NCBI GenBank assembly: GCA_029062005.1
Contig: JAIDQZ010000134.1
Location: forward strand, 1 to 64,000
Length of the DNA stretch: 64,000 nucleotides
DNA from: Muribaculaceae bacterium
Lineage (GTDB): Bacteria > Bacteroidota > Bacteroidia > Bacteroidales > Muribaculaceae
Direction: 5' to 3'
This document shows, piece after piece, positions 1 to 64,000 of this stretch; positions within the stretch are counted from its first letter, which is position 1; each line of letters begins with the position of its first letter. The notes below the pieces were generated by a model. That model saw only the letters and a list, made by a program, of their open reading frames with translations, was not told where the DNA came from and ran no database searches. The position numbers were made by a program, and so were the translations under genes.

Positions 1-16
1 ATACTGTCGGACCTTG

Positions 17-103
17 CGGTGAGGACGAGATTCGAACTCGTGGTAGGATTGCTCCTACGTCAGTTTAGCAAACTGGTGGTTTCAGCCACTCACCCACCTC
101 ACC
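17..103 (-). tRNA. tRNA-Ser (anticodon GCU)
   Basis: On the minus strand a cloverleaf can be read with acceptor arms GGTGAGG and CCTCACC, discriminator G, an anticodon stem with loop TTGCTAA (anticodon GCT, reading AGC/AGU codons), a long class II variable arm (GTAGGAGCAATCCTAC) and a T loop TTCGAATC. The length of about 87 nt and the long variable arm fit tRNA-Ser. CCA is not encoded. It diverges from the tricorn-like protease gene and has a good promoter of its own upstream. Confidence 0.95.
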
Positions 104-130
104 TTAAGAGGATTTCTCTCATTTGCGTTG

Positions 131-162
131 CAAAGTTAATAAGTTTTTTTTGAATCGCCAAA
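131..162 (-). promoter_or_regulatory. Bacteroidetes-type promoter for tRNA-Ser
   Basis: The minus strand reads TTTG, a 20-nt spacer, then TAACTTTG, an exact match to the Bacteroidetes -33/-7 consensus (TTTG and TAnnTTTG). It lies about 28 nt upstream of the mature tRNA 5' end. Confidence 0.7.
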
Positions 163-176
163 TATTTCAGGAATAA

Positions 177-208
177 TTTTTATTAATCGGTCATTTTTTC
201 TAAATTTG
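177..208 (+). promoter_or_regulatory. Promoter for the tricorn-like protease
   Basis: TAAATTTG at 201-208 matches the -7 element exactly. TTTT sits 20 nt upstream, one mismatch from the -33 TTTG. The upstream ATG of the ORF track (206) lies inside the -7 box, so translation must begin at the ATG at 245. This promoter is back to back with the tRNA-Ser promoter, the two -33 boxes being about 15 bp apart. Confidence 0.55.
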
Positions 209-244
209 CATGAATTTCCAATTTGGAATCTATACTATAGCAAT

Positions 245-3200
245 ATGAAAAAACTATTTCTTTTAAGCGTGGCATGTCTTGTGTCTGCACATGCCTTTGC
301 TGAATCTCCTCTTTGGATCAGGGATGTGGCGATCTCTCCCGATGGTGAGACCATTGCATTCACTTACAAAGGTGATATCTTCACTGTATCTCCCTCAGGG
401 GGCGAAGCACGTCAGTTGACATCAGATGAATCTTATGACTCAAAGCCGGTTTGGACACCTGACGGGAAAAGGATCGCGTTTCGCAGCGATAGGGAAGGAA
501 GTGATGATATTTTCATTATGAACTCAAATGGAGGTCAGGTGAAACGTCTCACCACTTCAAGTGTCGCAGAGATGCCGCTTGCTTTCCTCAATGATTCTAC
601 GCTCATTTTTTCTGCCAATGAGATGCCGGCACAGAAATCTGCGCAGGCTCCAATCTTGCCGCAGACATATTCGCTTGATGTCAACAGACCCGGCACCCGT
701 CCGTCGATGTTCCTTTCAATGCCCATGCTGTTCTCGTCAGCCGGACGCGGAGGAAAGATCATTTTCACTGATAAAAAAGGTTATGAGGATCCTTTCCGAA
801 AGCATGAGCGCAGCTCCGGCACGAATGACATATGGCTGTATGATAACGGCGACTTCCGACAGCTGACCACTTTCAACGGGCATGACCGTAATGCTGTCTG
901 GGCGCCCGGGAATGATTCCTTTTATTTTCTCTCGGAAGAGGACGGCACTCTTAATATTTATGCAGCCGACCTGAATGGTGGCAAGCGCAGGCTTACCTCA
1001 TTTGAAAAGCACCCTGTAAGAAATCTTTCGGTCTCTGACAATGGACTTATGGCTTTCAGCTGGGATGGGGAGTTATACACGCTCAAGGATGGAGGGCAGC
1101 CCGCTAAAGTGAATGTGGAGATTATCTCCGACGATTATGATGCTGATCTTGTAAAACGTTACGTGTCAGGTGGTGCCTCATCGTTTTTTGTGGCTCCTAA
1201 AGGCAACGAATTGGCTATCGTGATTCGGGGTGATATCTATGTGACAGATGCAAAATACAAGACCACGAAGCGTATAACCGATACGCCGGATCAGGAAAGG
1301 ACCGTAAGTATATCGCCCGATGGCAAGACTATGGTCTATGACAGTGACCGTGACGGCTATTGGCAGCTCTTTACCGCTAAGATTAAGAATGACAAGGAAG
1401 ATCAGTTTGCGTATGCCACGGAAATAGTGGAGGAACCTCTTTATAAATGCGCTACAAGTGCCATGCAACCTGTAATCAGTCCTGACGGGAAGAAAGTTGC
1501 GTTTCTTGAAAACCGTTCCGAACTCCGCGTTATAGACTTGGACACAAAGAAAGTGACGACAGCACTTGATGGCAAATTCAATTATTCATATGCCGACGGA
1601 GATCAGCAGTTTGCCTGGAGTCCGGATAGCCAATGGCTCGTAATGAATTATATAGGAGTGGGAGGTTGGAACAATACTGATATAGCTTTGGTTAAGGCAG
1701 ACGGATCAGAGGTGATCGATCTTACGGAGAGTGGTTTCAGTGACGGTAATCCAAAATGGGTGCTCGGTGGGAAAGGCATCACTTATGAGTCTGCCAAATA
1801 CGGCATGAAGAATACCGGCAGCTGGGGCAATCAGAGCGACATCATTCTGATGGCTCTCGACGGAGATGCCTGGGATGACTTCAACATGACTGAAGAGGAA
1901 GCCGACATTAAGGAAAAGTCAGATAAGGATAAGGGTGAACAGGAGTCGGAAAAAGATGATAAGAAAGGGAACAAAGGTAAGAAAGGAAAGAAGGATAAGA
2001 ATTCTTCCGCTGATAAGAAGGATGAACCCAAATTCGTTCCAGATCTTGCCAATCGCCGTTACCGTACCAGGCGACTTACAGGTAACTCTGCACTCATCGG
2101 CGACTATTTTTTGACTCCGAAAGGCGACAAACTTTATTATACCGCCACGAGCACGGAAGGGAAACATAATCTTTATTGTCGTGATTTAAAGAAAGGCGAT
2201 GTGTCGGTCATATCGTCAGGTATCTACGGAATGGATCCTGATGCGAAAGGGGAGAACCTCTTCCTTTGGGGAAACGGTGGCATCAAGAAGATGTCGCTAT
2301 CCGGCGATAAGATCGAAGATGTGGAGTATGAGGCTCTCTACGACCGCAATCCTTCTAAAGAACGCGAATATATGTATGACCATATGCTTCGTCAGGTGAA
2401 CGATAAATTCTATGATGAGAACCTGCACGGGGTTGACTGGGCTTTCTATGGCGACCACTACCGGAAATTCCTTCCTTATATATCCAACAACCGTGACTTT
2501 GCTGAGATGTTGAGTGAGATTCTTGGAGAACTGAATGCTTCACACACCGGCGGCAGGGCATATGGTGGAGGCGTTTCGCTTCCTTCCGCTTCATTAGGTG
2601 CATATTACGATGATTCCTATATGGATGAAGGCATCCGGATATCCGAGATAATTCCGCGTGGTCCCCTTTCTGTCAAGTCGGCGGGTCTCAAAGCGGGTGA
2701 TGTGATCCTTTCCATCGATGGCAACCTGATAGCTCCTCGTCAGGATATCAATCCTCTCCTTGAAGGTAAGAGTGGGAAAAAAGTGCGTCTGTCGGTGAAA
2801 GGTACAGACGGCAAGACGCGCGATGTGACGGTGCGTCCCGTATCATTAGGTGCTCTTTCCGACCTCAGCTATCAGCGTTGGGTTGAAAATAATGAGCGCG
2901 TTGTCGACAGCCTTTCAGGTGGTAAAATTGGTTACATTCATGTTCAGGGAATGAACACCTCAAGTTATCAGAATGCTTATGACCGTCTTCTCGGTAAATA
3001 CCGCAACTGTGATGCTGTGGTCGTAGATACACGCTATAACGGCGGTGGATGGCTTCACAATGACCTTGCCATTCTTCTCAATGGAAAGGAATACGCGCGC
3101 TATTCGCCCCGCGGTCAGTATATCGGCAGTGAGCCATGGGCACAGTGGACAAAGCCCTCTGTGATGCTTGTCAACGAATGCAACTATAGCGACGCCTCCG

Positions 3201-3481
3201 GAACTCCTTATGTGTTCCAGACCCTTGGAATAGGTGATGTTGTGGGTGCTCCAATTCCGGGAACCATGACTGCCGTTTGGTGGGAGACGCAGATCGATCC
3301 AAGTCTTGTCTTTGGTATTCCTCAGGTGACTAACCTGTCGGTAGACGGCAAGCCTCTTGAGAATACTCAGCTTAATCCTGATGTAGTCATCTACAATACA
3401 CCCTCCGATGTGGAAGCCGGACGCGATGCCCAGCTTGAAGGCTCGGTACTGCACCTCATGCGGAAGCTGAATCTTAAATAG
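245..3481 (+). CDS. Tricorn-like secreted S41 peptidase with beta-propeller and PDZ domains
   Basis: This predicted protein of 1078 aa begins MKKLFLLSVACLVSAHAFA, a clear Sec signal peptide. It continues with WD40/TolB-type propeller repeats (motifs such as ISPDGETIAF, WTPDGKRIAF, SPDGKTMVYD), a PDZ domain around residues 780-860 (GLKAGDVILSIDG) and a C-terminal S41 peptidase domain (GKIGYIHVQGM, VVVDTRYNGGG). Ser982 in NYSDAS is the probable nucleophile. The order of domains is that of tricorn proteases, which in Bacteroidetes are exported rather than cytosolic; the likely role is peptide breakdown in the periplasm or at the surface. A very charged Lys/Glu/Asp-rich insert lies near residues 545-600. 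The start at 245 rather than 206 is chosen from the signal peptide and the promoter position. Family assignment is firm; the substrate is unknown. Confidence 0.9.
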   Translation: MKKLFLLSVACLVSAHAFAESPLWIRDVAISPDGETIAFTYKGDIFTVSPSGGEARQLTSDESYDSKPVWTPDGKRIAFRSDREGSDDIFIMNSNGGQVKRLTTSSVAEMPLAFLNDSTLIFSANEMPAQKSAQAPILPQTYSLDVNRPGTRPSMFLSMPMLFSSAGRGGKIIFTDKKGYEDPFRKHERSSGTNDIWLYDNGDFRQLTTFNGHDRNAVWAPGNDSFYFLSEEDGTLNIYAADLNGGKRRLTSFEKHPVRNLSVSDNGLMAFSWDGELYTLKDGGQPAKVNVEIISDDYDADLVKRYVSGGASSFFVAPKGNELAIVIRGDIYVTDAKYKTTKRITDTPDQERTVSISPDGKTMVYDSDRDGYWQLFTAKIKNDKEDQFAYATEIVEEPLYKCATSAMQPVISPDGKKVAFLENRSELRVIDLDTKKVTTALDGKFNYSYADGDQQFAWSPDSQWLVMNYIGVGGWNNTDIALVKADGSEVIDLTESGFSDGNPKWVLGGKGITYESAKYGMKNTGSWGNQSDIILMALDGDAWDDFNMTEEEADIKEKSDKDKGEQESEKDDKKGNKGKKGKKDKNSSADKKDEPKFVPDLANRRYRTRRLTGNSALIGDYFLTPKGDKLYYTATSTEGKHNLYCRDLKKGDVSVISSGIYGMDPDAKGENLFLWGNGGIKKMSLSGDKIEDVEYEALYDRNPSKEREYMYDHMLRQVNDKFYDENLHGVDWAFYGDHYRKFLPYISNNRDFAEMLSEILGELNASHTGGRAYGGGVSLPSASLGAYYDDSYMDEGIRISEIIPRGPLSVKSAGLKAGDVILSIDGNLIAPRQDINPLLEGKSGKKVRLSVKGTDGKTRDVTVRPVSLGALSDLSYQRWVENNERVVDSLSGGKIGYIHVQGMNTSSYQNAYDRLLGKYRNCDAVVVDTRYNGGGWLHNDLAILLNGKEYARYSPRGQYIGSEPWAQWTKPSVMLVNECNYSDASGTPYVFQTLGIGDVVGAPIPGTMTAVWWETQIDPSLVFGIPQVTNLSVDGKPLENTQLNPDVVIYNTPSDVEAGRDAQLEGSVLHLMRKLNLK

Positions 3482-3486
3482 TATAC

Positions 3487-3720
3487 ATGCATAATAAATC
3501 TATAATTATGATTACTTTCTTGATTGTTCTTATTTGCATGTTGGGTGCATGTCTGCCGATAAGCCGTCTTGTCCTTAATATGATTAACAGGAGTGATCGA
3601 TATTCAGATGAATTTAAGCGTAAAGCGCGAATCTGGCAAAACGTGTTTCGAGTCATGTGCATTCTGGTTGCATTTGTTCTGTTGATGGTGCTTAGATCGT
3701 ATTTGAATTCGTCTGATTAA
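3487..3720 (+). CDS. Small two-helix membrane protein, unknown function
   Basis: A 77-aa ORF starts 5 bp after the protease stop codon and ends just before a strong bidirectional terminator. It contains two hydrophobic stretches (MITFLIVLICMLGACLPI and VMCILVAFVLLMVL) around a short basic/polar loop (NRSDRYSDEFKRKARIWQ), so an inner-membrane hairpin protein is expected. The second ATG at 3508 is an alternative start that would place the first helix at the N-terminus. I recognise no family. Tight spacing to the protease gene suggests cotranscription. Its position between a real gene and a terminator, and its membrane-protein composition, are the support for it being real. Confidence 0.55.
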   Translation: MHNKSIIMITFLIVLICMLGACLPISRLVLNMINRSDRYSDEFKRKARIWQNVFRVMCILVAFVLLMVLRSYLNSSD

Positions 3721-3750
3721 ATATATAGATATAAGACATATAGTTATGGC

Positions 3751-3780
3751 AAAGGCGGAATCCAACCGGATTCCGCCTTT
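3751..3780. terminator. Bidirectional intrinsic terminator
   Basis: A perfect 13-bp stem (AAAGGCGGAATCC / GGATTCCGCCTTT) with a 4-nt loop, A-rich on one side and T-rich on the other. It sits between the convergent small membrane protein gene and eda, so it can serve both strands. Confidence 0.85.
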
Positions 3781-3821
3781 GATATTGATGTTGATTATTG
3801 TTTAGTGGCCTCGATAATTGA

Positions 3822-4487
3822 TTACTTGAGCTTTGCGATGGTGTCGAGGGCCTCGCGGCATTTGTCAGTGACATACTGCCAGTCGCCTGCAGCCACCTTG
3901 TCTTTCGGGAAGAGCTTGGAGCCCATGCCTACACAGTAAACTCCGGCTGCAAACCATCCCTTGAGATTTTCCTCAGTCGGTTCAACACCACCGGTCACCA
4001 TAATCTTGGACCAGGGCATCGGGGCGAGAAGACCTTTTACGAACTTCGGGCCGAGCACATCGCCGGGGAATACCTTGCAGAGGTCGCATCCTGTTTCCTG
4101 TGCGAATCCGATTTCTGATACAGTGCCGCATCCCGGTGTGTAAGGAACCAGGCGACGGTTGCAGACTTTGGCTACCTCCGGGTTGAAAAGTGGTCCTACC
4201 ACGAAGCATGCACCCTGCTGTATATAGAGGGAAGCTGCAGCCGGCTCCACGATGGATCCGACTCCAAGTGCCATTTCCGGGCACTCCTTGGCGGCAAACT
4301 TCACTACTTCTGCAAAAATCTCATGGGCAAAGTCGCCGCGGTTTGTGAATTCGAATGCACGTACACCGCCATCATAGCAAGCCTTTACGACTGCCTTTGC
4401 CACCTCGGCATCCTTGTGATAGAACACCGGCACCATAGGAGCCTCTGCCATCTTGGCGAGCACCTGCTGCTTATCAAATCTTGCCAT
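3822..4487 (-). CDS. eda: KDPG aldolase (2-dehydro-3-deoxy-6-phosphogluconate aldolase)
   Basis: The 221-aa protein matches the class I KDPG/KHG aldolase family: a Glu in FEFTNRG (about residue 46), the GVGSI strand, and the Schiff-base lysine K138 in [16 protein letters not shown], followed by the phosphate-binding VTGGVEP. It cleaves KDPG to pyruvate and glyceraldehyde 3-phosphate in the cytoplasm. It lies 42 bp downstream of kdgK in the same orientation, the usual pairing for the last two steps of hexuronate breakdown. In this window the obvious source of uronate is the GH115 alpha-glucuronidase of the xylan genes, though uptake and isomerase genes are not present here. Length and start are normal for the family. 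Confidence 0.93.
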
Positions 4488-4529
4488 TTTTATTTTGGGT
4501 TTCTGGTTATTAGGTTGGTGGTTGTCGGC

Positions 4530-5552
4530 TTAGCGCTGCACACGACCGTTGGCGCTTCCTCCGGCGAGAGCTTCCACTTCGGCAACTGTCACGAGGTTGA
4601 AGTCTCCGGGGATTGTCTGCTTGAGGGCGGAAGCTGCCACGGCGAATTCAAGTGCCTCGCCCTGAGTCTCCTTGTTGAGGAGTCCGTAGATAAGACCGCC
4701 TGAGAATGAGTCGCCTCCGCCTACTCGGTCTACTATCGGGTTGATATCATAGCGCTTTGACTCATAGAATTCTTCACCGTTGTAGATCATTGCCTTCCAG
4801 CCATTGTGGCTTGCAGAGTATGATTCGCGAAGGGTGGATACCACATATTTGAATCCGAATTCCTTAGCCATGGCTTTGAATATGCCTTTGTATCCTTCCG
4901 CTGAAGTCTCACCGGCTTCCACGTCTGCGTCAGGTTTGAAGCCAAGGCAGAGCTCCGCATCTTCCTCATTGCCTATGCATACATCTACATACTTCATAAG
5001 TGGACGCATGATAGACTGGGCTTTTTCGCTTGTCCAGAGCTTCTTGCGGAAGTTCAGGTCGACTGATACGGTCACTCCATGACGCTTGGCTGCTTCGCAT
5101 GCAAGACGTGTCAGCTCGGCTGCCTTATCGCTGATTGCGGGTGTGATGCCGCTCCAGTGAAACCAGTCGGCTCCCTTCATGATCTCGTCAAAATCGAAAT
5201 CAGATGGGTCTGCCTCTGCGATTGCTGAGTGAGCGCGGTCGTAGATCACTTTTGAGGGACGCATCGAGGCGCCGGTCTCGCAATAGTAGATACCTACGCG
5301 GTCACCGCCACGGGCAATATACTGCGTGTCAACACCATAACGGCGCAGGGCATTGACTGCAGCCTGTCCGATCTCATGAGTAGGCAGTTTGGTTACAAAC
5401 TTTGCGTCCATGCCATAGTTGGCGCAGCTTACAGCCACATTGGCTTCGCCGCCTCCGAAGATAACTTCGAAGATGTCGCTTTGAATAAATCGCCGATTTC
5501 CTTCCGGCGATAGACGGAGCATTATTTCTCCAAGGGTTATTACTCGTTTCAT
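4530..5552 (-). CDS. kdgK: 2-dehydro-3-deoxygluconate kinase (PfkB family)
   Basis: The 340-aa protein starts MKRVITLGEIMLRLSPEGNRRF, typical of KDG kinases. It carries the PfkB signatures: FGGGEANVAVSCANYG near the N-terminus and DRVGGGDSFSGGLIYGL near residue 290, whose Asp in GGGD is the catalytic base. It phosphorylates KDG to KDPG, the substrate of the aldolase encoded 42 bp downstream. The only good promoter element (TAAATTTG) ends 4 nt before the ATG, so the mRNA may be leaderless or nearly so. An alternative sugar specificity within PfkB cannot be excluded, but pairing with eda makes KDG kinase the best call. Confidence 0.9.
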   Translation of the reverse strand: MKRVITLGEIMLRLSPEGNRRFIQSDIFEVIFGGGEANVAVSCANYGMDAKFVTKLPTHEIGQAAVNALRRYGVDTQYIARGGDRVGIYYCETGASMRPSKVIYDRAHSAIAEADPSDFDFDEIMKGADWFHWSGITPAISDKAAELTRLACEAAKRHGVTVSVDLNFRKKLWTSEKAQSIMRPLMKYVDVCIGNEEDAELCLGFKPDADVEAGETSAEGYKGIFKAMAKEFGFKYVVSTLRESYSASHNGWKAMIYNGEEFYESKRYDINPIVDRVGGGDSFSGGLIYGLLNKETQGEALEFAVAASALKQTIPGDFNLVTVAEVEALAGGSANGRVQR

Positions 5553-5556
5553 ACCG

Positions 5557-5564
5557 CAAATTTA
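5557..5564 (-). promoter_or_regulatory. -7 element upstream of kdgK
   Basis: The minus strand reads TAAATTTG, an exact TAnnTTTG match, followed by only CGGT before the ATG. No good TTTG lies 19-21 nt upstream, though a TTTG occurs 12 nt upstream. If used, transcription would start at or near the A of the start codon. Confidence 0.4.
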
Positions 5565-5648
5565 AGCATTTATTTGCAAACCTCATAATAATACATAAGA
5601 AAAAATTTATTTTTCCGTTCATTATACAGTGCCCGACAGTTCAGGTGC

Positions 5649-6395
5649 ATGCTCCTTATTATGAAATACGGTTCTTTTCCTTTCAGAATACTCATGTCTG
5701 TGTTGTCGCTTGCTATGGCAGGCTTCACATTCAGTGCGCATGCAAAGTGGGGAGAAAAAGTGCCCAACAGGCAATATGCCGACCTAAAGCGCTGGCACTG
5801 GGGTTTCTCTGTAGGCACTCATGTCCAGGACCTTGCATTCACCCATTCGGGGTTTATATCTGACGACGGCAGACAGTGGCAGATAGAAGTCCCGGGCTTT
5901 TCTCCCGGATTTAACGCTACTGTTCTCGGTGATTTGCGGCTGCATTCTTATTTTAATCTCCGTCTGTCTCCGGGCATGTATTTCGGTTCTAAGACTGTTG
6001 AGATGCTCGACTATAATTCAGGAGAACGGCAGCTGCAGGATATAAAGAGCGCGCTTGTGGTGATACCCGTGGATCTGAAAATCTCGGGAGACAGACTTCA
6101 CAACACCAGACCATATTTCACAGTTGGTGCCATGGGGGTCCTCGATATATCAAAGAAGAGATCCGATCCTATAGTCACAAAAGGATTTGACACTATGCTT
6201 ACGGTCGGATTGGGATGTGACTTCTATCTTCCGTTCTTCAAGCTTTGTCCGGAAATAAAGTTTTGCTTCGGCTTGACCGACATCCTGAAGCATGACCGTC
6301 CGGATCTCGATGATAATCCCGCTGCCATGCATATAACGCAGTCGTTGTCAAAAATGAAAAGCAATATGGTGGTATTGTCGTTCTACTTTGAATAA
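5649..6395 (+). CDS. porT: PorT family outer-membrane protein of the type IX secretion system
   Basis: The 248-aa protein has a hydrophobic N-terminal signal (an alternative start at 5661 gives MKYGSFPFRI) and then an eight-stranded beta-barrel pattern with the PorT hallmarks: LKRWHWGFSVGTHVQDL at the mature N-terminus, NLRLSPGMYFGSKTVE, and KLCPEIKFCFGLTDIL near the C-terminus, ending in an aromatic residue pattern (VVLSFYFE). PorT is required for T9SS secretion in Porphyromonas gingivalis. It is the first gene of a six-gene run continuing through porP and gldKLMN, with 34 bp to the next gene, which supports the identification. No clear promoter was found in the 96-bp gap from kdgK. Confidence 0.85.
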   Translation: MLLIMKYGSFPFRILMSVLSLAMAGFTFSAHAKWGEKVPNRQYADLKRWHWGFSVGTHVQDLAFTHSGFISDDGRQWQIEVPGFSPGFNATVLGDLRLHSYFNLRLSPGMYFGSKTVEMLDYNSGERQLQDIKSALVVIPVDLKISGDRLHNTRPYFTVGAMGVLDISKKRSDPIVTKGFDTMLTVGLGCDFYLPFFKLCPEIKFCFGLTDILKHDRPDLDDNPAAMHITQSLSKMKSNMVVLSFYFE

Positions 6396-6429
6396 ACTTA
6401 CAGCGAGAGTTTCTGTCTCTTAATTAAGA

Positions 6430-7464
6430 ATGAATATCCTTTTCAAGAAATATATCTTGCTTTCGCGTGCCTTGCTGAATGCTTCAGTGGGGCTCATGGT
6501 ATGGTGCATGCTGTTTCCGGCAGCTGTTTTGGCTCAGTCTGATCCTCTTTATACTCAGAGCTGGGCGATTCCTGCACTTTATAATCCGGCGACTGCAGGC
6601 TCAACCGATTATTTGCGGATAAGGGGTGCCGGACGCATGCAATGGGTAGGCATAAGGAATGCTCCCAAAAGCTTTTCCGGATCGGCGGATATCCCGTTCA
6701 AATTGCTCAATCGCCGTTGGGGCGCGGGAGCTAATGTGACACAGGAAGGCATAGGACTCTTCTCAAATACTTATGTCAACGGTCAGATAAGCGGTCGTCT
6801 GAAAAAGATATTCGGTGGTGAGCTTACTCTCGGACTTCAGGTCGGATATTTCGGTTCCAGTTTTCGTGGTTCGGAAGTGTATATCCCTGATGAGGACGAT
6901 TATCATGACTCAAACGATCCTTCCATACCTAATCAGGATGTGGGAGGAGGTACTGTCGACTTCGGAGTCGGGATATATTATTCTCATCCCAAGTTTCATG
7001 TCGGAATATCGATGCTTCATCCTGCGTCTCCAAAGGTCAAGCTTAACACAAAGGGAACTACTTCGTCAAGTGCCACATCTGACAATCATGAATATGAAAC
7101 TTATGTTAACAGGACCTTGTATTTGACGGCAGGAAGCAATATTCCGATTAAAAACACGTTAATAGAATTGCAGCCCGATCTCATTGTGGCTTCCGACCTG
7201 AAGGATTTCTCCGCCGTTCTGTCGCTGAAGGGATGGTATAATAAATTTCTTTTTGGCGGTATAGCATACAGATGGGATGATGCCATAAGCATAAATCTGG
7301 GGGCTGAATTTAAAAATTTCATACTTGGTTATGCCTATGACATCCCGACCACACGCATTTTAAAAGCATCAAGCGGAAGCCATGAGATCATAATCGGCTA
7401 TCGGATGAAGCTTGACTTCAGTGGCAAGAACCGCAACCGGCACCGGAGCATCAGGCTGATGTAG
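6430..7464 (+). CDS. porP: PorP/SprF family type IX secretion outer-membrane protein
   Basis: The 344-aa protein has a signal peptide ending near AVLAQSDPLYTQ. The mature start SDPLYTQSWAIPALYNPATAG is the classic PorP/SprF signature, followed by a barrel with motifs YYSHPKFHVGISMLHP, LYLTAGSNIPI, LIELQPDLIVASDLKDFS, and a C-terminal FILGYAYDIPTTRILKASSGSHEIIIGYRMKL. Members link outer-membrane barrels to the GldK/PorK ring. It lies directly upstream of gldK, the conserved order porP-K-L-M-N known from P. gingivalis. The family is multi-copy in some genomes, but this context points to the T9SS core copy. Confidence 0.92.
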   Translation: MNILFKKYILLSRALLNASVGLMVWCMLFPAAVLAQSDPLYTQSWAIPALYNPATAGSTDYLRIRGAGRMQWVGIRNAPKSFSGSADIPFKLLNRRWGAGANVTQEGIGLFSNTYVNGQISGRLKKIFGGELTLGLQVGYFGSSFRGSEVYIPDEDDYHDSNDPSIPNQDVGGGTVDFGVGIYYSHPKFHVGISMLHPASPKVKLNTKGTTSSSATSDNHEYETYVNRTLYLTAGSNIPIKNTLIELQPDLIVASDLKDFSAVLSLKGWYNKFLFGGIAYRWDDAISINLGAEFKNFILGYAYDIPTTRILKASSGSHEIIIGYRMKLDFSGKNRNRHRSIRLM

Positions 7465-7520
7465 CGACAGTTTAGGGAATAGATTTGGACAGTGTATATA
7501 TTACAATCTCTATTATATAA

Positions 7521-8996
7521 ATGAGAATTTCAGAAATCAAGAATATCAGAAAGGCATTCGGCATGACATACGTATGTATGGCTTGCATGATTGTTGCGCT
7601 TTTTTCACTCGTCGGGTGCGCATCTATGGCAAGAGGCGGCTCCGGCGGTGAAGTGACAGGTGTGGGTGGCAGCACATTTGCAGAGCCTACTCCTTACGGC
7701 ATGGTGCTTGTAGACCGAGGCTCATATGCTATGGGTCCATCCAAAGATGATTCCATCTGGGGCATCAAAGGAAATCCCCGTGGCGTGTCGGTGGATGCGT
7801 TCTGGATGGATGAGACCGAGGTCACTAACTCAAAATACAAACAGTTTGTGTTTTGGGTACGTGACTCCATTATTCGCGAACGTCTTGCCGATCCTGCTTA
7901 CGGAGGCAACGAGGCATTCAAGATAGAGGAGGATAAGGAAGGTAATCCTATAACTCCCTATCTTAATTGGAACAAGCCGATCCCATGGCGTAATGCCAAT
8001 GAAGACGAGCAGCGAGCCATAGAGAGCGTATATCGTACAAACCCTATCACCGGGCAGCGTGAACTTGATCCTACGCAGCTTAACTATAGGTATGAGATAT
8101 TCAATCACACCGAGGCTGCTAAGCGTAAGAACAGGATTGACGCTACGCGTCGTGACTATAACACCGATAATCCGGTCAATTATGATCTTCCGATCATATC
8201 AAAAGATACGGCTTATCTGACTGATGAGGGTGAAATAGTGCGCGAGACCGTGACTCGTCCTCTGACCGGAGACTTCGATTTCCTGAATACTTACATTGTC
8301 AATGTCTATCCTGACACAACGGCATGGATCAATGATTTTGACAATTCCTATAATGAACAGTACACCCGTCTTTATTTCTCTAATCCGGGCTATAACAACT
8401 ATCCTGTGGTGGGTGTAAGCTGGGACCAGGCCAATGCTTTCGCCAACTGGCGTACCGACTACCTGAGGCGCAGTCTCGGCAAGGAAGGTATTTACATCGA
8501 GCCTTTCCGTTTGCCTACTGAAGCAGAATGGGAGTATGCTGCGCGTGCCGGGAATTCTGAAAGTTCATTCCCCTGGAGCGAGACCCTTCCTATGGATGAG
8601 CGGGGGTGCTTTTATGCCAACTTCAAGCCCGGTGATGGCGACTATGTGCGCGACGGTCATCTGATCACATCTCCTGTCGGCACGTACAAGGCTAACGACT
8701 TCGGTCTCTTTGATATGGCGGGCAATGTGAGTGAATGGACTTCGACTGCCTTTACAGAGAGTATCGACAGGCTTACAAGTGACATTAATCCCGAATACAG
8801 ATACAATGCTGCCATTGAGGATCCGTATAAGATGAAGCGCAAGATAGTGCGCGGAGGCAGTTGGAAAGATGTCATGCACAATCTGCGCAGCGACCTTCGT
8901 CAGTGGGAATATCAGAATGAGCAGCGCTCATATATCGGCTTCCGCTGTGTGCGATCCCAGATAGGATTTGCAAAAGGTACTCAAAAGAAAAAATAA
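7521..8996 (+). CDS. gldK: GldK/PorK lipoprotein of the type IX secretion ring
   Basis: The 491-aa protein has an N-terminal signal with lipobox LVGC and then a formylglycine-generating-enzyme-type (FGE-sulfatase, SUMF1) fold: YGMVLVDRGSYAMGPSKDD, FWMDETEVTNSKYKQFVFWV, YPVVGVSWDQANAFANWR, FRLPTEAEWEYAARAG, GLFDMAGNVSEWTSTAF, VRGGSWKDV and SYIGFRCVR. GldK/PorK uses this fold structurally and forms, with GldN/PorN, the large periplasmic ring attached to the outer membrane. An insertion of roughly 130 residues between the first and second halves is usual for GldK. The gene is in order with gldL, 39 bp downstream. Confidence 0.93.
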   Translation: MRISEIKNIRKAFGMTYVCMACMIVALFSLVGCASMARGGSGGEVTGVGGSTFAEPTPYGMVLVDRGSYAMGPSKDDSIWGIKGNPRGVSVDAFWMDETEVTNSKYKQFVFWVRDSIIRERLADPAYGGNEAFKIEEDKEGNPITPYLNWNKPIPWRNANEDEQRAIESVYRTNPITGQRELDPTQLNYRYEIFNHTEAAKRKNRIDATRRDYNTDNPVNYDLPIISKDTAYLTDEGEIVRETVTRPLTGDFDFLNTYIVNVYPDTTAWINDFDNSYNEQYTRLYFSNPGYNNYPVVGVSWDQANAFANWRTDYLRRSLGKEGIYIEPFRLPTEAEWEYAARAGNSESSFPWSETLPMDERGCFYANFKPGDGDYVRDGHLITSPVGTYKANDFGLFDMAGNVSEWTSTAFTESIDRLTSDINPEYRYNAAIEDPYKMKRKIVRGGSWKDVMHNLRSDLRQWEYQNEQRSYIGFRCVRSQIGFAKGTQKKK

Positions 8997-9035
8997 ATAA
9001 GCCTTCACCGGAATTCAAAATATAATATCATTCCA

Positions 9036-10031
9036 ATGGTCAAGATTCGCAAATACGCAAACTTTATAGAACGCTTCCTTCACGGCGAGAAAGGTCAGCG
9101 CTTTTTCAATATCGCTTATTCAATAGGTGCGGCAGTTGTAATCTGGGGCGCGCTTTTCAAGATACTCCATCTTCCAGGTGGCAGCACGTTGCTCTGCATA
9201 GGCATGGGCACTGAGATAGCGATGTTCCTTCTGACAGCTTTCGACCGGCCGCCTAAAGATTATCATTGGGAAGACGTGTTCCCTGTGCTCGACAGTCATG
9301 CCCCGGAAGATCGTCCTGATCTCAGCGGACATGGTGGGGGAGGTGTCGCCGGAGGTATCTCAGGTGGTGTGATCTTAGCCGGTGGAGGAAGTCACGGCAC
9401 ATCCGGAGAGGATGTTGAGTCCGGCTTGCAGTCTCCTGCGGCACAGATCGGTCAGTCCGGTGCATCCGGAGCGGTTGTTATTGCCGGAGGTGGAGGCGGT
9501 GTCATGGCTCCCGGTGTCGACATCTCAGAGGATGACACTGCTGATCTTGTGGATTCAATGAAAGAGATGACTGAACAGATGAAGGGTGTCACCGAGCAGA
9601 TAGCTCAGTTAAAGGAGACCACAGATGCGCTCAATAAGGTAAGCGCAGTGCTTCTTGAATCATATAAAGCCATCACTGACAATTCAGAGTCCGTTTCAGC
9701 ATCCTCAAATGGCTATGTGGAACGTCTGGAAGATCTCAACAGAAATATTGGCGGTCTTAACACAATCTATGAGATCCAGCTCAAGAGCATCAGCTCGCAG
9801 CTTGAGAGCATAGACCGGGTCAACCGCGGATTGAAGGATATCCGGGACATGTACGAGAAATCAGCCAACGAATCAAGCCGCTATTGCGAGGAAACCGAAC
9901 GTATGAGCCGCTATATGCGCCAGCTCAACAAGATATATGAGAATATGATCACTGCCATGACCATGAATATGGCGAATCCGATGGCAGGTGCGACCGCGGC
10001 ACAAAGGACAAATCCGTTTGAAGAAAAATAA
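9036..10031 (+). CDS. gldL: GldL/PorL inner-membrane component of the T9SS motor
   Basis: The 331-aa protein begins with two membrane helices (FFNIAYSIGAAVVIWGALFKILHLPGG and LLCIGMGTEIAMFLLTAF) followed by a cytoplasmic part with long coiled-coil segments (about residues 175-310). These are the features of GldL, which with GldM forms the proton-driven motor. The glutamate in GMGTEIAMF of helix 2 is the residue expected to matter for proton coupling. A Gly-rich low-complexity stretch (GHGGGGVAGG, VIAGGGGGVMAPG) of about 60 residues separates the helices from the coiled coil. Position between gldK and gldM (64 bp gap) supports the call. Confidence 0.92.
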   Translation: MVKIRKYANFIERFLHGEKGQRFFNIAYSIGAAVVIWGALFKILHLPGGSTLLCIGMGTEIAMFLLTAFDRPPKDYHWEDVFPVLDSHAPEDRPDLSGHGGGGVAGGISGGVILAGGGSHGTSGEDVESGLQSPAAQIGQSGASGAVVIAGGGGGVMAPGVDISEDDTADLVDSMKEMTEQMKGVTEQIAQLKETTDALNKVSAVLLESYKAITDNSESVSASSNGYVERLEDLNRNIGGLNTIYEIQLKSISSQLESIDRVNRGLKDIRDMYEKSANESSRYCEETERMSRYMRQLNKIYENMITAMTMNMANPMAGATAAQRTNPFEEK

Positions 10032-10095
10032 TATGGAGACCGGTATATAGATCGATCCGGGAAACTCCACAACTTAACAACCCAACAACCCCGAA

Positions 10096-11673
10096 ATGGC
10101 AGGAGGAGGAAATAACGTAGCAAGAATGTCGCCAAGGCAGAGGATGATCAACCTAATGTATATCGTCCTTACAGCCATGCTCGCACTCAACGTTTCGAGT
10201 GACGTGCTCAATGGCTTCAGCCAGGTTCAGGACTCCCTGCACCGCACAAACGACAATCTTTCTACAAAAAATAAAATACAGTTCGACTATCTGGCGGAGC
10301 TTTATGAGAAAAACCCCGCCAAGGCGGGACCATGGTATGAAAAAGGCAACCGGCTTCATGAGCGTACAGGAAAACTTTATGCATTGATTGAAGAGATAAA
10401 GGGTGATATAGCTGTAAAAGCTGATGGAAAAGATGCCGACTACAAGAATCTTACAAATCTGGATGATCTCGAAGCTGCTTCGGCGGTGCTGCTGAATCCT
10501 TCATCCAAAAGGGGAGAGAAGCTACGCGAGGCTATCAATGAATACAGGGCATATGTCACCACTCTTGTTGCCGACACTGTGAAGCGCAACGTCATCAATG
10601 AGATGCTGTCTACTGAGTCAGGCGGAGTGAAAGGCACTGTAGGTGAAGTGAAGTGGGAGGAGAAGCTCTTCGACAATATGCCGGCGATAGCAGCGGTCAC
10701 CATGCTCACGAAATTGCAGAACGACGTGAGCCAGGCTGAGAGCGAGGCGCTTTCAAACCTAATCACCAACGTTGATATCGGCGATGTGCGCGTCAACGAG
10801 CTTAACGCATACGTGCTTCCCAATTCCAATATGGTGATGCGGGGCGGCAAATATTCGGCAAGGATAGTGCTCGCGGCAATTGATACCACGATGCGTCCAG
10901 AGATCTTCATAAACGGTCAGAAACTCTCCAACCCGGACGGCATGTATGAGTTCGTTGCCGGTCAGACCGGAGCGCATGAATACTCGGGTTATCTTGAGGT
11001 GAAGAAAGGTGACGGCACTCTTGAGAAGCATGAATTCAAGTCTCAGTACAACGTCATAGAGCCGATGGCGACGATCTCTCCGACGATGATGAATGTGCTG
11101 TATGCAGGTATTGACAATCCGATCTCTATTTCAGTTCCCGGGGTACCTATGACGGCTCTTACGGCTACTATGACCAACGGGACGCTGACAAGAAGCGGCG
11201 ACCATTGGATAGCGCGTCCAACTAAAGTCGGGGAGAACGCAGTGATCAACGTGTCGGCTTCCGTCGACGGTCACAGTCAGAATGTCGGAAGCATGACGTT
11301 CCGTATCAGGCAGTTGCCGGATCCGACGGCCTATATATCCGTAAAGGATGCCCAGGGTAATCCATCGGTCTATAAAGGTGGTCCTAAGAGGATCAGTAAG
11401 GCGGCTCTCATGGCTGCTGAAGGTCTGTCTGCGTCAGTCGACGACGGAATCCTCGATGTGGCTTACTCGGTAGTCTCCTTCTCTACGATTTTCTTCGACT
11501 CAATGGGTAATGCGATTCCAGAGGTGAGCGACGGCTCCAAATTCTCAGGGCGTCAGAAAGAACAGTTCCGTCGCCTGAAGAACGGACAGCAGTTCTTTAT
11601 TTCGGATGTCAAGGCTAAGGGACCCGACGGTATCACCCGCTCAATATCCCCTATGCAGGTGGTGCTTAATTAA
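10096..11673 (+). CDS. gldM: GldM/PorM inner-membrane-anchored periplasmic shaft of the T9SS motor
   Basis: The 525-aa protein starts MAGGGNNVARMSPRQRMINLMYIVLTAMLALNVSSDVLNGF, the GldM N-terminus with one transmembrane helix at about residues 17-36. A long periplasmic region with several beta-rich domains follows (IEPMATISPTMMNVLYAGIDNPISISVPGVP marks the start of one of them). GldM dimers run from the inner-membrane motor to the GldK/GldN ring. The gene follows gldL and precedes gldN by 18 bp. Its short leader has a C/A-rich repeat (ACAACTTAACAACCCAACAA) ending at the start codon, the same motif seen before xylE and a PUL GH43. Confidence 0.94.
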   Translation: MAGGGNNVARMSPRQRMINLMYIVLTAMLALNVSSDVLNGFSQVQDSLHRTNDNLSTKNKIQFDYLAELYEKNPAKAGPWYEKGNRLHERTGKLYALIEEIKGDIAVKADGKDADYKNLTNLDDLEAASAVLLNPSSKRGEKLREAINEYRAYVTTLVADTVKRNVINEMLSTESGGVKGTVGEVKWEEKLFDNMPAIAAVTMLTKLQNDVSQAESEALSNLITNVDIGDVRVNELNAYVLPNSNMVMRGGKYSARIVLAAIDTTMRPEIFINGQKLSNPDGMYEFVAGQTGAHEYSGYLEVKKGDGTLEKHEFKSQYNVIEPMATISPTMMNVLYAGIDNPISISVPGVPMTALTATMTNGTLTRSGDHWIARPTKVGENAVINVSASVDGHSQNVGSMTFRIRQLPDPTAYISVKDAQGNPSVYKGGPKRISKAALMAAEGLSASVDDGILDVAYSVVSFSTIFFDSMGNAIPEVSDGSKFSGRQKEQFRRLKNGQQFFISDVKAKGPDGITRSISPMQVVLN

Positions 11674-11691
11674 GATAAACCGGAAAGAATA

Positions 11692-12879
11692 ATGAAAATA
11701 CTCAGAAGTATATTCCCTATAGCCGCTATGGCGGTGACGGTCCTGGCTTCAGTAGCGCAGGACAATACCGGAGTTGTGCGACGCAACGGCGCATCGAAAC
11801 GAGGTCAGAAGCAGGAAGAGACCACAGGTCCGAAAATCACAGACCGCATGCAGGGATTTTTCGAAAGTCCTAAGACTCATGATGCGGATCTCGCATACAT
11901 GCGTGAGATATACCGGCAGCTCGACTTGAAGAATGTAGCTGAAAACACTCCGCTCTATTTTCCGGAAGATATAGTCGACGGTCAGCAGAATCTTTTCCGT
12001 ATCATACTCGGACTCGTGGTCGACGGTAAGATCCCCGCTTATGAATATCTCGATGGCAGGGAAGTTTTCACCGACCAGTACAAGGTCAAGGTCGGCGAGA
12101 TGCTCGATCGCTTTGATATATACTATCAGAGCCAGGGCAATGGCGACAGGACAGTCTACACTATCGAGGAGGCGGATGTGCCTACGGGGCAGGTATTGAA
12201 ATATTACATCATAGAAAAGTGGGAGTTCGATCGCCGTACCAATAGGATGAAGACATATGTGGAGGCTATCTGCCCTGTATTGACACGTGGCGGCGACTTC
12301 GGAGGTGATGCCAACTATCCTATGTTCTGGGTTAAATTCGATCAGCTCCGTCCCTATCTTGCCCAGCAGTATGTATTCCTGACCGATGATAACAATCTTC
12401 CCCAGTACAGTCTTGACGATTATTTTAATCTCGGCATGTATAAGGGTGAGATCTATAAGACAAAAAACCTCCGCAATCTTTCGATGGCTCAGATGTATCC
12501 TGATGAAGACGACATGCAGCGTGCCCAAGACAGTATAGATACGCGTCTGAGGGAATTCGGAAAGAACCTCTGGGTGCCTACCCGTGATGAATATCTTGCG
12601 ATGCGTGAGGCTGAGGAAGAAGCTGAAGCCAGACGTCAGGAAGCTCTTGCTAAGGGAGACTCGATTCCCGAAAGGACTACTGTGTCAGCTGATGAGGAAG
12701 AAAATACTACTGTCACCAAGACGCGTTCTTCCAGACGTCAGGGTCGTAAGAAATCGACTTCTGCATCGGCAGCCAAGAAGCCGAGCGCTCCAAAGACCAA
12801 GGTTTCTCAGCCAAAGACTCCTTCTTCAAGTTCAGGCAATTCGAGCGCTGCAAAGTCAGTGCGTAGACGCAAGCGCTGA
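11692..12879 (+). CDS. gldN: GldN/PorN periplasmic ring component of the T9SS
   Basis: The 395-aa protein has a signal peptide (IFPIAAMAVTVLASVAQD) and the GldN core: WMREIYR-like motif (LAYMREIYRQLDLKNVAENTPLYF is in the position of it), YYIIEKWEFDRRTNRM, FWVKFDQLRPYL. It pairs with GldK in the periplasmic ring. After about residue 300 the chain becomes low complexity, first acidic/Glu-rich and then a strongly basic Lys/Arg/Ser/Pro tail ending VRRRKR. The tail is atypical of the conserved core. The gene ends 13 bp from the convergent flippase gene with no terminator visible between them. Confidence 0.9.
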   Translation: MKILRSIFPIAAMAVTVLASVAQDNTGVVRRNGASKRGQKQEETTGPKITDRMQGFFESPKTHDADLAYMREIYRQLDLKNVAENTPLYFPEDIVDGQQNLFRIILGLVVDGKIPAYEYLDGREVFTDQYKVKVGEMLDRFDIYYQSQGNGDRTVYTIEEADVPTGQVLKYYIIEKWEFDRRTNRMKTYVEAICPVLTRGGDFGGDANYPMFWVKFDQLRPYLAQQYVFLTDDNNLPQYSLDDYFNLGMYKGEIYKTKNLRNLSMAQMYPDEDDMQRAQDSIDTRLREFGKNLWVPTRDEYLAMREAEEEAEARRQEALAKGDSIPERTTVSADEEENTTVTKTRSSRRQGRKKSTSASAAKKPSAPKTKVSQPKTPSSSSGNSSAAKSVRRRKR

Positions 12880-12892
12880 TCTTCTTTATTCA

Positions 12893-14356
12893 TTAAGGCT
12901 GATCGCAGTCTGGAGTCTTGATTTTATTGCGTAGATTGACCGCACTCCACACTATCGAGACTGTCAGAATGATAGCCATGAGGGTATATGACCAGATTGG
13001 GTTGGTAACCAGTGAGGTCAGGAAGCAAGAGGTGGTTATCAGTATTGCGCCTGCCATACCTGAAGCGGATTTCAGAGTGAGCCGATAGTCATACAGACGG
13101 CGGTTGACGATATAGTAGACAGCAAGGCAGATGGCATTGTCTGCCACCAGTGCATATCCCAGACCTATCAATCCGAAAAAGTAAAAACCGATACAGCTGA
13201 GAGCAAGGTTCTGTATGTTCCCATACAGTCCTTCCATATAGAAGAATACCCTTTTGTTATTCTTGGCGAAGGTGATGTATCCCATCGGCATAATTAGCGC
13301 GCGCAGCGTAATTCCAAGACCCATCCATCTCATTAGAGGCAGGATGGGTTCAAATTGACTGGTAAAAAGCACTCTTATCACGATGGGGGCTGTCAATATA
13401 AGAAGACAGGCGGCAGGTGCTATGATGAGTGCCACGATTTCTGTCTGACGGTTTACTATGCCATGCATCCTGATATTGTCCGAGGCGGCTTTCGTGAGCC
13501 GGGGGAAATAGTCCATTGCCATAGCTGCGAACACCATTCCGGAATATTGTGCGGTTGCCGAATTTGCAGCCTGAAATAGTCCGACATCCTCATAAGAACC
13601 GAAAGTCTTGATAAACAAATTGATTATATAAGTTCCGGTAGTGCCGATCAAGTCGCTCGCCATAAGTATTATCCCCATTCCTATCATCCGTTTGATCAGT
13701 GACTTGTGTTCGCTCATATGGAACTTGAAGGGCATTGTCTCCGCACTCTTTCGTAAAGATATATAGTAGAACAGGAACATTGCGGCGGAAAGTGCTATCA
13801 TTGCCGGAACAATTCCGTTTGTGCCATATAGATAATATAATGGGACTCCCAGGAAAAGCCCCGCAAGTCCTCCTACTATAGATGCCTTTGACAGTCGTTT
13901 CACTTCATGGAGTCCCTGAAGCATGGCAAGCATTCCGGAACCTGCTATTCCTAATGCTACGGCGATGCCGAGCAGCATGAACTGCCATGACATTTCGGAG
14001 TTGCCGAATGTCAGGCGGCTCAGGGGAGTGGCAAACAGAATACAGATCAAAGCGCCTAATAGCGAGGTGGCTGCCAATATCCTGAGAGCAAGACCGATAA
14101 ACTGAGAGGTGGATGTCTTGTCGCCGGAATGGTCTGCCATTTCTTTTACTATAGCAAGGTTCAATCCGAGTGAAGAGAATTTCTGGATGGTGTTTGATGA
14201 GGAAGTGAAGAGTGCTGAGACTCCCATTCCGTCCGAACCAAGAAGCACAGCCACACACTTCCCGCGCGCCCAGTTTATGAGGATCTGAAACACCTGCACA
14301 CCCCCGAACATGGAAGTGCCTTTTAGAATGCTTTTATATGAGTTTTCAGATGCCAT
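12893..14356 (-). CDS. Polysaccharide flippase (Wzx/MATE-like, MVF superfamily)
   Basis: The 487-aa protein is almost entirely hydrophobic with about 12-14 predicted helices, starting with ILKGTSMFGGVQVFQILINWARGKCVAVLLG, a typical opening for O-antigen/polysaccharide flippases. It should move an undecaprenyl-linked glycan across the inner membrane. The gene overlaps the upstream glycosyltransferase by 11 bp and is the last gene of a three-gene minus-strand operon. Its substrate cannot be read from sequence. It faces gldN with only 13 bp between stop codons. Confidence 0.88.
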   Translation of the reverse strand: MASENSYKSILKGTSMFGGVQVFQILINWARGKCVAVLLGSDGMGVSALFTSSSNTIQKFSSLGLNLAIVKEMADHSGDKTSTSQFIGLALRILAATSLLGALICILFATPLSRLTFGNSEMSWQFMLLGIAVALGIAGSGMLAMLQGLHEVKRLSKASIVGGLAGLFLGVPLYYLYGTNGIVPAMIALSAAMFLFYYISLRKSAETMPFKFHMSEHKSLIKRMIGMGIILMASDLIGTTGTYIINLFIKTFGSYEDVGLFQAANSATAQYSGMVFAAMAMDYFPRLTKAASDNIRMHGIVNRQTEIVALIIAPAACLLILTAPIVIRVLFTSQFEPILPLMRWMGLGITLRALIMPMGYITFAKNNKRVFFYMEGLYGNIQNLALSCIGFYFFGLIGLGYALVADNAICLAVYYIVNRRLYDYRLTLKSASGMAGAILITTSCFLTSLVTNPIWSYTLMAIILTVSIVWSAVNLRNKIKTPDCDQP

Positions 14357-15398
14357 TCTTTTTCATTATGATTGGGTCAAGTATCTTGAGTGCGATTCTC
14401 GCTAATGGAATCGGCAGACGCATCAATGCAAGATAGCGGGGGCTTGTCTTCCCCTTGAGTTTCGAAATATCGAAATTTTTCATTGCCGAAGAAATCCGTT
14501 TGACTGAGACTGTCTTCTGTTTACTTTCAAGGCTTGACAGATTGATCATTCTTAGCATATCTACAGCGGCATACAGTTTATTCTCAAGGGCACGTATGTG
14601 TGTATCGGAGTTTTCTCCAAATACTGTGGCTGTCATTGACAGCAGTCCGTCGCATGTCAGCATTTTGCTGTCGATTATACGCGGAATATTTATGTGTGTC
14701 ACGGATTCTTCGTTTTGCCTGTAATAATAGCGGGATTCTGTAAAAACGACATTTTTGCTCATCGACAGCAGCCAGCGTGAAAGCAGTTCGTCTGAGTATA
14801 TTGATTTTAGATCGTCTCCCTTCATCCGTTTGTTTGCATTCAGGTATATATCACGTCTGATTGCGAAGCCGCACATCGGTATCTCCCAACGGCAAAGAGT
14901 ACGTCTCACCAAGTCCTTGCCTTCCCACTCTTTTGAGGTGTCGATTGAGTCCAGTGGAAGAATCTTTTCTGTAATGTTTCCTTTAAGTCTCCACATTTCA
15001 GGAATCACAAGGTCAGTCTTGCAGCTTGTTATACGCCTGTGATGTATTGCTAACAAGTCAGCTGAAACTATGTCGTCAGCGTCTATGGTCACAATATAAT
15101 CTGCTTTAGCAAGATTTGCCGCCCTTATTCGCGGTATGTATGCACATCCTGAATTTGACGTAGACCTGAATACTTTTATTCTGTTGTCAAGTTTGCTGTG
15201 CGATTCTGCAATTGCCACAGAGTCGTCAGAAGATCCGTCATCAACCAAAATAGCTTCCCAATCCTGAAAGTCTTGATCGGAAATGCTTTGAAGACATTCC
15301 CCGAGATAATGACCGGCATTATAAACAGGAATGATGATTGAGAAGAAAGGTTTTTCCCCCATGTTGACGGCTTGAGTTGTATTGTTATAGTCATTCAT
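14346..15398 (-). CDS. Family 2 glycosyltransferase
   Basis: The 350-aa protein has the GT2 (GT-A) fold signature at its N-terminus: FFSIIIPVYNAGHYLGECL, DWEAILVDDGSSDDS, and the metal-binding DxD motif in YIVTIDADDIVSADLL. The C-terminal half is poorly conserved and ends with a basic segment. It should transfer a sugar from a nucleotide donor to a lipid-linked glycan in the cytoplasm. It overlaps the gene upstream by 8 bp and the flippase downstream by 11 bp, so the three are probably translationally coupled. Donor and acceptor are unknown. Confidence 0.9.
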   Translation of the reverse strand: MNDYNNTTQAVNMGEKPFFSIIIPVYNAGHYLGECLQSISDQDFQDWEAILVDDGSSDDSVAIAESHSKLDNRIKVFRSTSNSGCAYIPRIRAANLAKADYIVTIDADDIVSADLLAIHHRRITSCKTDLVIPEMWRLKGNITEKILPLDSIDTSKEWEGKDLVRRTLCRWEIPMCGFAIRRDIYLNANKRMKGDDLKSIYSDELLSRWLLSMSKNVVFTESRYYYRQNEESVTHINIPRIIDSKMLTCDGLLSMTATVFGENSDTHIRALENKLYAAVDMLRMINLSSLESKQKTVSVKRISSAMKNFDISKLKGKTSPRYLALMRLPIPLARIALKILDPIIMKKNGI

Positions 15399-16284
15399 GG
15401 CTTCCGAGGTTTAAAGGTTGTGCTGACTTCCGGAAAACGTGTTTTCTTCGGGCTGTTGCAACCCCTTTAATCCAGTTATGACAGAAGGAGACAGGAGAGG
15501 GAACCTCTCCTTTTATCCACATCGGAATTTCCCGGATTGCATGCGCTATCATCCTCAGTGTCCAGTCGCGTGGATGCAGACGCAGAAATACGGCTCCTTT
15601 TGTCATCGGGCGGAGAGGGGAGCGCATGTCGCGTGTTGAAGTGGTTGGCGCATCATGGCGCACAATGGTTTCGGGTAAAAAAAATCCGCTCATGCCTGAG
15701 TCCAGGCAGTCCCTGATAAATATATCCTCTTCTCCTGACCTGAATAATGCTCCGACTCCGAAATATTCGTTAAACCATACTTTCCCCTTTACGGAGTCTT
15801 TTCTGAATGCTATTTCTATCGATGATATGAAGTATCCCTTAGGTGGTGAGTCAAGAGGGCATACTGACTCCGGATATATTTTTTTGACGGATTCTGATTC
15901 GAATCGAAATGTGAGAATGTCTGCGTCCGGATAGTCTCTGAATCCTTTTAAGACAGCATTGAGATTTTCTTCCGTATAGTCGGTATCGTCATCGCTTATG
16001 AGCAGAACCGGGGCTGTGGCATGGCACAAGGCGATATTTCTGTTGACTGCAATGCCTTTCGTGTCAGATGTTATGATCTTGAAATCCTCCCTTTCAAGTT
16101 GCGGGGGAAGGGATGTGTTGTCATTTGTCTGCCAGCTGACAAGATATTCCACTCCGGGTATTCTGGGGTGCATTCCGGCAGCAACTCTCCGTATACCCTC
16201 TTTTCCATAGGTGCAGATCATCACCTGAAGCTTCACTTCATGCTCGGTTTCGTTGCTGTTGGAGTATCTTTCGTCTCTTTTCAT
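15391..16284 (-). CDS. GT-A type glycosyltransferase (family 2-like)
   Basis: The ORF track starts at 16344, but a near-perfect promoter (TTTG-N20-TAATTTTG, 16314-16345) covers that start, so I place the start at the ATG at 16284 (MKRDERYSNSNETEHEVKLQ), giving 297 aa. The protein shows VMICTYGKEGIRRVAAGM, GIAVNRNIALCHA and the DxD-like LLISDDDTDY, as in GT2-related transferases of the kind that read NTP-sugar donors. FFGVGALFRSGEEDIFIRDCL-like residues (EYFGVGALFRSGEED) resemble the acceptor-site EED motif. First gene of the operon with the second glycosyltransferase and the flippase. Specificity unknown. Confidence 0.85.
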   Translation of the reverse strand: MKRDERYSNSNETEHEVKLQVMICTYGKEGIRRVAAGMHPRIPGVEYLVSWQTNDNTSLPPQLEREDFKIITSDTKGIAVNRNIALCHATAPVLLISDDDTDYTEENLNAVLKGFRDYPDADILTFRFESESVKKIYPESVCPLDSPPKGYFISSIEIAFRKDSVKGKVWFNEYFGVGALFRSGEEDIFIRDCLDSGMSGFFLPETIVRHDAPTTSTRDMRSPLRPMTKGAVFLRLHPRDWTLRMIAHAIREIPMWIKGEVPSPVSFCHNWIKGVATARRKHVFRKSAQPLNLGSHE

Positions 16285-16313
16285 CCTATGGAAGAGTATT
16301 GTATTTCCTATCA

Positions 16314-16345
16314 CAAAATTAGTAAATATTAATATTTTTTGCAAA
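16314..16345 (-). promoter_or_regulatory. Promoter of the glycosyltransferase-flippase operon
   Basis: The minus strand reads TTTG, exactly 20 nt, then TAATTTTG. Both elements match the Bacteroidetes consensus perfectly. Transcription would start near 16307, downstream of the ATG used in the ORF track (16344), which decides the start codon of the first glycosyltransferase. Confidence 0.75.
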
Positions 16346-16384
16346 TAAAACTCAATTTTAGAAGCAGTCGGGCGTTTTAAACAT

Positions 16385-17332
16385 ATGAAAGATACTATTT
16401 GTCAGAATGATTGTATGTCGATTGTGGTTCCGGTCTATAACCGACCGGAGCTTGTCGTGCGCTGTCTTGAGAGCATTAAGGCGCAGACATACCGTCCGTT
16501 GCACATCATAGTGGTCGATAATGCTTCATCTGACGATACTGCAGATCGTGTGTCCGTGTGGATGGATTCCAACGCGGCTTCTGACTTTACTGTGGAGTTG
16601 ATCTCTGAATCAAGATCAGGGGCTGCCTATGCCCGGGAGAGGGGGCTTGGCAAAGTACGCACGGAGAAAGTGATGTTTTTTGATTCCGACGATACGATGC
16701 GCCCCGAATGTGTTGATACAGTGATGGATGCATGGATGTCAGCACCTGAAGTGGAAATAGTGGCATGGCGTGTGGCGATTCATTCTGAAGATGGAGTGAG
16801 GATAACGCATGCCATTGAAGGATCTCTTCTTGAGCGTCATCTTGTACATGCTGTCCTGCGTACTCAGGGATATGCCGTAAAGACCGAATTCATACGGCGT
16901 GCAGGTGGATGGAAAGGGGAATTTCCTGTCTGGAATGATCTTGAGACGGGTGTGCGGCTGCTCTTGAATCAACCTGAGGTGAAGGCTCTTCCTGATTTGT
17001 ATGTTGATGTCTTTCATCAGGAGGAAAGCATCACCGGAGTCCGCTTTTCAGATAAGGCAGGCAAATGGGAAAAATCTCTTGATGGAATTGAGCGTAATAT
17101 AAAGGGCAGTGGACGAAAGGATACCTCGCGCCTTCTTGGCATCATCTCTTACCGACGGGCAATACTGGCAGCTTACTATGCAAGGGAAGGTAATCCTGAA
17201 CTGGCTCATCCTCTTTATAGGCGGGCGCTTTCGGAAACGGTAAAAATAAAACGTCCGCTCATCCGTTTTGCCTATCATTGGACTCGGCTTGGGATGCGCG
17301 GAGCGTTTTCTATTATCGGAAGATTCCTTTAG
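16385..17332 (+). CDS. Family 2 glycosyltransferase
   Basis: The 315-aa protein has the GT2 signature: CMSIVVPVYNRPELVVRCLESI, HIIVVDNASSDDTADRV, a Ser/Arg-rich GAAYARERGL stretch, and the DxD motif in KVMFFDSDDTMRPECV. It is divergent from the other glycosyltransferase operon and separated from its promoter by about 40 bp, so the two units share one regulatory region. It probably works in the same surface glycan pathway. It ends convergent with the C1 peptidase gene, with a heptamer repeat array between them. Confidence 0.9.
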   Translation: MKDTICQNDCMSIVVPVYNRPELVVRCLESIKAQTYRPLHIIVVDNASSDDTADRVSVWMDSNAASDFTVELISESRSGAAYARERGLGKVRTEKVMFFDSDDTMRPECVDTVMDAWMSAPEVEIVAWRVAIHSEDGVRITHAIEGSLLERHLVHAVLRTQGYAVKTEFIRRAGGWKGEFPVWNDLETGVRLLLNQPEVKALPDLYVDVFHQEESITGVRFSDKAGKWEKSLDGIERNIKGSGRKDTSRLLGIISYRRAILAAYYAREGNPELAHPLYRRALSETVKIKRPLIRFAYHWTRLGMRGAFSIIGRFL

Positions 17333-17378
17333 ATATTTTTGAATTTTGAATTAGAAATGGAATATTCACTATCCTATT

Positions 17379-17440
17379 TAATTCTCAATTCAAATTTCTC
17401 AATTCTCAATTCTCAATTCTCAATTCTCAATTCTCAATTA
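17379..17440. repeat. AATTCTC heptamer array overlapping the peptidase stop codon
   Basis: Five perfect head-to-tail AATTCTC units lie at 17401-17435, flanked by degenerate copies from 17379. Read on the peptidase coding strand the unit is GAGAATT. The last codons of the peptidase (L-I-E-N-stop) and its TGA fall inside the array. Because the period is 7 nt, TGA recurs in all three frames. The same array type begins at the stop codons at 24262 and 60529. Confidence 0.85.
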
Positions 17441-18818
17441 AGAAAAGGTGATCCCACGATGGCAATGTGATTGGATCCTGCTTCATCGCTTTCAGAATCT
17501 TGGGACTTACATATTTCTTATCCACTACAAGACGGAAAAGATATTCGTTCATCCAGTCATCGGTGGCTATCAGATATCCGTCGTGTCCTGTATTTCCCCA
17601 GCTGTTTTCTATCAGCCATTTTTTAGGTCTCTCCTTCTCGTCAAGATCCACTCCTGAAAGAGTCATTGCATGTGATGAAGCGCTTGCCCATGATGAGATC
17701 CTTTCTGCCTTGTCCATCCCGAACTTTGTGTCGAAAAGCGACTCGTAGTCGAAGTTGTCCATGTCGAGTGTCCCGCGATCCCTGTCGAGGAATTTGCCCA
17801 CGTCACATGAAAAGTACATCGCCGTGCTGTCTTTTATCGATTTGATAGCCGCCTGCTTCAGGTCTTCCATAGGAACATTGAGGTAGGTCCAGTCCATACC
17901 ATCGTAGCTATGGCGGTCATAGTCGATTCTGTATACCTTCCAGTATTCTCGCGAAGGATCGTTCATGAGCATTATATAGTCGTTTTTCAGATCGTTGCCG
18001 AGCAGTTCCTGATAAAATGACTTCGGAGTGTAGCTCTTGGTCTCTATGGCATTCCCTTTGCTGTCTCGTCTTGTCCATGTGAATTCTGTCGGTGGTTCTC
18101 CAAGAGCAAGAGCAAGCATTCTGTAGACTTCTCCGAGTTGTCTTGTCTTCAATCCCTCAAGAGCCTTTTCATCAGCACCTTTCTCCTTTGCCTGCCGAAG
18201 TCGCAGACCGTCCTCGCGCAGTCTTGTGGCGAGGTGGCGGCGGAATGCTGAAGTGCTGTTGGCAATTTCTGTCTCTGCCATAACCTCAGTCGGCACAACT
18301 CCATATTTGCTTACTATGTCTGCAACACCACAGAACGTGCCTCCGTCTGATATAGGATTCTGGAACAGCCATTCCACCTGGCGGTCTTCCATCGGAAGGT
18401 CGGAGGAGTCTATCACTCCCTGCAGGAACAGGTTGGCTTTTTCGAGCTGGTCGAAGAAGAAGTTATAGTTTTGGGAGAATGTCAGCTTGGAAAGGTCATG
18501 TTTTGCCATCGCCTGGGCGCGAAGCACATTCAGTCCTGTAAATAGCCAGCAGCGCCCTGACGATTTCTGGTCGGTGATTCCCTTTGTCTCCACCTTGTGT
18601 GAGAAATGATCGTCAAATTTGTTGCGCACCTTCTCATTGTATGCGAGTTTTTCAATACCCGTGGCATTCATGGCATTGTGCCTTGCCCTGTTGGCGGCAT
18701 TGTCCTCATATCCTTTCTTGAAGCTGCTGAGCATCTCCTGAGTTATTGCCCCCTTGTCGTCGGCTGCCCCCTGCAAAGATGCTGTGATGATGATTGCCAA
18801 TAAGATTCTGCGTATCAT
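17427..18818 (-). CDS. Secreted C1B cysteine peptidase (bleomycin hydrolase / PepC family)
   Basis: The 463-aa protein has a signal peptide (MIRRILLAIIITASLQGAAD) and the papain-like catalytic set of the bleomycin hydrolase family: Cys90 in QKSSGRCWLFTGLNVLR, His in SASSHAMTLSGVD, and Asn in WLIENSWGNTGHDG. C1B members are usually cytosolic aminopeptidases forming hexamers; the Bacteroidales version with a signal peptide is presumably periplasmic or exported. It lies 11 bp downstream of the FemAB/GNAT-like gene and is likely cotranscribed with it. The last residues and the stop codon are encoded by the start of a heptamer repeat array, which suggests that the array has replaced the original 3' end. 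Confidence 0.88.
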   Translation of the reverse strand: MIRRILLAIIITASLQGAADDKGAITQEMLSSFKKGYEDNAANRARHNAMNATGIEKLAYNEKVRNKFDDHFSHKVETKGITDQKSSGRCWLFTGLNVLRAQAMAKHDLSKLTFSQNYNFFFDQLEKANLFLQGVIDSSDLPMEDRQVEWLFQNPISDGGTFCGVADIVSKYGVVPTEVMAETEIANSTSAFRRHLATRLREDGLRLRQAKEKGADEKALEGLKTRQLGEVYRMLALALGEPPTEFTWTRRDSKGNAIETKSYTPKSFYQELLGNDLKNDYIMLMNDPSREYWKVYRIDYDRHSYDGMDWTYLNVPMEDLKQAAIKSIKDSTAMYFSCDVGKFLDRDRGTLDMDNFDYESLFDTKFGMDKAERISSWASASSHAMTLSGVDLDEKERPKKWLIENSWGNTGHDGYLIATDDWMNEYLFRLVVDKKYVSPKILKAMKQDPITLPSWDHLFLIEN

Positions 18819-18829
18819 GTGATAATGGT

Positions 18830-19780
18830 TTATATGTCTAAATGATATATCCGGTAGGTTATGCCGCGTCCTCCAAGTCCGTTTTTTTGGTGGAGAAGAC
18901 CCGAATTAAGGATTTTTCCGGCCTCTTCGTTGCTTGTGCCGAAATCGAAATATCTCCGGTTTGCGAATGCGGAGTGAATCAGATGATTAAACAGATAGGT
19001 AAGTATCCCGTTTTCTCTTCCTTCTGCCGAAGTCGCTATGTATTGGCAGTGTGCCACGGAGTTCGTGTCGTAGATGCATACAGCAGCATCCGGTTCGCTT
19101 CCTGTTCCGGACAGGAATAATCTTATGCTTTCCGGAAAACGATTCTTGAGCAGACCTAACTCAGCTTCTGTGTGCACAGGATCAGTATCATGCCTTTCTT
19201 TCAGGCATTCTTTCAAAATAGACATGAATTGTGATACGTCAGCTGTTTCCCTGATCCATGGATTGAGGGCTGAGGCTTTTTTTAGATGCCGTTTCTGTTG
19301 TGTGTTGAAGGTCGGAATGCTGCGCATGTCAATGACTGACGAGAGGTTTACTGTCTTGATTGAGGCTCCGTATCTGAAAAGCGCATAGATGTCTTCTTCT
19401 GCAGGAATACGGTGATAGATATAAGGCACTGATTTGTATATAATCCGGTTTATTCCGTATGCTCTGCACCATTCGAGCCAAGTTTCGAAAAGATGAAGCA
19501 TATCGGTGCCGTCGAAATGGTTGAGAGGTGTCAGCCATCCTCCGTATGTGATGCCTTGATGCGAGTGAAGGATTCCGCCTGCATCGATATTTGCCGGCAA
19601 AACGGCTGTGGGCTTTCCCTTACGGTAAGCTATCAGTGAGCAGTCGCGGAATCTGTCGGAATGATAGTCCATATATCCACGCATATGAAGCATGGTGCCC
19701 TGCCGTGACTCATTGACAAGGCGATCCCAAAGCGCTGAGTCATCTTGCATGTATTGACGTATGCTCCATTCAGTTTCCAT
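18830..19780 (-). CDS. FemAB/GNAT-like acyltransferase family protein
   Basis: The 316-aa protein resembles the FemAB-like GNAT superfamily found in polysaccharide and cell-wall clusters: an N-terminal half with LVNESRQGTMLHMRGYMDYH and ITYGGWLTPL, a middle YKSVPYIYHRIPAEEDIYALF segment, and a C-terminal acyl-CoA-binding-type half with AVCIYDTNSVAHCQYIATSAEGRENG and RYFDFGTSNEEAGKILNSGL. There is no signal peptide, so it is cytoplasmic. The substrate may be a cell-wall or glycan precursor. It has an excellent promoter 20-50 bp upstream and precedes the C1B peptidase by 11 bp. Family assignment is moderate and the exact reaction unknown. Confidence 0.75.
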   Translation of the reverse strand: METEWSIRQYMQDDSALWDRLVNESRQGTMLHMRGYMDYHSDRFRDCSLIAYRKGKPTAVLPANIDAGGILHSHQGITYGGWLTPLNHFDGTDMLHLFETWLEWCRAYGINRIIYKSVPYIYHRIPAEEDIYALFRYGASIKTVNLSSVIDMRSIPTFNTQQKRHLKKASALNPWIRETADVSQFMSILKECLKERHDTDPVHTEAELGLLKNRFPESIRLFLSGTGSEPDAAVCIYDTNSVAHCQYIATSAEGRENGILTYLFNHLIHSAFANRRYFDFGTSNEEAGKILNSGLLHQKNGLGGRGITYRIYHLDI

Positions 19781-19799
19781 CTTCCGGTTTTTTCTTTAG

Positions 19800-19831
19800 C
19801 AAAATTAACGAAATATTCGCGTGTTGACAAA
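19800..19831 (-). promoter_or_regulatory. Promoter of the FemAB-like / peptidase operon
   Basis: The minus strand reads TTTG, 20 nt, TAATTTTG, a perfect consensus pair. Its predicted start site is only about 13 nt before the ATG at 19780. Confidence 0.75.
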
Positions 19832-19847
19832 TTTCTTATTAATTTTG
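19816..19847 (+). promoter_or_regulatory. Candidate promoter of the GH51 gene
   Basis: TAATTTTG at 19840-19847 is a perfect -7 element. The -33 position 20 nt upstream is TTCG, one mismatch. It overlaps the divergent FemAB-like promoter, so the two may compete or be co-regulated. A leader of about 85 nt would precede the GH51 start at 19941. Confidence 0.45.
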
Positions 19848-19940
19848 TTATCTCAGATCCAATCTCAAAAAATTTCTGAGCCTGTGAAATTTTATGAGAT
19901 GGTGTCTGAACACAAGAAAACTAACTAACAACATACAGAA

Positions 19941-21494
19941 ATGAAATTATTCGCTTCTCTTGCCGCGAGCGCGGCTATGGCTGCTGTGGCTTTCCCGGCT
20001 CTTGCCGATAATAAGGCTGCTGTCAGGCTTGATCTTGACAAGATTAACCCCGACCTTACTATCCCTGCTGAGATATATGGTCAGTTTGCAGAGCATCTCG
20101 GCACCTGTATCTACGGCGGACTTTGGGTCGGTGAAGATTCTCCCATTCCTAATACGTCAGGCTATCGTAACGATGTGCTTCAGGCGCTCAAGGATCTCAA
20201 TGTGCCGGTGATGCGTTGGCCCGGAGGCTGCTTCGCTGATGAATATCATTGGGTCGACGGCATTGGTCCGAAAAAAGACCGTCCAGTGATGATCAATAAT
20301 AACTGGGGAGGAACAGTAGAAGACAATTCATTTGGCACGCATGAGTTTTTCAACCTGTGCGAACTGCTTGAATGCGAGCCCTACCTGAGTGGCAATGTCG
20401 GCAGCGGCACAGTCGAGGAGCTCGCCAAGTGGGTCGAATACATCACCGCCGAAAATGGTCCTATGGCTGAGAAACGTAAGGAAAACGGACGTGAAAAGCC
20501 ATGGAAGTTGAAGTATCTTGGTGTCGGAAATGAAAGCTGGGGATGTGGTGGCAATTTCACGCCCGAGGATTATGCTTCGGAATACCGTCGCTACCAGACA
20601 TATTGCCGTGATATCAGCGGGAACAAACTTTATAAGATTGCATCCGGTGCCAGTGACTACGACTATAAATGGACCGATGTGTTGATGAAGAAGGCAAAAA
20701 ACCACATGAAGGGACTTTCTTTGCATTATTACACCGTGAAGGGATGGAAAGGCAGCAAAGGGTCTGCGACGCTTTTCGATGATGATGACTATTACTGGAC
20801 TCTCGGAAAGTGTATGGAGATAGAACCGGTGATCATGAAGCATGATTCTATCATGAGTGTCTATGACCCTAACAAGAGGGTGGCTCTTCTTGTCGACGAA
20901 TGGGGCACATGGTGGGATGAGGAGCCGGGGACCGTCCCGGGTCATCTATATCAGCAGAACACCATGCGCGATGCTATGGTAGCGGCTCTTAGCCTCAATG
21001 TCTTCAACCGGCATACCGACCGTGTGAAGATGGCGAATATTGCCCAGATAGCCAATGTGCTTCAGTCTATGGTTCTTACAAATGGCGACAAGATGGTGCT
21101 TACACCTACCTACCACGTATTCAAGATGTATGCGCCTCATCAGAATGCCGTTTTTGTACCTCTTGAGGTAGAGACTTCCGTTCGTGATGTGCGCGACGGC
21201 CGCAAGGTGCCTGTTGTCAATGCTACGGCTTCTCAGAAAGATGGAAAACTGAATGTGACTCTGACTAATACCGACCTCAAGGAAAAAGCTGAAGTTACTA
21301 TTCCTCTGGCAAAGCTCGGAAAGAATGCCGTATCAGGTGAAATCCTTACGTCCGCCTCACCCAATGATTACAATGATTTTGACAATCCTGACAAAGTAAA
21401 GACAGCTCCATTCAAGGGATATAAAGTCACAAAGGAAGGTCTTCAGGTCACGTTGCCTCCAATGTCGGTGGTAGCACTCGGCATCACTCTGTGA
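19941..21494 (+). CDS. Secreted alpha-L-arabinofuranosidase, GH51
   Basis: The 517-aa protein has a signal peptide ([22 protein letters not shown]) and a complete GH51 (beta/alpha)8 plus C-terminal beta domain. The acid/base is Glu198 in [12 protein letters not shown] and the nucleophile is Glu320 in [20 protein letters not shown] and [14 protein letters not shown] are further family marks. It removes alpha-L-arabinofuranosyl side chains from arabinoxylan or arabinan oligosaccharides, probably in the periplasm. It stands alone as a transcription unit, with its own promoter and two hairpins downstream, next to xylE and the xylan locus, which suggests arabinoxylan as the target. Confidence 0.95.
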
Positions 21495-21511
21495 TCAGAT
21501 TATGTCGATGT

Positions 21512-21541
21512 ACCCGATCTTTATGCGTTCGGGTGCTTTTT
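21512..21541 (+). terminator. Weak terminator after the GH51 gene
   Basis: Stem ACCCGA / TCGGGT with an 11-nt loop followed by GCTTTTT. It is short; a much stronger hairpin follows 15 bp later. Confidence 0.45.
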
Positions 21542-21555
21542 AAGAAGTTATTGAT

Positions 21556-21591
21556 ACAAAATAGCCTCGGATAAGTCCGAGGCTATTTTGT
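21556..21591. terminator. Bidirectional intrinsic terminator
   Basis: A 14-bp or longer perfect stem (AAAATAGCCTCGGA / TCCGAGGCTATTTT) with a 4-nt loop, T-rich on both strands. It separates the convergent GH51 and nuclease genes. Confidence 0.85.
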
Positions 21592-21593
21592 TG

Positions 21594-22478
21594 TCATTTG
21601 TTCCAGTCCGTGAAGGAATACGACGATTCCAGCTTGTTTTCTATTTCGTCAGGCAACGAAGAGAAGAAATCAAATCCGGTCATCTTCTCCACTTCATCGA
21701 TGGAAGTGGCATAATCCTGCATGTTGCCTGGACAATTCATGTGTGGATACACAAATGCTATTCCGCGAGGCTCATCGAGATATGGTGCGATAAGCACCTT
21801 GAAGAATGCTCCCGGTACCCTTACTTTAGCGTTTCCGAAATATGTGGTGTCGTCTTCCGAATATATGGGACCTGCCACGATCATTACGGCTGAATCACGC
21901 TTAGCCCATTGCCTTTCCTTGCTTTCAAGAGTTTCCCATGCTCCGGCATTCAGATCATGAAGCTGCGGACACATGTTTGCCATCACGAAGCAGTCGTTCA
22001 TGGCTTCCGCGCTCCATTTCTGATCGGCTGCAGGGCACATATGTCCCCGATCATAGTGCGAGCCGGTGTAATCGCTGTGTGCGGTGCATCCCACTATCTC
22101 GGTGTCTTTCCAGAAATTGTTGGTACGGCTTACGTTGTTGCTGACTTCTGTACCGAGCAGTTCCCATGCCACGTAGTTCGGAGTCTTGTTGTCCTTGTTA
22201 TACGACAGGGTGAATCCAGTGTACTCTTTGATTTGGGAAGCAAGTCCTTCAGGAAGCATCACGGTTTCCAGTCCCTCGAAGTGTGAAGGGTCCGGGTTAT
22301 CCGGCTGAGGATCATTGTCCTCGCCGGGTTGTGGCTCGGCAGGCGTGTTGGTTGGCGGAGCCTTGGGCTCGTCTTTGTCTGTGTTGCAGGAGTAGAATGC
22401 CGGCATCAGTATCGCAGATGAAATGGCGATAGCCAATATGCGTAGTCTCTCCTTGAAGATAGAGTCGGATATTCTCAT
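21594..22478 (-). CDS. DNA/RNA non-specific endonuclease, predicted lipoprotein
   Basis: I start the protein at 22478 (MRISDSIFKERLRILAIAI), 294 aa, because this gives a proper signal with a Cys at 31 (AFYSC) followed by a Pro/Asp/Glu-rich linker of about 40 residues. The body is the NucA/NUC1 (beta-beta-alpha metal) fold, with YVAWELLGTEVS, the catalytic DRGH motif in YDRGHMCPAADQKWS, and a Mg-binding Asn region (CFVMANMCPQLHDLNAG). It should be a surface or periplasmic nuclease that degrades DNA and RNA for nutrient salvage. It has no obvious link with xylan breakdown. Confidence 0.9.
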   Translation of the reverse strand: MRISDSIFKERLRILAIAISSAILMPAFYSCNTDKDEPKAPPTNTPAEPQPGEDNDPQPDNPDPSHFEGLETVMLPEGLASQIKEYTGFTLSYNKDNKTPNYVAWELLGTEVSNNVSRTNNFWKDTEIVGCTAHSDYTGSHYDRGHMCPAADQKWSAEAMNDCFVMANMCPQLHDLNAGAWETLESKERQWAKRDSAVMIVAGPIYSEDDTTYFGNAKVRVPGAFFKVLIAPYLDEPRGIAFVYPHMNCPGNMQDYATSIDEVEKMTGFDFFSSLPDEIENKLESSYSFTDWNK

Positions 22479-22517
22479 TATAAAAACCTTAAAATGTATT
22501 ATGCTCTTTCTAAACGT

Positions 22518-22552
22518 CAATACCCCCGGAAGTATTGTCTCCGGGGGTATTT
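22518..22552 (-). terminator. Hairpin terminator between xylE and the nuclease gene
   Basis: A 12-bp stem (AATACCCCCGGA / TCCGGGGGTATT) with a 9-nt loop lies 20 bp after the xylE stop codon and just before the nuclease start. The T-run is modest, so some readthrough into the nuclease gene is possible. Confidence 0.65.
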
Positions 22553-22571
22553 GTTATGAAATGAAGTCGTA

Positions 22572-24050
22572 TTATTTGCGGTTTTTCCAGAGGGCGGTCA
22601 TATCTTCGAGTGTCTTGCCCTTTGTCTCCGGAACAAGCTTCGCTACAAACACCGCAGCTATTATACAGATAGCGCCATACATCGCGTATGCGAAGAAATG
22701 GCCGAAACGCTGTCCCATATCTCCCATGCTCATGTTGTAGATAGGCACGAATGTGCTCGAAACAATGAAGTTGAATATCCATTGGAATGCTACGGCGATA
22801 GCCACGGCCTGTGAGCGGATAGTGTTCGGGAAAATCTCTGAGATGAGCACCCAGCATATAGGACCCCATGAGAACATGAACGATGCGGAGTAGATCATGA
22901 TGCTGACTACCGGGAAGAGCGCCGGCAGTTCGATGAGGTTTGAGAGCGCCACTCCGAGCGCACCGACAGCCATACCGATAGAACCCCAGATAAGCAGCGG
23001 CTTTCTGCCAAGTTTCTCTACAGTGAACACTGCCACGAGGGTGAATGCAATGTTGACGATGCCCATGATTACTGTCTGCACCATCGGGTTGCCCATATTC
23101 ATCGACTCGAAGATGCGCGGGGCATAATACAGCACTGCGTTGATACCTACGGCTTGCTGGAACACTGAAAGCATAACTCCGATGAATACCACCATTATAC
23201 CGAAAGAGAACAGCTTCTCGCTCTGCACAGTGACTGTTTCCTTGATATTCTGAAGGATTTCCTCGGCTTTTGCCTTGCCGTTGATCTTTGTAAGCACCTT
23301 GAGTGCCTGGGCATCTTTATTGTCCATTGCAAGGTAGCGCGGAGATTCCGGAACGAGACATACGAGAATAGTGAAAATACCTGCCACATATGCTTCCGAG
23401 CCGAACATATAGCGCCAGCCGGTCTGTATTGTCCAGAGGTCTGAGCTTGAATGTACCTGATAGATGGTCTCGCCAATCTTCTCTATGATAGGCTGGGTAT
23501 GCTCACCGAGGATAAGGAAGTTGACGAAATACACCACGAGCTGACCGAATATAATGGCAAACTGGTTCCATGACACGAGTGTGCCGCGCATGTTGGAAGG
23601 AGCCACTTCGGCAATATACATAGGGCATATGGCAGAAGCAAGTCCCACACCGATACCGCCGATGATTCTGTATACATTGAAAGTGATCAGAAGGTGAAAA
23701 CATGGTTTCCCGTATTCATGTATGAGAAATTCCGGATAGTAGGATCCGAGAGCGGATATAAAGAAGAATACACCCGCTACAAAAAGAGCTTTCTTTCTCC
23801 CGAGACGTGTTGCGATAAGTCCCGATATCGCAGAGCCGATGATACAGCCCAGAAGGGCGCTTGAAGAAGTGATGCCGTGGATAGTGTCGGTATAGACAAA
23901 ATCCTTAGCTCCGAGGAAAAATGCCTGAAGCCCTTTTTCTGCACCGGAGATGACTGCAGTATCATATCCGAAGAGCAGACCTCCAAGCACAGCGACGAGA
24001 ACGATGCCGAAGAGGTAGGCTTTACTGCCTTGATTGTTGTTCTGATTCAT
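22572..24050 (-). CDS. xylE: XylE-type D-xylose/H+ symporter (sugar porter MFS)
   Basis: The 492-aa protein has 12 predicted helices and all the sugar porter family signatures: GGLLFGYDTAVISG in helix 1, RLGRKKALFVAG in the first loop, PESPRYLAM before the central loop, QQAVGINAVLYYAPRIF in helix 7 and PETKGKTLEDM at the C-terminus. XylE family members import D-xylose with protons across the inner membrane. Neighbouring xylan-degrading enzymes support xylose as the substrate, but glucose or arabinose transport cannot be excluded. The leader is unusual: about 190 bp of composite repeat separate its start codon from the stop codon of the GH105 fusion gene. Confidence 0.9.
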   Translation of the reverse strand: MNQNNNQGSKAYLFGIVLVAVLGGLLFGYDTAVISGAEKGLQAFFLGAKDFVYTDTIHGITSSSALLGCIIGSAISGLIATRLGRKKALFVAGVFFFISALGSYYPEFLIHEYGKPCFHLLITFNVYRIIGGIGVGLASAICPMYIAEVAPSNMRGTLVSWNQFAIIFGQLVVYFVNFLILGEHTQPIIEKIGETIYQVHSSSDLWTIQTGWRYMFGSEAYVAGIFTILVCLVPESPRYLAMDNKDAQALKVLTKINGKAKAEEILQNIKETVTVQSEKLFSFGIMVVFIGVMLSVFQQAVGINAVLYYAPRIFESMNMGNPMVQTVIMGIVNIAFTLVAVFTVEKLGRKPLLIWGSIGMAVGALGVALSNLIELPALFPVVSIMIYSASFMFSWGPICWVLISEIFPNTIRSQAVAIAVAFQWIFNFIVSSTFVPIYNMSMGDMGQRFGHFFAYAMYGAICIIAAVFVAKLVPETKGKTLEDMTALWKNRK

Positions 24051-24060
24051 GGTTGTTATA

Positions 24061-24262
24061 TTTGTTTGTTGTTAAGTTTTGAGGTTGTTGGGTTGTTGAG
24101 TTGTTGGGTTGTTGGGTTGTTGGGGTTTTTGAGTTTTGAGGTTTTGAGGTTGTTGAGTTGTTGAGGTTTTTGAGGTTTGGGGTTGTTGAGAGAAATAAGA
24201 TAATTATTAAAAATTCTCAATTCTCAATTCTCAATTATAAAAAATTCTCAATTCCCAATTAT
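24061..24262 (-). repeat. Composite boundary repeat (GAGAATT array plus C/A-rich array)
   Basis: On the coding strand the spacer from the GH105-fusion stop codon to the xylE start consists of TAATTGGGAATTGAGAATT-type units, a linker AATAATTATCTTATTTCTCTC, then a long array of CAACAACCC / CCTCAAAAC units reaching almost to the xylE ATG. The same order and linker recur at 60508-60668. It contains nothing else recognisable. Confidence 0.85.
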
Positions 24263-26580
24263 TAAAAGAGATCCCTGAGTTTGCCTCCGTCTTCCCAATG
24301 GTGGTCTTTTGGGAATGGCAGTCCTCCCCAGGCCTTCTGATTGGTGGTGGGAAGCGGGGCATCCGTCCAGAATGGGTGTGAAGCCGGAAGCCCGAGCGGC
24401 AGGAACGCCAGTGAAGTCATATAGAGGCTGCCGTTGTTTGTATACCAGTCGGCGATATTGGGCTGACGTCCGGCAAAACCGATAGTGAGGAAACCTCCTT
24501 CATTGAAGTTTTCCTTGCCGTCATACATGGAGTGCATCACCGATGTCAGTGCGTTGCGCACCTGTCCGTTTGTTAGTCCGGCTGGAAGTTTTTCGTACCA
24601 TGCCATTAAAGCAAGCGGCTGCATGGTAGCCATGCGGTAAGGTATCGAACGCCCGAACACCGGGAAAGTTCCTTCAGGAGAGATCATGCGTTCAAGCACT
24701 ATGCTGTATTTCTGGGCGCGTTTAAGAGCCCTGTCGTAATATTTCGGATAGTGTATTCTTGTCCTTGCCTTTGCATCCTTCATGTTCTGAAGTGTCTCAA
24801 GATACATTGGATGAAACACATAGCTGCTGTAATAGTCATAAGCGAAATCCGGTCCGTCGGCATACCATCCGTCGCCCGTGTACCATTCCTCCATCTTTCT
24901 GATCGCGGAGTTAACCCTGTATTGGTCATAGTCTCCCCCTGCTTTTGCCATGAAGCTTTCCAGAATAGATGAGAAGAGAAGCCAGTTGGTGTAGGGTGGA
25001 TCAATGTTTCTGAGCTGCTTGAAATTATTCAGATACCTATCTTTTGTCTTGCTGTCAAGGGGCTCCCAGAGCGCGTCGTAGGCGCGGATGAAACTTTCTG
25101 CGATATATGCGGCATCCACGAGTATCTGTCCCTCTCCCTGCCACAGCAGGCAGTCTGGCGAATCAGGATCCACAGCGTTGGCATAGCTTTTAAGCGCCAT
25201 TTCGCGGAGTTCCTTTCTCATTTTCCCTTCTTCAGTGTCATCGTCAGGAAGAGCGAGCCAGGGAGCGATTCCTGCCATGAGCCTGCCGAAAGTCTCCATA
25301 TAAGTCACTTTCTTATTGCGTCCGTCCCAGTTGGGGCTTACTTCCACTATCATTTCATCCTGCAGTTTCCCTTCCGACATTTTGCTGAGTACAGGGTAAG
25401 CTATGCTGTATGCAAGATTAGTCCAGTATTTGCGGTCAGGATTACTGTCTTTCTCAAGATGCTTCACATATTCGCATGCGGCAAGCAGGAAAGCCCCTGT
25501 ACCGAAATCCGATGTGGAGTTTTTATCCACCACCTGCCCCGGGATCGCTTTCTCACCAATAGGTTGCACATAACCGATTCGCCCGTCTTTCTGGAGCGCT
25601 TTTGTGCTGAGATATTGCCATCCTTTGAGGGCTGCATCGAGATATTTAGGATCAGTGAGGTAGCCGTTGTTGATACCCCACAGAAGTCCGTAGGTGAAGA
25701 ATGCTGTTCCGCTTGTCTCCGGTCCCGGAGCATGAGCCTCGTCAAGCATCGAGCGGCTCCAGTATCCCCCCGGTTGTTGTGATGCGGTCACAGCATCTGC
25801 GAGCTCTCGGTAGCGCTGTTCGAAGATATCGCGGTGTGCATAATCTTCAGGAAGATCCTGAAGCACTTTTGCGAGTCCCGCAAGCACCCATCCGTCGCCT
25901 CGTGCCCAGAAATCTTTCTTGCCGTTGGCACTCTCATGCTTGGGATACACATATTTGGCATCTCTGTAGTAGAGATGGTCGTCTTTGTCATACATAAGGC
26001 TGTCAGCATACACGAAATATTCATGAAGCTTGTCAAGATACTTTGTATTTCCTGTTGCCTTGTAGAGCTTCGTCATCACCGGCATCACCATATATAGCCC
26101 GTCTGCCCACCACCAGTAGTCTTTCTGAGGCGTGGACATCTGGTGCTCCATAACCTCGCGGGCACGGCGGATGCGCTTGTCTTCGGGAAGGATGTCGTAG
26201 AGGTCGGCGTATGTCTGGAAGCATATCTGCCAGTCTCCGAAGAGGACATGATCCTGCGATTCTCCATAGGTGGCATATTTCCATTTGCTTCTGTCGTTGC
26301 CCTTGGCTCCTTTCCAGTCATTATGGTTTGCCCAGTCTTCGGAATATCGGAGCCAGTCACGGTTACCTGTCAGTCGGTACGCCTCCATGTTGCCTGTGTG
26401 GTATGCCGCCACGTGCCAGAACGGTGTGGACTGCGGATGATTGTTTTTTTGCCAGTTGTCGTTGACTTTCTTTATCATCGCCCTCACTTTTTGCGCTTCG
26501 TCGGCATTGGCGGCGAAGACCGCGGAGAATGTAGCGGTAATGGAGAGCAAGATTATTGATAATCTCTTGAAGTTGATCAT
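24262..26580 (-). CDS. GH105 unsaturated uronyl hydrolase fused to a DUF2264 (GH154-type) domain
   Basis: I start at 26580 (MINFKRLSIILLSITATFSAVFA, a signal peptide), 772 aa; the upstream ORF start at 26631 lies above the promoter. Residues of about 30-395 form the alpha6/alpha6 GH105/GH88 barrel, with the expected Asp residues in WWWADGLYMVMPVMTKLY and FWARGDGWVLAGLAKVL and the motif STSDFGTGAFLLAACEY. From about residue 405 to the end is a DUF2264 domain (LAYSIAYPVLSKM, METFGRLMAGIAPWLAL, WLLFSSILESFMA, YSSYVFHPMYLE, ISPEGTFPVFGRSIPYR), which I recall as CAZy family GH154 with beta-glucuronidase activity. Together it would remove saturated and unsaturated uronic acids. The fusion is intact with no stop or frameshift. 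Confidence 0.85.
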   Translation of the reverse strand: MINFKRLSIILLSITATFSAVFAANADEAQKVRAMIKKVNDNWQKNNHPQSTPFWHVAAYHTGNMEAYRLTGNRDWLRYSEDWANHNDWKGAKGNDRSKWKYATYGESQDHVLFGDWQICFQTYADLYDILPEDKRIRRAREVMEHQMSTPQKDYWWWADGLYMVMPVMTKLYKATGNTKYLDKLHEYFVYADSLMYDKDDHLYYRDAKYVYPKHESANGKKDFWARGDGWVLAGLAKVLQDLPEDYAHRDIFEQRYRELADAVTASQQPGGYWSRSMLDEAHAPGPETSGTAFFTYGLLWGINNGYLTDPKYLDAALKGWQYLSTKALQKDGRIGYVQPIGEKAIPGQVVDKNSTSDFGTGAFLLAACEYVKHLEKDSNPDRKYWTNLAYSIAYPVLSKMSEGKLQDEMIVEVSPNWDGRNKKVTYMETFGRLMAGIAPWLALPDDDTEEGKMRKELREMALKSYANAVDPDSPDCLLWQGEGQILVDAAYIAESFIRAYDALWEPLDSKTKDRYLNNFKQLRNIDPPYTNWLLFSSILESFMAKAGGDYDQYRVNSAIRKMEEWYTGDGWYADGPDFAYDYYSSYVFHPMYLETLQNMKDAKARTRIHYPKYYDRALKRAQKYSIVLERMISPEGTFPVFGRSIPYRMATMQPLALMAWYEKLPAGLTNGQVRNALTSVMHSMYDGKENFNEGGFLTIGFAGRQPNIADWYTNNGSLYMTSLAFLPLGLPASHPFWTDAPLPTTNQKAWGGLPFPKDHHWEDGGKLRDLF

Positions 26581-26611
26581 GACGTATAGGTGTCTTATTT
26601 GGAAATTACTG

Positions 26612-26644
26612 CAAAAGTAATCAAAAAACATGAAATATCACCAA
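26612..26644 (-). promoter_or_regulatory. Promoter of the GH105-DUF2264 gene
   Basis: The minus strand has TTGG (one mismatch to TTTG), 21 nt, then TACTTTTG, a perfect TAnnTTTG. It lies about 32 nt upstream of the ATG at 26580 and downstream of the ORF-track start. Confidence 0.55.
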
Positions 26645-26689
26645 TTAAAGTGTCATATTCTGCTTCCTGATTGGTTTTGCATGTGTTTT

Positions 26690-29275
26690 TTATGGATTAT
26701 TCCTCCTGGTTGGCGATTCTTTTCCGAAAAGGTAGGACGGAGCATACCCTCCGAGGTCAACCACTATCTTTTCAAATACGATTCCCGGGTCGATCGGCTT
26801 TATCTCAAGCACGGTCTCTCCTGTTTTGGATACTCTCAGGGGAACTTGCTTCTCAATAACTCTTCTTGCAATGGTAGGATAGTAGATCGAATATATGTTT
26901 TCCGGGTTTTCGTTCATGTCGTGGTTGAAATTTACTTCCACAGGGTCGCTCCCTTCAAGTCCGACGGAATACCGGTGTCCCTCTTTCCTGTCGAAAGCCA
27001 ATGTCGACTTGGTCACTACATGCACGGTCACACTGTCGGTCCCTTCCGGAATCGTTATGGCGTATTTCAGCGCGGCGCCCTCCGGACTTTCTGTGTATGG
27101 CATCAAGGCAACTCCGCTGAGTGTGCGCCCCATATAAGGAATTACTTCCCATTTCGCGCCGTTAGCGGGATTCACCGCTGTGTTGAAGTGCTCCGCTTCC
27201 ATGACGATTGCTTCTTCGGAAGGCAGGAATGTATATCCTCCTTCATTCCGGTTCCTTGAGTCAAGGGTGAATATCTCAGGCATGGTGTCCGCGGGGAATG
27301 CATCGTTCCAGCTTGTATATCCTATATGTTTCTGTGTCATCATGCCGTCCCACTTTCCGCCGGCTATCTCCTTGTTGTAGCTTGCCATAAGAGCCTGGTC
27401 CCGGTCGAAGCATTTCCTGACTTCCTCTGCCCATTCATTGGCTTCCGGCAGTCCTTTGCTGTAGGCGTAGTGATTCATTGCCTGTGCGTAATACATCCGG
27501 TAGAGGTTTGACATCAATTGCAAGGGAAAGAGTATCAATTCGTTGTATGCGTCTTTCAGTTCCGGTTTGAGTGTAAGGTACTGACGCAGGGCTTCCGCTT
27601 CAAGCCTCACATAGTCATCTGAAACTTCTTTCCATTCGCCGGTGGCGAGAGAATACGTGTTTCTGTCAAGCATCTCGGGTGTCACTCTTCCGTTGTATTT
27701 GCACAGAAGGTTGAAGATGCGTGAGGCTTCCTTTGCCTGATCCGGACCGAGTTGCTGCTCAAAGAAGTGTAGCGTGTGGGTCTGCAGATTGTCAATGGTG
27801 AATCGTTTTGGATTCCATGCTATATCGAGAAATAATGTTATCGGATATTCCATTGGCTTGAGGTCACCCACGTTGAGGATCCATAGCTTGTCCACCCCAT
27901 AGTCGTAAGTCAGTTCCAATTGTTCCCACATGTTCTGTATCGGAGTGCAGTTCAGTAGTTTGCTGTTACGAGGCGCTCCTACATAGTCTACATGGTAATA
28001 CATTCCCCAGCCGCCTGGATGCTTGCGTTCCATTGCATCGGGTAGCCGTCTTACGTTGCCCCAGTTGTCATCGCATAGCAGATATATTACATCATCCGGA
28101 GCTTTGAGCCCGGCATCATAATAGTCAAGCACCTCCTTATAAAGCGCCCACACCTGGGGTGTATCCTTGGCTTTCTTTCCTGTCTCTTTTGCAATTATCT
28201 TGCGTTGGTTGTCAATCACTTTTTTTAGGAGCGCCACATCTGCCTCCTCGCTCATGGCTTCATCGCCGTCGCCTCGCATGCCAATGGTTACAATGTCTTC
28301 TGTGCCTTTCATTCGTTGTATACCTTCCGTAAAGAAGCGGTCGATGGTCTCTTGGTTCGTGTTGTAGTTCCATGCTCCGTTTTCATTGCGTCTGCGTGCC
28401 CATTCCTGATGGTTGCGTGCCATTGGTTCGTGGTGGGAGGTTCCCATTATTATTCCCATCTCATCTGCTGTCTTCAGGTTTTCCGGATCATCTGCATAGA
28501 AAGCCCATGACCACATTGCTGGCCACATGAAGTTGGCGCGCAGTCGGAGCAGAAGTTCAAACACGCGTGCATAGAAACGATGGTCGCCATAGTCTGTGCC
28601 GTAAGTGTTCTTTACCCATCCGGTTAGGCACGGGGCTTCGTCGTTGAGGAATATACCCCGGTATTTTACTGCAGGTTCTCCGGCTGTGTATGTTCCTTCT
28701 GCGATGTAAAGCTCCTTGTTCTTGACCGGTGGTACGTCAGCCCAGTCATACCACGGCGAAACTCCTATCTGTTCTGACAGTTCATATATTCCATATATTG
28801 TGCCCCGTCGGTCGCTGCCGGCGATCACGAGTGCTTCCTCCACGCCGGGATATGGATTTTTGACAGTCTGCATTAAGTATTTCTCATATTTCCCTTTCAG
28901 ATCCTTTTCATTGATTTTCTTTGATTTGAATAGATCCGTTATCAGAGGGCTTTCGCAAGAAGCCGCTACTATAAGCCGTGGTGGAAGTGCTTCCGCATGG
29001 TGGCTTCTCTTGATGAGGCGGGGTGTGGTCCCGCACACCTTGTCGAAATCATTTGTCAGGTTGATGGCGGCGATCTCAATGCCCGGCAGATCATCACTGT
29101 CGATGAGTATATCTGTTGGAGTTGGTTTCCCTTCGCTGTCGCATATAAGCGGGAAATATCCTGCAAGGGGAGACTCTGATGTGATTCCTCTGTTGTCAAG
29201 GGCTGCCGACTGCATCCAGGTCAGCATTATAGTGACCGCGGCGATAGTGATTTTAAAAAGGGTTGTCTGTTTCAT
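26690..29275 (-). CDS. Secreted alpha-glucuronidase, GH115
   Basis: The start at 29275 (MKQTTLFKITIAAVTIMLTWMQSAAL) gives a signal peptide and 861 aa; upstream starts lie within or above the promoter. The protein matches GH115 over its length: GSDRRGTIYGIYELSEQIGVSPWYDWADVPP, KYRGIFLNDEAPCLTGWVKNTYG, RLRANFMWPAMWSWAFYADDPEN, GIIMGTSHHEPMARNHQEW, VTIGMRGDGDEAMSEE, YLLCDDNWGNVRRLP and YHVDYVGAPRNSKLLNCTP, then a C-terminal beta-rich domain. GH115 enzymes remove (4-O-methyl-)glucuronic acid from xylan internally as well as at chain ends. It is divergent from the HTCS regulator gene, so it likely belongs to its regulon. Confidence 0.94.
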   Translation of the reverse strand: MKQTTLFKITIAAVTIMLTWMQSAALDNRGITSESPLAGYFPLICDSEGKPTPTDILIDSDDLPGIEIAAINLTNDFDKVCGTTPRLIKRSHHAEALPPRLIVAASCESPLITDLFKSKKINEKDLKGKYEKYLMQTVKNPYPGVEEALVIAGSDRRGTIYGIYELSEQIGVSPWYDWADVPPVKNKELYIAEGTYTAGEPAVKYRGIFLNDEAPCLTGWVKNTYGTDYGDHRFYARVFELLLRLRANFMWPAMWSWAFYADDPENLKTADEMGIIMGTSHHEPMARNHQEWARRRNENGAWNYNTNQETIDRFFTEGIQRMKGTEDIVTIGMRGDGDEAMSEEADVALLKKVIDNQRKIIAKETGKKAKDTPQVWALYKEVLDYYDAGLKAPDDVIYLLCDDNWGNVRRLPDAMERKHPGGWGMYYHVDYVGAPRNSKLLNCTPIQNMWEQLELTYDYGVDKLWILNVGDLKPMEYPITLFLDIAWNPKRFTIDNLQTHTLHFFEQQLGPDQAKEASRIFNLLCKYNGRVTPEMLDRNTYSLATGEWKEVSDDYVRLEAEALRQYLTLKPELKDAYNELILFPLQLMSNLYRMYYAQAMNHYAYSKGLPEANEWAEEVRKCFDRDQALMASYNKEIAGGKWDGMMTQKHIGYTSWNDAFPADTMPEIFTLDSRNRNEGGYTFLPSEEAIVMEAEHFNTAVNPANGAKWEVIPYMGRTLSGVALMPYTESPEGAALKYAITIPEGTDSVTVHVVTKSTLAFDRKEGHRYSVGLEGSDPVEVNFNHDMNENPENIYSIYYPTIARRVIEKQVPLRVSKTGETVLEIKPIDPGIVFEKIVVDLGGYAPSYLFGKESPTRRNNP

Positions 29276-29317
29276 ATGTTTTGGGTTATCTTTATGAGAT
29301 GGGGTCATAGGTAACTG

Positions 29318-29348
29318 CAAAATTATAAAAAAAATCCAACATCTCAAA
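29318..29348 (-). promoter_or_regulatory. Promoter of the GH115 gene
   Basis: The minus strand has TTTG, 19 nt, TAATTTTG, both perfect. It lies about 43 nt upstream of the chosen ATG at 29275. Confidence 0.7.
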
Positions 29349-29405
29349 TCCGGAAGGTAGCGCTGAGGTCTCGGTAAGTAAGATTAAGTTTGCTATTTGT
29401 ATTTC

Positions 29406-29421
29406 ATTTGTTAAAATTTGT
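29406..29421. promoter_or_regulatory. Candidate operator, half of a matched pair with 34156-34171
   Basis: ATTTGTTAAAATTTGT lies in the HTCS/GH115 divergent region and matches 14 of 16 positions with ATTTGTTACAAATTGT upstream of the PUL GH43 promoter. Both are near-palindromic. The sequence is AT-rich, so chance similarity is possible. Confidence 0.25.
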
Positions 29422-29447
29422 ATGATGATACGATTTCTAATGAAAAA

Positions 29448-29479
29448 TTAGTCAAATTCGACAATTTTATATATATTTG
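29448..29479 (+). promoter_or_regulatory. Candidate promoter of the HTCS gene
   Basis: TATATTTG at 29472-29479 is a perfect TAnnTTTG. TTAG at 20 nt upstream is one mismatch from TTTG. A leader of about 55 nt precedes the HTCS start codon. Confidence 0.45.
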
Positions 29480-29539
29480 CATTCGCTAACCGAAATGTGA
29501 ATTAATGGAGGGTGAAGATCCTCAAATTTCTCGAATTTC

Positions 29540-32500
29540 ATGAGACACTTCTTTTTGAAGCTTGCGCTTTTGACCATAGTGTTATATTATATACCTGCGA
29601 TAGGATATGCCGGTGGCTTCAGGTCGGGAACGCTTTTCGCAAGTCCGGAGATTGTAGCCGGAGATTATACCGGCTTCTGTCAGGATAAGGATGGCTTCCT
29701 CTGGATTGGTACCAATAAGGGTCTGTTTCGTTTTGACGGCAACAGTTATGATGTCTACAGGCATGACGATTCTGTCGAGGGATCGTTGACCGACAGCCGT
29801 ATACTTGGTGTTTTGTGCGACAGGAAAGGACGGGTGTGGGTTGCTACAGCCAATGGACTTAATCTTTATCTTCCTCAGAATGATGCTTTTAAGGTGATTC
29901 CGATACCTTCCAAGGATTTCTATGGCTATATCATAGACTTTGCCGAGCAGCCTGACGGTACGCTCACCTTTGTTGTCTCAGGAGTGGGACTGTATGTGGT
30001 GAGCGATGATTCAGACGAGCCTGTGGCGGTAAAATATCCCGGCGGTCAGATGGAAAAGGAATTCAATTCCATAGCGTGCTGCCGAAATGGCAGGATTTAT
30101 CTTGGAAGTCATGATGGGATAGTATATTCGATGGCTCCTAACGGAAGCATTTCTTCCATAAAAGTCACTGACGGACTTTACATCAGCAAGCTTGCCCTTG
30201 AGGATGATGACAATGTGCTTGTGAGCACGCTCAATGATGTGTATCGTGTCAACAGCCGCACTAATGAGGTGACTCGTCTGGACATTGCCGGCAAGGTCTC
30301 TATCGACGATCTGTCTAATTCCAGTGGTGGACATGTGTATGTGTCTACTTCGGGCGAAGGTCTTTGGGAGGTTGCCGCCGGCACCGGGCATGTGAGGAAA
30401 TGCGATAATTTCTATTGTGCGTTCCTTGATCTTGATGAAGCTAAGATTGGAGCGGTATATACTGCGCCCGACGGCAACCTTTGGCTTGGATGCAATTATA
30501 AGGGTATTGTCCTTTTGCCTGGAGGTCATATACCTTTCCTATACAGGAAGTTTTCAGATGCCTTTCCTGATTTTGTGGGAGGTCCCGGAGCGATGACCGA
30601 ATGGCACGGACACTCGGTCGTGGCCCTTGACAAGGGCAGGATTGTGATGTATGGTTCCGGCGGTACTGTTCTGATGAAGACCGTCATCCCGGGAGCGGAT
30701 CATATCACGCATATTGAGATGATCGACGGTGACAAGGCGCTTGTCAGCGTCGCTGACGACGGTATTTGGGAGCTGTCCCTTCCTTCCGGATCAGTAAGGA
30801 AGTTTCTTGATATACCCGGTAAATATCCGTCGGTTGTGACAGCTCCGGGTAAGGATGGAGAGATCTTTGTGGGTGTGCATGGCAGAGGACTGATGAAATA
30901 TGACACGGTAAGTGGTACCCAGACGTGGATTCCGTATGATCCTGACGGAAATAAACTCACCAATCCATATATCACCAGCCTTAACCATACTCCCGACGGA
31001 AAGGTGTGGATAGGACTCTACGGTGGTATCGCCTGCTATGATCTCAAGTCTGATTCATTGCTTGAGATCAGTCAGGAGCCTTTCCTTAAAGGAGCCACAT
31101 TCGCCATTGTGCCCTGCACCACAGATGACTCTGTTTGGGTCGGCACAAGCCACGGGCTAATACATTTTGATCCGGTGAAGGGGGTGATTCAGAAATATAC
31201 TACTGCCGACGGACTCAGCGACAATGATATCCGTACTATATCACGCGATCATAACGGCGGCAAATGGATAGGCACCATGCGTGGTTTGTCTTATGTGACC
31301 CCCGACAATTCAAAGATCCTTTCTTACTATGGAGGCAGCGGTCTTGTGGAGACTTCTTTCAGTCAGATCAAGTTCTCTCCTTCCAGAAAGGGAATGTACC
31401 TGTGCAGTGATGTTGGCATCACTGCTTTTATGCCGGACTCGGTGTCGGCTCCGAGCTTTAAGCAGGAGGTGAAGGTCTCCGCGATCTATCTTAACGGACG
31501 GAGACTTCTGCCGAACATGAAAAACGGACGCCATTACATGATATCCGGTTCGCCGATGGAGCCTGATGAGCTCAATCTTCCTTATAAGAACAATGCACTC
31601 ACACTGCGCCTGTCGACCATGGACTTCCGGGATGCTTCCAATATACATTATAAATGGAGGTTGCACTCCAAAGACTCATGGATAGAGACTCCTCCGGGTG
31701 AGAACCTGCTTTATCTCCCGCATCTTGAACCGGGGAATTATAATCTCGAGATATGTGCGGTTGAGAACAACCAGGTGTCTCCCTCCACTTCGATACGCAT
31801 TGTGGTCCCGTCGCCATGGTATTGGACCGGACTTGCCAGGATTATCTATCTTATCCTCCTGCTCGCTTTTGTTGTACTCGGCTATCTGGTATTGAAGAAA
31901 CGCCGTGAAGAGAAGGTCAATGAAGACAGGATAAAGTTCTTTATGGATGTCTCTCATGATATCAGATCTCCTTTGACACTGATTATGAGTCCTTTGGAGT
32001 CATTGATTAAAGAGCAGACAGATCCCGATGTCCAGTCGAAGCTCAAGGTGATGCATCGAAATGCAATGAGAGTGATGAGCCTTGTGAATCAATTGCTTGA
32101 TATCCGTAAGCTTGACAAGGGAAAGATGCGTCTCTCATGCAGGAAGACAGATGTGGTGTCATTTGTCAAGGAACTTGTCGAATTGTTTATGCCGCAGGCC
32201 GCTGACAGGAATCAGGCTCTCACTTTCATTGAAAACGGCGATCCCGGTGATATCTGGCTTGACCGTGATAATTTCGACAAGATATTGGTCAATCTTATTT
32301 CCAATGCCATTAAATACACTCCAAAGGGAGGGTCTATAAATATCTCTGTAGGTGTCGAGGCTGACGAAAAACTTGGCGACTGTCTTCGCGTGGATGTGAT
32401 TGATACGGGCATTGGGCTTGATGCCAAGGCTCAGGCGATGCTTTTCGAGCCATTCTATAGAGTGAGGGAGAACCATGCTCCTGCTACTATGGGTTTTGGA

Positions 32501-33544
32501 ATCGGTCTTGACCTTTGTCGTCGTCTTGTGGAGTTGCATCATGGCGTGATTTCGGCTGCCAATCGTGAGGATGGAATAAAAGGAAGCGTGTTCACTGTGC
32601 TTATACCGTTGTCCGAGTCCCTTTATGAAGCAGGGGAGCTTACTGAAGGAGAGACAGTCGACAGTGAGGCAGGTCGCCACCTGATGATGTCTGGCGCTTC
32701 CCCTGCAGGGGAACGGCAGTCAAGGCCGAAGCCCTTGACTGCCGGAGGAAAGGTGCTTGTGGTGGATGATGACGCTGAACTCCGAGGATACATATCTTCT
32801 GTTCTCGGCAAATATTATAAGGTGAAGCAGGCTGAAGATGGAACGGAGGCTCTTAAGATAGTCGCAGACTGGACTCCGGATATAGTTGTCAGCGATGTGG
32901 TGATGCCCGGAATGGATGGATTGACACTTCTGAAGCGCATGAAATCCAATACTGATTTCAATCATATCCCGGTGGTCCTGCTCAGCTCCAAGACAGCTCT
33001 TTCCGACAGAATGTCGGGATGGGACAAAGGAGCCGACGGATATCTTGGAAAGCCGTTCAATGCCGATGAATTGGGAGCCTTGGTAGACACCCTGATAGAA
33101 AACAGGCAGCGTCTCAGGGGCAAGTTCTCAGGGGCTCAGGATATAGAGGGCAAGATCGAGGCTCCTGAGATGAAGGGAAATGACGAGTTGCTTCTTGAAC
33201 GCATCATGAAGGAGATCAACGCGCATATCGACGATCCGGGGCTTAATGTCGAGAAACTGTCGGCTGAAGTGGGTGTGAGTCGTGCGCAGCTCCACCGTAA
33301 GATGAAAGACCTTATAGGAATGACACCGAGCGACTACATACGCAATATCCGCCTTAAACGCGCTTGTGAGCTTCTTCGCCGTCCGGATATAGAGGTGACT
33401 CAGGTGGCATACAAGATTGGATTCACGTCTCAGCCGCATTTCTCGTCTCATTTTAAGCGCTACACCGGTTTCTCTCCGTCAGAATACCGTGCAAGATGCC
33501 TGTCAGGAGCCGATCCGGACGTTGTGGTCAAGCTTGACGCCTGA
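29540..33544 (+). CDS. Hybrid two-component system regulator (HTCS) of the xylan locus
   Basis: The 1334-aa single-chain sensor-regulator has, in order: a signal peptide (about 1-25), periplasmic Reg_prop beta-propeller repeats (FCQDKDGFLWIGTNKGLF, DRKGRVWVATANGLNLY, PDGKVWIGLYGGIACYD, NGGKWIGTMRGLSYV), a Y_Y_Y domain (about 680-755), a transmembrane helix (about 759-785), HisKA with His806 in MDVSHDIRSPL, HATPase (NLISNAIKYTPKGG, GFGIGLDLCRRL), a receiver domain with Asp1119 in VVSDVVMPGMDG, and a C-terminal AraC-type HTH (VAYKIGFTSQPHFSSHFKRYTGFSPSEYR). HTCS proteins bind glycan fragments in the periplasm and activate adjacent PUL genes. Position between GH115 and the xus genes suggests xylo-oligosaccharides as ligand. 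All phosphorelay residues are present. Confidence 0.95.
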   Translation: MRHFFLKLALLTIVLYYIPAIGYAGGFRSGTLFASPEIVAGDYTGFCQDKDGFLWIGTNKGLFRFDGNSYDVYRHDDSVEGSLTDSRILGVLCDRKGRVWVATANGLNLYLPQNDAFKVIPIPSKDFYGYIIDFAEQPDGTLTFVVSGVGLYVVSDDSDEPVAVKYPGGQMEKEFNSIACCRNGRIYLGSHDGIVYSMAPNGSISSIKVTDGLYISKLALEDDDNVLVSTLNDVYRVNSRTNEVTRLDIAGKVSIDDLSNSSGGHVYVSTSGEGLWEVAAGTGHVRKCDNFYCAFLDLDEAKIGAVYTAPDGNLWLGCNYKGIVLLPGGHIPFLYRKFSDAFPDFVGGPGAMTEWHGHSVVALDKGRIVMYGSGGTVLMKTVIPGADHITHIEMIDGDKALVSVADDGIWELSLPSGSVRKFLDIPGKYPSVVTAPGKDGEIFVGVHGRGLMKYDTVSGTQTWIPYDPDGNKLTNPYITSLNHTPDGKVWIGLYGGIACYDLKSDSLLEISQEPFLKGATFAIVPCTTDDSVWVGTSHGLIHFDPVKGVIQKYTTADGLSDNDIRTISRDHNGGKWIGTMRGLSYVTPDNSKILSYYGGSGLVETSFSQIKFSPSRKGMYLCSDVGITAFMPDSVSAPSFKQEVKVSAIYLNGRRLLPNMKNGRHYMISGSPMEPDELNLPYKNNALTLRLSTMDFRDASNIHYKWRLHSKDSWIETPPGENLLYLPHLEPGNYNLEICAVENNQVSPSTSIRIVVPSPWYWTGLARIIYLILLLAFVVLGYLVLKKRREEKVNEDRIKFFMDVSHDIRSPLTLIMSPLESLIKEQTDPDVQSKLKVMHRNAMRVMSLVNQLLDIRKLDKGKMRLSCRKTDVVSFVKELVELFMPQAADRNQALTFIENGDPGDIWLDRDNFDKILVNLISNAIKYTPKGGSINISVGVEADEKLGDCLRVDVIDTGIGLDAKAQAMLFEPFYRVRENHAPATMGFGIGLDLCRRLVELHHGVISAANREDGIKGSVFTVLIPLSESLYEAGELTEGETVDSEAGRHLMMSGASPAGERQSRPKPLTAGGKVLVVDDDAELRGYISSVLGKYYKVKQAEDGTEALKIVADWTPDIVVSDVVMPGMDGLTLLKRMKSNTDFNHIPVVLLSSKTALSDRMSGWDKGADGYLGKPFNADELGALVDTLIENRQRLRGKFSGAQDIEGKIEAPEMKGNDELLLERIMKEINAHIDDPGLNVEKLSAEVGVSRAQLHRKMKDLIGMTPSDYIRNIRLKRACELLRRPDIEVTQVAYKIGFTSQPHFSSHFKRYTGFSPSEYRARCLSGADPDVVVKLDA

Positions 33545-33560
33545 TCTGTGAATATGGTAT

Positions 33561-33608
33561 AAGTCCGGGGTCAAATCAAGCTCATGAGCTTGATTTGACC
33601 CCGGACTT
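33561..33608. terminator. Perfect 48-bp palindrome after the HTCS gene
   Basis: A 24-bp arm beginning AAGTCCGGGGTCAAATCAAG is followed directly by its exact reverse complement, with no loop bases. It begins 16 bp after the HTCS stop codon and would fold into a very stable hairpin on either strand. A terminator role is likely, but the length, lack of spacer and poor T-run are more like a dispersed palindromic repeat. Confidence 0.7.
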
Positions 33609-33705
33609 TACAATTTTATATCAATCATATTCGGATTTGAATTCGGAGTAATCATTGAGAAATATATAGTTTACGATGATATACGGCTCTTTTGCCGATT
33701 CTTTG

Positions 33706-33812
33706 TAATTTTGCATTCGTAAAGATGAGAGTTCAGTATAAGGTGTAAGTGACTTGATTCTCGGTCTGAGTCCCGATATCGGGGAGTTTTGGCGGATGCC
33801 GCCGGTTTTGAT
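33706..33812 (+). ncRNA. Candidate small RNA or long leader (speculative)
   Basis: A -7 element TAATTTTG at 33706-33713 is followed about 65 nt later by the palindrome CCCGATATCGGG and then a GGCGGATGCCGCC stem-loop with GGTTTTG, which could end a transcript of about 90 nt. No consensus -33 TTTG is present at the right spacing and the final T-run is weak. It could equally be unrelated AT-rich spacer. Confidence 0.2.
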
Positions 33813-34155
33813 AGAAATAGAAAAAGTGATAGATTGATATATAGGTTAAATTATTAGAATTAAGTCTAATTGACTTCAGGTAGGTTTATGTATTCTTGAC
33901 CACTTTCTTACAATACGATATTTTTAGTAAAGATTGATTATAGGTTTAGTTATTAGGTAGTGGTTGTGGGCTGATGTGCGTGATGCATGTCAGCCACACA
34001 CATTTTTTATAGAGTTGTGTTTCTATGGTTGCTGTGGAGTGGCAGACGGGACATCTGTGTATGATTTTGGATGAGTTGTCGTAAAAGAATTGTAAGTCAA
34101 TATAATGTAAAATTTTTGATACGGATTTATATGTATCTGAGACGCGTTTTGCGCG

Positions 34156-34171
34156 ATTTGTTACAAATTGT
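34156..34171. promoter_or_regulatory. Candidate operator upstream of the PUL GH43
   Basis: ATTTGTTACAAATTGT contains the perfect 13-bp palindrome ATTTGTTACAAAT and lies about 46 bp upstream of the -7 element at 34217. It matches the site at 29406-29421 at 14 of 16 positions. It may be where the HTCS binds, but this is inference. Confidence 0.3.
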
Positions 34172-34216
34172 GACGTATATGAAAGTGTATCGCGCACGCA
34201 TAGTGGGAAAGTTGAT

Positions 34217-34224
34217 TAATTTTG
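34217..34224 (+). promoter_or_regulatory. -7 element for the GH43-xus transcript
   Basis: TAATTTTG is a perfect -7 match 25 nt before the ATG at 34249. No TTTG occurs at the -33 position, as expected for a promoter that depends on an activator such as the HTCS. It also rules out the ORF-track start at 34222. Confidence 0.5.
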
Positions 34225-34248
34225 TGTCCGCAATTTAATAATACGAAA

Positions 34249-35970
34249 ATGAAGAAACTGACCAACATCGCAATCACCCTTGGCTGCCTGGCTTTTCTGC
34301 CCGGCTGCTCATCGAAGACCTCCGGGGTCTTGCCTCAGAGCTCGGTCGCAATTTTCGACTCGTTCAGTTACGAGGGAGATGATTCGTTCTATAAGGCAAA
34401 TCCTCTGCCGGACGAAAGCTCATACTATAATCCGGTGTTGGCGGGATGGTATTCCGATCCTTCACTCTGTACAAATGGCAAAGGCGACTATTTTCTTGTA
34501 GCCTCTACATTCACGTACTTTCCGGGCGTTCCGATCTTCCATAGCCGCGATCTCGTCAACTGGGAGCAGATCGGACATGTGCTCACGAGGGAGTCACAGC
34601 TCGTCAATATGGAAAAGCAGCATGTGAGCGGAGGAATCTTTGCACCTGATATCGCTTACAATCCCGCCAACGAAACCTATTATATGATCACCACCAATGT
34701 GGGGGCCGGCAACTTCTTCGTGAAGACCAAAGATCCTTATGGAGAGTGGAGTGATCCCATAATGCTGCCGGAGGTGGCAGGCATAGATCCTGCGTTCTTC
34801 TTTGATGAAGACGGCAGGGCATATATTGTGAATAACGATGATGCTCCCGACGGCAAGGCAGAATATGACGGACATCGCACAGTGCGCGTAGTGGAGTTTG
34901 ATCCCGCCACCGACAAATGTGTCGGCGAGCGCCGGATAGTTGTCAATAAAGGATGCCGCCCTGAAGAAAAGCCGATATGGTGCGAAGGTCCGCATATATA
35001 TAAGGAAGGTGGCTGCTATTATCTGATGACAGCAGAAGGAGGCACCAGTGTCGGACACAGCGAGGTCATCTACAAGGGTCCTACTCCGTTTGGCCCGTTC
35101 ATTCCCTGGGATGCCAACCCTATTCTTACTCAGCGCACTCTTGACCCGAATCGTGAAAATCCTGTCACATGTGCCGGTCATGCCGACATGGTCAAGACTC
35201 CGGAAGGCGACTGGTGGGGAGTGTTTCTCGCTTGCCGTCCTGTAGAGGGAGACAAGGAAAATCTTGGTAGGGAGACATTCCTCCTGCCTGTGAAATGGAC
35301 ATCCGACGGATGGCCCCGCTTTGTGGAGAACGGCGAGACTGTTCCCTTGCTCGGTAGCAAGCCGGGTGTGATGAGAGGAGATAGGATCACCTTCGGCAAC
35401 TATAGCCGTAAGGATGAGTTTAATGACTCTACTCTTGATAATGAATGGATGACCCTTCGCGGTCCTGCCGCCGAATACTATTCGCTTACTCAGAATCCGG
35501 GACACCTCACCGTGAAATGTGCGGATGTGAGATCGAGCGAGAAGGCTGTCCTCCCGTATGTATGCCGCAGGCTTAATCACCATAATTTCAATGCATGCAC
35601 TCATATGACATTTATTCCTGAGAGTGATGCTCAGGTAGCGGGGATGCTTCTGCTGAAAGACGAGACCCATCAGTATCTTCTTGCTCGCACCAAAAGCGGC
35701 GACACCCACAAGCTTGAGGTAAGGAAGATAGCTGAAGACGGAATTCATACATTAGCAGAAATTCCGGTTGATTCTGGATTGTCGACAGTTGATTTCAAGA
35801 TATCCGGCAATGGACTCAAATATGGATTCCATTATTCCACCGACGGGGGAAAGAACTGGCAGCTTCTTGCCGACGGTGTTGATGCCGGCTTCACATCCAC
35901 TGCTGAGGCAGGCGGTTTCACAGGCACCGTGGTCGGACTCTATGCTTCAAATGCAGAGACAATTGATTGA
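34249..35970 (+). CDS. GH43 beta-xylosidase / alpha-L-arabinofuranosidase lipoprotein
   Basis: The start at 34249 (MKKLTNIAITLGCLAFLPGC) gives a lipoprotein signal with Cys20, 573 aa. The five-bladed GH43 propeller shows the general base Asp70 in GWYSDPS, a pKa-tuning Asp180 in AGIDPAFFFDEDG and the acid Glu246 in IWCEGPHIY. A C-terminal beta-sandwich (about residues 380-560) is as in the larger GH43 subfamilies with XynB-like architecture. It would remove xylose or arabinose from xylo-oligosaccharides at the periplasmic face or cell surface. It lies 37 bp upstream of the first SusC gene and probably heads that transcript. Exact specificity cannot be read from sequence. Confidence 0.9.
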   Translation: MKKLTNIAITLGCLAFLPGCSSKTSGVLPQSSVAIFDSFSYEGDDSFYKANPLPDESSYYNPVLAGWYSDPSLCTNGKGDYFLVASTFTYFPGVPIFHSRDLVNWEQIGHVLTRESQLVNMEKQHVSGGIFAPDIAYNPANETYYMITTNVGAGNFFVKTKDPYGEWSDPIMLPEVAGIDPAFFFDEDGRAYIVNNDDAPDGKAEYDGHRTVRVVEFDPATDKCVGERRIVVNKGCRPEEKPIWCEGPHIYKEGGCYYLMTAEGGTSVGHSEVIYKGPTPFGPFIPWDANPILTQRTLDPNRENPVTCAGHADMVKTPEGDWWGVFLACRPVEGDKENLGRETFLLPVKWTSDGWPRFVENGETVPLLGSKPGVMRGDRITFGNYSRKDEFNDSTLDNEWMTLRGPAAEYYSLTQNPGHLTVKCADVRSSEKAVLPYVCRRLNHHNFNACTHMTFIPESDAQVAGMLLLKDETHQYLLARTKSGDTHKLEVRKIAEDGIHTLAEIPVDSGLSTVDFKISGNGLKYGFHYSTDGGKNWQLLADGVDAGFTSTAEAGGFTGTVVGLYASNAETID

Positions 35971-36007
35971 CGTGAAAATTTCCATTATACTTTAATATTT
36001 AATAGCG

Positions 36008-39000
36008 ATGAAAAATGTAAAAAATGCATTTCATTACATTGCGTTGCTTGCGATAATGTTGGTGACGGGCGCTTTGTCCGCCCATGCCGATATCGTCAAG
36101 GGTAACGTGACTGATGAGTCGGGAGAGCCGCTCATCGGTGCGACTGTAATGGTTGTCGGGGTTCCGGGTGGTACTGCCACAGATATCGACGGCAACTATT
36201 CGATCAATGTACCTGACATCAAGAAAAATGAACTTAAATTCTCTTATGTCGGCATGGACCCACAGGTGGTCAAAGTCAATTCCCGAAAGGAGATCAATGT
36301 GATCCTGAAATCGGGAGACACTTCTCTTGATGAGCTTGTAGTCGTAGGTTACGGTCAGCAGAAGAAGGCTTCTGTGGTCGGTGCGATAGCTCAGACCTCA
36401 GGTGCTACTCTTGCAAAGACCGGTGGTGTGTCGAGTATCGGTGCCGCCCTTACGGGTAACCTCCCCGGCGTGACCACGATGGCTTCATCAGGTATGCCCG
36501 GTGAGGAGGATCCTCAGATCGTGATCCGCGGACAGACTTCATGGAACGGTTCAGATCCTCTTATCCTTGTCGACGGTATCGAGCGTCCGATGAACTCGGT
36601 CGATATCAGCTCTGTCGAGTCTGTATCTGTGCTTAAGGATGCGTCCGCAACCGCTGTCTATGGTGTGAAGGGTGCGAATGGCGTCATCCTCATCACTACC
36701 AAGCGTGGACAGGAGGGTCGTGCCGAGATAGGAGTTTCCGTCAACGCCGCTGTGAAAGTCGTATCAAAACTTCCCGGTGTGGAGGGTTCACCGGAAGCAC
36801 TTTATATGCGCAACCGCATCATCGAGCGTGAGCTCGGTCTTCAGCCTGATTCATGGGTAGACATGACTCCGATGGACATTATAGAAAAGTATAGAAATCC
36901 TGCCAATATAGAGGAATGGGATCGTTATCCCAACGTCGATTGGCAGAAGGAGCTTTTCAAGGATCATGCCATGGCTTACAACCCCAATATTAATGTGCGT
37001 GGCGGTACGAAGTTTGTGAAATATTACGCTGCTCTTGACTATCTGCATGAAGGTGACCTTTATCGTGAATACAATGTAGGTCGCGGTTATAAGGGTGGTT
37101 TTGGCTACAACCGTATAAACTTCCGCTCGAATCTTGACTTTACCATCACTCCTACCACTACATTGAAGGTGAACCTCTCCGGTTCTCACGGTGAGAAGAA
37201 GGCTCCCTGGGGTCTTGGTGGAAACGATTGGCATACCACACAGCTTTGGTCGGCAGCATATAGTTCACCGCCGGATGCATTCCGTCCGATATATTCCGAC
37301 GGCACCTGGGGTTATTATTCTCCCAACCAGCAGGCTGCCCAGAACTCAATGCAGGGTGTCGCTACCGGTGGTATCGGTTATACTACCACCACCCGTATCA
37401 ATACGGACTTCACTCTTGAGCAGGATCTTAAGTTCATCACCCCCGGTCTCCGTGCAAGTGCCATGATTTCCTGGGACAACAACATGCAGGAAGTCAACCG
37501 CGGTATTTGGGAAAACTGGTATAAGCCACAGAGAAAGTGGATAGATCCGGTCACCGGTGAAGTGACATGGGAACAGACTAAGGAGCCTAACGGGTTGGAA
37601 TTCAGCGAGGACCTGAAATGGAGTACCCAGTCAGGTGAAATCAATCAGTATGCTACCAACCGTTATCTATTCTATCAGGCTCAGCTCTTCTACGGACGTC
37701 AGTTCGGTAAGCATGACGTGACGGCGATGGGTGTGTTCAACCGTGCTGAGAATACATTCGGTACAGACTTTACAAGCTTCCGTGAGGACTGGGCTTTCCG
37801 TGCCACTTATAACTTTGACGACCGCTACTTTGCAGAATTCAACGGTGCTTACAACGGTTCTGAGAAGTTCGGACGCGGTTATCGTTTCGATTTCTTCCCC
37901 TCGGGTGCTATCGGATGGCGTATCAGCGAGGAAAAGTTCATGAACTGGAGCCGTGGATGGCTCGACAACCTGAAGGTGCGTTACTCTATAGGTGAGGTGG
38001 GCGATGACAATATCTCTGGCGTTCGTTTCCTATACCTGACTCAATGGGCTGCCGGCGGTAACGCCAACTTCTTCCCCAACGGAGCAAGTCCCTATATATA
38101 TTATAAGGAAAAGTCGCAGGGTAATCCCGATATACATTGGGAAACAGCCATCAAGCAGAATCTCGGTATCGACTTCACTCTTGTAAAGGGTATGTTCAAC
38201 GGTACCATTGAATTGTTCAAGGAGCAGCGTAAGGATATTCTTGTATCAGGAGATGAACGCGCGATTCCGTCATACTTTGGTGGAAAGGCTCCTATGGCAA
38301 ACCTCGGTAAGGTCAACAGTAAGGGCTATGAGCTTGAGCTTCGCTTCAACTATACTTTTGCTAACGACATGCACCTTTGGGCTAACCTCAACATGACTCA
38401 TTCAGAAAATAAGGTTATGGAAAAGGATGACCCCGCTCTCATGGAGGCTTATCGTAAGAGCGCAGGATACATGATCGGTCAGGACCGTATCGTCTACGAT
38501 GCCGGATATGCACAGACCTGGGATGATGTCATCGCTATGACTCCACATAACACCAACGACACACAGAAACTTCCGGGTCAGCCGATCATGGTCGACTATA
38601 ATGGCGACGGTGTGATCGACAGCTCTGACTCCACTCCATACGGTTACAGCTCCATACCGCAGAATACCTACAATGCCACAATAGGTCTCGATTGGAAAGG
38701 CTGGAGCATCTATCTTCAGATGTATGGTGTGACCAACGTGCAGCGTACCGTAGTGTTCGAATCATATCGCAACAACATGAGCACACTCTATGCAGGTGTC
38801 AATTTCTGGTCGCCGGGTGTTGCAGATGCAGATGTAGACCGTCCGCTTCCTGTATGGAACGCCACTCCGAGTTATTACAATGGTTGGGACAACCGTTATA
38901 ATCACTATGACGGATCTTACTTCCGTCTCAAGAATGTGGAAATCGCCTATACCTGGACGAGCGGCTGGATCAAGAAGATCGGTCTGAGCAACCTCAAGGT

Positions 39001-39145
39001 CTATATCAACGGCAACAACCTCCTGCAGTGGAGCCATATGCCAGACGACCGTGAGAGCAACTTCGCTGCCGGCGGCGGCAATGCATCCTTGGGTGCTTAT
39101 CCTACTGTACGTCGTTTCAACCTTGGTATCAAGTTCGACATCTAA
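36008..39145 (+). CDS. xusA: SusC-like TonB-dependent transporter (XusA position)
   Basis: The 1045-aa protein has a signal peptide (ending ALSAHA), a CarboxypepD_reg-like N-terminal domain (IVKGNVTDESGEPLIGATVMV), a TonB-box-like region (LDELVVVGYGQQKKASVVGAIAQ), a plug (GVSSIGAALTGNLPGV, ILVDGIERPMNSVDISSVESVSVLKDASATAVYGVKGANGVI) and a 22-strand barrel ending in FNLGIKFDI. It should import xylan fragments through the outer membrane with its SusD partner encoded 12 bp downstream. The order SusC-SusD-SusC-SusD-xusE-GH10 is the conserved xylan utilisation core described for rumen and gut Bacteroidetes, which is why I use the xus symbols. Confidence 0.94.
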   Translation: MKNVKNAFHYIALLAIMLVTGALSAHADIVKGNVTDESGEPLIGATVMVVGVPGGTATDIDGNYSINVPDIKKNELKFSYVGMDPQVVKVNSRKEINVILKSGDTSLDELVVVGYGQQKKASVVGAIAQTSGATLAKTGGVSSIGAALTGNLPGVTTMASSGMPGEEDPQIVIRGQTSWNGSDPLILVDGIERPMNSVDISSVESVSVLKDASATAVYGVKGANGVILITTKRGQEGRAEIGVSVNAAVKVVSKLPGVEGSPEALYMRNRIIERELGLQPDSWVDMTPMDIIEKYRNPANIEEWDRYPNVDWQKELFKDHAMAYNPNINVRGGTKFVKYYAALDYLHEGDLYREYNVGRGYKGGFGYNRINFRSNLDFTITPTTTLKVNLSGSHGEKKAPWGLGGNDWHTTQLWSAAYSSPPDAFRPIYSDGTWGYYSPNQQAAQNSMQGVATGGIGYTTTTRINTDFTLEQDLKFITPGLRASAMISWDNNMQEVNRGIWENWYKPQRKWIDPVTGEVTWEQTKEPNGLEFSEDLKWSTQSGEINQYATNRYLFYQAQLFYGRQFGKHDVTAMGVFNRAENTFGTDFTSFREDWAFRATYNFDDRYFAEFNGAYNGSEKFGRGYRFDFFPSGAIGWRISEEKFMNWSRGWLDNLKVRYSIGEVGDDNISGVRFLYLTQWAAGGNANFFPNGASPYIYYKEKSQGNPDIHWETAIKQNLGIDFTLVKGMFNGTIELFKEQRKDILVSGDERAIPSYFGGKAPMANLGKVNSKGYELELRFNYTFANDMHLWANLNMTHSENKVMEKDDPALMEAYRKSAGYMIGQDRIVYDAGYAQTWDDVIAMTPHNTNDTQKLPGQPIMVDYNGDGVIDSSDSTPYGYSSIPQNTYNATIGLDWKGWSIYLQMYGVTNVQRTVVFESYRNNMSTLYAGVNFWSPGVADADVDRPLPVWNATPSYYNGWDNRYNHYDGSYFRLKNVEIAYTWTSGWIKKIGLSNLKVYINGNNLLQWSHMPDDRESNFAAGGGNASLGAYPTVRRFNLGIKFDI

Positions 39146-39157
39146 CCTTTCAAAAAA

Positions 39158-41113
39158 ATGAAAAAGATTAAAATTAATATATTAGCAATTCTTGCAGCCC
39201 TGTTGGCATGCGGCTCTTTCACAAGCTGCACCGACTATCTCGACAAGGCGCCCGAGAGCGATATCTCGGAAGACGAGGCTTTCAAGAATTTCAAGAATTT
39301 CCAGGGATTCGTGGAGGAAATGTACTTCTGTCTCCCTAATTTCACTACTTGCTATTGGAACAACTCTTTCAACTGGGGAGAGGATGAATTCACCGGAATC
39401 AACGAGACCTACATGATGTGTGACAAGGTCGATAAAGGTGACTTCTGGGGCTGGCAGGCTGAGCACGACGGCTGGGGTTGCGGTTTCCTGGACATCAACG
39501 GTTTTGATCCGGTTGCTTATTGCGATCTCACAAAAGGCACTCAGGTGACACTCTGGCAGGGAGCATGGTATGCCATCCGCAAGGCAAACCTTGGTCTCGC
39601 CAATCTCGAACGCCTTACCGAGGCGAGCCGTGAGGAGCGCGATATGATCAAGGGTCAGCTTCTTTTCTTCCGTGGTTTCTATCATTTCATGCTCATGCAG
39701 TATTTCGGCGGCCTTCCTTATATCGACGAGGTGCTTGGAAGCAGCGCCCTCAGCAATCCACGTCTGACTTATGCGGAATGCGCTGAAAGGGCAGCGGAAG
39801 ACCTTCGCGCCGCAGCGGATCTTCTTCCGATCAACTGGGATTCAACTCAGCCCGGTGCATATACAAAAGGAAAGAACGATCTCCGTATCAACAAGATCAT
39901 GGCTCTCGGATATCTTGGCAAGAATCTTCTCTGGGCAGGATCTCCGCTTATGACCAACGATCCTAACCTTGCTGCTCATGGCGGTACTCCTCGCCCCTCC
40001 AACGCTTTGGGTTATAACGAGGATTTCTGTAAGCGTGCCGCCGAGGCTTTTGGTGAATTGCTCACTCTCGTGGAGTCAGGTCAGACACAATACAAGCTTG
40101 TGGCGTTCAAGAACTACAAGAGCCTCTTCCTCACTCATCAGCAGGGTGGTCTGATGCCGGGATCCACCGAGGCTATCTATCGTAATCCTTGCAGCGACTG
40201 GAACCGTTCAAACTGGGGTCAGACTTCCGACTATTGCTCCAAGAAGATCAATAAATCAAATATCTGCTATCATCCTACTGCCAACTACGTGAATTATTAT
40301 GGTATGGCAAACGGTCTTCCTCTTGATGATCCTGACTCAGGCTTCGATCCGACGCATCCGTGGAAAGGTCGTGATCCGCGATTCTACCATGACATACGTT
40401 TCGACGGCTGCGACCTCGTGCCTTGCGGCGATGAGGATGCCAAGCCGGTGAGATATGCTCCTCTATATACCGACGGTGCATTGCGTAGCCCGACAGAGGG
40501 TAGCCGTTCAGGATATCTCAATTATAAGTTCATACTTGAGACGTTCAACCAGTGGGATAAAATGGGAGGTCAGGACAACTATGGTGCCAACAACCATATG
40601 CTGATTCCTTACATGCGTTTGGCTGACGTATACCTGATGTATGCTGAGGCTGCCTGCAACGCTAAGGGCTCGGCTTCCGGTAAATCCGACAATTGCTCGC
40701 TCACAGCTGAGGATGCTATCAATGTCATCCGCGACCGTGCAGGAGTTTCCCCGGTCAACAGGAAGTTCACCGGTTCCCTTGACAAGTTCATGAGCGAGGT
40801 TCGTCGTGAACGTGCAGTGGAGCTTGCATTCGAGTCTCACCGTTTCACCGATCTACGCCGCTGGATGCTCATTGACAAGTATCCTTATAATATCAAGACT
40901 TCCCAGGAATTCACACGTGCAGGTAGCACTTCCGGAATCGACAAGGATTCTTCTGTAGGTATCAATAAGAACGATCCCACTCAGAATGAGGTGTTGGGAT
41001 GGTCGGAGAAAGTGGTTGTCGAGCGCAACCTCAGCTCGAAGCACTACTGGCTCCCTCTGAAGGTCAAAGACGTATCGATGTATCCTGAATTCTATCAGAA
41101 TCCCGGCTGGTGA
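39158..41113 (+). CDS. xusB: SusD-like outer-membrane glycan-binding lipoprotein (XusB position)
   Basis: The 651-aa protein has a lipobox ending SCTDYLDKAPESD (Cys24) and the SusD/RagB fold: TPR-type helices (ANLGLANLERL, IKGQLLFFRGFYHFMLMQYFGGLPYID) and the C-terminal signature YMRLADVYLMYAEAACNAKG, INVIRDRAGV, VRRERAVELAFESHRFTDLRRW. It forms the lid of the XusA transporter and binds xylan at the surface. It is placed 12 bp after xusA and 27 bp before the second SusC gene. It is somewhat longer than the usual 500-600 aa of SusD proteins. Confidence 0.94.
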   Translation: MKKIKINILAILAALLACGSFTSCTDYLDKAPESDISEDEAFKNFKNFQGFVEEMYFCLPNFTTCYWNNSFNWGEDEFTGINETYMMCDKVDKGDFWGWQAEHDGWGCGFLDINGFDPVAYCDLTKGTQVTLWQGAWYAIRKANLGLANLERLTEASREERDMIKGQLLFFRGFYHFMLMQYFGGLPYIDEVLGSSALSNPRLTYAECAERAAEDLRAAADLLPINWDSTQPGAYTKGKNDLRINKIMALGYLGKNLLWAGSPLMTNDPNLAAHGGTPRPSNALGYNEDFCKRAAEAFGELLTLVESGQTQYKLVAFKNYKSLFLTHQQGGLMPGSTEAIYRNPCSDWNRSNWGQTSDYCSKKINKSNICYHPTANYVNYYGMANGLPLDDPDSGFDPTHPWKGRDPRFYHDIRFDGCDLVPCGDEDAKPVRYAPLYTDGALRSPTEGSRSGYLNYKFILETFNQWDKMGGQDNYGANNHMLIPYMRLADVYLMYAEAACNAKGSASGKSDNCSLTAEDAINVIRDRAGVSPVNRKFTGSLDKFMSEVRRERAVELAFESHRFTDLRRWMLIDKYPYNIKTSQEFTRAGSTSGIDKDSSVGINKNDPTQNEVLGWSEKVVVERNLSSKHYWLPLKVKDVSMYPEFYQNPGW

Positions 41114-41140
41114 TAATAACCCCATAATTACATTTCTATA

Positions 41141-44008
41141 ATGAAACATCTAAATAACATCATATATCCATTTGCAGCTGCTGTGCTCATGACTGCACCC
41201 GGAGCATTCGCACAGGATGCCGAGGATCACGTGATTCCGGCTGACTCCCTGCCACAGGGAATTCAGCTTGCCTTCCGCACTGCCGACGGCGGTGATATCC
41301 TCGGCGGCGTTTCGGCTGTGAATGTGGCTGAACTCGATAAGAAAAGCTTCACCGACTATAGCCTTTCCAACATGTCGGCGCTTACCACAGGCTACAACGG
41401 CCAGCTTTGGGGTATGGGCGATGCTCTGGTGCTTGTAGACGGTGTACCCCGTGATGCAAACAATATTCTTCCGCAGGAGATCGAAAGCATATCATTCCTT
41501 AAAGGTGCCCAGGCTGTTGTGCTATACGGCTCGACTGCTGCAAAGGGTGTGATCCTGATCACCACCAAGAGAGGAAATACCAACGGTCTTCAGATCTCTG
41601 TGCGTGGCAACGCAAGCATGTACGTGCCCAAGAGATATCAGAAATATCTCGGGGCTGCCGAGTACATGACCCTCTTCAACGAGGCTCGTGCCAATGACGG
41701 GCTTGATCCGTCGTTCTCCGACATGGATATCTACAACTACGGTTCTCACAATAATCTTTCACGCTATCCCGACATCAACTTCTTCTCCGACGACTACCTT
41801 AAGAAGAACTGGATGAAATATGAGGGACAGGCTGAATTCAAAGGGGGCGCCAAGTTTGCTCAGTTCTATTGCCTTGTCGACGTATATCATGTAGGAGACG
41901 TGATCAACTTCGGTGAAGGCAAGCACAACGGTCAGACCCGTCTTAGCCTTCGTGGCAATATCGACCTCCGTCTCAATGACTGGGTTACAGGCTGGGTCAA
42001 TACGAGCGCGACTTTCTATGACAACCGCTACGACCGTGCCAATTACTGGAACAGCGCTTCCACCATGCGTCCTGCTGTTCAGGGTAATTCACCGTTCGTG
42101 CCGTTTATTCCTATCGATGCTGTAGAACCCGACGATGAGGAAAGCTGGGCTCTTATCAACAACAGCAACTATCTTATCGACGGCAAGTATCTTCTCGGTG
42201 GCACTCAGCAGTATCAGACCAACGCATTCGCTGCCATGTATGCTGCCGGATACACAAAGTCCACCACCCGTCAGCTTCAGTTTGATGCCGGCATCCGTGT
42301 CGATTTCCGTAAGGCAGTGCCCGGTCTTTCATTTACGGCGCACGGTGCAGTAGACTACAACACACAGTACAGCACTTCGCTTACCCCGGATTATGCTGTC
42401 TATGAAGCTACATGGGCAAACTACGGAGGCAGGGATGTCATCACATCACTGAAGAAATATAATGATGACTTCACAAGCGGCAATATGGGTCTGTCAGGCT
42501 CTTCCGAGCGTCAGACTATGCTTTTCTCCGGTCAGTTTGACTATAAGCGCACATTCAATGACGTGCACACTGTAGATGCGACTCTGGTGGCTCACGCATA
42601 TAAGAGGACTGTTTCAGGTCAGTATCACAGAAACACCAACGCTACATTCGCGCTTCGTGCTGCCTATGACTATGCCAACCGCTATTATGCTGAGTTCAAC
42701 GGTGCAGTCAACCATTCAGTACGTTTCAAACCGGGACACCGCAACGGTTTCTCTCCGGTGGGAAGTATCGGATGGAGAATCAAGAACGAGGAGTTCCTGA
42801 AAGATAATGACGTGATCAGTGATCTCCGTGTAAATGCCACTTACGGTGTACTCCTTCAGGATATCGATGTGCTGAAGAATGAGGATCCGAATCAGTTTGA
42901 CAGCTCGTTCTATCTCTGGGACGGACGTTTCTCAGCCAACGGAGCATGGTGGGGCTGGAACGACGGTCACAACAGCATCACGACCTTCATCAGCACGCAG
43001 GGTGAGAATCCGGATCTGACTTTCGTTAAGCGCAAGGAGTTCAACGTGGGTCTTGACATGGGATTCCTGAATAATATGATTCGCCTTTCCGGTGCATACT
43101 ATCGCACAAACGTTTCCGGTCTTCCCGTTCAGGCTACGACAATATTCCCGAGCTATATGCTCGGTGGCTGGAGCTCCGAAGGCAACAGCAATTCATTCAT
43201 CCCTTATGTCAACTACAATGCATACAGGGTGGAAGGTTTTGAACTTGGTGTCAACTTCAATAAGAACTTCGGTGACTTCAAGGTCGGTTTCGGTGCCAAC
43301 GTGATGTATAACGACATCGTCAACACCCAGATATTCGAGAATTACGAATACGAATGGCAGAAGACAGAAGGCGCTCACCGCGATGCAATGCGCGGCTACA
43401 AGTGTCTCGGTTTCTTCCAGAGTGAGGAGGAGATCGCGGAGAGTGCTCTTATCAACAGCAATACCAAGCCCGGCGATCTTAAATATAAGGATATGAACGA
43501 TGACGGTATCATCGATTCAAAAGATATGGTGGAGATCGGACGCTGGAATCAGCCGTGGAATTATGGTCTGAACCTTACTCTCGGATATAAGGGATTCACT
43601 CTCTTTGTTACCGCTACAGGTGCAGCAGGCGGCACAGGCATTAAGACTAATGATGCCGCCTGGGTATTCGGCGATCGCAAATATACCGAAATCGTGCGTG
43701 GTCGCTGGACTCCCGAGACTGCATCTACCGCTACATATCCGCGTCTTACAACCCAGGGTGGGGAACTCAACTTCGTTTATTCCGATTTCTGGACCTACGA
43801 TGCAAGCTCTTTCGGTATTGACCAGATCCAGCTTACATATGACTTCCCTGCAAAATGGTTTGCCGGCAAGTTTGTAAAGGGTCTTCAGGCTTATGTCAAC
43901 GGCAACAGTATCTGGTGGACCGGCAAGGAGAAAGCATACCGCGAGACTAATATCGGTTCAGGTCCGCAGACCCGTAATTTCAACTTTGGTGTCAAAGTAA
44001 ACTTCTAA
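41141..44008 (+). CDS. xusC: SusC-like TonB-dependent transporter lacking the N-terminal regulatory domain (XusC position)
   Basis: The 955-aa protein has a signal peptide (ending GAFAQDAED) and then goes almost directly to a shortened plug (VAELDKKSFTDYSLSNMSAL, ALVLVDGVPRDANNILPQEIESISFLKGAQAVVLYG, GVILITTKRGN) and the barrel. The CarboxypepD_reg-like domain and the GYG-type TonB-box stretch seen in xusA are absent. The C-terminus is normal (FNFGVKVNF). The second SusC of the xus core may therefore act as a partner to xusA or interact differently with TonB. It is 14 bp upstream of its own SusD gene. Confidence 0.92.
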   Translation: MKHLNNIIYPFAAAVLMTAPGAFAQDAEDHVIPADSLPQGIQLAFRTADGGDILGGVSAVNVAELDKKSFTDYSLSNMSALTTGYNGQLWGMGDALVLVDGVPRDANNILPQEIESISFLKGAQAVVLYGSTAAKGVILITTKRGNTNGLQISVRGNASMYVPKRYQKYLGAAEYMTLFNEARANDGLDPSFSDMDIYNYGSHNNLSRYPDINFFSDDYLKKNWMKYEGQAEFKGGAKFAQFYCLVDVYHVGDVINFGEGKHNGQTRLSLRGNIDLRLNDWVTGWVNTSATFYDNRYDRANYWNSASTMRPAVQGNSPFVPFIPIDAVEPDDEESWALINNSNYLIDGKYLLGGTQQYQTNAFAAMYAAGYTKSTTRQLQFDAGIRVDFRKAVPGLSFTAHGAVDYNTQYSTSLTPDYAVYEATWANYGGRDVITSLKKYNDDFTSGNMGLSGSSERQTMLFSGQFDYKRTFNDVHTVDATLVAHAYKRTVSGQYHRNTNATFALRAAYDYANRYYAEFNGAVNHSVRFKPGHRNGFSPVGSIGWRIKNEEFLKDNDVISDLRVNATYGVLLQDIDVLKNEDPNQFDSSFYLWDGRFSANGAWWGWNDGHNSITTFISTQGENPDLTFVKRKEFNVGLDMGFLNNMIRLSGAYYRTNVSGLPVQATTIFPSYMLGGWSSEGNSNSFIPYVNYNAYRVEGFELGVNFNKNFGDFKVGFGANVMYNDIVNTQIFENYEYEWQKTEGAHRDAMRGYKCLGFFQSEEEIAESALINSNTKPGDLKYKDMNDDGIIDSKDMVEIGRWNQPWNYGLNLTLGYKGFTLFVTATGAAGGTGIKTNDAAWVFGDRKYTEIVRGRWTPETASTATYPRLTTQGGELNFVYSDFWTYDASSFGIDQIQLTYDFPAKWFAGKFVKGLQAYVNGNSIWWTGKEKAYRETNIGSGPQTRNFNFGVKVNF

Positions 44009-44022
44009 ACTAATTCTACAAC

Positions 44023-45804
44023 ATGAACAATATATTTAAAGCTGGAGTATTTTCATTGATCGCCTGCGCTTTTGTCGCTTGCGACGATGTGTTCGAGCCG
44101 CTTCCCGAAAACAATCTTCCGATTGATTTTATGGTGCAGAATTCAACATATGCTGAAAATACCCTGGGTAATGTTTACGCCTACATGCCGGCATTCGATG
44201 TCAACAACCTGAGCGAGGTTGCGACTGATGATGCTGTGCACAATCAAGCAGACAACAGCTGGCGAAGGATAGCCTCCGGCTCCTGGACTTCTCAGTTCAA
44301 CCCGACAAACCGCTGGGAAATGGCGCGTATGTGCATCCAGTATTGCAACCTTATCCTCTCTGTAGTCGATGAAGTGGCTTGGGTGAAGGATCCTGTTGCA
44401 AACGTTTGTTTCCGCGATCGTTTCTATGGTGAGGCTCACGCCTTGCGCGGCATCCTTATGTATAATCTCCTGCAGGCACATGCCGGAGTCGATGCTTCCG
44501 GTCAGCTTCTCGGTATTCCTGTGGTGACGGCTTTTGAAGATGGCTCAAGCAACTTCAACGTGCCGCGTGACACATATGCCGATTGCTATCAGGCTATGAT
44601 GGAGGATTTCAATACAGCTTTGGAATATCTTCCCGATGATTTCCATTCATATGATCTTTATACGAATCCCAATGCTCTCGATGAGCTCAAGAAGAGGTAT
44701 CCCGAGATTACGGAAGGTATTGCCAACCGTGTTTTCGGCGAGACATTCGGAGGCAGAATGTGCGGACAGATCGTGAAGGCATTCAAGTCTCGTGCTGCCC
44801 TGATGGCGGCAAGTCCTGCTTTCGCGCAGTCCGGCGTTACCTGGCAGGATGCTGCTGATGCAGCTGCCGATGTCCTGAAAGGAATCAACGGCATTGCCGG
44901 TCTTGATCCCGACGGTCTTACCTGGTATGCCGATCCTAACATGAAGGACCTCAATGCCGGAATCTGTCCTAAGGAGGTGATCTGGCGTACGTCTAAAGGT
45001 GAAAGCAATGATCTGGAGAAGACTTACTTCCCCCCGACGCTTTATGGCAGCGGAAGGGTAAATCCGAGTCATAACCTTGCCATGGCATTTCCTATGGCGA
45101 ACGGATATCCGACTTCCGATCCCAAGTCAGGATATGATGATCAGAACCCATATGACAACCGCGATCCCCGTTTCTATCATTACATCATCCACAATGGAGC
45201 ACTCGAAGGATCCACAAATGCCGTGATCAATACCGCTGCTGATTCTCCTACAAACGACGGTCTTGAGAAGATTGCGACTTCAACCCGTACCGGATACTAT
45301 ATGAAGAAGCATCTTCGTATGGATGTGAATACCGGTGTCGGCGGCAGCGAGACCAAGCAGTTCCATTATACGGCACGTCTGCGCTACACTGAGTTCTTCC
45401 TCAACTATGCCGAGGCGATGAACGAGGCTCAGGGTCCGATGGCTTCGGGCTCTGCCGGATATTCAGCTTATGATGTGGTCAAGGCGCTTCGTCAGCGTGC
45501 AGGTGTAGGAGCCGACAATGGCGACGAATACCTTGAAAGCATAAAGGGCGACAAGGAAAAGATGCGTGAGCTGATCCGCAACGAGCGCCGCCTCGAACTT
45601 TGCTTTGAAGGCTTCCGCTTCTATGACCTGCGCCGCTGGAAAGCGAATCTTAACGAGACAGTTCAGGGTATCCGTATCGAGGGCGGTGTCTATACTCCGT
45701 TTGATGTTGAGACCCGCAACTTCAAGGATTACATGATCTATGGTCCTATTCCTTATTCAGAGACACTGAAATTCAGTAATCTCCAGCAAAATGCCGGATG
45801 GTAA
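44023..45804 (+). CDS. xusD: SusD-like outer-membrane glycan-binding lipoprotein (XusD position)
   Basis: The 593-aa protein has a lipoprotein signal with Cys20 (ACAFVACDDVFEPLPEN) and the SusD fold: helices including ARMCIQYCNLILSVVDEV and RFYGEAHALRGILMYNLLQAHAG, and the C-terminal signature RLRYTEFFLNYAEAMNEAQ, VVKALRQRAGV, IRNERRLELCFEGFRFYDLRRW. It partners the preceding SusC and should bind xylan at the surface. Sequence is clearly different from the XusB position protein, so the two pairs are not a recent duplication. Confidence 0.94.
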   Translation: MNNIFKAGVFSLIACAFVACDDVFEPLPENNLPIDFMVQNSTYAENTLGNVYAYMPAFDVNNLSEVATDDAVHNQADNSWRRIASGSWTSQFNPTNRWEMARMCIQYCNLILSVVDEVAWVKDPVANVCFRDRFYGEAHALRGILMYNLLQAHAGVDASGQLLGIPVVTAFEDGSSNFNVPRDTYADCYQAMMEDFNTALEYLPDDFHSYDLYTNPNALDELKKRYPEITEGIANRVFGETFGGRMCGQIVKAFKSRAALMAASPAFAQSGVTWQDAADAAADVLKGINGIAGLDPDGLTWYADPNMKDLNAGICPKEVIWRTSKGESNDLEKTYFPPTLYGSGRVNPSHNLAMAFPMANGYPTSDPKSGYDDQNPYDNRDPRFYHYIIHNGALEGSTNAVINTAADSPTNDGLEKIATSTRTGYYMKKHLRMDVNTGVGGSETKQFHYTARLRYTEFFLNYAEAMNEAQGPMASGSAGYSAYDVVKALRQRAGVGADNGDEYLESIKGDKEKMRELIRNERRLELCFEGFRFYDLRRWKANLNETVQGIRIEGGVYTPFDVETRNFKDYMIYGPIPYSETLKFSNLQQNAGW

Positions 45805-45827
45805 GTATCCCTCTCTTAACTTAATTC

Positions 45828-46940
45828 ATGATGACAAAAATGAAAAAATCGATTTTCTCAATATTCGCCTTGGGCGCTCTTCTCTGCAGCTGCCACAACG
45901 GCGATGTGGACTATCCTGATTTCGATTATCAGACCCTCTCCTTCTCATATCCGAACCCTGTGCGTACAATTACGCTCGGATATGAAGCAGATGTCGATAA
46001 TTCAGGAGATAATGAGCACAGGTTCAAACTTCAGGCTGTGCTCGGAGGTGTCAACGAAAACCGCAACGAGCACTCCGTGACATTCCGTATCGCTGATGAA
46101 CTCTGCGACAACCTCTTCCTTGACAATGGCGAACCCCTATTGCCCATGCCTAAGGAATACTATTCCATCGCTACAGACCGTATGGTGATTCCTAAAGGAA
46201 GTGTTATCGGTGGTGTCGATGTTCAGCTTACTGACGCATTCTTTGCTGATCCAAAGAGTGTGGAGGTCAACTACGTTATCCCGGTGCTTCTCGTCAATTC
46301 AGAGGACAGTATCCTCAGCGGAAAAGCGAAAGACGGTGTTGTCAATCCTAACAGACTTGTTAAGGATGACTGGTCGATCGCTCCTAAGGATTTCACTCTT
46401 TACGCTGTGAAATATAAGAACAGGTATGACGGATGCTGGCTGAGCAAAGGCACTGACAGGCTTCTTAACGCTACCAATAAGGAAATTGAAGCAGGTACTG
46501 CAACTGACACTATTATTGACCGTCAGTATAAGTATTGGGAAAAAGCTGATCTTCGCTACTTCAAGACCGTGTCGCTCAATCGCTTCACTTATACTCAGGA
46601 ATTTGATGTGCCTATCATTCAGAAGAATGGTAAGAAGGGCAGCCAGCATATCGTATGCAAGATGATTCTTGATGTAGACGACAATGGCAACGTGACCATT
46701 ACTTCCGATTCAGAAGACTGCGTAGTGTCAGGTTCAGGCACATGGAAGGAAAATGGTGCGGAGAAGGCATTCGGCGACCGTGACCGTGATTATATGCATC
46801 TGCAGTATGAATTCACGACACAATACATGTCGCATGTTCCCAAGAAGACTATGTCTACCTATAAGATGGTTTGCGATGAAGAACTGGTGCTCCGCGACCG
46901 TCAGAACAGTCAGGAGTGGTTTAATTATACATTTAAATAA
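45828..46940 (+). CDS. xusE: Surface lipoprotein, DUF1735/DUF5627 type (XusE position)
   Basis: The 370-aa protein has a lipoprotein signal (LGALLCSCHNGDVDYPDF, Cys22; an in-frame alternative ATG at 45840 starts MKKSIF). The N-terminal half (FSYPNPVRTITLGY, FRIADELCDNLFL, YYSIATDRMVIPKGSVIGGVDVQLTDAFF) is of the DUF1735/BT_3987-like type. The C-terminal half (KYKNRYDGCWLSKG, VVSGSGTWKENG, YMHLQYEFTTQ) fits the partner DUF5627. Such proteins sit next to SusC/D genes and are thought to bind glycan at the cell surface. It is between the second SusD and the GH10 gene, the place of xusE in the xylan core. Confidence 0.85.
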   Translation: MMTKMKKSIFSIFALGALLCSCHNGDVDYPDFDYQTLSFSYPNPVRTITLGYEADVDNSGDNEHRFKLQAVLGGVNENRNEHSVTFRIADELCDNLFLDNGEPLLPMPKEYYSIATDRMVIPKGSVIGGVDVQLTDAFFADPKSVEVNYVIPVLLVNSEDSILSGKAKDGVVNPNRLVKDDWSIAPKDFTLYAVKYKNRYDGCWLSKGTDRLLNATNKEIEAGTATDTIIDRQYKYWEKADLRYFKTVSLNRFTYTQEFDVPIIQKNGKKGSQHIVCKMILDVDDNGNVTITSDSEDCVVSGSGTWKENGAEKAFGDRDRDYMHLQYEFTTQYMSHVPKKTMSTYKMVCDEELVLRDRQNSQEWFNYTFK

Positions 46941-46954
46941 TATTTCTTATGCTT

Positions 46955-46986
46955 CGGGATGTTCCTTATATGAAGGGACATTCCCG
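46955..46986 (+). other. Intra-operon hairpin between xusE and GH10
   Basis: An imperfect 11-bp stem (CGGGATGTTCC / GGGACATTCCCG with one bulge and one G-U pair) in the 72-bp spacer. There is no T-run, so mRNA processing or differential stability is more likely than termination. Confidence 0.5.
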
Positions 46987-47012
46987 TAGCAAGGAATAAT
47001 TGACGATTCGAA

Positions 47013-48287
47013 ATGAAAAATTTATTGAAATACGCTTCCATCGGTCTTGTCGGATTCCTGATGACGGGATGTGCTGATACTTCCATCGATGATTTCGAGG
47101 TGTCGAAGCCACAGAGCCTTATTGATTATGAGTATCTTGATGCCTATGGTTCTGTCAAGGAGTACGTAAACCGTGAGAATACTCCCGGTTTCACACTCGG
47201 CATCGCCGCTTCTGCCAATGATTACATAGCCAAAGGATTCATATATCGTCTTATCAATCATAATTTCGATATTGTGACAGCAGGCAATGAAATGAAGTAT
47301 GCATCAATAGTGCAGAACGACGGTACGATGGATTTTTCCACAGTAGAGGCTTTCGTGGATGCTGCCGAGGCTGCCGGAATGCAGATCTACGGTCATACTC
47401 TTCTATGGCATGCACAGCAGAACACAACATGGCTGAACAATTGCATCAAGGATCTCGCTGACGATGAGGAAGGAACTGTAGCTGATAAGCAATATGCTAT
47501 ACTTGATGCCGAGCTCGAACGCTGGATCGAAGGTATGATGAATGCCACACGTGGCTACGTCAAGGCATGGGATCTCATGAACGAGGGACTGCAGGACACA
47601 TGGGGCAACATCCCTTTGAAAACAGACCCGGAAAAGAAAGAAAAGAATGATTTCTACTGGCAGGATTATCTTGGTGAGAATTATGTGCGCAATGCAGTGA
47701 AATATGCCCGCAAATATTATGCCCAGCAGGAAGGTGCCAAGCCTGAAGATCTCAAACTCTTTATCAACGACTATAATCTTGAGGCAGCCTACAACAACAA
47801 TGACAAGGCGAAAAGCCTCGTCAACTGGATAAAGAAATGGGAATCAGATGGAGTCACCAAGATTGACGGTATCGGAAGCCAGATGCACATTTCATATTCT
47901 TGTGATACAATAGAGCAGAAGAGACGTGAGAACGCTGTGGTGAACATGCTTGAGATCCTTGCAAATTCCGGTAAGCTCATCCGTATCACTGAACTCGACA
48001 TGGGTATTGATGATGAGTATGGTGATGCTATCAAAACAGATGATGTGACTTTAGAGCAGCATAAGGCTATGGGTAAATATTATGAGTTCATCATCTCAAA
48101 GTATTTCCAGATTATCCCTAAAGCTCAGCAATTCGGTATATGCCATTGGTGCATCACAGACTCCCCCTCCAAGTCAGGTTGGAGAGCTGACACTCCGGTA
48201 GGACTCTGGACACTCGACTATCGCCGCAAGCCTGCTTATGGCAGCTTCTGTGATGCCATGAAAGCAGCAACTGACAACAATAAATAA
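47013..48287 (+). CDS. xyn10A: GH10 endo-beta-1,4-xylanase lipoprotein
   Basis: The 424-aa protein has a lipoprotein signal with Cys20 (LMTGCADTS) and a GH10 barrel: YGHTLLWHAQ, the acid/base Glu191 in AWDLMNEGL, IGSQMHISY, the nucleophile Glu327 in RITELDMG and WCITDSPSKSGW near the end. It would be the surface endo-xylanase that makes fragments for the XusAB/CD transporters; a GH10 gene in this position is part of the conserved core. An acidic region precedes the barrel. I see no carbohydrate-binding module inserted, unlike the long GH10 enzymes of some xylan loci. Confidence 0.94.
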   Translation: MKNLLKYASIGLVGFLMTGCADTSIDDFEVSKPQSLIDYEYLDAYGSVKEYVNRENTPGFTLGIAASANDYIAKGFIYRLINHNFDIVTAGNEMKYASIVQNDGTMDFSTVEAFVDAAEAAGMQIYGHTLLWHAQQNTTWLNNCIKDLADDEEGTVADKQYAILDAELERWIEGMMNATRGYVKAWDLMNEGLQDTWGNIPLKTDPEKKEKNDFYWQDYLGENYVRNAVKYARKYYAQQEGAKPEDLKLFINDYNLEAAYNNNDKAKSLVNWIKKWESDGVTKIDGIGSQMHISYSCDTIEQKRRENAVVNMLEILANSGKLIRITELDMGIDDEYGDAIKTDDVTLEQHKAMGKYYEFIISKYFQIIPKAQQFGICHWCITDSPSKSGWRADTPVGLWTLDYRRKPAYGSFCDAMKAATDNNK

Positions 48288-48293
48288 ATCTTT

Positions 48294-48319
48294 GTAAGGG
48301 TGTGACCCCACACCCTTAC
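48294..48319 (+). other. Hairpin after the GH10 gene
   Basis: A perfect 11-bp stem (GTAAGGGTGTG / CACACCCTTAC) with a 4-nt loop, 6 bp after the stop codon. The following sequence is CCCTATTG, not a T-run. It could protect the 3' end of the upstream mRNA or act as a partial terminator. Confidence 0.6.
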
Positions 48320-48366
48320 CCCTATTGAAAATAATACTTTTTTATTAACCCAAATTTCTAAATTCT

Positions 48367-51283
<2,917 letters not shown>

Positions 51284-51289
51284 ACATAT

Positions 51290-53326
51290 ATGCATAGACT
51301 AATTACTTCTTTTATTTTAACATTGATTCTCGGTGTCATTCCGGCTATGGCATGGCCCGGAATGCCGATGCCTAAGCTTCACGTCGAGGGACGATGGCTG
51401 ATGGATGAAGACGGCAATCACGTCAATCTCCACGGATTCGGACAGACTTATAGTCCGTGGTTCAATGAACAGGGCAGTAAATGGACCAACTACGACGTGA
51501 GAAAATGTCTTGAATACAATAAGGACATCATTGACGGTGTTTTGGATAGAGCCGGATGGAAGATGACCTATATCCGTATGCATATGGATCCTTACTGGTC
51601 TAACAAGCCGGGTGTGCAGACTACAGGTGAAAATGATATCTCAGCTTTTGATTTTCAGAGATTTGTCAAATATCTCGAAACTGTGTTTATCCCTATGGCT
51701 GAATACGCTGTTGGAAAGGGTCTTTATGTTGTGATGCGTCCACCCGGAGTATGTCCTGAAAAGATCGAGGTTGGAGGTTCTTACCATAGTTATTTGAAAA
51801 CTGTTTGGGGTTATATCTCTACTCAAAAGCGTCTTACCGACAATCCTCACATAATGTTCGAACTTGCCAACGAACCTGTCCAGATCAAAGGCACGGACGG
51901 TCAGTATGGAGCCGGCTCAGATGCCTGCAATCAGGCTCTTACCAGATTCTTTCAGGAAATAGTCGACATCATGCGCGAAAACGGATGCCAAAACATACTT
52001 TGGGTGCCCGGAACGGCCTACCAGTCGCAGTATGCCGGCTTTGCAAAATATCCGGTCAAAGGTGAAAACATCGGATACGCAGTGCATGTCTATCCCGGAT
52101 GGTATGGCAGTGATGCCATTGAGCCGAGCCACGAGCTTGGCGGCAGCTATGGCGGAGGCTACGATTCTTTTGCCGCCGGATGGAAGAATCAGATCGAGCC
52201 TTGTGCTGAAAAAGCCCCGATGCTGGTGACGGAAATGGACTGGCTCCCCTCAAAATATCAGGCTTCCTGGGGAAAGAGCATAACGGGTAAGATGCTCGGA
52301 CAGGGTTTCGGTGCCAACTTCAAGCTGCTTGCCGACCGCACCGGAAATATCGGCTGGATGCTTTTCACCGGACCGGAACTTCTTGCAAGATTTGACGGAA
52401 AGGCAGGACGTCCCGGAGTCTATACCATGTATAATGACCCTGACGGATGTATGTGGTCCACATATCATTGGTTTAATGAATACGCTGGTTGCGAATTGCC
52501 GGAGGTGCAGAGTGTGGATCTTTATTTCTCACCGCGTGGTGTGGAGACATCTGACGAGACTGTAATTCTGACCGGCAGTTCCAAAGGGGCTGCGCTCATA
52601 GCCGATCGTGGTATTGGCGTGGATTTCAACGTCAACGGTGATATCGATGTTAAGATTGCCGATCCTAAAATCCTGAATTGGGACAACAGTTCGTTCAATG
52701 CACTAAAACCGGGTAAGACCACTTGCGAACTCAGTTATACTCTCGACGGAAAACGTGAGTCCAGGACCATGAAGTTTATCTCTACTCCCTTCCCCTTGCT
52801 CAACGGTTATTTTAATCCCAATATCTGGGAGACCGGAACATTCGATGAGGCGAATAAGGAGTTCAGCACTGGAACGTATGGATTCGCCGGATGGAAGTAT
52901 GGCTCCGGTCTTGACCTTTCCGACTATAACTATCTTATCTGCGAGATGGAGACAAACGGAAACAACGGATTGTCGTTGAGACTTTTTGATAATGACAATT
53001 ACTGGGGTGATCCTACCGAACATAACTTCAACGGAAGCAGGAGAATAGTAGTGGATCTGAAGAACATGGTTTCCAACAAGGGTAGGAAGCTTGACCCATC
53101 TCATCTCTATATAATCGGTTTCTGGACAGTAGGAGGCGAGAAGCATCGTATCAAGAATATTTTTGTCTCCAACGACAGAAATGACTCCTCAGTCGGATCG
53201 GTAGATGCTGAGCGTGGCAGCGATGGTCCTGTGTATAATCTTCAGGGCATCCGGGTGGCTTCCTCGATTTCAGAAGTCACTGCTCCGGGCATCTATATAG
53301 TAAACGGCAAAAAAATAAAAAAATAA
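51290..53326 (+). CDS. GH5 endo-glycanase with C-terminal CBM-like module and sorting-type tail
   Basis: The 678-aa protein has a signal peptide (ending PAMAWP) and a GH5 barrel over about residues 30-400: WLMDEDGNHVNLHGFG, YIRMHMDPYW, the acid/base Glu195 in FELANEPV and nucleophile Glu315 in MLVTEMDWLP. A beta-rich linker domain follows (about 405-500), then a module at about 502-627 (FNPNIWETGTFD, YGFAGWKYGSGLDLSDYNYL) also present in the next protein, then a 34-residue tail with VYNLQG and PGIYIVNGKKIKK. The enzyme probably attacks xylan or a related beta-glycan. GH5 is polyspecific and I cannot assign the subfamily. Confidence 0.88.
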   Translation: MHRLITSFILTLILGVIPAMAWPGMPMPKLHVEGRWLMDEDGNHVNLHGFGQTYSPWFNEQGSKWTNYDVRKCLEYNKDIIDGVLDRAGWKMTYIRMHMDPYWSNKPGVQTTGENDISAFDFQRFVKYLETVFIPMAEYAVGKGLYVVMRPPGVCPEKIEVGGSYHSYLKTVWGYISTQKRLTDNPHIMFELANEPVQIKGTDGQYGAGSDACNQALTRFFQEIVDIMRENGCQNILWVPGTAYQSQYAGFAKYPVKGENIGYAVHVYPGWYGSDAIEPSHELGGSYGGGYDSFAAGWKNQIEPCAEKAPMLVTEMDWLPSKYQASWGKSITGKMLGQGFGANFKLLADRTGNIGWMLFTGPELLARFDGKAGRPGVYTMYNDPDGCMWSTYHWFNEYAGCELPEVQSVDLYFSPRGVETSDETVILTGSSKGAALIADRGIGVDFNVNGDIDVKIADPKILNWDNSSFNALKPGKTTCELSYTLDGKRESRTMKFISTPFPLLNGYFNPNIWETGTFDEANKEFSTGTYGFAGWKYGSGLDLSDYNYLICEMETNGNNGLSLRLFDNDNYWGDPTEHNFNGSRRIVVDLKNMVSNKGRKLDPSHLYIIGFWTVGGEKHRIKNIFVSNDRNDSSVGSVDAERGSDGPVYNLQGIRVASSISEVTAPGIYIVNGKKIKK

Positions 53327-53350
53327 AGCCTTGTAATATCACCGATAACC

Positions 53351-53381
53351 TTTTAGGACGCACGATCCGTGCGTCCTAAAA
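53351..53381 (+). other. Hairpin after the GH5 gene
   Basis: A perfect 14-bp stem TTTTAGGACGCACG / CGTGCGTCCTAAAA with an ATC loop, 24 bp after the stop codon. The core GGACGCACG recurs in a hairpin after the GPH symporter gene (59345-59365). Confidence 0.65.
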
Positions 53382-53408
53382 CAAAGAATACAATTACAGA
53401 ATAAAATT

Positions 53409-54857
53409 ATGAACCGAATAAAGCAATTATTACTATCCATTGCCGCAGGCGCATTATCATTAACTATGAGTGCCCAAGATCCCAACTTCCATATCTATCT
53501 CTGCTACGGACAGTCGAATATGGAAGGAAACGCTCTTGTCGAGAACATTGACAAGCAGAATATACCCGAGCGCTTCAAGATGATGCCGGCTGTGGATTAC
53601 AGCAATCCAAAAAGGGTGAAAGGTGAGTGGTATGAGGCTATGCCACCGCTCTGCAGGGAACATACCGGGCTTACGCCTGCCGATTGGTTTGGTCGCACAA
53701 TGGTGGAAAATCTTCCTGAAGAAATAAAAATAGGCGTTATCAATGTCGCTGTCGGTGGAGCTCCAATCGAGGACCTTGACAAAGACCTTGATCCCAAGAC
53801 TCTTGAAAACAAGGATGGCTGGTATAAAAACTACATGAAGGAATATGACAATTCTCCCTACGGTCGTCTGCTCGAATGTGCCAGGAAAGCGCAGCAAGAT
53901 GGTGTCATAAAGGGTATACTCCTTCATCAGGGGGAATCCAACAACTGTCAGGAGTCCTGGTGTGGGAAAGTGAAGAAAGTATATGACGACCTTCTTTCGG
54001 ATCTTGGACTTGAACCAAACTCCGTTCCTCTTCTTGTAGGCGAGACTGTCAGGTCGGAGATGGGAGGATATTGCGGCGGACATAATTCTGTGATCAGCAA
54101 GCTACCCAAGACCATTCCTTCTGCAAAGGTGGTATCTTCAGCAAATCTGGAGCAGAAAGGCGACGGTCTGCATTTCACGGCACACGGCTACCGCGTGCTC
54201 GGTTGCCGATATGCCACGGCGATGCTGGAGACAATGGGAATCACCGATCCAAAAGTGCCTTATTCAGAGGCAATCCCTGAAGTTCCTCATCCAGATCCTA
54301 CAGAAGGAGACTTTGTTTTTGATCTGGATACGTTTAATCCTACTATATGGGAAAAAGGAACGTTTGACACCGGGACCGGTGTCTTCGTAGCGGGCTTGTA
54401 CGGTTTCGGAGGTTGGGAATACAATCCCCCGATCGACCTTTCGGGATACAAATATCTCGTGGCAGAACTCAATGAGCCGGAACAAAACGGTCTTGAATTC
54501 CGGGTTTTTGACACTGCGAGCTATTGGGAAGAACCCTACAGTGCCAAGTTCGGCGGCGGACAGATTGTGATAAGTGAGCTTAACGGAATGATGAAGAATC
54601 TCAAGACCGGCATAGTTCCGCTTAATACTTCAGAGGTGTATAGAGTCGGATTCTGGTGCTACGGTAACTCTCCGATCCACATCAAGCACGTATTCGCCAC
54701 AAATAACAATCCTTATGATAGTGTCGCATCAGTCGATTCTGACTCGACTGAGTGTGGAGTCTACAATCTTCAGGGTATAAAGGTCGGTGATTCCATTTCA
54801 GAAGTTTCCGTGCCCGGTATTTATATTGCAAACGGCATTAAATTCAAGAAACCCTGA
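53409..54857 (+). CDS. CE6/SASA-type acetyl esterase with CBM-like module and sorting-type tail
   Basis: The 482-aa protein has a signal peptide (LSIAAGALSLTMSAQ) and an SGNH-like esterase domain at about 23-285: nucleophile Ser36 in LCYGQSNMEG, INVAVGGAPIE, LLHQGESNN and the catalytic DGLHFTAHGYR. This is the sialate O-acetylesterase-like/CE6 family, which includes acetyl xylan esterases. Residues of about 298-435 are the same module as in the preceding GH5 (FNPTIWEKGTFD, YGFGGWEYNPPIDLSGYKYL), followed by a tail with VYNLQG and PGIYIANG. It should de-acetylate xylan at the surface. Its esterase domain is a close paralogue of the one in the next gene. Confidence 0.9.
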   Translation: MNRIKQLLLSIAAGALSLTMSAQDPNFHIYLCYGQSNMEGNALVENIDKQNIPERFKMMPAVDYSNPKRVKGEWYEAMPPLCREHTGLTPADWFGRTMVENLPEEIKIGVINVAVGGAPIEDLDKDLDPKTLENKDGWYKNYMKEYDNSPYGRLLECARKAQQDGVIKGILLHQGESNNCQESWCGKVKKVYDDLLSDLGLEPNSVPLLVGETVRSEMGGYCGGHNSVISKLPKTIPSAKVVSSANLEQKGDGLHFTAHGYRVLGCRYATAMLETMGITDPKVPYSEAIPEVPHPDPTEGDFVFDLDTFNPTIWEKGTFDTGTGVFVAGLYGFGGWEYNPPIDLSGYKYLVAELNEPEQNGLEFRVFDTASYWEEPYSAKFGGGQIVISELNGMMKNLKTGIVPLNTSEVYRVGFWCYGNSPIHIKHVFATNNNPYDSVASVDSDSTECGVYNLQGIKVGDSISEVSVPGIYIANGIKFKKP

Positions 54858-54990
54858 AATTTTTGAGATTGTATACACATTAAGAAATAAAAGATACATT
54901 TTAAGAAGTCCCATTGTCAAAGTTTTCGTAATTTTACACAAAAATCAAAGATATTTTAACAGCTTGAAGTTGTATTGTAAATAATAAATC

Positions 54991-57753
54991 ATGAAAAGGT
55001 TGAAATCTCTGATGCTCGGGGTGGTGCTGATGTCGATGGGTATTAATGCAAATGCCCAGGATCCCGACTTCCATATATATCTGTGTCTGGGACAGTCCAA
55101 CATGGAGGGCAGCGCTCCGATAGAACCCGTAGACCGCGAAAATATTCCGTCACGCTTCAAGGTGATGGCAACCAGCGACTACAGCAATACAAAACGCTCT
55201 ACAGGCGAATGGTATGAGGCTGTGCCTCCATTGCTAAGGGAGAATACTGGTCTGACACTTATGGATTATTTCGGACGTACAATGGTAGACAATCTCCCCG
55301 AAAATATCACAGTCGGAGTAGTTCCTGTGGCTGTCGGAGGATGCAAGATAGAGCATCTGAGCAAAGACTATGATCCGGCTACGGTCACTTCAGAGGCAGA
55401 CTGGTTTCAGGGTTTCATGAAGGCATATGACAATAAACCCTACGACCGGCTTTTGGAATGTGCTAAAAAAGCGCAGAAAGATGGAGTGATCAAGGGAATA
55501 CTGCTTCATCAGGGGGAATCCAACACCGGAGAAAAGGAGTGGCCCGAGAAGGTAAGGAAAGTCTACGACAACCTTCTTGCAGATCTCGGACTTGCACCTA
55601 ATTCCGTTCCCCTTATTGCAGGCGAGGTGGTCTCTTCCGAAAAAGGCGGTGTATGTGGAAGCATGAACCCTATAATCAATACGCTGCCGGATTATCTTCC
55701 GGTCGCTCATGTCGTGTCATCAGCCAACCTTCCCCAGCGTGGCGACGGACTTCATTTCACTTCTTATGGATATCGTGAGCTTGGAAGCCGCTATGCAAAG
55801 GAGATGCTTTCATTAATGGGCATTGACGATCCTAAGCTCAACTATTCGGCTGAGGCTAATTTCATACCCTCTTCCTATGAAGTGAAGAGTCCTGACGGAA
55901 ATACTGTGGTGACAGTGTCAGACAACGGAATGACTTTGACCTACAGTATCGCTTATGACGGCAATGTGTTCCTGCTTCCGTCTCCACTTGGGGTGAAAAC
56001 CAATATCGGTGATTTTACATCCGGACTTGATATAACTTCGGTTTCAGGTGTGAAACAGGTGGCGGATTCATATTCACTTGCAAATATCAAGAAAAGCAAG
56101 GTGGACTATGTCGCCAACGAGGAGACTTTCACCGTGTCGCAGGGAGGCGTTCCGGTATTTGACCTTCAGATGCGTGTAAGTGACAATAATGTGGCGTTCC
56201 GCTATAGGTTGTTGCCCATGGGTGAAACTCTTTGCGCCGTAGTGGACAGTGAACTCACCGGATTTGTTTTTCCTGACGGCACCACTACTTTCCTATGTCC
56301 TCAGATGCAGCCAATGACAGGATTTGCAAGGACGGCTCCCAGCTATGAGACTAATTACGACCTTGACGATGTGATGGGTAAGAATGGATGGGGCAACGGC
56401 TACTCTTTCCCGTGCCTTTTCAGGAACGGCGACAACGGATGGACTTTGATTTCAGAGACCGGCATTGCGGGAGACTATTGCGCGTCTCACCTTGCCAATA
56501 AGTCGGGAGGGGAGTATTGCATAGCATATCCGAATAAGAACGAGAACAATGGTTTCGGTTCTACCGGTGCCCAGATTGCACTGCCGGGATTCACTCCATG
56601 GCGTACTGTGACTGTCGGAGCCGATCTTGCCCCCATAGTTGAGACCACTGTGCCCTTTGACCTCGTGGAGCCACTTTATAATCCGTCGAAGGATTACGAT
56701 TACGGCAAGGGAAGCTGGAGCTGGATCATCAAGATGGATCCGAGCTGTAATTTCGAGGAACAGAAGAAATATATCGACTTCTCCGCCGCAATGGGCTGGG
56801 ATACCGTGCTTGTGGATGCCTTGTGGGATACACAGATAGGATATGAGGGCATAGAAAAACTCGCAGCATATGGAAAGGAAAAGGGTGTGGACCTTTATCT
56901 GTGGTATAATTCCAATGGAGCTTGGAACGATGCCCCCCAGGGTCCGCGCGGCATCATGAACGATATTGTGAAGCGCCGCAAGGATATGGCATGGATGCAG
57001 AAAAATGGTATTCGAGGCATAAAGGTTGACTTTTTCGGAGGTGACAAGCAGGAGACCATGAGACTCTACCATGATATTCTTGCCGATGCCAACGATCACG
57101 GAATACTCGTGATTTTCCATGGTTGTACTCTTCCGAGAGGATGGGAAAGGATGTATCCAAACTTCGCAGCTGCAGAGGCGGTGCTTGCAAGCGAGAACCT
57201 TCACTTCTCGCAGGGGATGTGTGATGCGGAGGCAAAAAACGCCTGCATCCATCCTTTTGTGCGCAACACCGTAGGAAGTATGGATTTCGGAGGAAGCACA
57301 CTGAATAAATACTATTCAACAGACAATGCCCGTGGTTCGAAGCGCATGACAAGCGATGTGTTCGCTCTTGCCACTGCGGTATTGTTCCAGAGTCCGGTGC
57401 AGCACTTCGCTATGGCACCCAATAATCTTGAGGATGCTCCGGCATGGGCGGTGGAGTTTATGAAGAATGTGCCGACTACATGGGATGAGGTAAGGTTTAT
57501 CGACGGTTATCCCGGTAAGTATATCGTCATGGCTCGCCGTAGTGGCGATGACTGGTATGTGGCGGGTATAAATGCTCAGGATGATCCCGTCACTGTAGAT
57601 GTTGAACTTCCGTCACTGGCGGTAGGAAAACCGATTTCGATGTATAGCGATGACAAAAACCTTATAGGTTCTGTCCGTACTGTTAAGGCAGACAAGAAAG
57701 GAAAAGTCAGAATGACGATTCCCAAAAACGGAGGTGCAGTCGTCAAATACTGA
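54991..57753 (+). CDS. Fusion of CE6/SASA-type esterase and GH97 glycosidase
   Basis: The 920-aa protein has a signal peptide (ending GINANAQ). The first domain (about 23-285) is an esterase with Ser36 in LCLGQSNMEG, LLHQGESNT and DGLHFTSYGYR, strongly similar to the preceding gene product. From about residue 288 to the end is a complete GH97: N-terminal beta-sandwich (SPDGNTVVTVSDNGMTLTYSI), (beta/alpha)8 barrel and C-terminal domain. Asp680 in GIKVDFFGGDK occupies the place of the nucleophile of retaining GH97 enzymes such as alpha-galactosidases, whereas inverting SusB-type members use Glu residues elsewhere. It has no C-terminal tail like its neighbours, so is probably periplasmic. It may remove acetyl and alpha-galactosyl decorations. 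Confidence 0.9.
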   Translation: MKRLKSLMLGVVLMSMGINANAQDPDFHIYLCLGQSNMEGSAPIEPVDRENIPSRFKVMATSDYSNTKRSTGEWYEAVPPLLRENTGLTLMDYFGRTMVDNLPENITVGVVPVAVGGCKIEHLSKDYDPATVTSEADWFQGFMKAYDNKPYDRLLECAKKAQKDGVIKGILLHQGESNTGEKEWPEKVRKVYDNLLADLGLAPNSVPLIAGEVVSSEKGGVCGSMNPIINTLPDYLPVAHVVSSANLPQRGDGLHFTSYGYRELGSRYAKEMLSLMGIDDPKLNYSAEANFIPSSYEVKSPDGNTVVTVSDNGMTLTYSIAYDGNVFLLPSPLGVKTNIGDFTSGLDITSVSGVKQVADSYSLANIKKSKVDYVANEETFTVSQGGVPVFDLQMRVSDNNVAFRYRLLPMGETLCAVVDSELTGFVFPDGTTTFLCPQMQPMTGFARTAPSYETNYDLDDVMGKNGWGNGYSFPCLFRNGDNGWTLISETGIAGDYCASHLANKSGGEYCIAYPNKNENNGFGSTGAQIALPGFTPWRTVTVGADLAPIVETTVPFDLVEPLYNPSKDYDYGKGSWSWIIKMDPSCNFEEQKKYIDFSAAMGWDTVLVDALWDTQIGYEGIEKLAAYGKEKGVDLYLWYNSNGAWNDAPQGPRGIMNDIVKRRKDMAWMQKNGIRGIKVDFFGGDKQETMRLYHDILADANDHGILVIFHGCTLPRGWERMYPNFAAAEAVLASENLHFSQGMCDAEAKNACIHPFVRNTVGSMDFGGSTLNKYYSTDNARGSKRMTSDVFALATAVLFQSPVQHFAMAPNNLEDAPAWAVEFMKNVPTTWDEVRFIDGYPGKYIVMARRSGDDWYVAGINAQDDPVTVDVELPSLAVGKPISMYSDDKNLIGSVRTVKADKKGKVRMTIPKNGGAVVKY

Positions 57754-57783
57754 TGATTAAGGATCCACTGATGATTAAGGATC
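57749..57783 (+). repeat. Tandem 18-bp repeat across the esterase-GH97 stop codon
   Basis: ACTGATGATTAAGGATCC is followed directly by ACTGATGATTAAGGATC. The first copy supplies the TGA stop of the fusion gene and both copies contain TGA and TAA. A GATC-rich stretch follows up to the GPH symporter start. Confidence 0.75.
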
Positions 57784-57874
57784 AATAGAAATAACGCATG
57801 ATCTTTCATGACGGATCTGTATGGATCATCACTGATCATGAATAAAAGACAACTAACTAACTCAAAATAACAAA

Positions 57875-59290
57875 ATGGAACCAGTCAATAACGGAAATAA
57901 CCTTGAATCAAAAGGATTCTATAAGGTGTCGATGCTGAAGTGCATTGGCTTTGGTTCGGGCGACCTTGCCCAGAATCTTATCTACCAGACAATCAGCATG
58001 TATCTGCTCTTCTTTTATACCAATGTCTACGGGCTCGATCCTGCGGTTGCTGCGGTGATGTTTCTGATTGTCAGGATTATTGATGTGATTTGGGATCCAT
58101 TGGTAGGAACTTTCGTCGACAAGCATGATCCTAAGTCGGGCAAATACCGCTCTTACCTTATATTAGGAGGTATTCCACTGACAGGTTTTGCCATACTCTG
58201 TTTCTGGAATGGCTTTTCCGGCTCCCTGCTTTATGCATATATCACCTATGTGGGGCTTTCAATGTGCTATACTTTGGTCAATGTGCCTTATGGTGCCTTG
58301 AACGCCTCGCTGACACGTGACACTGCCGAGATCACCAAACTCACTTCCGTCCGTATGTTTATGGCGAATGTAGGAGGGCTTGCTGTCGGAATGGGTATTC
58401 CTATTGTTCTCAAACTGTTTGATCCGTCCGAGACTGAAGACATGTCGACACATGACTCCGCATGGCTTGCCACTATGACCATATATGGACTTATCGGACT
58501 GGCGTTGCTCTTCTTCTGCTTTTTCCAGTGTAAGGAGAAAGTGGTGATGGATAAGTCGGAGACTGAAAACGTTAAGGTGTCTGACCTCTGGATGGAATTT
58601 GTCCACAACCGTCCTCTCCGTATCCTTGCGTTCTTCTTCATCACTGCATTTGCGATGATGGCTATCGGCAATGCCGCCGGTGCCTACTATATCAACTATA
58701 ATATGCACGGCAATGCCGGGGAACTTTCCATTTTCATGGGTCTTGGCTCAATTCCGGCGTTCATCTTCATGCCGTTGATTCCGTCTATCAAGAAGAAAGT
58801 GGGCAAGAGAGGGATGTTCAACATTTTTCTTGTCACTGCCATAGTGGGTATGACGCTTCTTTACATCGTGTCTGTTGTGCCGTTTCTCAAGCATATGTGG
58901 CTTGTCTACATAGCACAGTTTGTCAAGTCGACAGGAGTGATCGTTGCTACCGGATATATGTGGGCGCTCGTCCCGGAGGTTATTTCTTATGGCGAGTACA
59001 CTCACGGTAGGCGTATTTCAGGAATTGTGAACGCTCTTACCGGTATCTTTTACAAAGCGGGCATGGCTCTCGGCGGAGTCGTACCCGGTCTCGTGCTCGC
59101 TTTCGTGGGATTCAACAGCGAGGCTGCCGAACAGACTGTACTTGCACAGCAGGGCATCCTTTGGCTTGTGGCAATCATTCCGGCAATACTTCTGATTCTT
59201 GCAATGTTTATTATCTCCCGTTATGAACTTGATGATCAGCGTATTGATGAAATAAACCGTGAGATAGAGGCACGCCATAACAATGCATAA
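57875..59290 (+). CDS. GPH family sugar:cation symporter (XynP-like)
   Basis: The 471-aa protein has 12 predicted helices and the marks of glycoside-pentoside-hexuronide:cation symporters: GFGSGDLAQNLIYQTISMYLLFFYTNVYGL at the N-terminus, RIIDVIWDPLVGTFVDKHDPKSGKYRSYLI in the first cytoplasmic loop, and VPYGALNASLT. It would bring xylo-oligosaccharides or released sugars across the inner membrane. The next genes are a GH10 lipoprotein and a cytoplasmic GH43, which fits import of short xylo-oligosaccharides. A hairpin follows 54 bp after the stop codon. Confidence 0.9.
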   Translation: MEPVNNGNNLESKGFYKVSMLKCIGFGSGDLAQNLIYQTISMYLLFFYTNVYGLDPAVAAVMFLIVRIIDVIWDPLVGTFVDKHDPKSGKYRSYLILGGIPLTGFAILCFWNGFSGSLLYAYITYVGLSMCYTLVNVPYGALNASLTRDTAEITKLTSVRMFMANVGGLAVGMGIPIVLKLFDPSETEDMSTHDSAWLATMTIYGLIGLALLFFCFFQCKEKVVMDKSETENVKVSDLWMEFVHNRPLRILAFFFITAFAMMAIGNAAGAYYINYNMHGNAGELSIFMGLGSIPAFIFMPLIPSIKKKVGKRGMFNIFLVTAIVGMTLLYIVSVVPFLKHMWLVYIAQFVKSTGVIVATGYMWALVPEVISYGEYTHGRRISGIVNALTGIFYKAGMALGGVVPGLVLAFVGFNSEAAEQTVLAQQGILWLVAIIPAILLILAMFIISRYELDDQRIDEINREIEARHNNA

Positions 59291-59344
59291 TCGACTTCTT
59301 TCAAGCTAAAGCAAGCCATAAATGCATAATAATTCCCCCGGTTT

Positions 59345-59365
59345 GGACGCACGCTTCGTGCATCC
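59345..59365 (+). other. Hairpin after the GPH symporter gene
   Basis: GGACGCACG-CTT-CGTGCATCC, a 9-bp stem with one mismatch. It repeats the core of the hairpin at 53351-53381, so the two may be copies of one element. Confidence 0.55.
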
Positions 59366-59392
59366 ATCGGCTCCGGCAAATACAATCAATTC

Positions 59393-60529
59393 ATGAAAAA
59401 GCACTTATTACCATATTTCTGCATAACCGTTTTAGTCGCTTCGTGCTCATCCTCGAATGCAGAGCAGATACCAACCGTAAAGGACCATTTTAAAGATGAT
59501 TTCCTGATAGGCGCGGCTTTACCTGTGCGTCATGTCGATGGTATGGATCCGAAGGCAGACTCGATCGTAACCCTGCATTTTAATTCGATTGTGGCTGAAA
59601 ACTGCATGAAAAATGAAAAAATTCAGCCGGAAGAGGGAAAATTCTTCTGGGATGATGCCGATAAGTTTGTGAAGTACGGTGAAGACCGTGATATGGCGAT
59701 AATCGGGCATGCTCTTGTATGGCATTCACAGCTCGCTCCATGGTTCACAAAGGATGCCGTTGGAAACGAAGTAAGTCCGGATGTCCTGAAGCAGCGTATG
59801 AAAGATCATATCTATGCCGTAGTTGGCAGATATAAAGGAAAGATAAAAGGCTGGGATGTTGTCAATGAGGCTATCGTAGATGACGGAAGCTACCGTAACT
59901 CCCCCTTCTACCGCATACTCGGCGAGGATTACATCCCTCTCGCATTCCAATATGCACATGAGGCGGATCCGGATGCTGAACTCTACATCAACGACTTCTC
60001 GATGTTCCTTCCTGAGAAAAGAGAGGCTTACGTGAAGATCGTCAACGATCTCAAGAAACGCGGAATACGTATCGACGGCATAGGTATGCAGAGCCATATA
60101 GGTATGGATTATCCTGAATTTGACGAGTATGAGAAGAGTATCGTCGCTTTCGGCAATACAGGCTGCGACGTTATGATAACGGAACTTGATATGTCTGCTC
60201 TTCCCACAATAGAGAAGGGCGCCGACATAGGCGCAATCTTCCGCATGACTCCCGAAGAACGACGTGAGGCATTGAAGAAATTCAATGTATATCCCGACGG
60301 TCTTCCCGAAGATGTCAGCAAAGAATGGAATGACCGTATGGCTCAGGTATTTGCCCTTTATAAAAAGCATTCCGACAAGATATCACGTGTCACCTGGTGG
60401 GGCACTACTGACGGTATGTCATGGAAAAACGGTTTCCCTATCCCGGGACGTACGGATTATCCCCTGCTCTTCGACCGCGAATACAACATGAAGCCTTTCA
60501 TGCAGAAAATAATTGAGAACTTAGAATAA
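59393..60529 (+). CDS. Second GH10 xylanase lipoprotein
   Basis: The 378-aa protein has a lipoprotein signal with Cys18 ([12 protein letters not shown]) and a compact GH10 barrel: [11 protein letters not shown]-like [16 protein letters not shown], acid/base Glu159 in [24 protein letters not shown] and nucleophile Glu264 in [10 protein letters not shown], ending [16 protein letters not shown]. Only about 360 residues after the anchor, it has no extra modules, so it probably acts on shorter xylo-oligosaccharides inside the outer membrane, in contrast to the core GH10 at 47 kb. The last codons (I-I-E-N-L-E-stop) are part of the GAGAATT-type repeat that fills the space to the next gene. Confidence 0.93.
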
Positions 60530-60668
60530 TTGAGAATTGAGAATTGAGAATTTAGAATTTAGAATAATTGTCTAATTTCCCTCCACAACCTCAAAACCTC
60601 AAGACTCCACAACCTCACAACCTCAAAACCCCACAACTCCACAACCAAAAAACTCAAAAACCAAAAAA
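60508..60668 (+). repeat. Composite boundary repeat (GAGAATT array plus C/A-rich array)
   Basis: From the last codons of GH10 the sequence is AATTGAGAAC-type heptamers, then AATAATTGTCTAATTTCCCTC, then about 80 bp of CACAACCTCAAAACC-type units ending at the GH43 ATG at 60670. Order, linker and orientation match the element at 24061-24262. An ORF-track start with TTG at 60568 reads through the C/A-rich array and is not credible. Confidence 0.85.
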
Positions 60669-60669
60669 A

Positions 60670-61650
60670 ATGTTACATCCCGAAAAAAGATACCTTTTCC
60701 CTGCCGACTTTATGGCAGATCCCAGTGTGCACGTATTCAATGGAAAAATCTATATATATCCTTCCCACGACTGGGAATGCGAGAATGTAGAGAATGACAA
60801 CGGCGACCAGTATGTGATGAAAGACATGCATGTCCTCTCTATCGATGGCAATCCGATGTCAGGAACAGTGACCGATCATGGCAAGGCACTCGACATTGCC
60901 GATATTCCTTGGGCGGGTCGTCAGCTTTGGGACTGCGACTGCGCTGAGAAAGACGGAAAGTATTATCTATACTTCCCTCTTAAAGACAAGAACGACATAT
61001 TCCGTATCGGTGTGGCGATAGCCGATAGTCCGGAAGGTCCGTTTATAGCTGAGCCGGATCCTATCCGCGGCAGTTACTCTATGGATATATGCGTGCTAAA
61101 GGACAACGGAGAATATTATCTGTATTTCGGTGGTCTATGGGGCGGTCAGTTGCAGCGCTACAAAGACAACAAGGCTCTCGAAAGCGCTTATCTGCCTGAA
61201 GGCGCCGAGCCGTCGTTGCCCAGCCGTTGTGCGCGTCTGAGCAAGGACATGCTTCAGTTTGCGGAGGAGCCACGTCCCATTCAGGTGGTGGACGAAGACG
61301 GTAATCCCCTACGTGCGGATGATCCTCACAGATTTTTCGAAGCTTCCTGGGTGCATAAGTACAACGGAAAATACTATTTCTCTTATTCCACAGGCGACAG
61401 TCATCTGCTCTGCTATGCGGTTGGTGACAATCCTTACGGTCCCTTCGTGTACCAAGGCGAGATCCTTACTCCTGTAGTTGGCTGGACCACTCACCACAGC
61501 ATCATAGAATATGACGGCAAGTGGTATCTTTTCCATCACGACAGTGTCCCGTCGGGCGGAAAGTCATGGCTTCGCAGCCTCAAGGTATGTGAACTTACCT
61601 ATGATGACAACGGCAAGATACAGACAATCGCCGGCATAGATGAAGCTTAA
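60670..61650 (+). CDS. Cytoplasmic GH43 (exo-oligoxylanase / beta-xylosidase type)
   Basis: The start at 60670 (MLHPEKRYLFPADFMADPSV) gives 326 aa with no signal peptide, so the enzyme is cytoplasmic. It is a single-domain GH43 of the short kind: general base Asp17 in FMADPSVHVFNGKIYIYPSHDWE, SMDICVLKDNGEYYLYFGGLWGG, and the acid Glu in RFFEASWVHKYNGKYYFSYSTGD. Family members of this length cleave xylose or arabinose from short xylo-oligosaccharides. It follows the GPH symporter and GH10, a module for import and final hydrolysis. The ORF track adds 34 residues of repeat-derived Pro/Gln/Lys sequence upstream, which I reject. Confidence 0.92.
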   Translation: MLHPEKRYLFPADFMADPSVHVFNGKIYIYPSHDWECENVENDNGDQYVMKDMHVLSIDGNPMSGTVTDHGKALDIADIPWAGRQLWDCDCAEKDGKYYLYFPLKDKNDIFRIGVAIADSPEGPFIAEPDPIRGSYSMDICVLKDNGEYYLYFGGLWGGQLQRYKDNKALESAYLPEGAEPSLPSRCARLSKDMLQFAEEPRPIQVVDEDGNPLRADDPHRFFEASWVHKYNGKYYFSYSTGDSHLLCYAVGDNPYGPFVYQGEILTPVVGWTTHHSIIEYDGKWYLFHHDSVPSGGKSWLRSLKVCELTYDDNGKIQTIAGIDEA

Positions 61651-61657
61651 CTTTTGG

Positions 61658-61680
61658 AGCCCTCCCAAGTCAGGAGGGCT
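61658..61680 (+). terminator. Hairpin after the cytoplasmic GH43
   Basis: A perfect 8-bp stem AGCCCTCC / GGAGGGCT with a 7-nt loop, 7 bp after the stop codon. There is no long T-run, so it may be a partial terminator before the GH31 gene. Confidence 0.55.
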
Positions 61681-61703
61681 TCGACCTATCATTTCAATGA
61701 AAT

Positions 61704-64000
61704 ATGAGACATATATTCTTGTCATTTATCTTTTTACTTGCATTTATGGCGTCTGCACAGATGCCAAAGGTCGACTTCATAACCCCTGACATAGTGCGCG
61801 TCCGCTGGACTCCTGACGGTGCTGTCACTGATAATGCTACAGGCGTGTGCGTCTATCCGCATACTGATGTCAATGTCACGGAGTCGAAATCCGGATCACT
61901 GACAATCTATCGCTCGGATTCGCTTGAAGTGACAGTAGACGGTAAGGGTGGAGTGACGTTCTTTGATCCTGTTGCCAAGCGCATTCTACTCAAGGAGTCT
62001 GTAAACGTGCCACGCAAATTTGAAGAAGTGGTCAGGGAGAAGATTATTTACGATGATGCGTCCGCACGCATGGAAGAAACCGCTAACGGTAAGGTCACTG
62101 TAAAGGACATAATAAGCCGGGACACAATCGGCATGAACCGGCGTTTCGCAATAACGTTCGACATGTCTGCTTCTGAAGCTTTATATGGACTTGGTCAGCA
62201 GATGGAAGACTACATGAATCTCCTCGGCAAAACACTCTACCTGACCCAGCACAACCTGAAGGTATTCATACCTATGCTGGTATCCACAGCCGGTTATGGA
62301 CTGCTCTTCGATGCCGGATGCTCCATGAAATTCGACAGCAAAGATAAAGGTCAGGGCACGAAAATAGGTCAGCGTTCCTCCGGATTTGAGACAACGCTTG
62401 AGATGGAGGCTGCAAACACAGTTGACTATTATTTCATCAAGGGTGCGATGCCTGAAAATGTAGTGGAAGGCTACAGGTATCTTACAGGCAACGTGGCGAT
62501 GATGCCCCGGTATATGTTCGGCTATGTGCAGTCGAAAGAAAGATACGTATCATCTGACGATATAGTAAATACGCTAAAGGAATACCGCCGCCGTCACGTC
62601 CCGATTGACGTGATAGTGCAGGACTGGAATTACTGGCCTCAGGGATGGGGCTATATGAAGATGAACCGCAAGTATTATCCCGATCCAAAGGCGCTCGCCG
62701 ACTCCGTTCATGCGCAGAATGCCAAACTTATGGTAAGCATATGGGCAAATCCGCAATACTGTCCGGAGGCTGATGATTTCAGAAGCAAGGGACTGATGCT
62801 TGAACATTCCGTATATGATGCCTTCAGTCCTGAAGGAAGGGATCTTTATTGGAAGTATGCAGATGATGAATTTTTCTCCAATGGTTTCGACTGCTGGTGG
62901 TGTGACAGCAGCGAGCCTCTTGATGGAGACTGGAATCAACTTCCGGAACCTGAGAATGGCAAAACATATTCATGGGATGATCACGAACGGCGCTGGAGAC
63001 TCAACGATGCTATTCTCTCAGAGGCATTGGGCGCTGAGAGGGCATGCCTCTATTCCCTCAATCATGCAAAGGGAATCTATGAGCATCAAAGAGCTGCTTC
63101 CGACAAAAAGCGTGTAGTCAATCTTACTCGTTCCTCATTCGCCGGTCAGCAGAGATATGCCACCGCTTCCTGGAACGGAGACACTTATGCATCATGGGAT
63201 TCATTCAAAAAACAGATACCGGGAGGAATCAACTATTTTGCTACAGGTAGCCCGTATTGGACCACTGACATAGGAGGCTTCTTTGTAAAGACAAGTCCGC
63301 GATGGTTTCAGAAAGGTGAATTCCCTGAAGGAGTCAAAGACGATGCTTACAAGGAGTATTATACCCGCATGTTCCAGTGGGGCACTTTTCTCCCCATCCT
63401 GCGCAGCCACGGCACCGAGACTCCGCGAGAGATATGGCATTTCGGAGAGGAAGGCACCGAGTATTACGATGCAATACGCGACATGATCAATCTCAGATAT
63501 TCGATGCTCCCGTATATATACAGTATGGCTGATGCCCAGACCCGTAGCGGATACAGCATGGCGCGTCCTCTTGCTTTTGATTTCCCGAAAGACCGCAACG
63601 TATTCGATATAAAGGATCAGTACATGTTTGGTGACATCATGGCGTGTCCTGTCACCGATCCGGGTGTTGACTCAAGGGAGGTTTATCTTCCTGCAGGGTC
63701 CGGTTGGTATGATTTCTGGACCGGTAAAAGATTTGCCGGAGGTGAAACCGTCAATGCAGCCGCTCCTATCGATCGCCTCCCTCTGTTCGTTAAGGCAGGA
63801 AGCATCATCCCCACTACTGAAGTAGTGGAATACAGTGCCGCATCTGCCGGAAAACCTCTCACAATCGATATATATCCCGGAAAGGATGCTGAATTTACCC
63901 TCTATGACGATTCAGGCGACGGATATGATTTTGAAAAGGGAGAGTTTACCCGTATAAAAATGATCTGGGACGATGCAAAAGGAATCCTTACAATATCTGA
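61704..64000 (+). CDS. GH31 glycosidase, 3' end cut by the window edge
   Basis: The ORF is open from the ATG at 61704 to the end of the window (765 codons visible) and was missed by the ORF track because it has no stop. It starts with a signal peptide (MRHIFLSFIFLLAFMASAQ). Features of GH31 are the N-terminal beta-sandwich (ALYGLGQQMEDYMNL), the barrel start MPRYMFGYVQSKERY, VPIDVIVQDWNYWPQGWG, a nucleophile Asp in CWWCDSSEP, the acid/base Asp in TASWNGDTYASWDSF, FATGSPYWTTDIGGF, LRSHGTETPREIW and LRYSMLPYIYSMA. It is probably an alpha-xylosidase, alpha-glucosidase or alpha-galactosidase acting on xylan side chains; specificity cannot be read. Only the C-terminal end is missing. Confidence 0.93.
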   Translation, partial: MRHIFLSFIFLLAFMASAQMPKVDFITPDIVRVRWTPDGAVTDNATGVCVYPHTDVNVTESKSGSLTIYRSDSLEVTVDGKGGVTFFDPVAKRILLKESVNVPRKFEEVVREKIIYDDASARMEETANGKVTVKDIISRDTIGMNRRFAITFDMSASEALYGLGQQMEDYMNLLGKTLYLTQHNLKVFIPMLVSTAGYGLLFDAGCSMKFDSKDKGQGTKIGQRSSGFETTLEMEAANTVDYYFIKGAMPENVVEGYRYLTGNVAMMPRYMFGYVQSKERYVSSDDIVNTLKEYRRRHVPIDVIVQDWNYWPQGWGYMKMNRKYYPDPKALADSVHAQNAKLMVSIWANPQYCPEADDFRSKGLMLEHSVYDAFSPEGRDLYWKYADDEFFSNGFDCWWCDSSEPLDGDWNQLPEPENGKTYSWDDHERRWRLNDAILSEALGAERACLYSLNHAKGIYEHQRAASDKKRVVNLTRSSFAGQQRYATASWNGDTYASWDSFKKQIPGGINYFATGSPYWTTDIGGFFVKTSPRWFQKGEFPEGVKDDAYKEYYTRMFQWGTFLPILRSHGTETPREIWHFGEEGTEYYDAIRDMINLRYSMLPYIYSMADAQTRSGYSMARPLAFDFPKDRNVFDIKDQYMFGDIMACPVTDPGVDSREVYLPAGSGWYDFWTGKRFAGGETVNAAAPIDRLPLFVKAGSIIPTTEVVEYSAASAGKPLTIDIYPGKDAEFTLYDDSGDGYDFEKGEFTRIKMIWDDAKGILTIS

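Follow-up and report, generated by a model that had tools for sequence, protein, structure and literature searches.

In the 64,000-nucleotide stretch of Muribaculaceae DNA analyzed here (the window), a gene for a C1B (bleomycin-hydrolase-type) peptidase was identified on the minus strand (17427–18818), whose product matches Pfam Peptidase_C1_2 over residues 25–458. It is convergent with a gene on the plus strand encoding a family 2 glycosyltransferase (16385–17332). At the end of the peptidase gene, six contiguous perfect AATTGAG units run on the minus strand from 17439 down to 17398, as read directly, with the head of the array at 17439 and its tail towards 17398. The five perfect AATTCTC units described at 17401–17435 in an earlier note, made from the sequence alone, are present in it, and with decayed units included the period-7 tract extends over 17380–17439 with 8.6 copies (TRF). 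A heptamer-like degenerate stretch (TTTTTGAATTTTGAATTAGA, 17336–17355, plus strand) is located 3′ of the glycosyltransferase stop and is a candidate for a decayed second arm of the array. An Rfam scan of the window returned tRNA only, and a literature search on the exact unit AATTGAG yielded no relevant paper. A chance origin of the repeat is excluded, since the near-dimer AATTGAGAATTGAG, with up to two mismatches, has 15 matches in the window versus 0.98 expected (none of 100 shuffles reached 15), and the whole genome contains 100 exact AATTGAG dimers (46 + 54) versus none of the reversed control pattern.

The array supplies the stop codon and the last residues of the peptidase, as the earlier note had proposed. 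The TGA (17429–17427, minus strand) lies in the second AATTGAG unit, and the preceding codons TTA ATT GAG AAT (17430–17441) encode L-I-E-N, of which I-E-N is wholly array-derived, so that the protein ends with ...PSWDHLFLIEN. Orthologues from same-genus genomes and GTDB genomes are alike as far as WDHLF or a closely similar motif (WDQLF), and their tails diverge after that point. Close orthologues (73–89% identity) without AATTGAG end with LNN, LND, LYN, MND, TNS, LKD, ITN, SNDE, SAEE or LKEDIR, or have no tail. Among the orthologues compared, LIEN is confined to the window and one relative (L196, 87% identity), which has its own AATTGAG array at the peptidase end; the ending LIEN in an array-less relative, named beforehand as evidence against this origin, was not encountered. 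As LIEN is restricted to these two proteins, both with AATTGAG at this position, two or three variable residues have been replaced by the array.

The altered residues fall outside the matched Pfam domain. In an alignment, five residues follow WDHL in the window peptidase and five follow WDPM in human BLMH, which places LIEN at the position of the C-terminal arm of the family. In bleomycin hydrolases this arm enters the active site. The AlphaFold model leaves the location of LIEN undefined, with a mean confidence of 40 for the last three residues. The peptidase exemplifies how a repeat located between genes can alter the C-terminal end in an enzyme family whose arm is part of the active site. 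A phase-variable contingency locus, in which the number of units would switch the C-terminus, is suggested by the arm position of the replaced tail and by the copy number, with six perfect units here versus about half as many in L196. Such a switch is extremely improbable, since the second unit already contains the TGA and any further units leave both the product and the frame unchanged.

The AATTGAG strand reads AAT TGA GAA TTG AGA ATT GAG and offers one TGA per 21 nt in each frame, and no stop occurs in any of the three frames of the CTCAATT strand. The idea that the array ends translation wherever it lands holds for the AATTGAG strand, if about three units are present, and fails for the stop-free CTCAATT strand, so that the orientation of an array matters. 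The relation to a stop codon seen at the peptidase had also been described in the earlier note for 24262, 51230 and 60529, and it was found at the last of these positions only. There, a third AATTGAG array (60511–60565, plus strand) covers the end of a GH10 gene and provides its last residues (…IIENLE) and its stop. The second array of the window (24202–24260, minus strand) begins just past the TAA of a GH88/DUF2264 gene (24262–26631), and three relatives with a different downstream sequence also end with TAA there. At 51229–51242 (plus strand), 3′ of the TAA of an esterase gene, a lone AATTGAG with a decayed unit is located, which is not an array.

Throughout this Muribaculaceae genome, an assembly of 152 contigs, about 50 AATTGAG arrays were found, mostly in intergenic regions. 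The surroundings of every exact dimer were fetched and genes were called by a simple dicodon-model gene finder of our own, so that the gene starts are predictions; one assembly per species was used. The head of an array (TAATTGAG edge) is closer to its gene than the tail in 41 of the 43 arrays which are flanked by genes on both sides (p = 2 × 10⁻¹⁰), with median distances from array edge to gene of 15 nt for the head and 105 nt for the tail. This rule applies to gene ends (25:1) and independently to gene starts (16:1), which shows that it is not due to stop codons. Between codirectional genes, 20 arrays have the same orientation and 13 the opposite one, a weak preference, and the bias lies in the edge-to-gene distance. 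A T precedes the head in 45 of the 50 arrays, and the unit words GAG, TAG and TTG follow each other from head to tail beyond chance (p = 1.5 × 10⁻⁴).

A stop codon is overlapped by only seven of the 50 arrays, resulting in protein ends such as LIEN, RIEN, NN, NIN and LE. Termination of translation, which the earlier note had taken for the general relation of the arrays to genes, is not supported by this count, by the gene at 24262 with its own stop, or by the arrays at gene starts, which are placed in the same way. Selection could have kept the array as a safety device that stops translation in all three frames, a reading to which the TGA in every frame of the AATTGAG strand, the nearer position of the head in 25 of the 26 arrays oriented with it towards a gene end, and the seven genes that draw their stop from an array would all lend themselves. 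It is very doubtful, since so few arrays overlap a stop and 17 arrays head to a gene start with a stop-free sense strand, yet are placed likewise. Moreover, the Xanthomonas unit GGGAATC, which has a similar layout (PMC4692102), is stop-free in every frame by direct reading. Most likely, the array is not a stop-codon device and its overlap with the coding end is incidental.

The preference for 7 bp is not restricted to one unit. In 459 kb of this genome, 11 intergenic lag runs were detected at 7 bp, three at 8 bp, one at 9 bp and none at 6 or 10 bp, and the 7-bp runs comprise about six different, unrelated units. In a further genome (G051), 15 runs at 7 bp were found, and none in more distant genomes of the same genus. 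As in other heptamer repeats, the 7-bp unit is over-represented compared with other lengths and the array length differs between species. Of 295 Bacteroidales genomes, 32 contain AATTKDG triplets, and they are spread across 28 of the 184 genera. The head rule was recovered in another genus (G131, 14:2) and also with AATKCAT, a unit of unrelated sequence (G051 and G005 combined, 24:5); in a different family the direction is the same (6:1), with too few arrays to count. Three successive AATKCAT units are absent from the window genome and occur 107 times in another one (G054), where AATTGAG dimers are found seven times versus 100 times here. This shows that the unit sequence is a dialect that differs between genomes.

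The gap between the peptidase and glycosyltransferase genes was compared among relatives. Five of them carry TGCATAA/TTCATAA units as inverted arms around a core of about 45 nt. TGATTAA is present in another relative and TTATTAA in yet another, and several relatives have no array, including the close relatives L192, L194 and L198. Because these states interleave on the gene tree, arrays have been repeatedly gained, lost or rewritten at this gap. Long hairpins are formed in the five two-armed relatives (z −3.4 to −9.2). For the gap of the window, folding does not exceed that of shuffled sequences (z −1.0), and its hairpin is not significant. In this genome, gaps with arrays show a modest excess of structure over the remaining gaps (median z −2.3 vs. 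−1.25, p = 0.015), and inverted array pairs are found in single gaps. The window gap most likely keeps one arm of a former two-armed structure.

It is conceivable, and on balance unlikely, that the arms are functional RNA or DNA elements acting as terminators or protectors of mRNA 3′ ends, with the pairing being selected while the letters drift. The inverted arms flanking short cores, the strong hairpins which relatives build from different letters at the peptidase gap, and the inverted pairs known for Xanthomonas heptamers (PMC4692102) are consistent with such a role. Against this, one unit per species, used genome-wide, makes the arms complementary without selection, the hairpin of the window is weak, and the array is absent from the gap in the three close relatives named above.

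The number of arrays, their placement, inverted arms, dialects and turnover argue instead that the array belongs to a family of intergenic heptamer repeats dispersed in the genome, and this reading is considered probable. Replication slippage in steps of 7 bp would lengthen and shorten the arrays, and recombination or template switching would copy or re-seed them at other places in the genome. In gaps they would form both arms of an inverted, hairpin-capable structure that turns over fast. In the case of the peptidase gene, one arm may have advanced with its head by a few codons into the gene's non-conserved tail; since TGA occurs in all frames of the AATTGAG strand, this encroachment ends within five codons. 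Any function would likeliest be that of a hairpin between converging transcripts (terminator or 3′-end protection) in the relatives with both arms; as the hairpin is weak in this genome, the array at the peptidase is probably neutral. Against this reading, slippage alone does not put one unit in 50 places, and it leaves the gene-facing head unaccounted for. The z of the window gap and the modest structure of the array gaps taken together also weigh against the hairpin part of this reading.

A mobile element of REP/MITE type, with heptamer arrays as its ends by coincidence, would fit the recurring cores beside arrays (AATTGGCTTCGC in G051, GATTTGGCTTGGG in this genome) and the palindromes GGTAGGGACGCACG nearby. 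It is quite unlikely, since neither a constant core nor a target duplication was found at the arrays, some arrays have no core, and the only Y1 transposase (PF01797) in the genome is one weak match (G000:C70:36065–36259). Owing to this single match, the Y1 transposase was rejected as the mover of the arrays. REP-like palindromes (GGTAGGGACGCACG...CGTGCGTCCCTACC) are dispersed in gaps of loci L041 (6850–6960), L042, L047, L059, L066 and L070. In G051, AATKCAT arms inverted around the core AATTGGCTTCGC...GCGAAGCCAATT occur in several gaps (loci L263, L266, L274).

Many bacteria have an excess of heptamer arrays, which raises the question of why the unit is 7 bp long. In Xanthomonas and Nostoc, the heptamers GGGAATC and GGGGA(C/T)T form mostly intergenic arrays of 2–26 copies (Rehm et al., 2015, PMC4692102). 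For the Xanthomonas GGGAATC arrays, a distance of 28 nt to the 5′ neighbouring ORF versus 160 nt to the next one and 70–75 inverted pairs were reported, and quadruplexes were discussed (PMC4692102). The AATTGAG arrays resemble them in the 7-bp unit, the intergenic location, the proximity to the 5′ ORF, the inverted pairs within one gap and the variation of length and sequence between close species. However, the GGGAATC unit has runs of at least three G and is quadruplex-capable, whereas AATTGAG and AATKCAT, from a different phylum, have no G-tracts and cannot form quadruplexes. Since AATTGAG arrays are nevertheless placed like GGGAATC arrays, quadruplexes are not the general cause of this layout. 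The like placement in Xanthomonas, according to the literature, and in Bacteroidales with non-quadruplex units eliminates one of the causes put forward and brings the question within reach of tests in cultured Muribaculaceae.

A second group comprises the TAACTGA direct repeats of Beggiatoaceae, Cyanobacteria and a few Bacteroidetes (MacGregor, 2015, PMC4679880). Their forward strand has stops in all three frames, which bounds the overlap with ORF ends, and the reverse strand is open (PMC4679880). The AATTGAG arrays share the heptamer length, the three-frame stops on one strand and, in some sets, the overlap with upstream ORF ends. They differ in their letters and in placement: TAACTGA repeats lie mostly forward directly 5′ of start codons, whereas AATTGAG arrays follow stops with the head and precede starts in reverse. 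In the survey of Mrazek et al. (2007), as cited in PMC4692102 and PMC4679880, 7 bp is the commonest unit length of long SSRs in prokaryotes, and slippage governed by the polymerase footprint was proposed for it; the survey predates this lineage, and the placement rule is not described in what is cited from it. The AATTGAG arrays belong to a known, poorly understood class of bacterial intergenic heptamer repeats, to which they add a new member.

A more general, rather speculative and unlikely explanation is that a letter-blind process, common to Xanthomonas and Bacteroidales, writes 7-bp arrays outward from gene boundaries. Both arms of a gap would then receive the same unit, the hairpin would be kept while its sequence is replaced between species, and the unit would be the dialect of a species. 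If this is true, quadruplexes are ruled out as the cause of the process.

Seven of the arrays are found no more than about 300 nt from the end of a contig (contigs C20, C29, C39, C80, C96, C139 and C142 of this genome), as if the contig breaks there were caused by repeats in assembly. Arrays of a further heptamer, CAAGAGT/CAAGAAC, were observed in loci L049, L050, L069, L071 and L072, often adjoining AATTGAG arrays. Finally, 8-bp tandem arrays (CAACCTCA, CACAACCT and similar) separate heptamer arrays from the start codon that follows. In the window, a CAACCTCA-type array (24068–24188, minus strand) lies between the tail of the second heptamer array and the start of a sugar transporter gene, and another 8-bp array (60581–60668, plus strand) reaches the start of a GH43 gene; further examples are found in L071 (6540–6596) and L072 (2820–2909). 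These 8-bp arrays are C/A-rich and free of stops in the sense direction.

Follow-up and report, generated by a model that had tools for sequence, protein, structure and literature searches.

Outward-reading short tandem repeat arrays at gene edges in a Muribaculaceae genome

Results

Two three-part spacers and a third heptamer array

Within the window (the whole 64,000-nucleotide stretch that was analysed), two intergenic spacers share a three-part layout, at 24061-24264 on the minus strand and at 60527-60669 on the plus strand. The first is flanked by a GH88/105-DUF2264 fusion gene (24262-26631) and an MFS sugar transporter gene (Sugar_tr), and the second by GH10 and GH43 genes. On the coding strand, both run from AATTGAG-type heptamers at the stop codon through a 21-nt linker into a C/A-rich octamer array that ends a few bases short of the next ATG; the order described in the original prediction at 24 kb and again at 60 kb was thus found at both sites as claimed. 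At 24 kb, the stop codon of the fusion gene is the TAA at 24264-24262 (minus strand), after which the coding strand reads TAATAATTGGGAATTGAGAATTTTTTATAATTGAGAATTGAGAATTGAGAATTTTT; past the linker, approximately 125 nt of CAACAACCC/CCTCAAAAC units reach the leader of the transporter gene, whose ATG occupies 24050-24048 (minus strand). At 60 kb, between the GH10 stop (60527-60529) and the GH43 ATG (60670), the AATTGAG array at 60528-60565 is preceded by degenerate AATTGAG units that begin inside the last GH10 codons, from about 60508. Both sites listed at the outset are therefore real, but a third AATTGAG array in the window had been missed. The features are:

24210-24264, minus strand: post-stop heptamer array AATTGAG/AATTGGG, starting at the GH88/105-DUF2264 stop codon
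24188-24208, minus strand: linker AATAATTATCTTATTTCTCTC, between the two arrays of the 24-kb spacer
24061-24187, minus strand: C/A-rich octamer array, immediately before the MFS sugar transporter start
60508-60565, plus strand: heptamer array, with degenerate units in the last GH10 codons and AATTGAG units from the stop codon
60563-60583, plus strand: linker AATAATTGTCTAATTTCCCTC, 18/21 identical to the 24-kb linker
60584-60668, plus strand: C/A-rich array, immediately before the GH43 start
17380-17439, minus strand: third heptamer array, located where the C1 peptidase gene (17427-18818) terminates

The window arrays had TRF scores of 50-179, and (GAGAATT)2 matched 14 times in the window versus 0.93 expected. 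SusC/SusD-like proteins and a hybrid two-component regulator are encoded near the arrays, a neighbourhood that fits a Bacteroidota polysaccharide-utilisation region. Separately, an 18-bp unit, ACTGATGATTAAGGATCC, is perfectly duplicated in tandem at 57749-57783, at the end of the ORF 54991-57753.

The linker is confined to the two window copies, and repeat words differ at orthologous spacers

The linker pattern matched twice in the window versus 0.02 expected. The two linkers, 36 kb apart, are alike to a degree reached only once when one of them was dinucleotide-shuffled 3000 times, a figure that overstates the case since the pair was chosen by eye; a common origin is plausible. Throughout the 3.06-Mb genome, only the two window sites matched, the next best sites having three mismatches, and across 111 genomes of the genus the match frequency was approximately that of the reversed control. 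On these distributions the linker is neither dispersed nor genome-wide, and its presence in both window copies most likely reflects a local copying event or, in part, chance.

Orthologous spacers were then compared. In relatives at 86-87% protein identity, the words that follow the stop in the GH105-xylE spacers are CTTAAGT, AATGGAG/AATTGAG or AGTATTGA, and CAACTTAAC units precede the start; in a relative at 81% this spacer is short and plain. The GH10-GH43 spacers of relatives contain ATCATGATAA, CCCTTAA, CCCTAAA or AATTAGCC words. Position and order thus recur while the words differ, and the comparison, which had been proposed as a check on the composite, returned other repeat words or none, and no linker. 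Local seeds are present in relatives, in the form of the leader AACTTAACAAC and GAGAAY codons, and the GH10 orthologs of near relatives likewise end in GAGAAY-type codons.

The original prediction had taken the whole spacer for a single mobile or templated cassette (heptamer block, linker and C/A block) that would enter intergenic positions and bring along a stop and a leader, and had staked this on the linker being found elsewhere. Such a cassette would account for two copies in like order and sense whose linkers agree at 18 of 21 positions, but it sits poorly with a genome search in which the linker was absent beyond those two copies and a genus search in which it matched at about control level, with relatives lacking it at both orthologous sites, and with the observation that AATTGAG arrays mostly lack a C/A partner and C/A arrays mostly an AATTGAG partner. 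A third spacer, L085:6668-6899, has an end array and a start array in like order around a different middle, a hairpin-ended GTAGGGACGCACGG element. No whole unit conserved at several unrelated sites, as in a mobile element or MITE, was found, the linker occurring at two sites and relatives being without it. The distribution of the linker and the orthologous spacers already largely refute the cassette reading, which we regard as highly improbable. The 24-kb composite is probably two independent gene-edge arrays with a short remnant between them.

An insertion at the C1 peptidase gene

At the 17.4-kb array, outgroup species have a C1 peptidase ending in ...SWDHLF* or a sequence close to it. The C-terminus in this genome, and in one relative, is ...SWDHLFLIEN*, and the last codons and the stop lie inside the AATTGAG array, which provides a new stop and a four-residue extension (LIEN). 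Five other relatives carry TAATKCA arrays at the site, with the reading frame running into them, and in another the spacer is short and has no array. Because outgroups end in SWDHLF* and this genome ends inside the array, an insertion replaced the ancestral stop, the word at the site later differing between species. Five relatives (L388, L389, L391, L394 and L395) share a similar middle segment, CTCCAACTGAGAACTTGTCTGAGTGGAG, downstream of the C1 peptidase stop, flanked by TAATKCA arrays in opposite orientations; it may be a bidirectional terminator or a small element.

Arrays read outward from the nearest gene

The 18-mer AATTGAGAATTGAGAATT had 76 exact matches in the genome versus 0 for the pattern read backwards; AATTGAG recurs at roughly 50 sites, and a 7-nt tandem unit is spread over many spacers. 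Arrays are nearly absent from genes. Among spacer arrays in stretches of three relatives, period 7 predominates, and in-gene arrays have mostly periods 9 to 12. For orientation, gene edges were taken from ORF calls, and counts came from targeted stretches around repeat matches in this genome and from stretches of the three relatives, a convenience sample in which the stretches of genome G005 include loci picked by earlier matches.

AATTGAG heptamer and G/T octamer arrays obey an edge rule: they read 5′ to 3′ outward from the nearest gene, in sense after a stop and in antisense before a start. In this genome, of the AATTGAG arrays no more than 40 nt from a gene, 44 point outward and 4 inward (32:2 at ends, 12:2 at starts); for the G/T (C/A) octamer arrays the counts are 33 and 5 (26:1 at starts). 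With five words pooled over four genomes and arrays restricted to those 3-40 nt clear of the edge, the ratio was 40:9 outward at starts (p = 9e-6) and still 37:4 at ends (p = 1e-7), where some other counts profit from a stop that lies within the array; the p-values are descriptive, as the words were chosen after inspecting the data. Farther than 40 nt from a gene, the outward bias of the main word fades (8:7 and 13:7). Where one word occupies both edges of a spacer, the left array was plus and the right minus in 16 of 21 cases, and the opposite arrangement never occurred. TAATKCA before starts was outward in 12 cases and inward in 3, and TTAAGRG and GTTTAG words were mostly outward. When arrays were drawn from several phyla by searching with the word itself, a set biased by its TAA-containing probe, those within 30 nt of a gene were outward 28:4 at ends and 9:4 at starts. 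Plain spacers have no G/C skew (-0.02 and 0.005), which rules out background base composition as the cause of orientation. The expectation that arrays are bound to spacers, anchored at stop and start edges and strongly oriented was borne out by these counts.

These counts also bear on a neutral origin, in which slippage would be tolerated anywhere outside genes and orientation would come only from ORF-calling bias and base composition. Consistent with neutral microsatellites, genes are nearly free of arrays, words and lengths turn over quickly, and distal arrays show little bias. Polarity is nevertheless strong in arrays clear of the edge, the background is without skew, arrays swallowed into ORFs would lower the outward count at starts, and the same rule has been published for Xanthomonas and Nostoc. 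We consider this explanation improbable.

As further observations, a contig scan (loci L123-L202) found the word TAATTGAGAATTGAG in Bacteroidales, Clostridia, Cyanobacteria, Desulfonema, Blastocatellia, Planctomycetota and others. For phage carriage, the 21-mer was found in only 40 stretches of the whole viral collection. In the assembly, such arrays lie at or next to numerous contig ends (C6, C20, C29, C39, C80, C82, C96, C104, C112, C126, C139 and C142), and the repeats therefore probably break short-read assembly and are undercounted.

Translation, folding and quadruplex motifs

Read in sense, the heptamer array has stops in all three frames, as had been proposed. This multi-frame stop cannot explain orientation in general, because outward words include TTAAGRG and GTTTAG (GTTTWRG), with stops in both orientations, and the published GGGAATC repeats, with stops in neither orientation and yet outward; these words rule out the three-frame stop as a general cause. 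TAATKCA before starts places ATG triplets in the sense leader. None of the frames of the C/A array contains a start codon, and the predicted folding energy of the leader was 0 kcal/mol at both sites, which agrees with the unstructured leader of the original prediction. In Flavobacterium, initiation is tuned by structure and A-richness (PMC6847099), and the predicted C/A leader would fit Bacteroidota initiation tuned in this manner and not by SD.

No stable post-stop hairpin of the Rho-independent terminator type was found, with folding no better than in shuffles (z -0.32 and 0.84), and Rfam covariance models at the gathering threshold matched only a tRNA in the window. Shuffle-level folding and the missing Rfam match at the arrays rule out a terminator or structured RNA. 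The G3+L1-7 quadruplex motif was absent from either strand of the three window arrays, ruling out a G-quadruplex as their cause.

Discussion

How oriented arrays could arise

Spacer location, fixed outward direction, word turnover and stop replacement are established. The explanation that we prefer, with a probability of about 0.6 for the whole of it including the two-array reading of the 24-kb spacer, is that independent edge arrays arise by slippage and copying and are kept where a gene edge tolerates them. Of the two arrays in a spacer, one would extend away from the upstream gene's stop and the other away from the downstream gene's start. Growth and spread may occur by replication slippage and template-switch copying between similar repeats, as suggested by the tandem structure, the shared words and the visible local seeds. 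Arrays would then be retained only at positions and in directions tolerated by the gene edge: the sense strand following a stop would offer a stop in all frames, and the C/A-rich strand ahead of a start would form an unstructured leader without spurious starts, suited to non-SD initiation in Bacteroidota. Translational tolerance alone does not predict every word, since TAATKCA brings ATG and TTAAGRG/GTTTWRG stop both ways, and slippage from local seeds fails to explain one word at approximately 50 sites or in many phyla.

The main rival is writing at the DNA level, whereby a spacer would be broken back to its gene edges, each 3′ end extended outward with the repeat word and the ends joined. 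The resulting spacers would carry inverted arrays at their two ends, much as when telomeres are added and then fused, and translation would play no part. It would explain why arrays point outward at stop and start edges alike, whatever the transcription, why one-word spacers never show the minus-to-plus arrangement, why the rule also holds for words without stop/start asymmetry, and how an ancestral stop at a coding edge was overwritten. However, 16 of 21 is about what independent outward edges would yield, some relatives keep a common middle segment between both arrays, and this genome (95.7% completeness) has no RVT_1 and no Ku match. The missing matches speak against reverse transcriptase and Ku/NHEJ, the two obvious candidates, as the generator in this genome and not against other enzymes. 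We judge DNA-level writing unlikely. Its extension to the group, in which spacers would be rewritten outward from gene edges with species-specific words running 5′ to 3′ on both sides, leaving a telomere-addition-like scar without a recognisable reverse transcriptase or Ku, is more doubtful still.

Relation to known repeats

The present spacer is a case of a known, poorly explained class, intergenic short tandem repeats that are mostly heptamers and here also include an octamer. Cyanobacterial short tandemly repeated repetitive (STRR) heptamers are heptanucleotide arrays dispersed in spacers, and by this general description the present arrays resemble them; we know of no edge-orientation rule for STRR heptamers as described. 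Calothrix heptanucleotides are cited in PMC4692102.

A literature search on Bacteroidetes heptamer arrays returned two relevant studies, MacGregor 2015 and Rehm et al. 2015. The latter reported GGGAATC/GGGGATT (GGGNATC / GGGGA(T/C)T) repeats in Xanthomonas and Nostoc with the same strand-position rule (PMC4692102); the edge rule was already published for GGGNATC repeats. Both sets are spacer heptamers close to genes (within 50 bp for the published repeats). They occupy the coding strand where they follow a stop and the non-coding strand where they precede a start, form paired inverted arrays and vary in sequence between related genomes (PMC4692102). Unlike the published word, which forms G-quadruplexes (PMC4692102), the present arrays are without the G3 motif on either strand, and the rule spans several unrelated words and an octamer. 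TAACTGA direct repeats of Beggiatoaceae, Cyanobacteria and Bacteroidetes (MacGregor 2015, PMC4679880) are likewise intergenic heptamers with all-frame stops in one orientation, sometimes overlapping the upstream stop and patchy across phyla. In the Beggiatoaceae (BOGUAY) genome, however, they mostly point towards the start codon (PMC4679880), opposite to the outward ratios at starts here (12:2 and 26:1), and a forward orientation towards the start, ending a few nucleotides upstream, is not the pattern of the present arrays.

The strand-position rule was earlier tied to quadruplex-forming words in two unrelated lineages and discussed together with quadruplexes. Here it holds for several words that are unable to form quadruplexes and that differ at orthologous spacers, and the rule is therefore separable from the word. 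How spacers acquire oriented repeats can now be tested by comparing closely related genomes, and the arrays can shift a stop codon and lengthen a protein.

Other repeats in the spacers

CAAGAGT/CAAGAACC forms a further heptamer family, mid-spacer and without orientation bias (L104:7409-7501, L105:3235-3316, L105:5714-5760, L078:24-105); CAAGAGT arrays (SEG) showed no polarity in this genome. A dispersed hairpin-ended element, GGTAGGGACGCACGG..CGTGCGTCC ... GGACGCACGG..CCGTGCGTCCCTACC, sits mid-spacer in many spacers of the genome, and by appearance it resembles the GTAG-tagged REP class (PMC3733652). Its copies include:

L065:1640-1770, hairpin-ended dispersed element
L068:7840-7940, hairpin-ended dispersed element
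L074:150-260, hairpin-ended dispersed element
L085:6768-6870, hairpin-ended dispersed element
L091:4477-4585, hairpin-ended dispersed element
L116:1-80, hairpin-ended dispersed element
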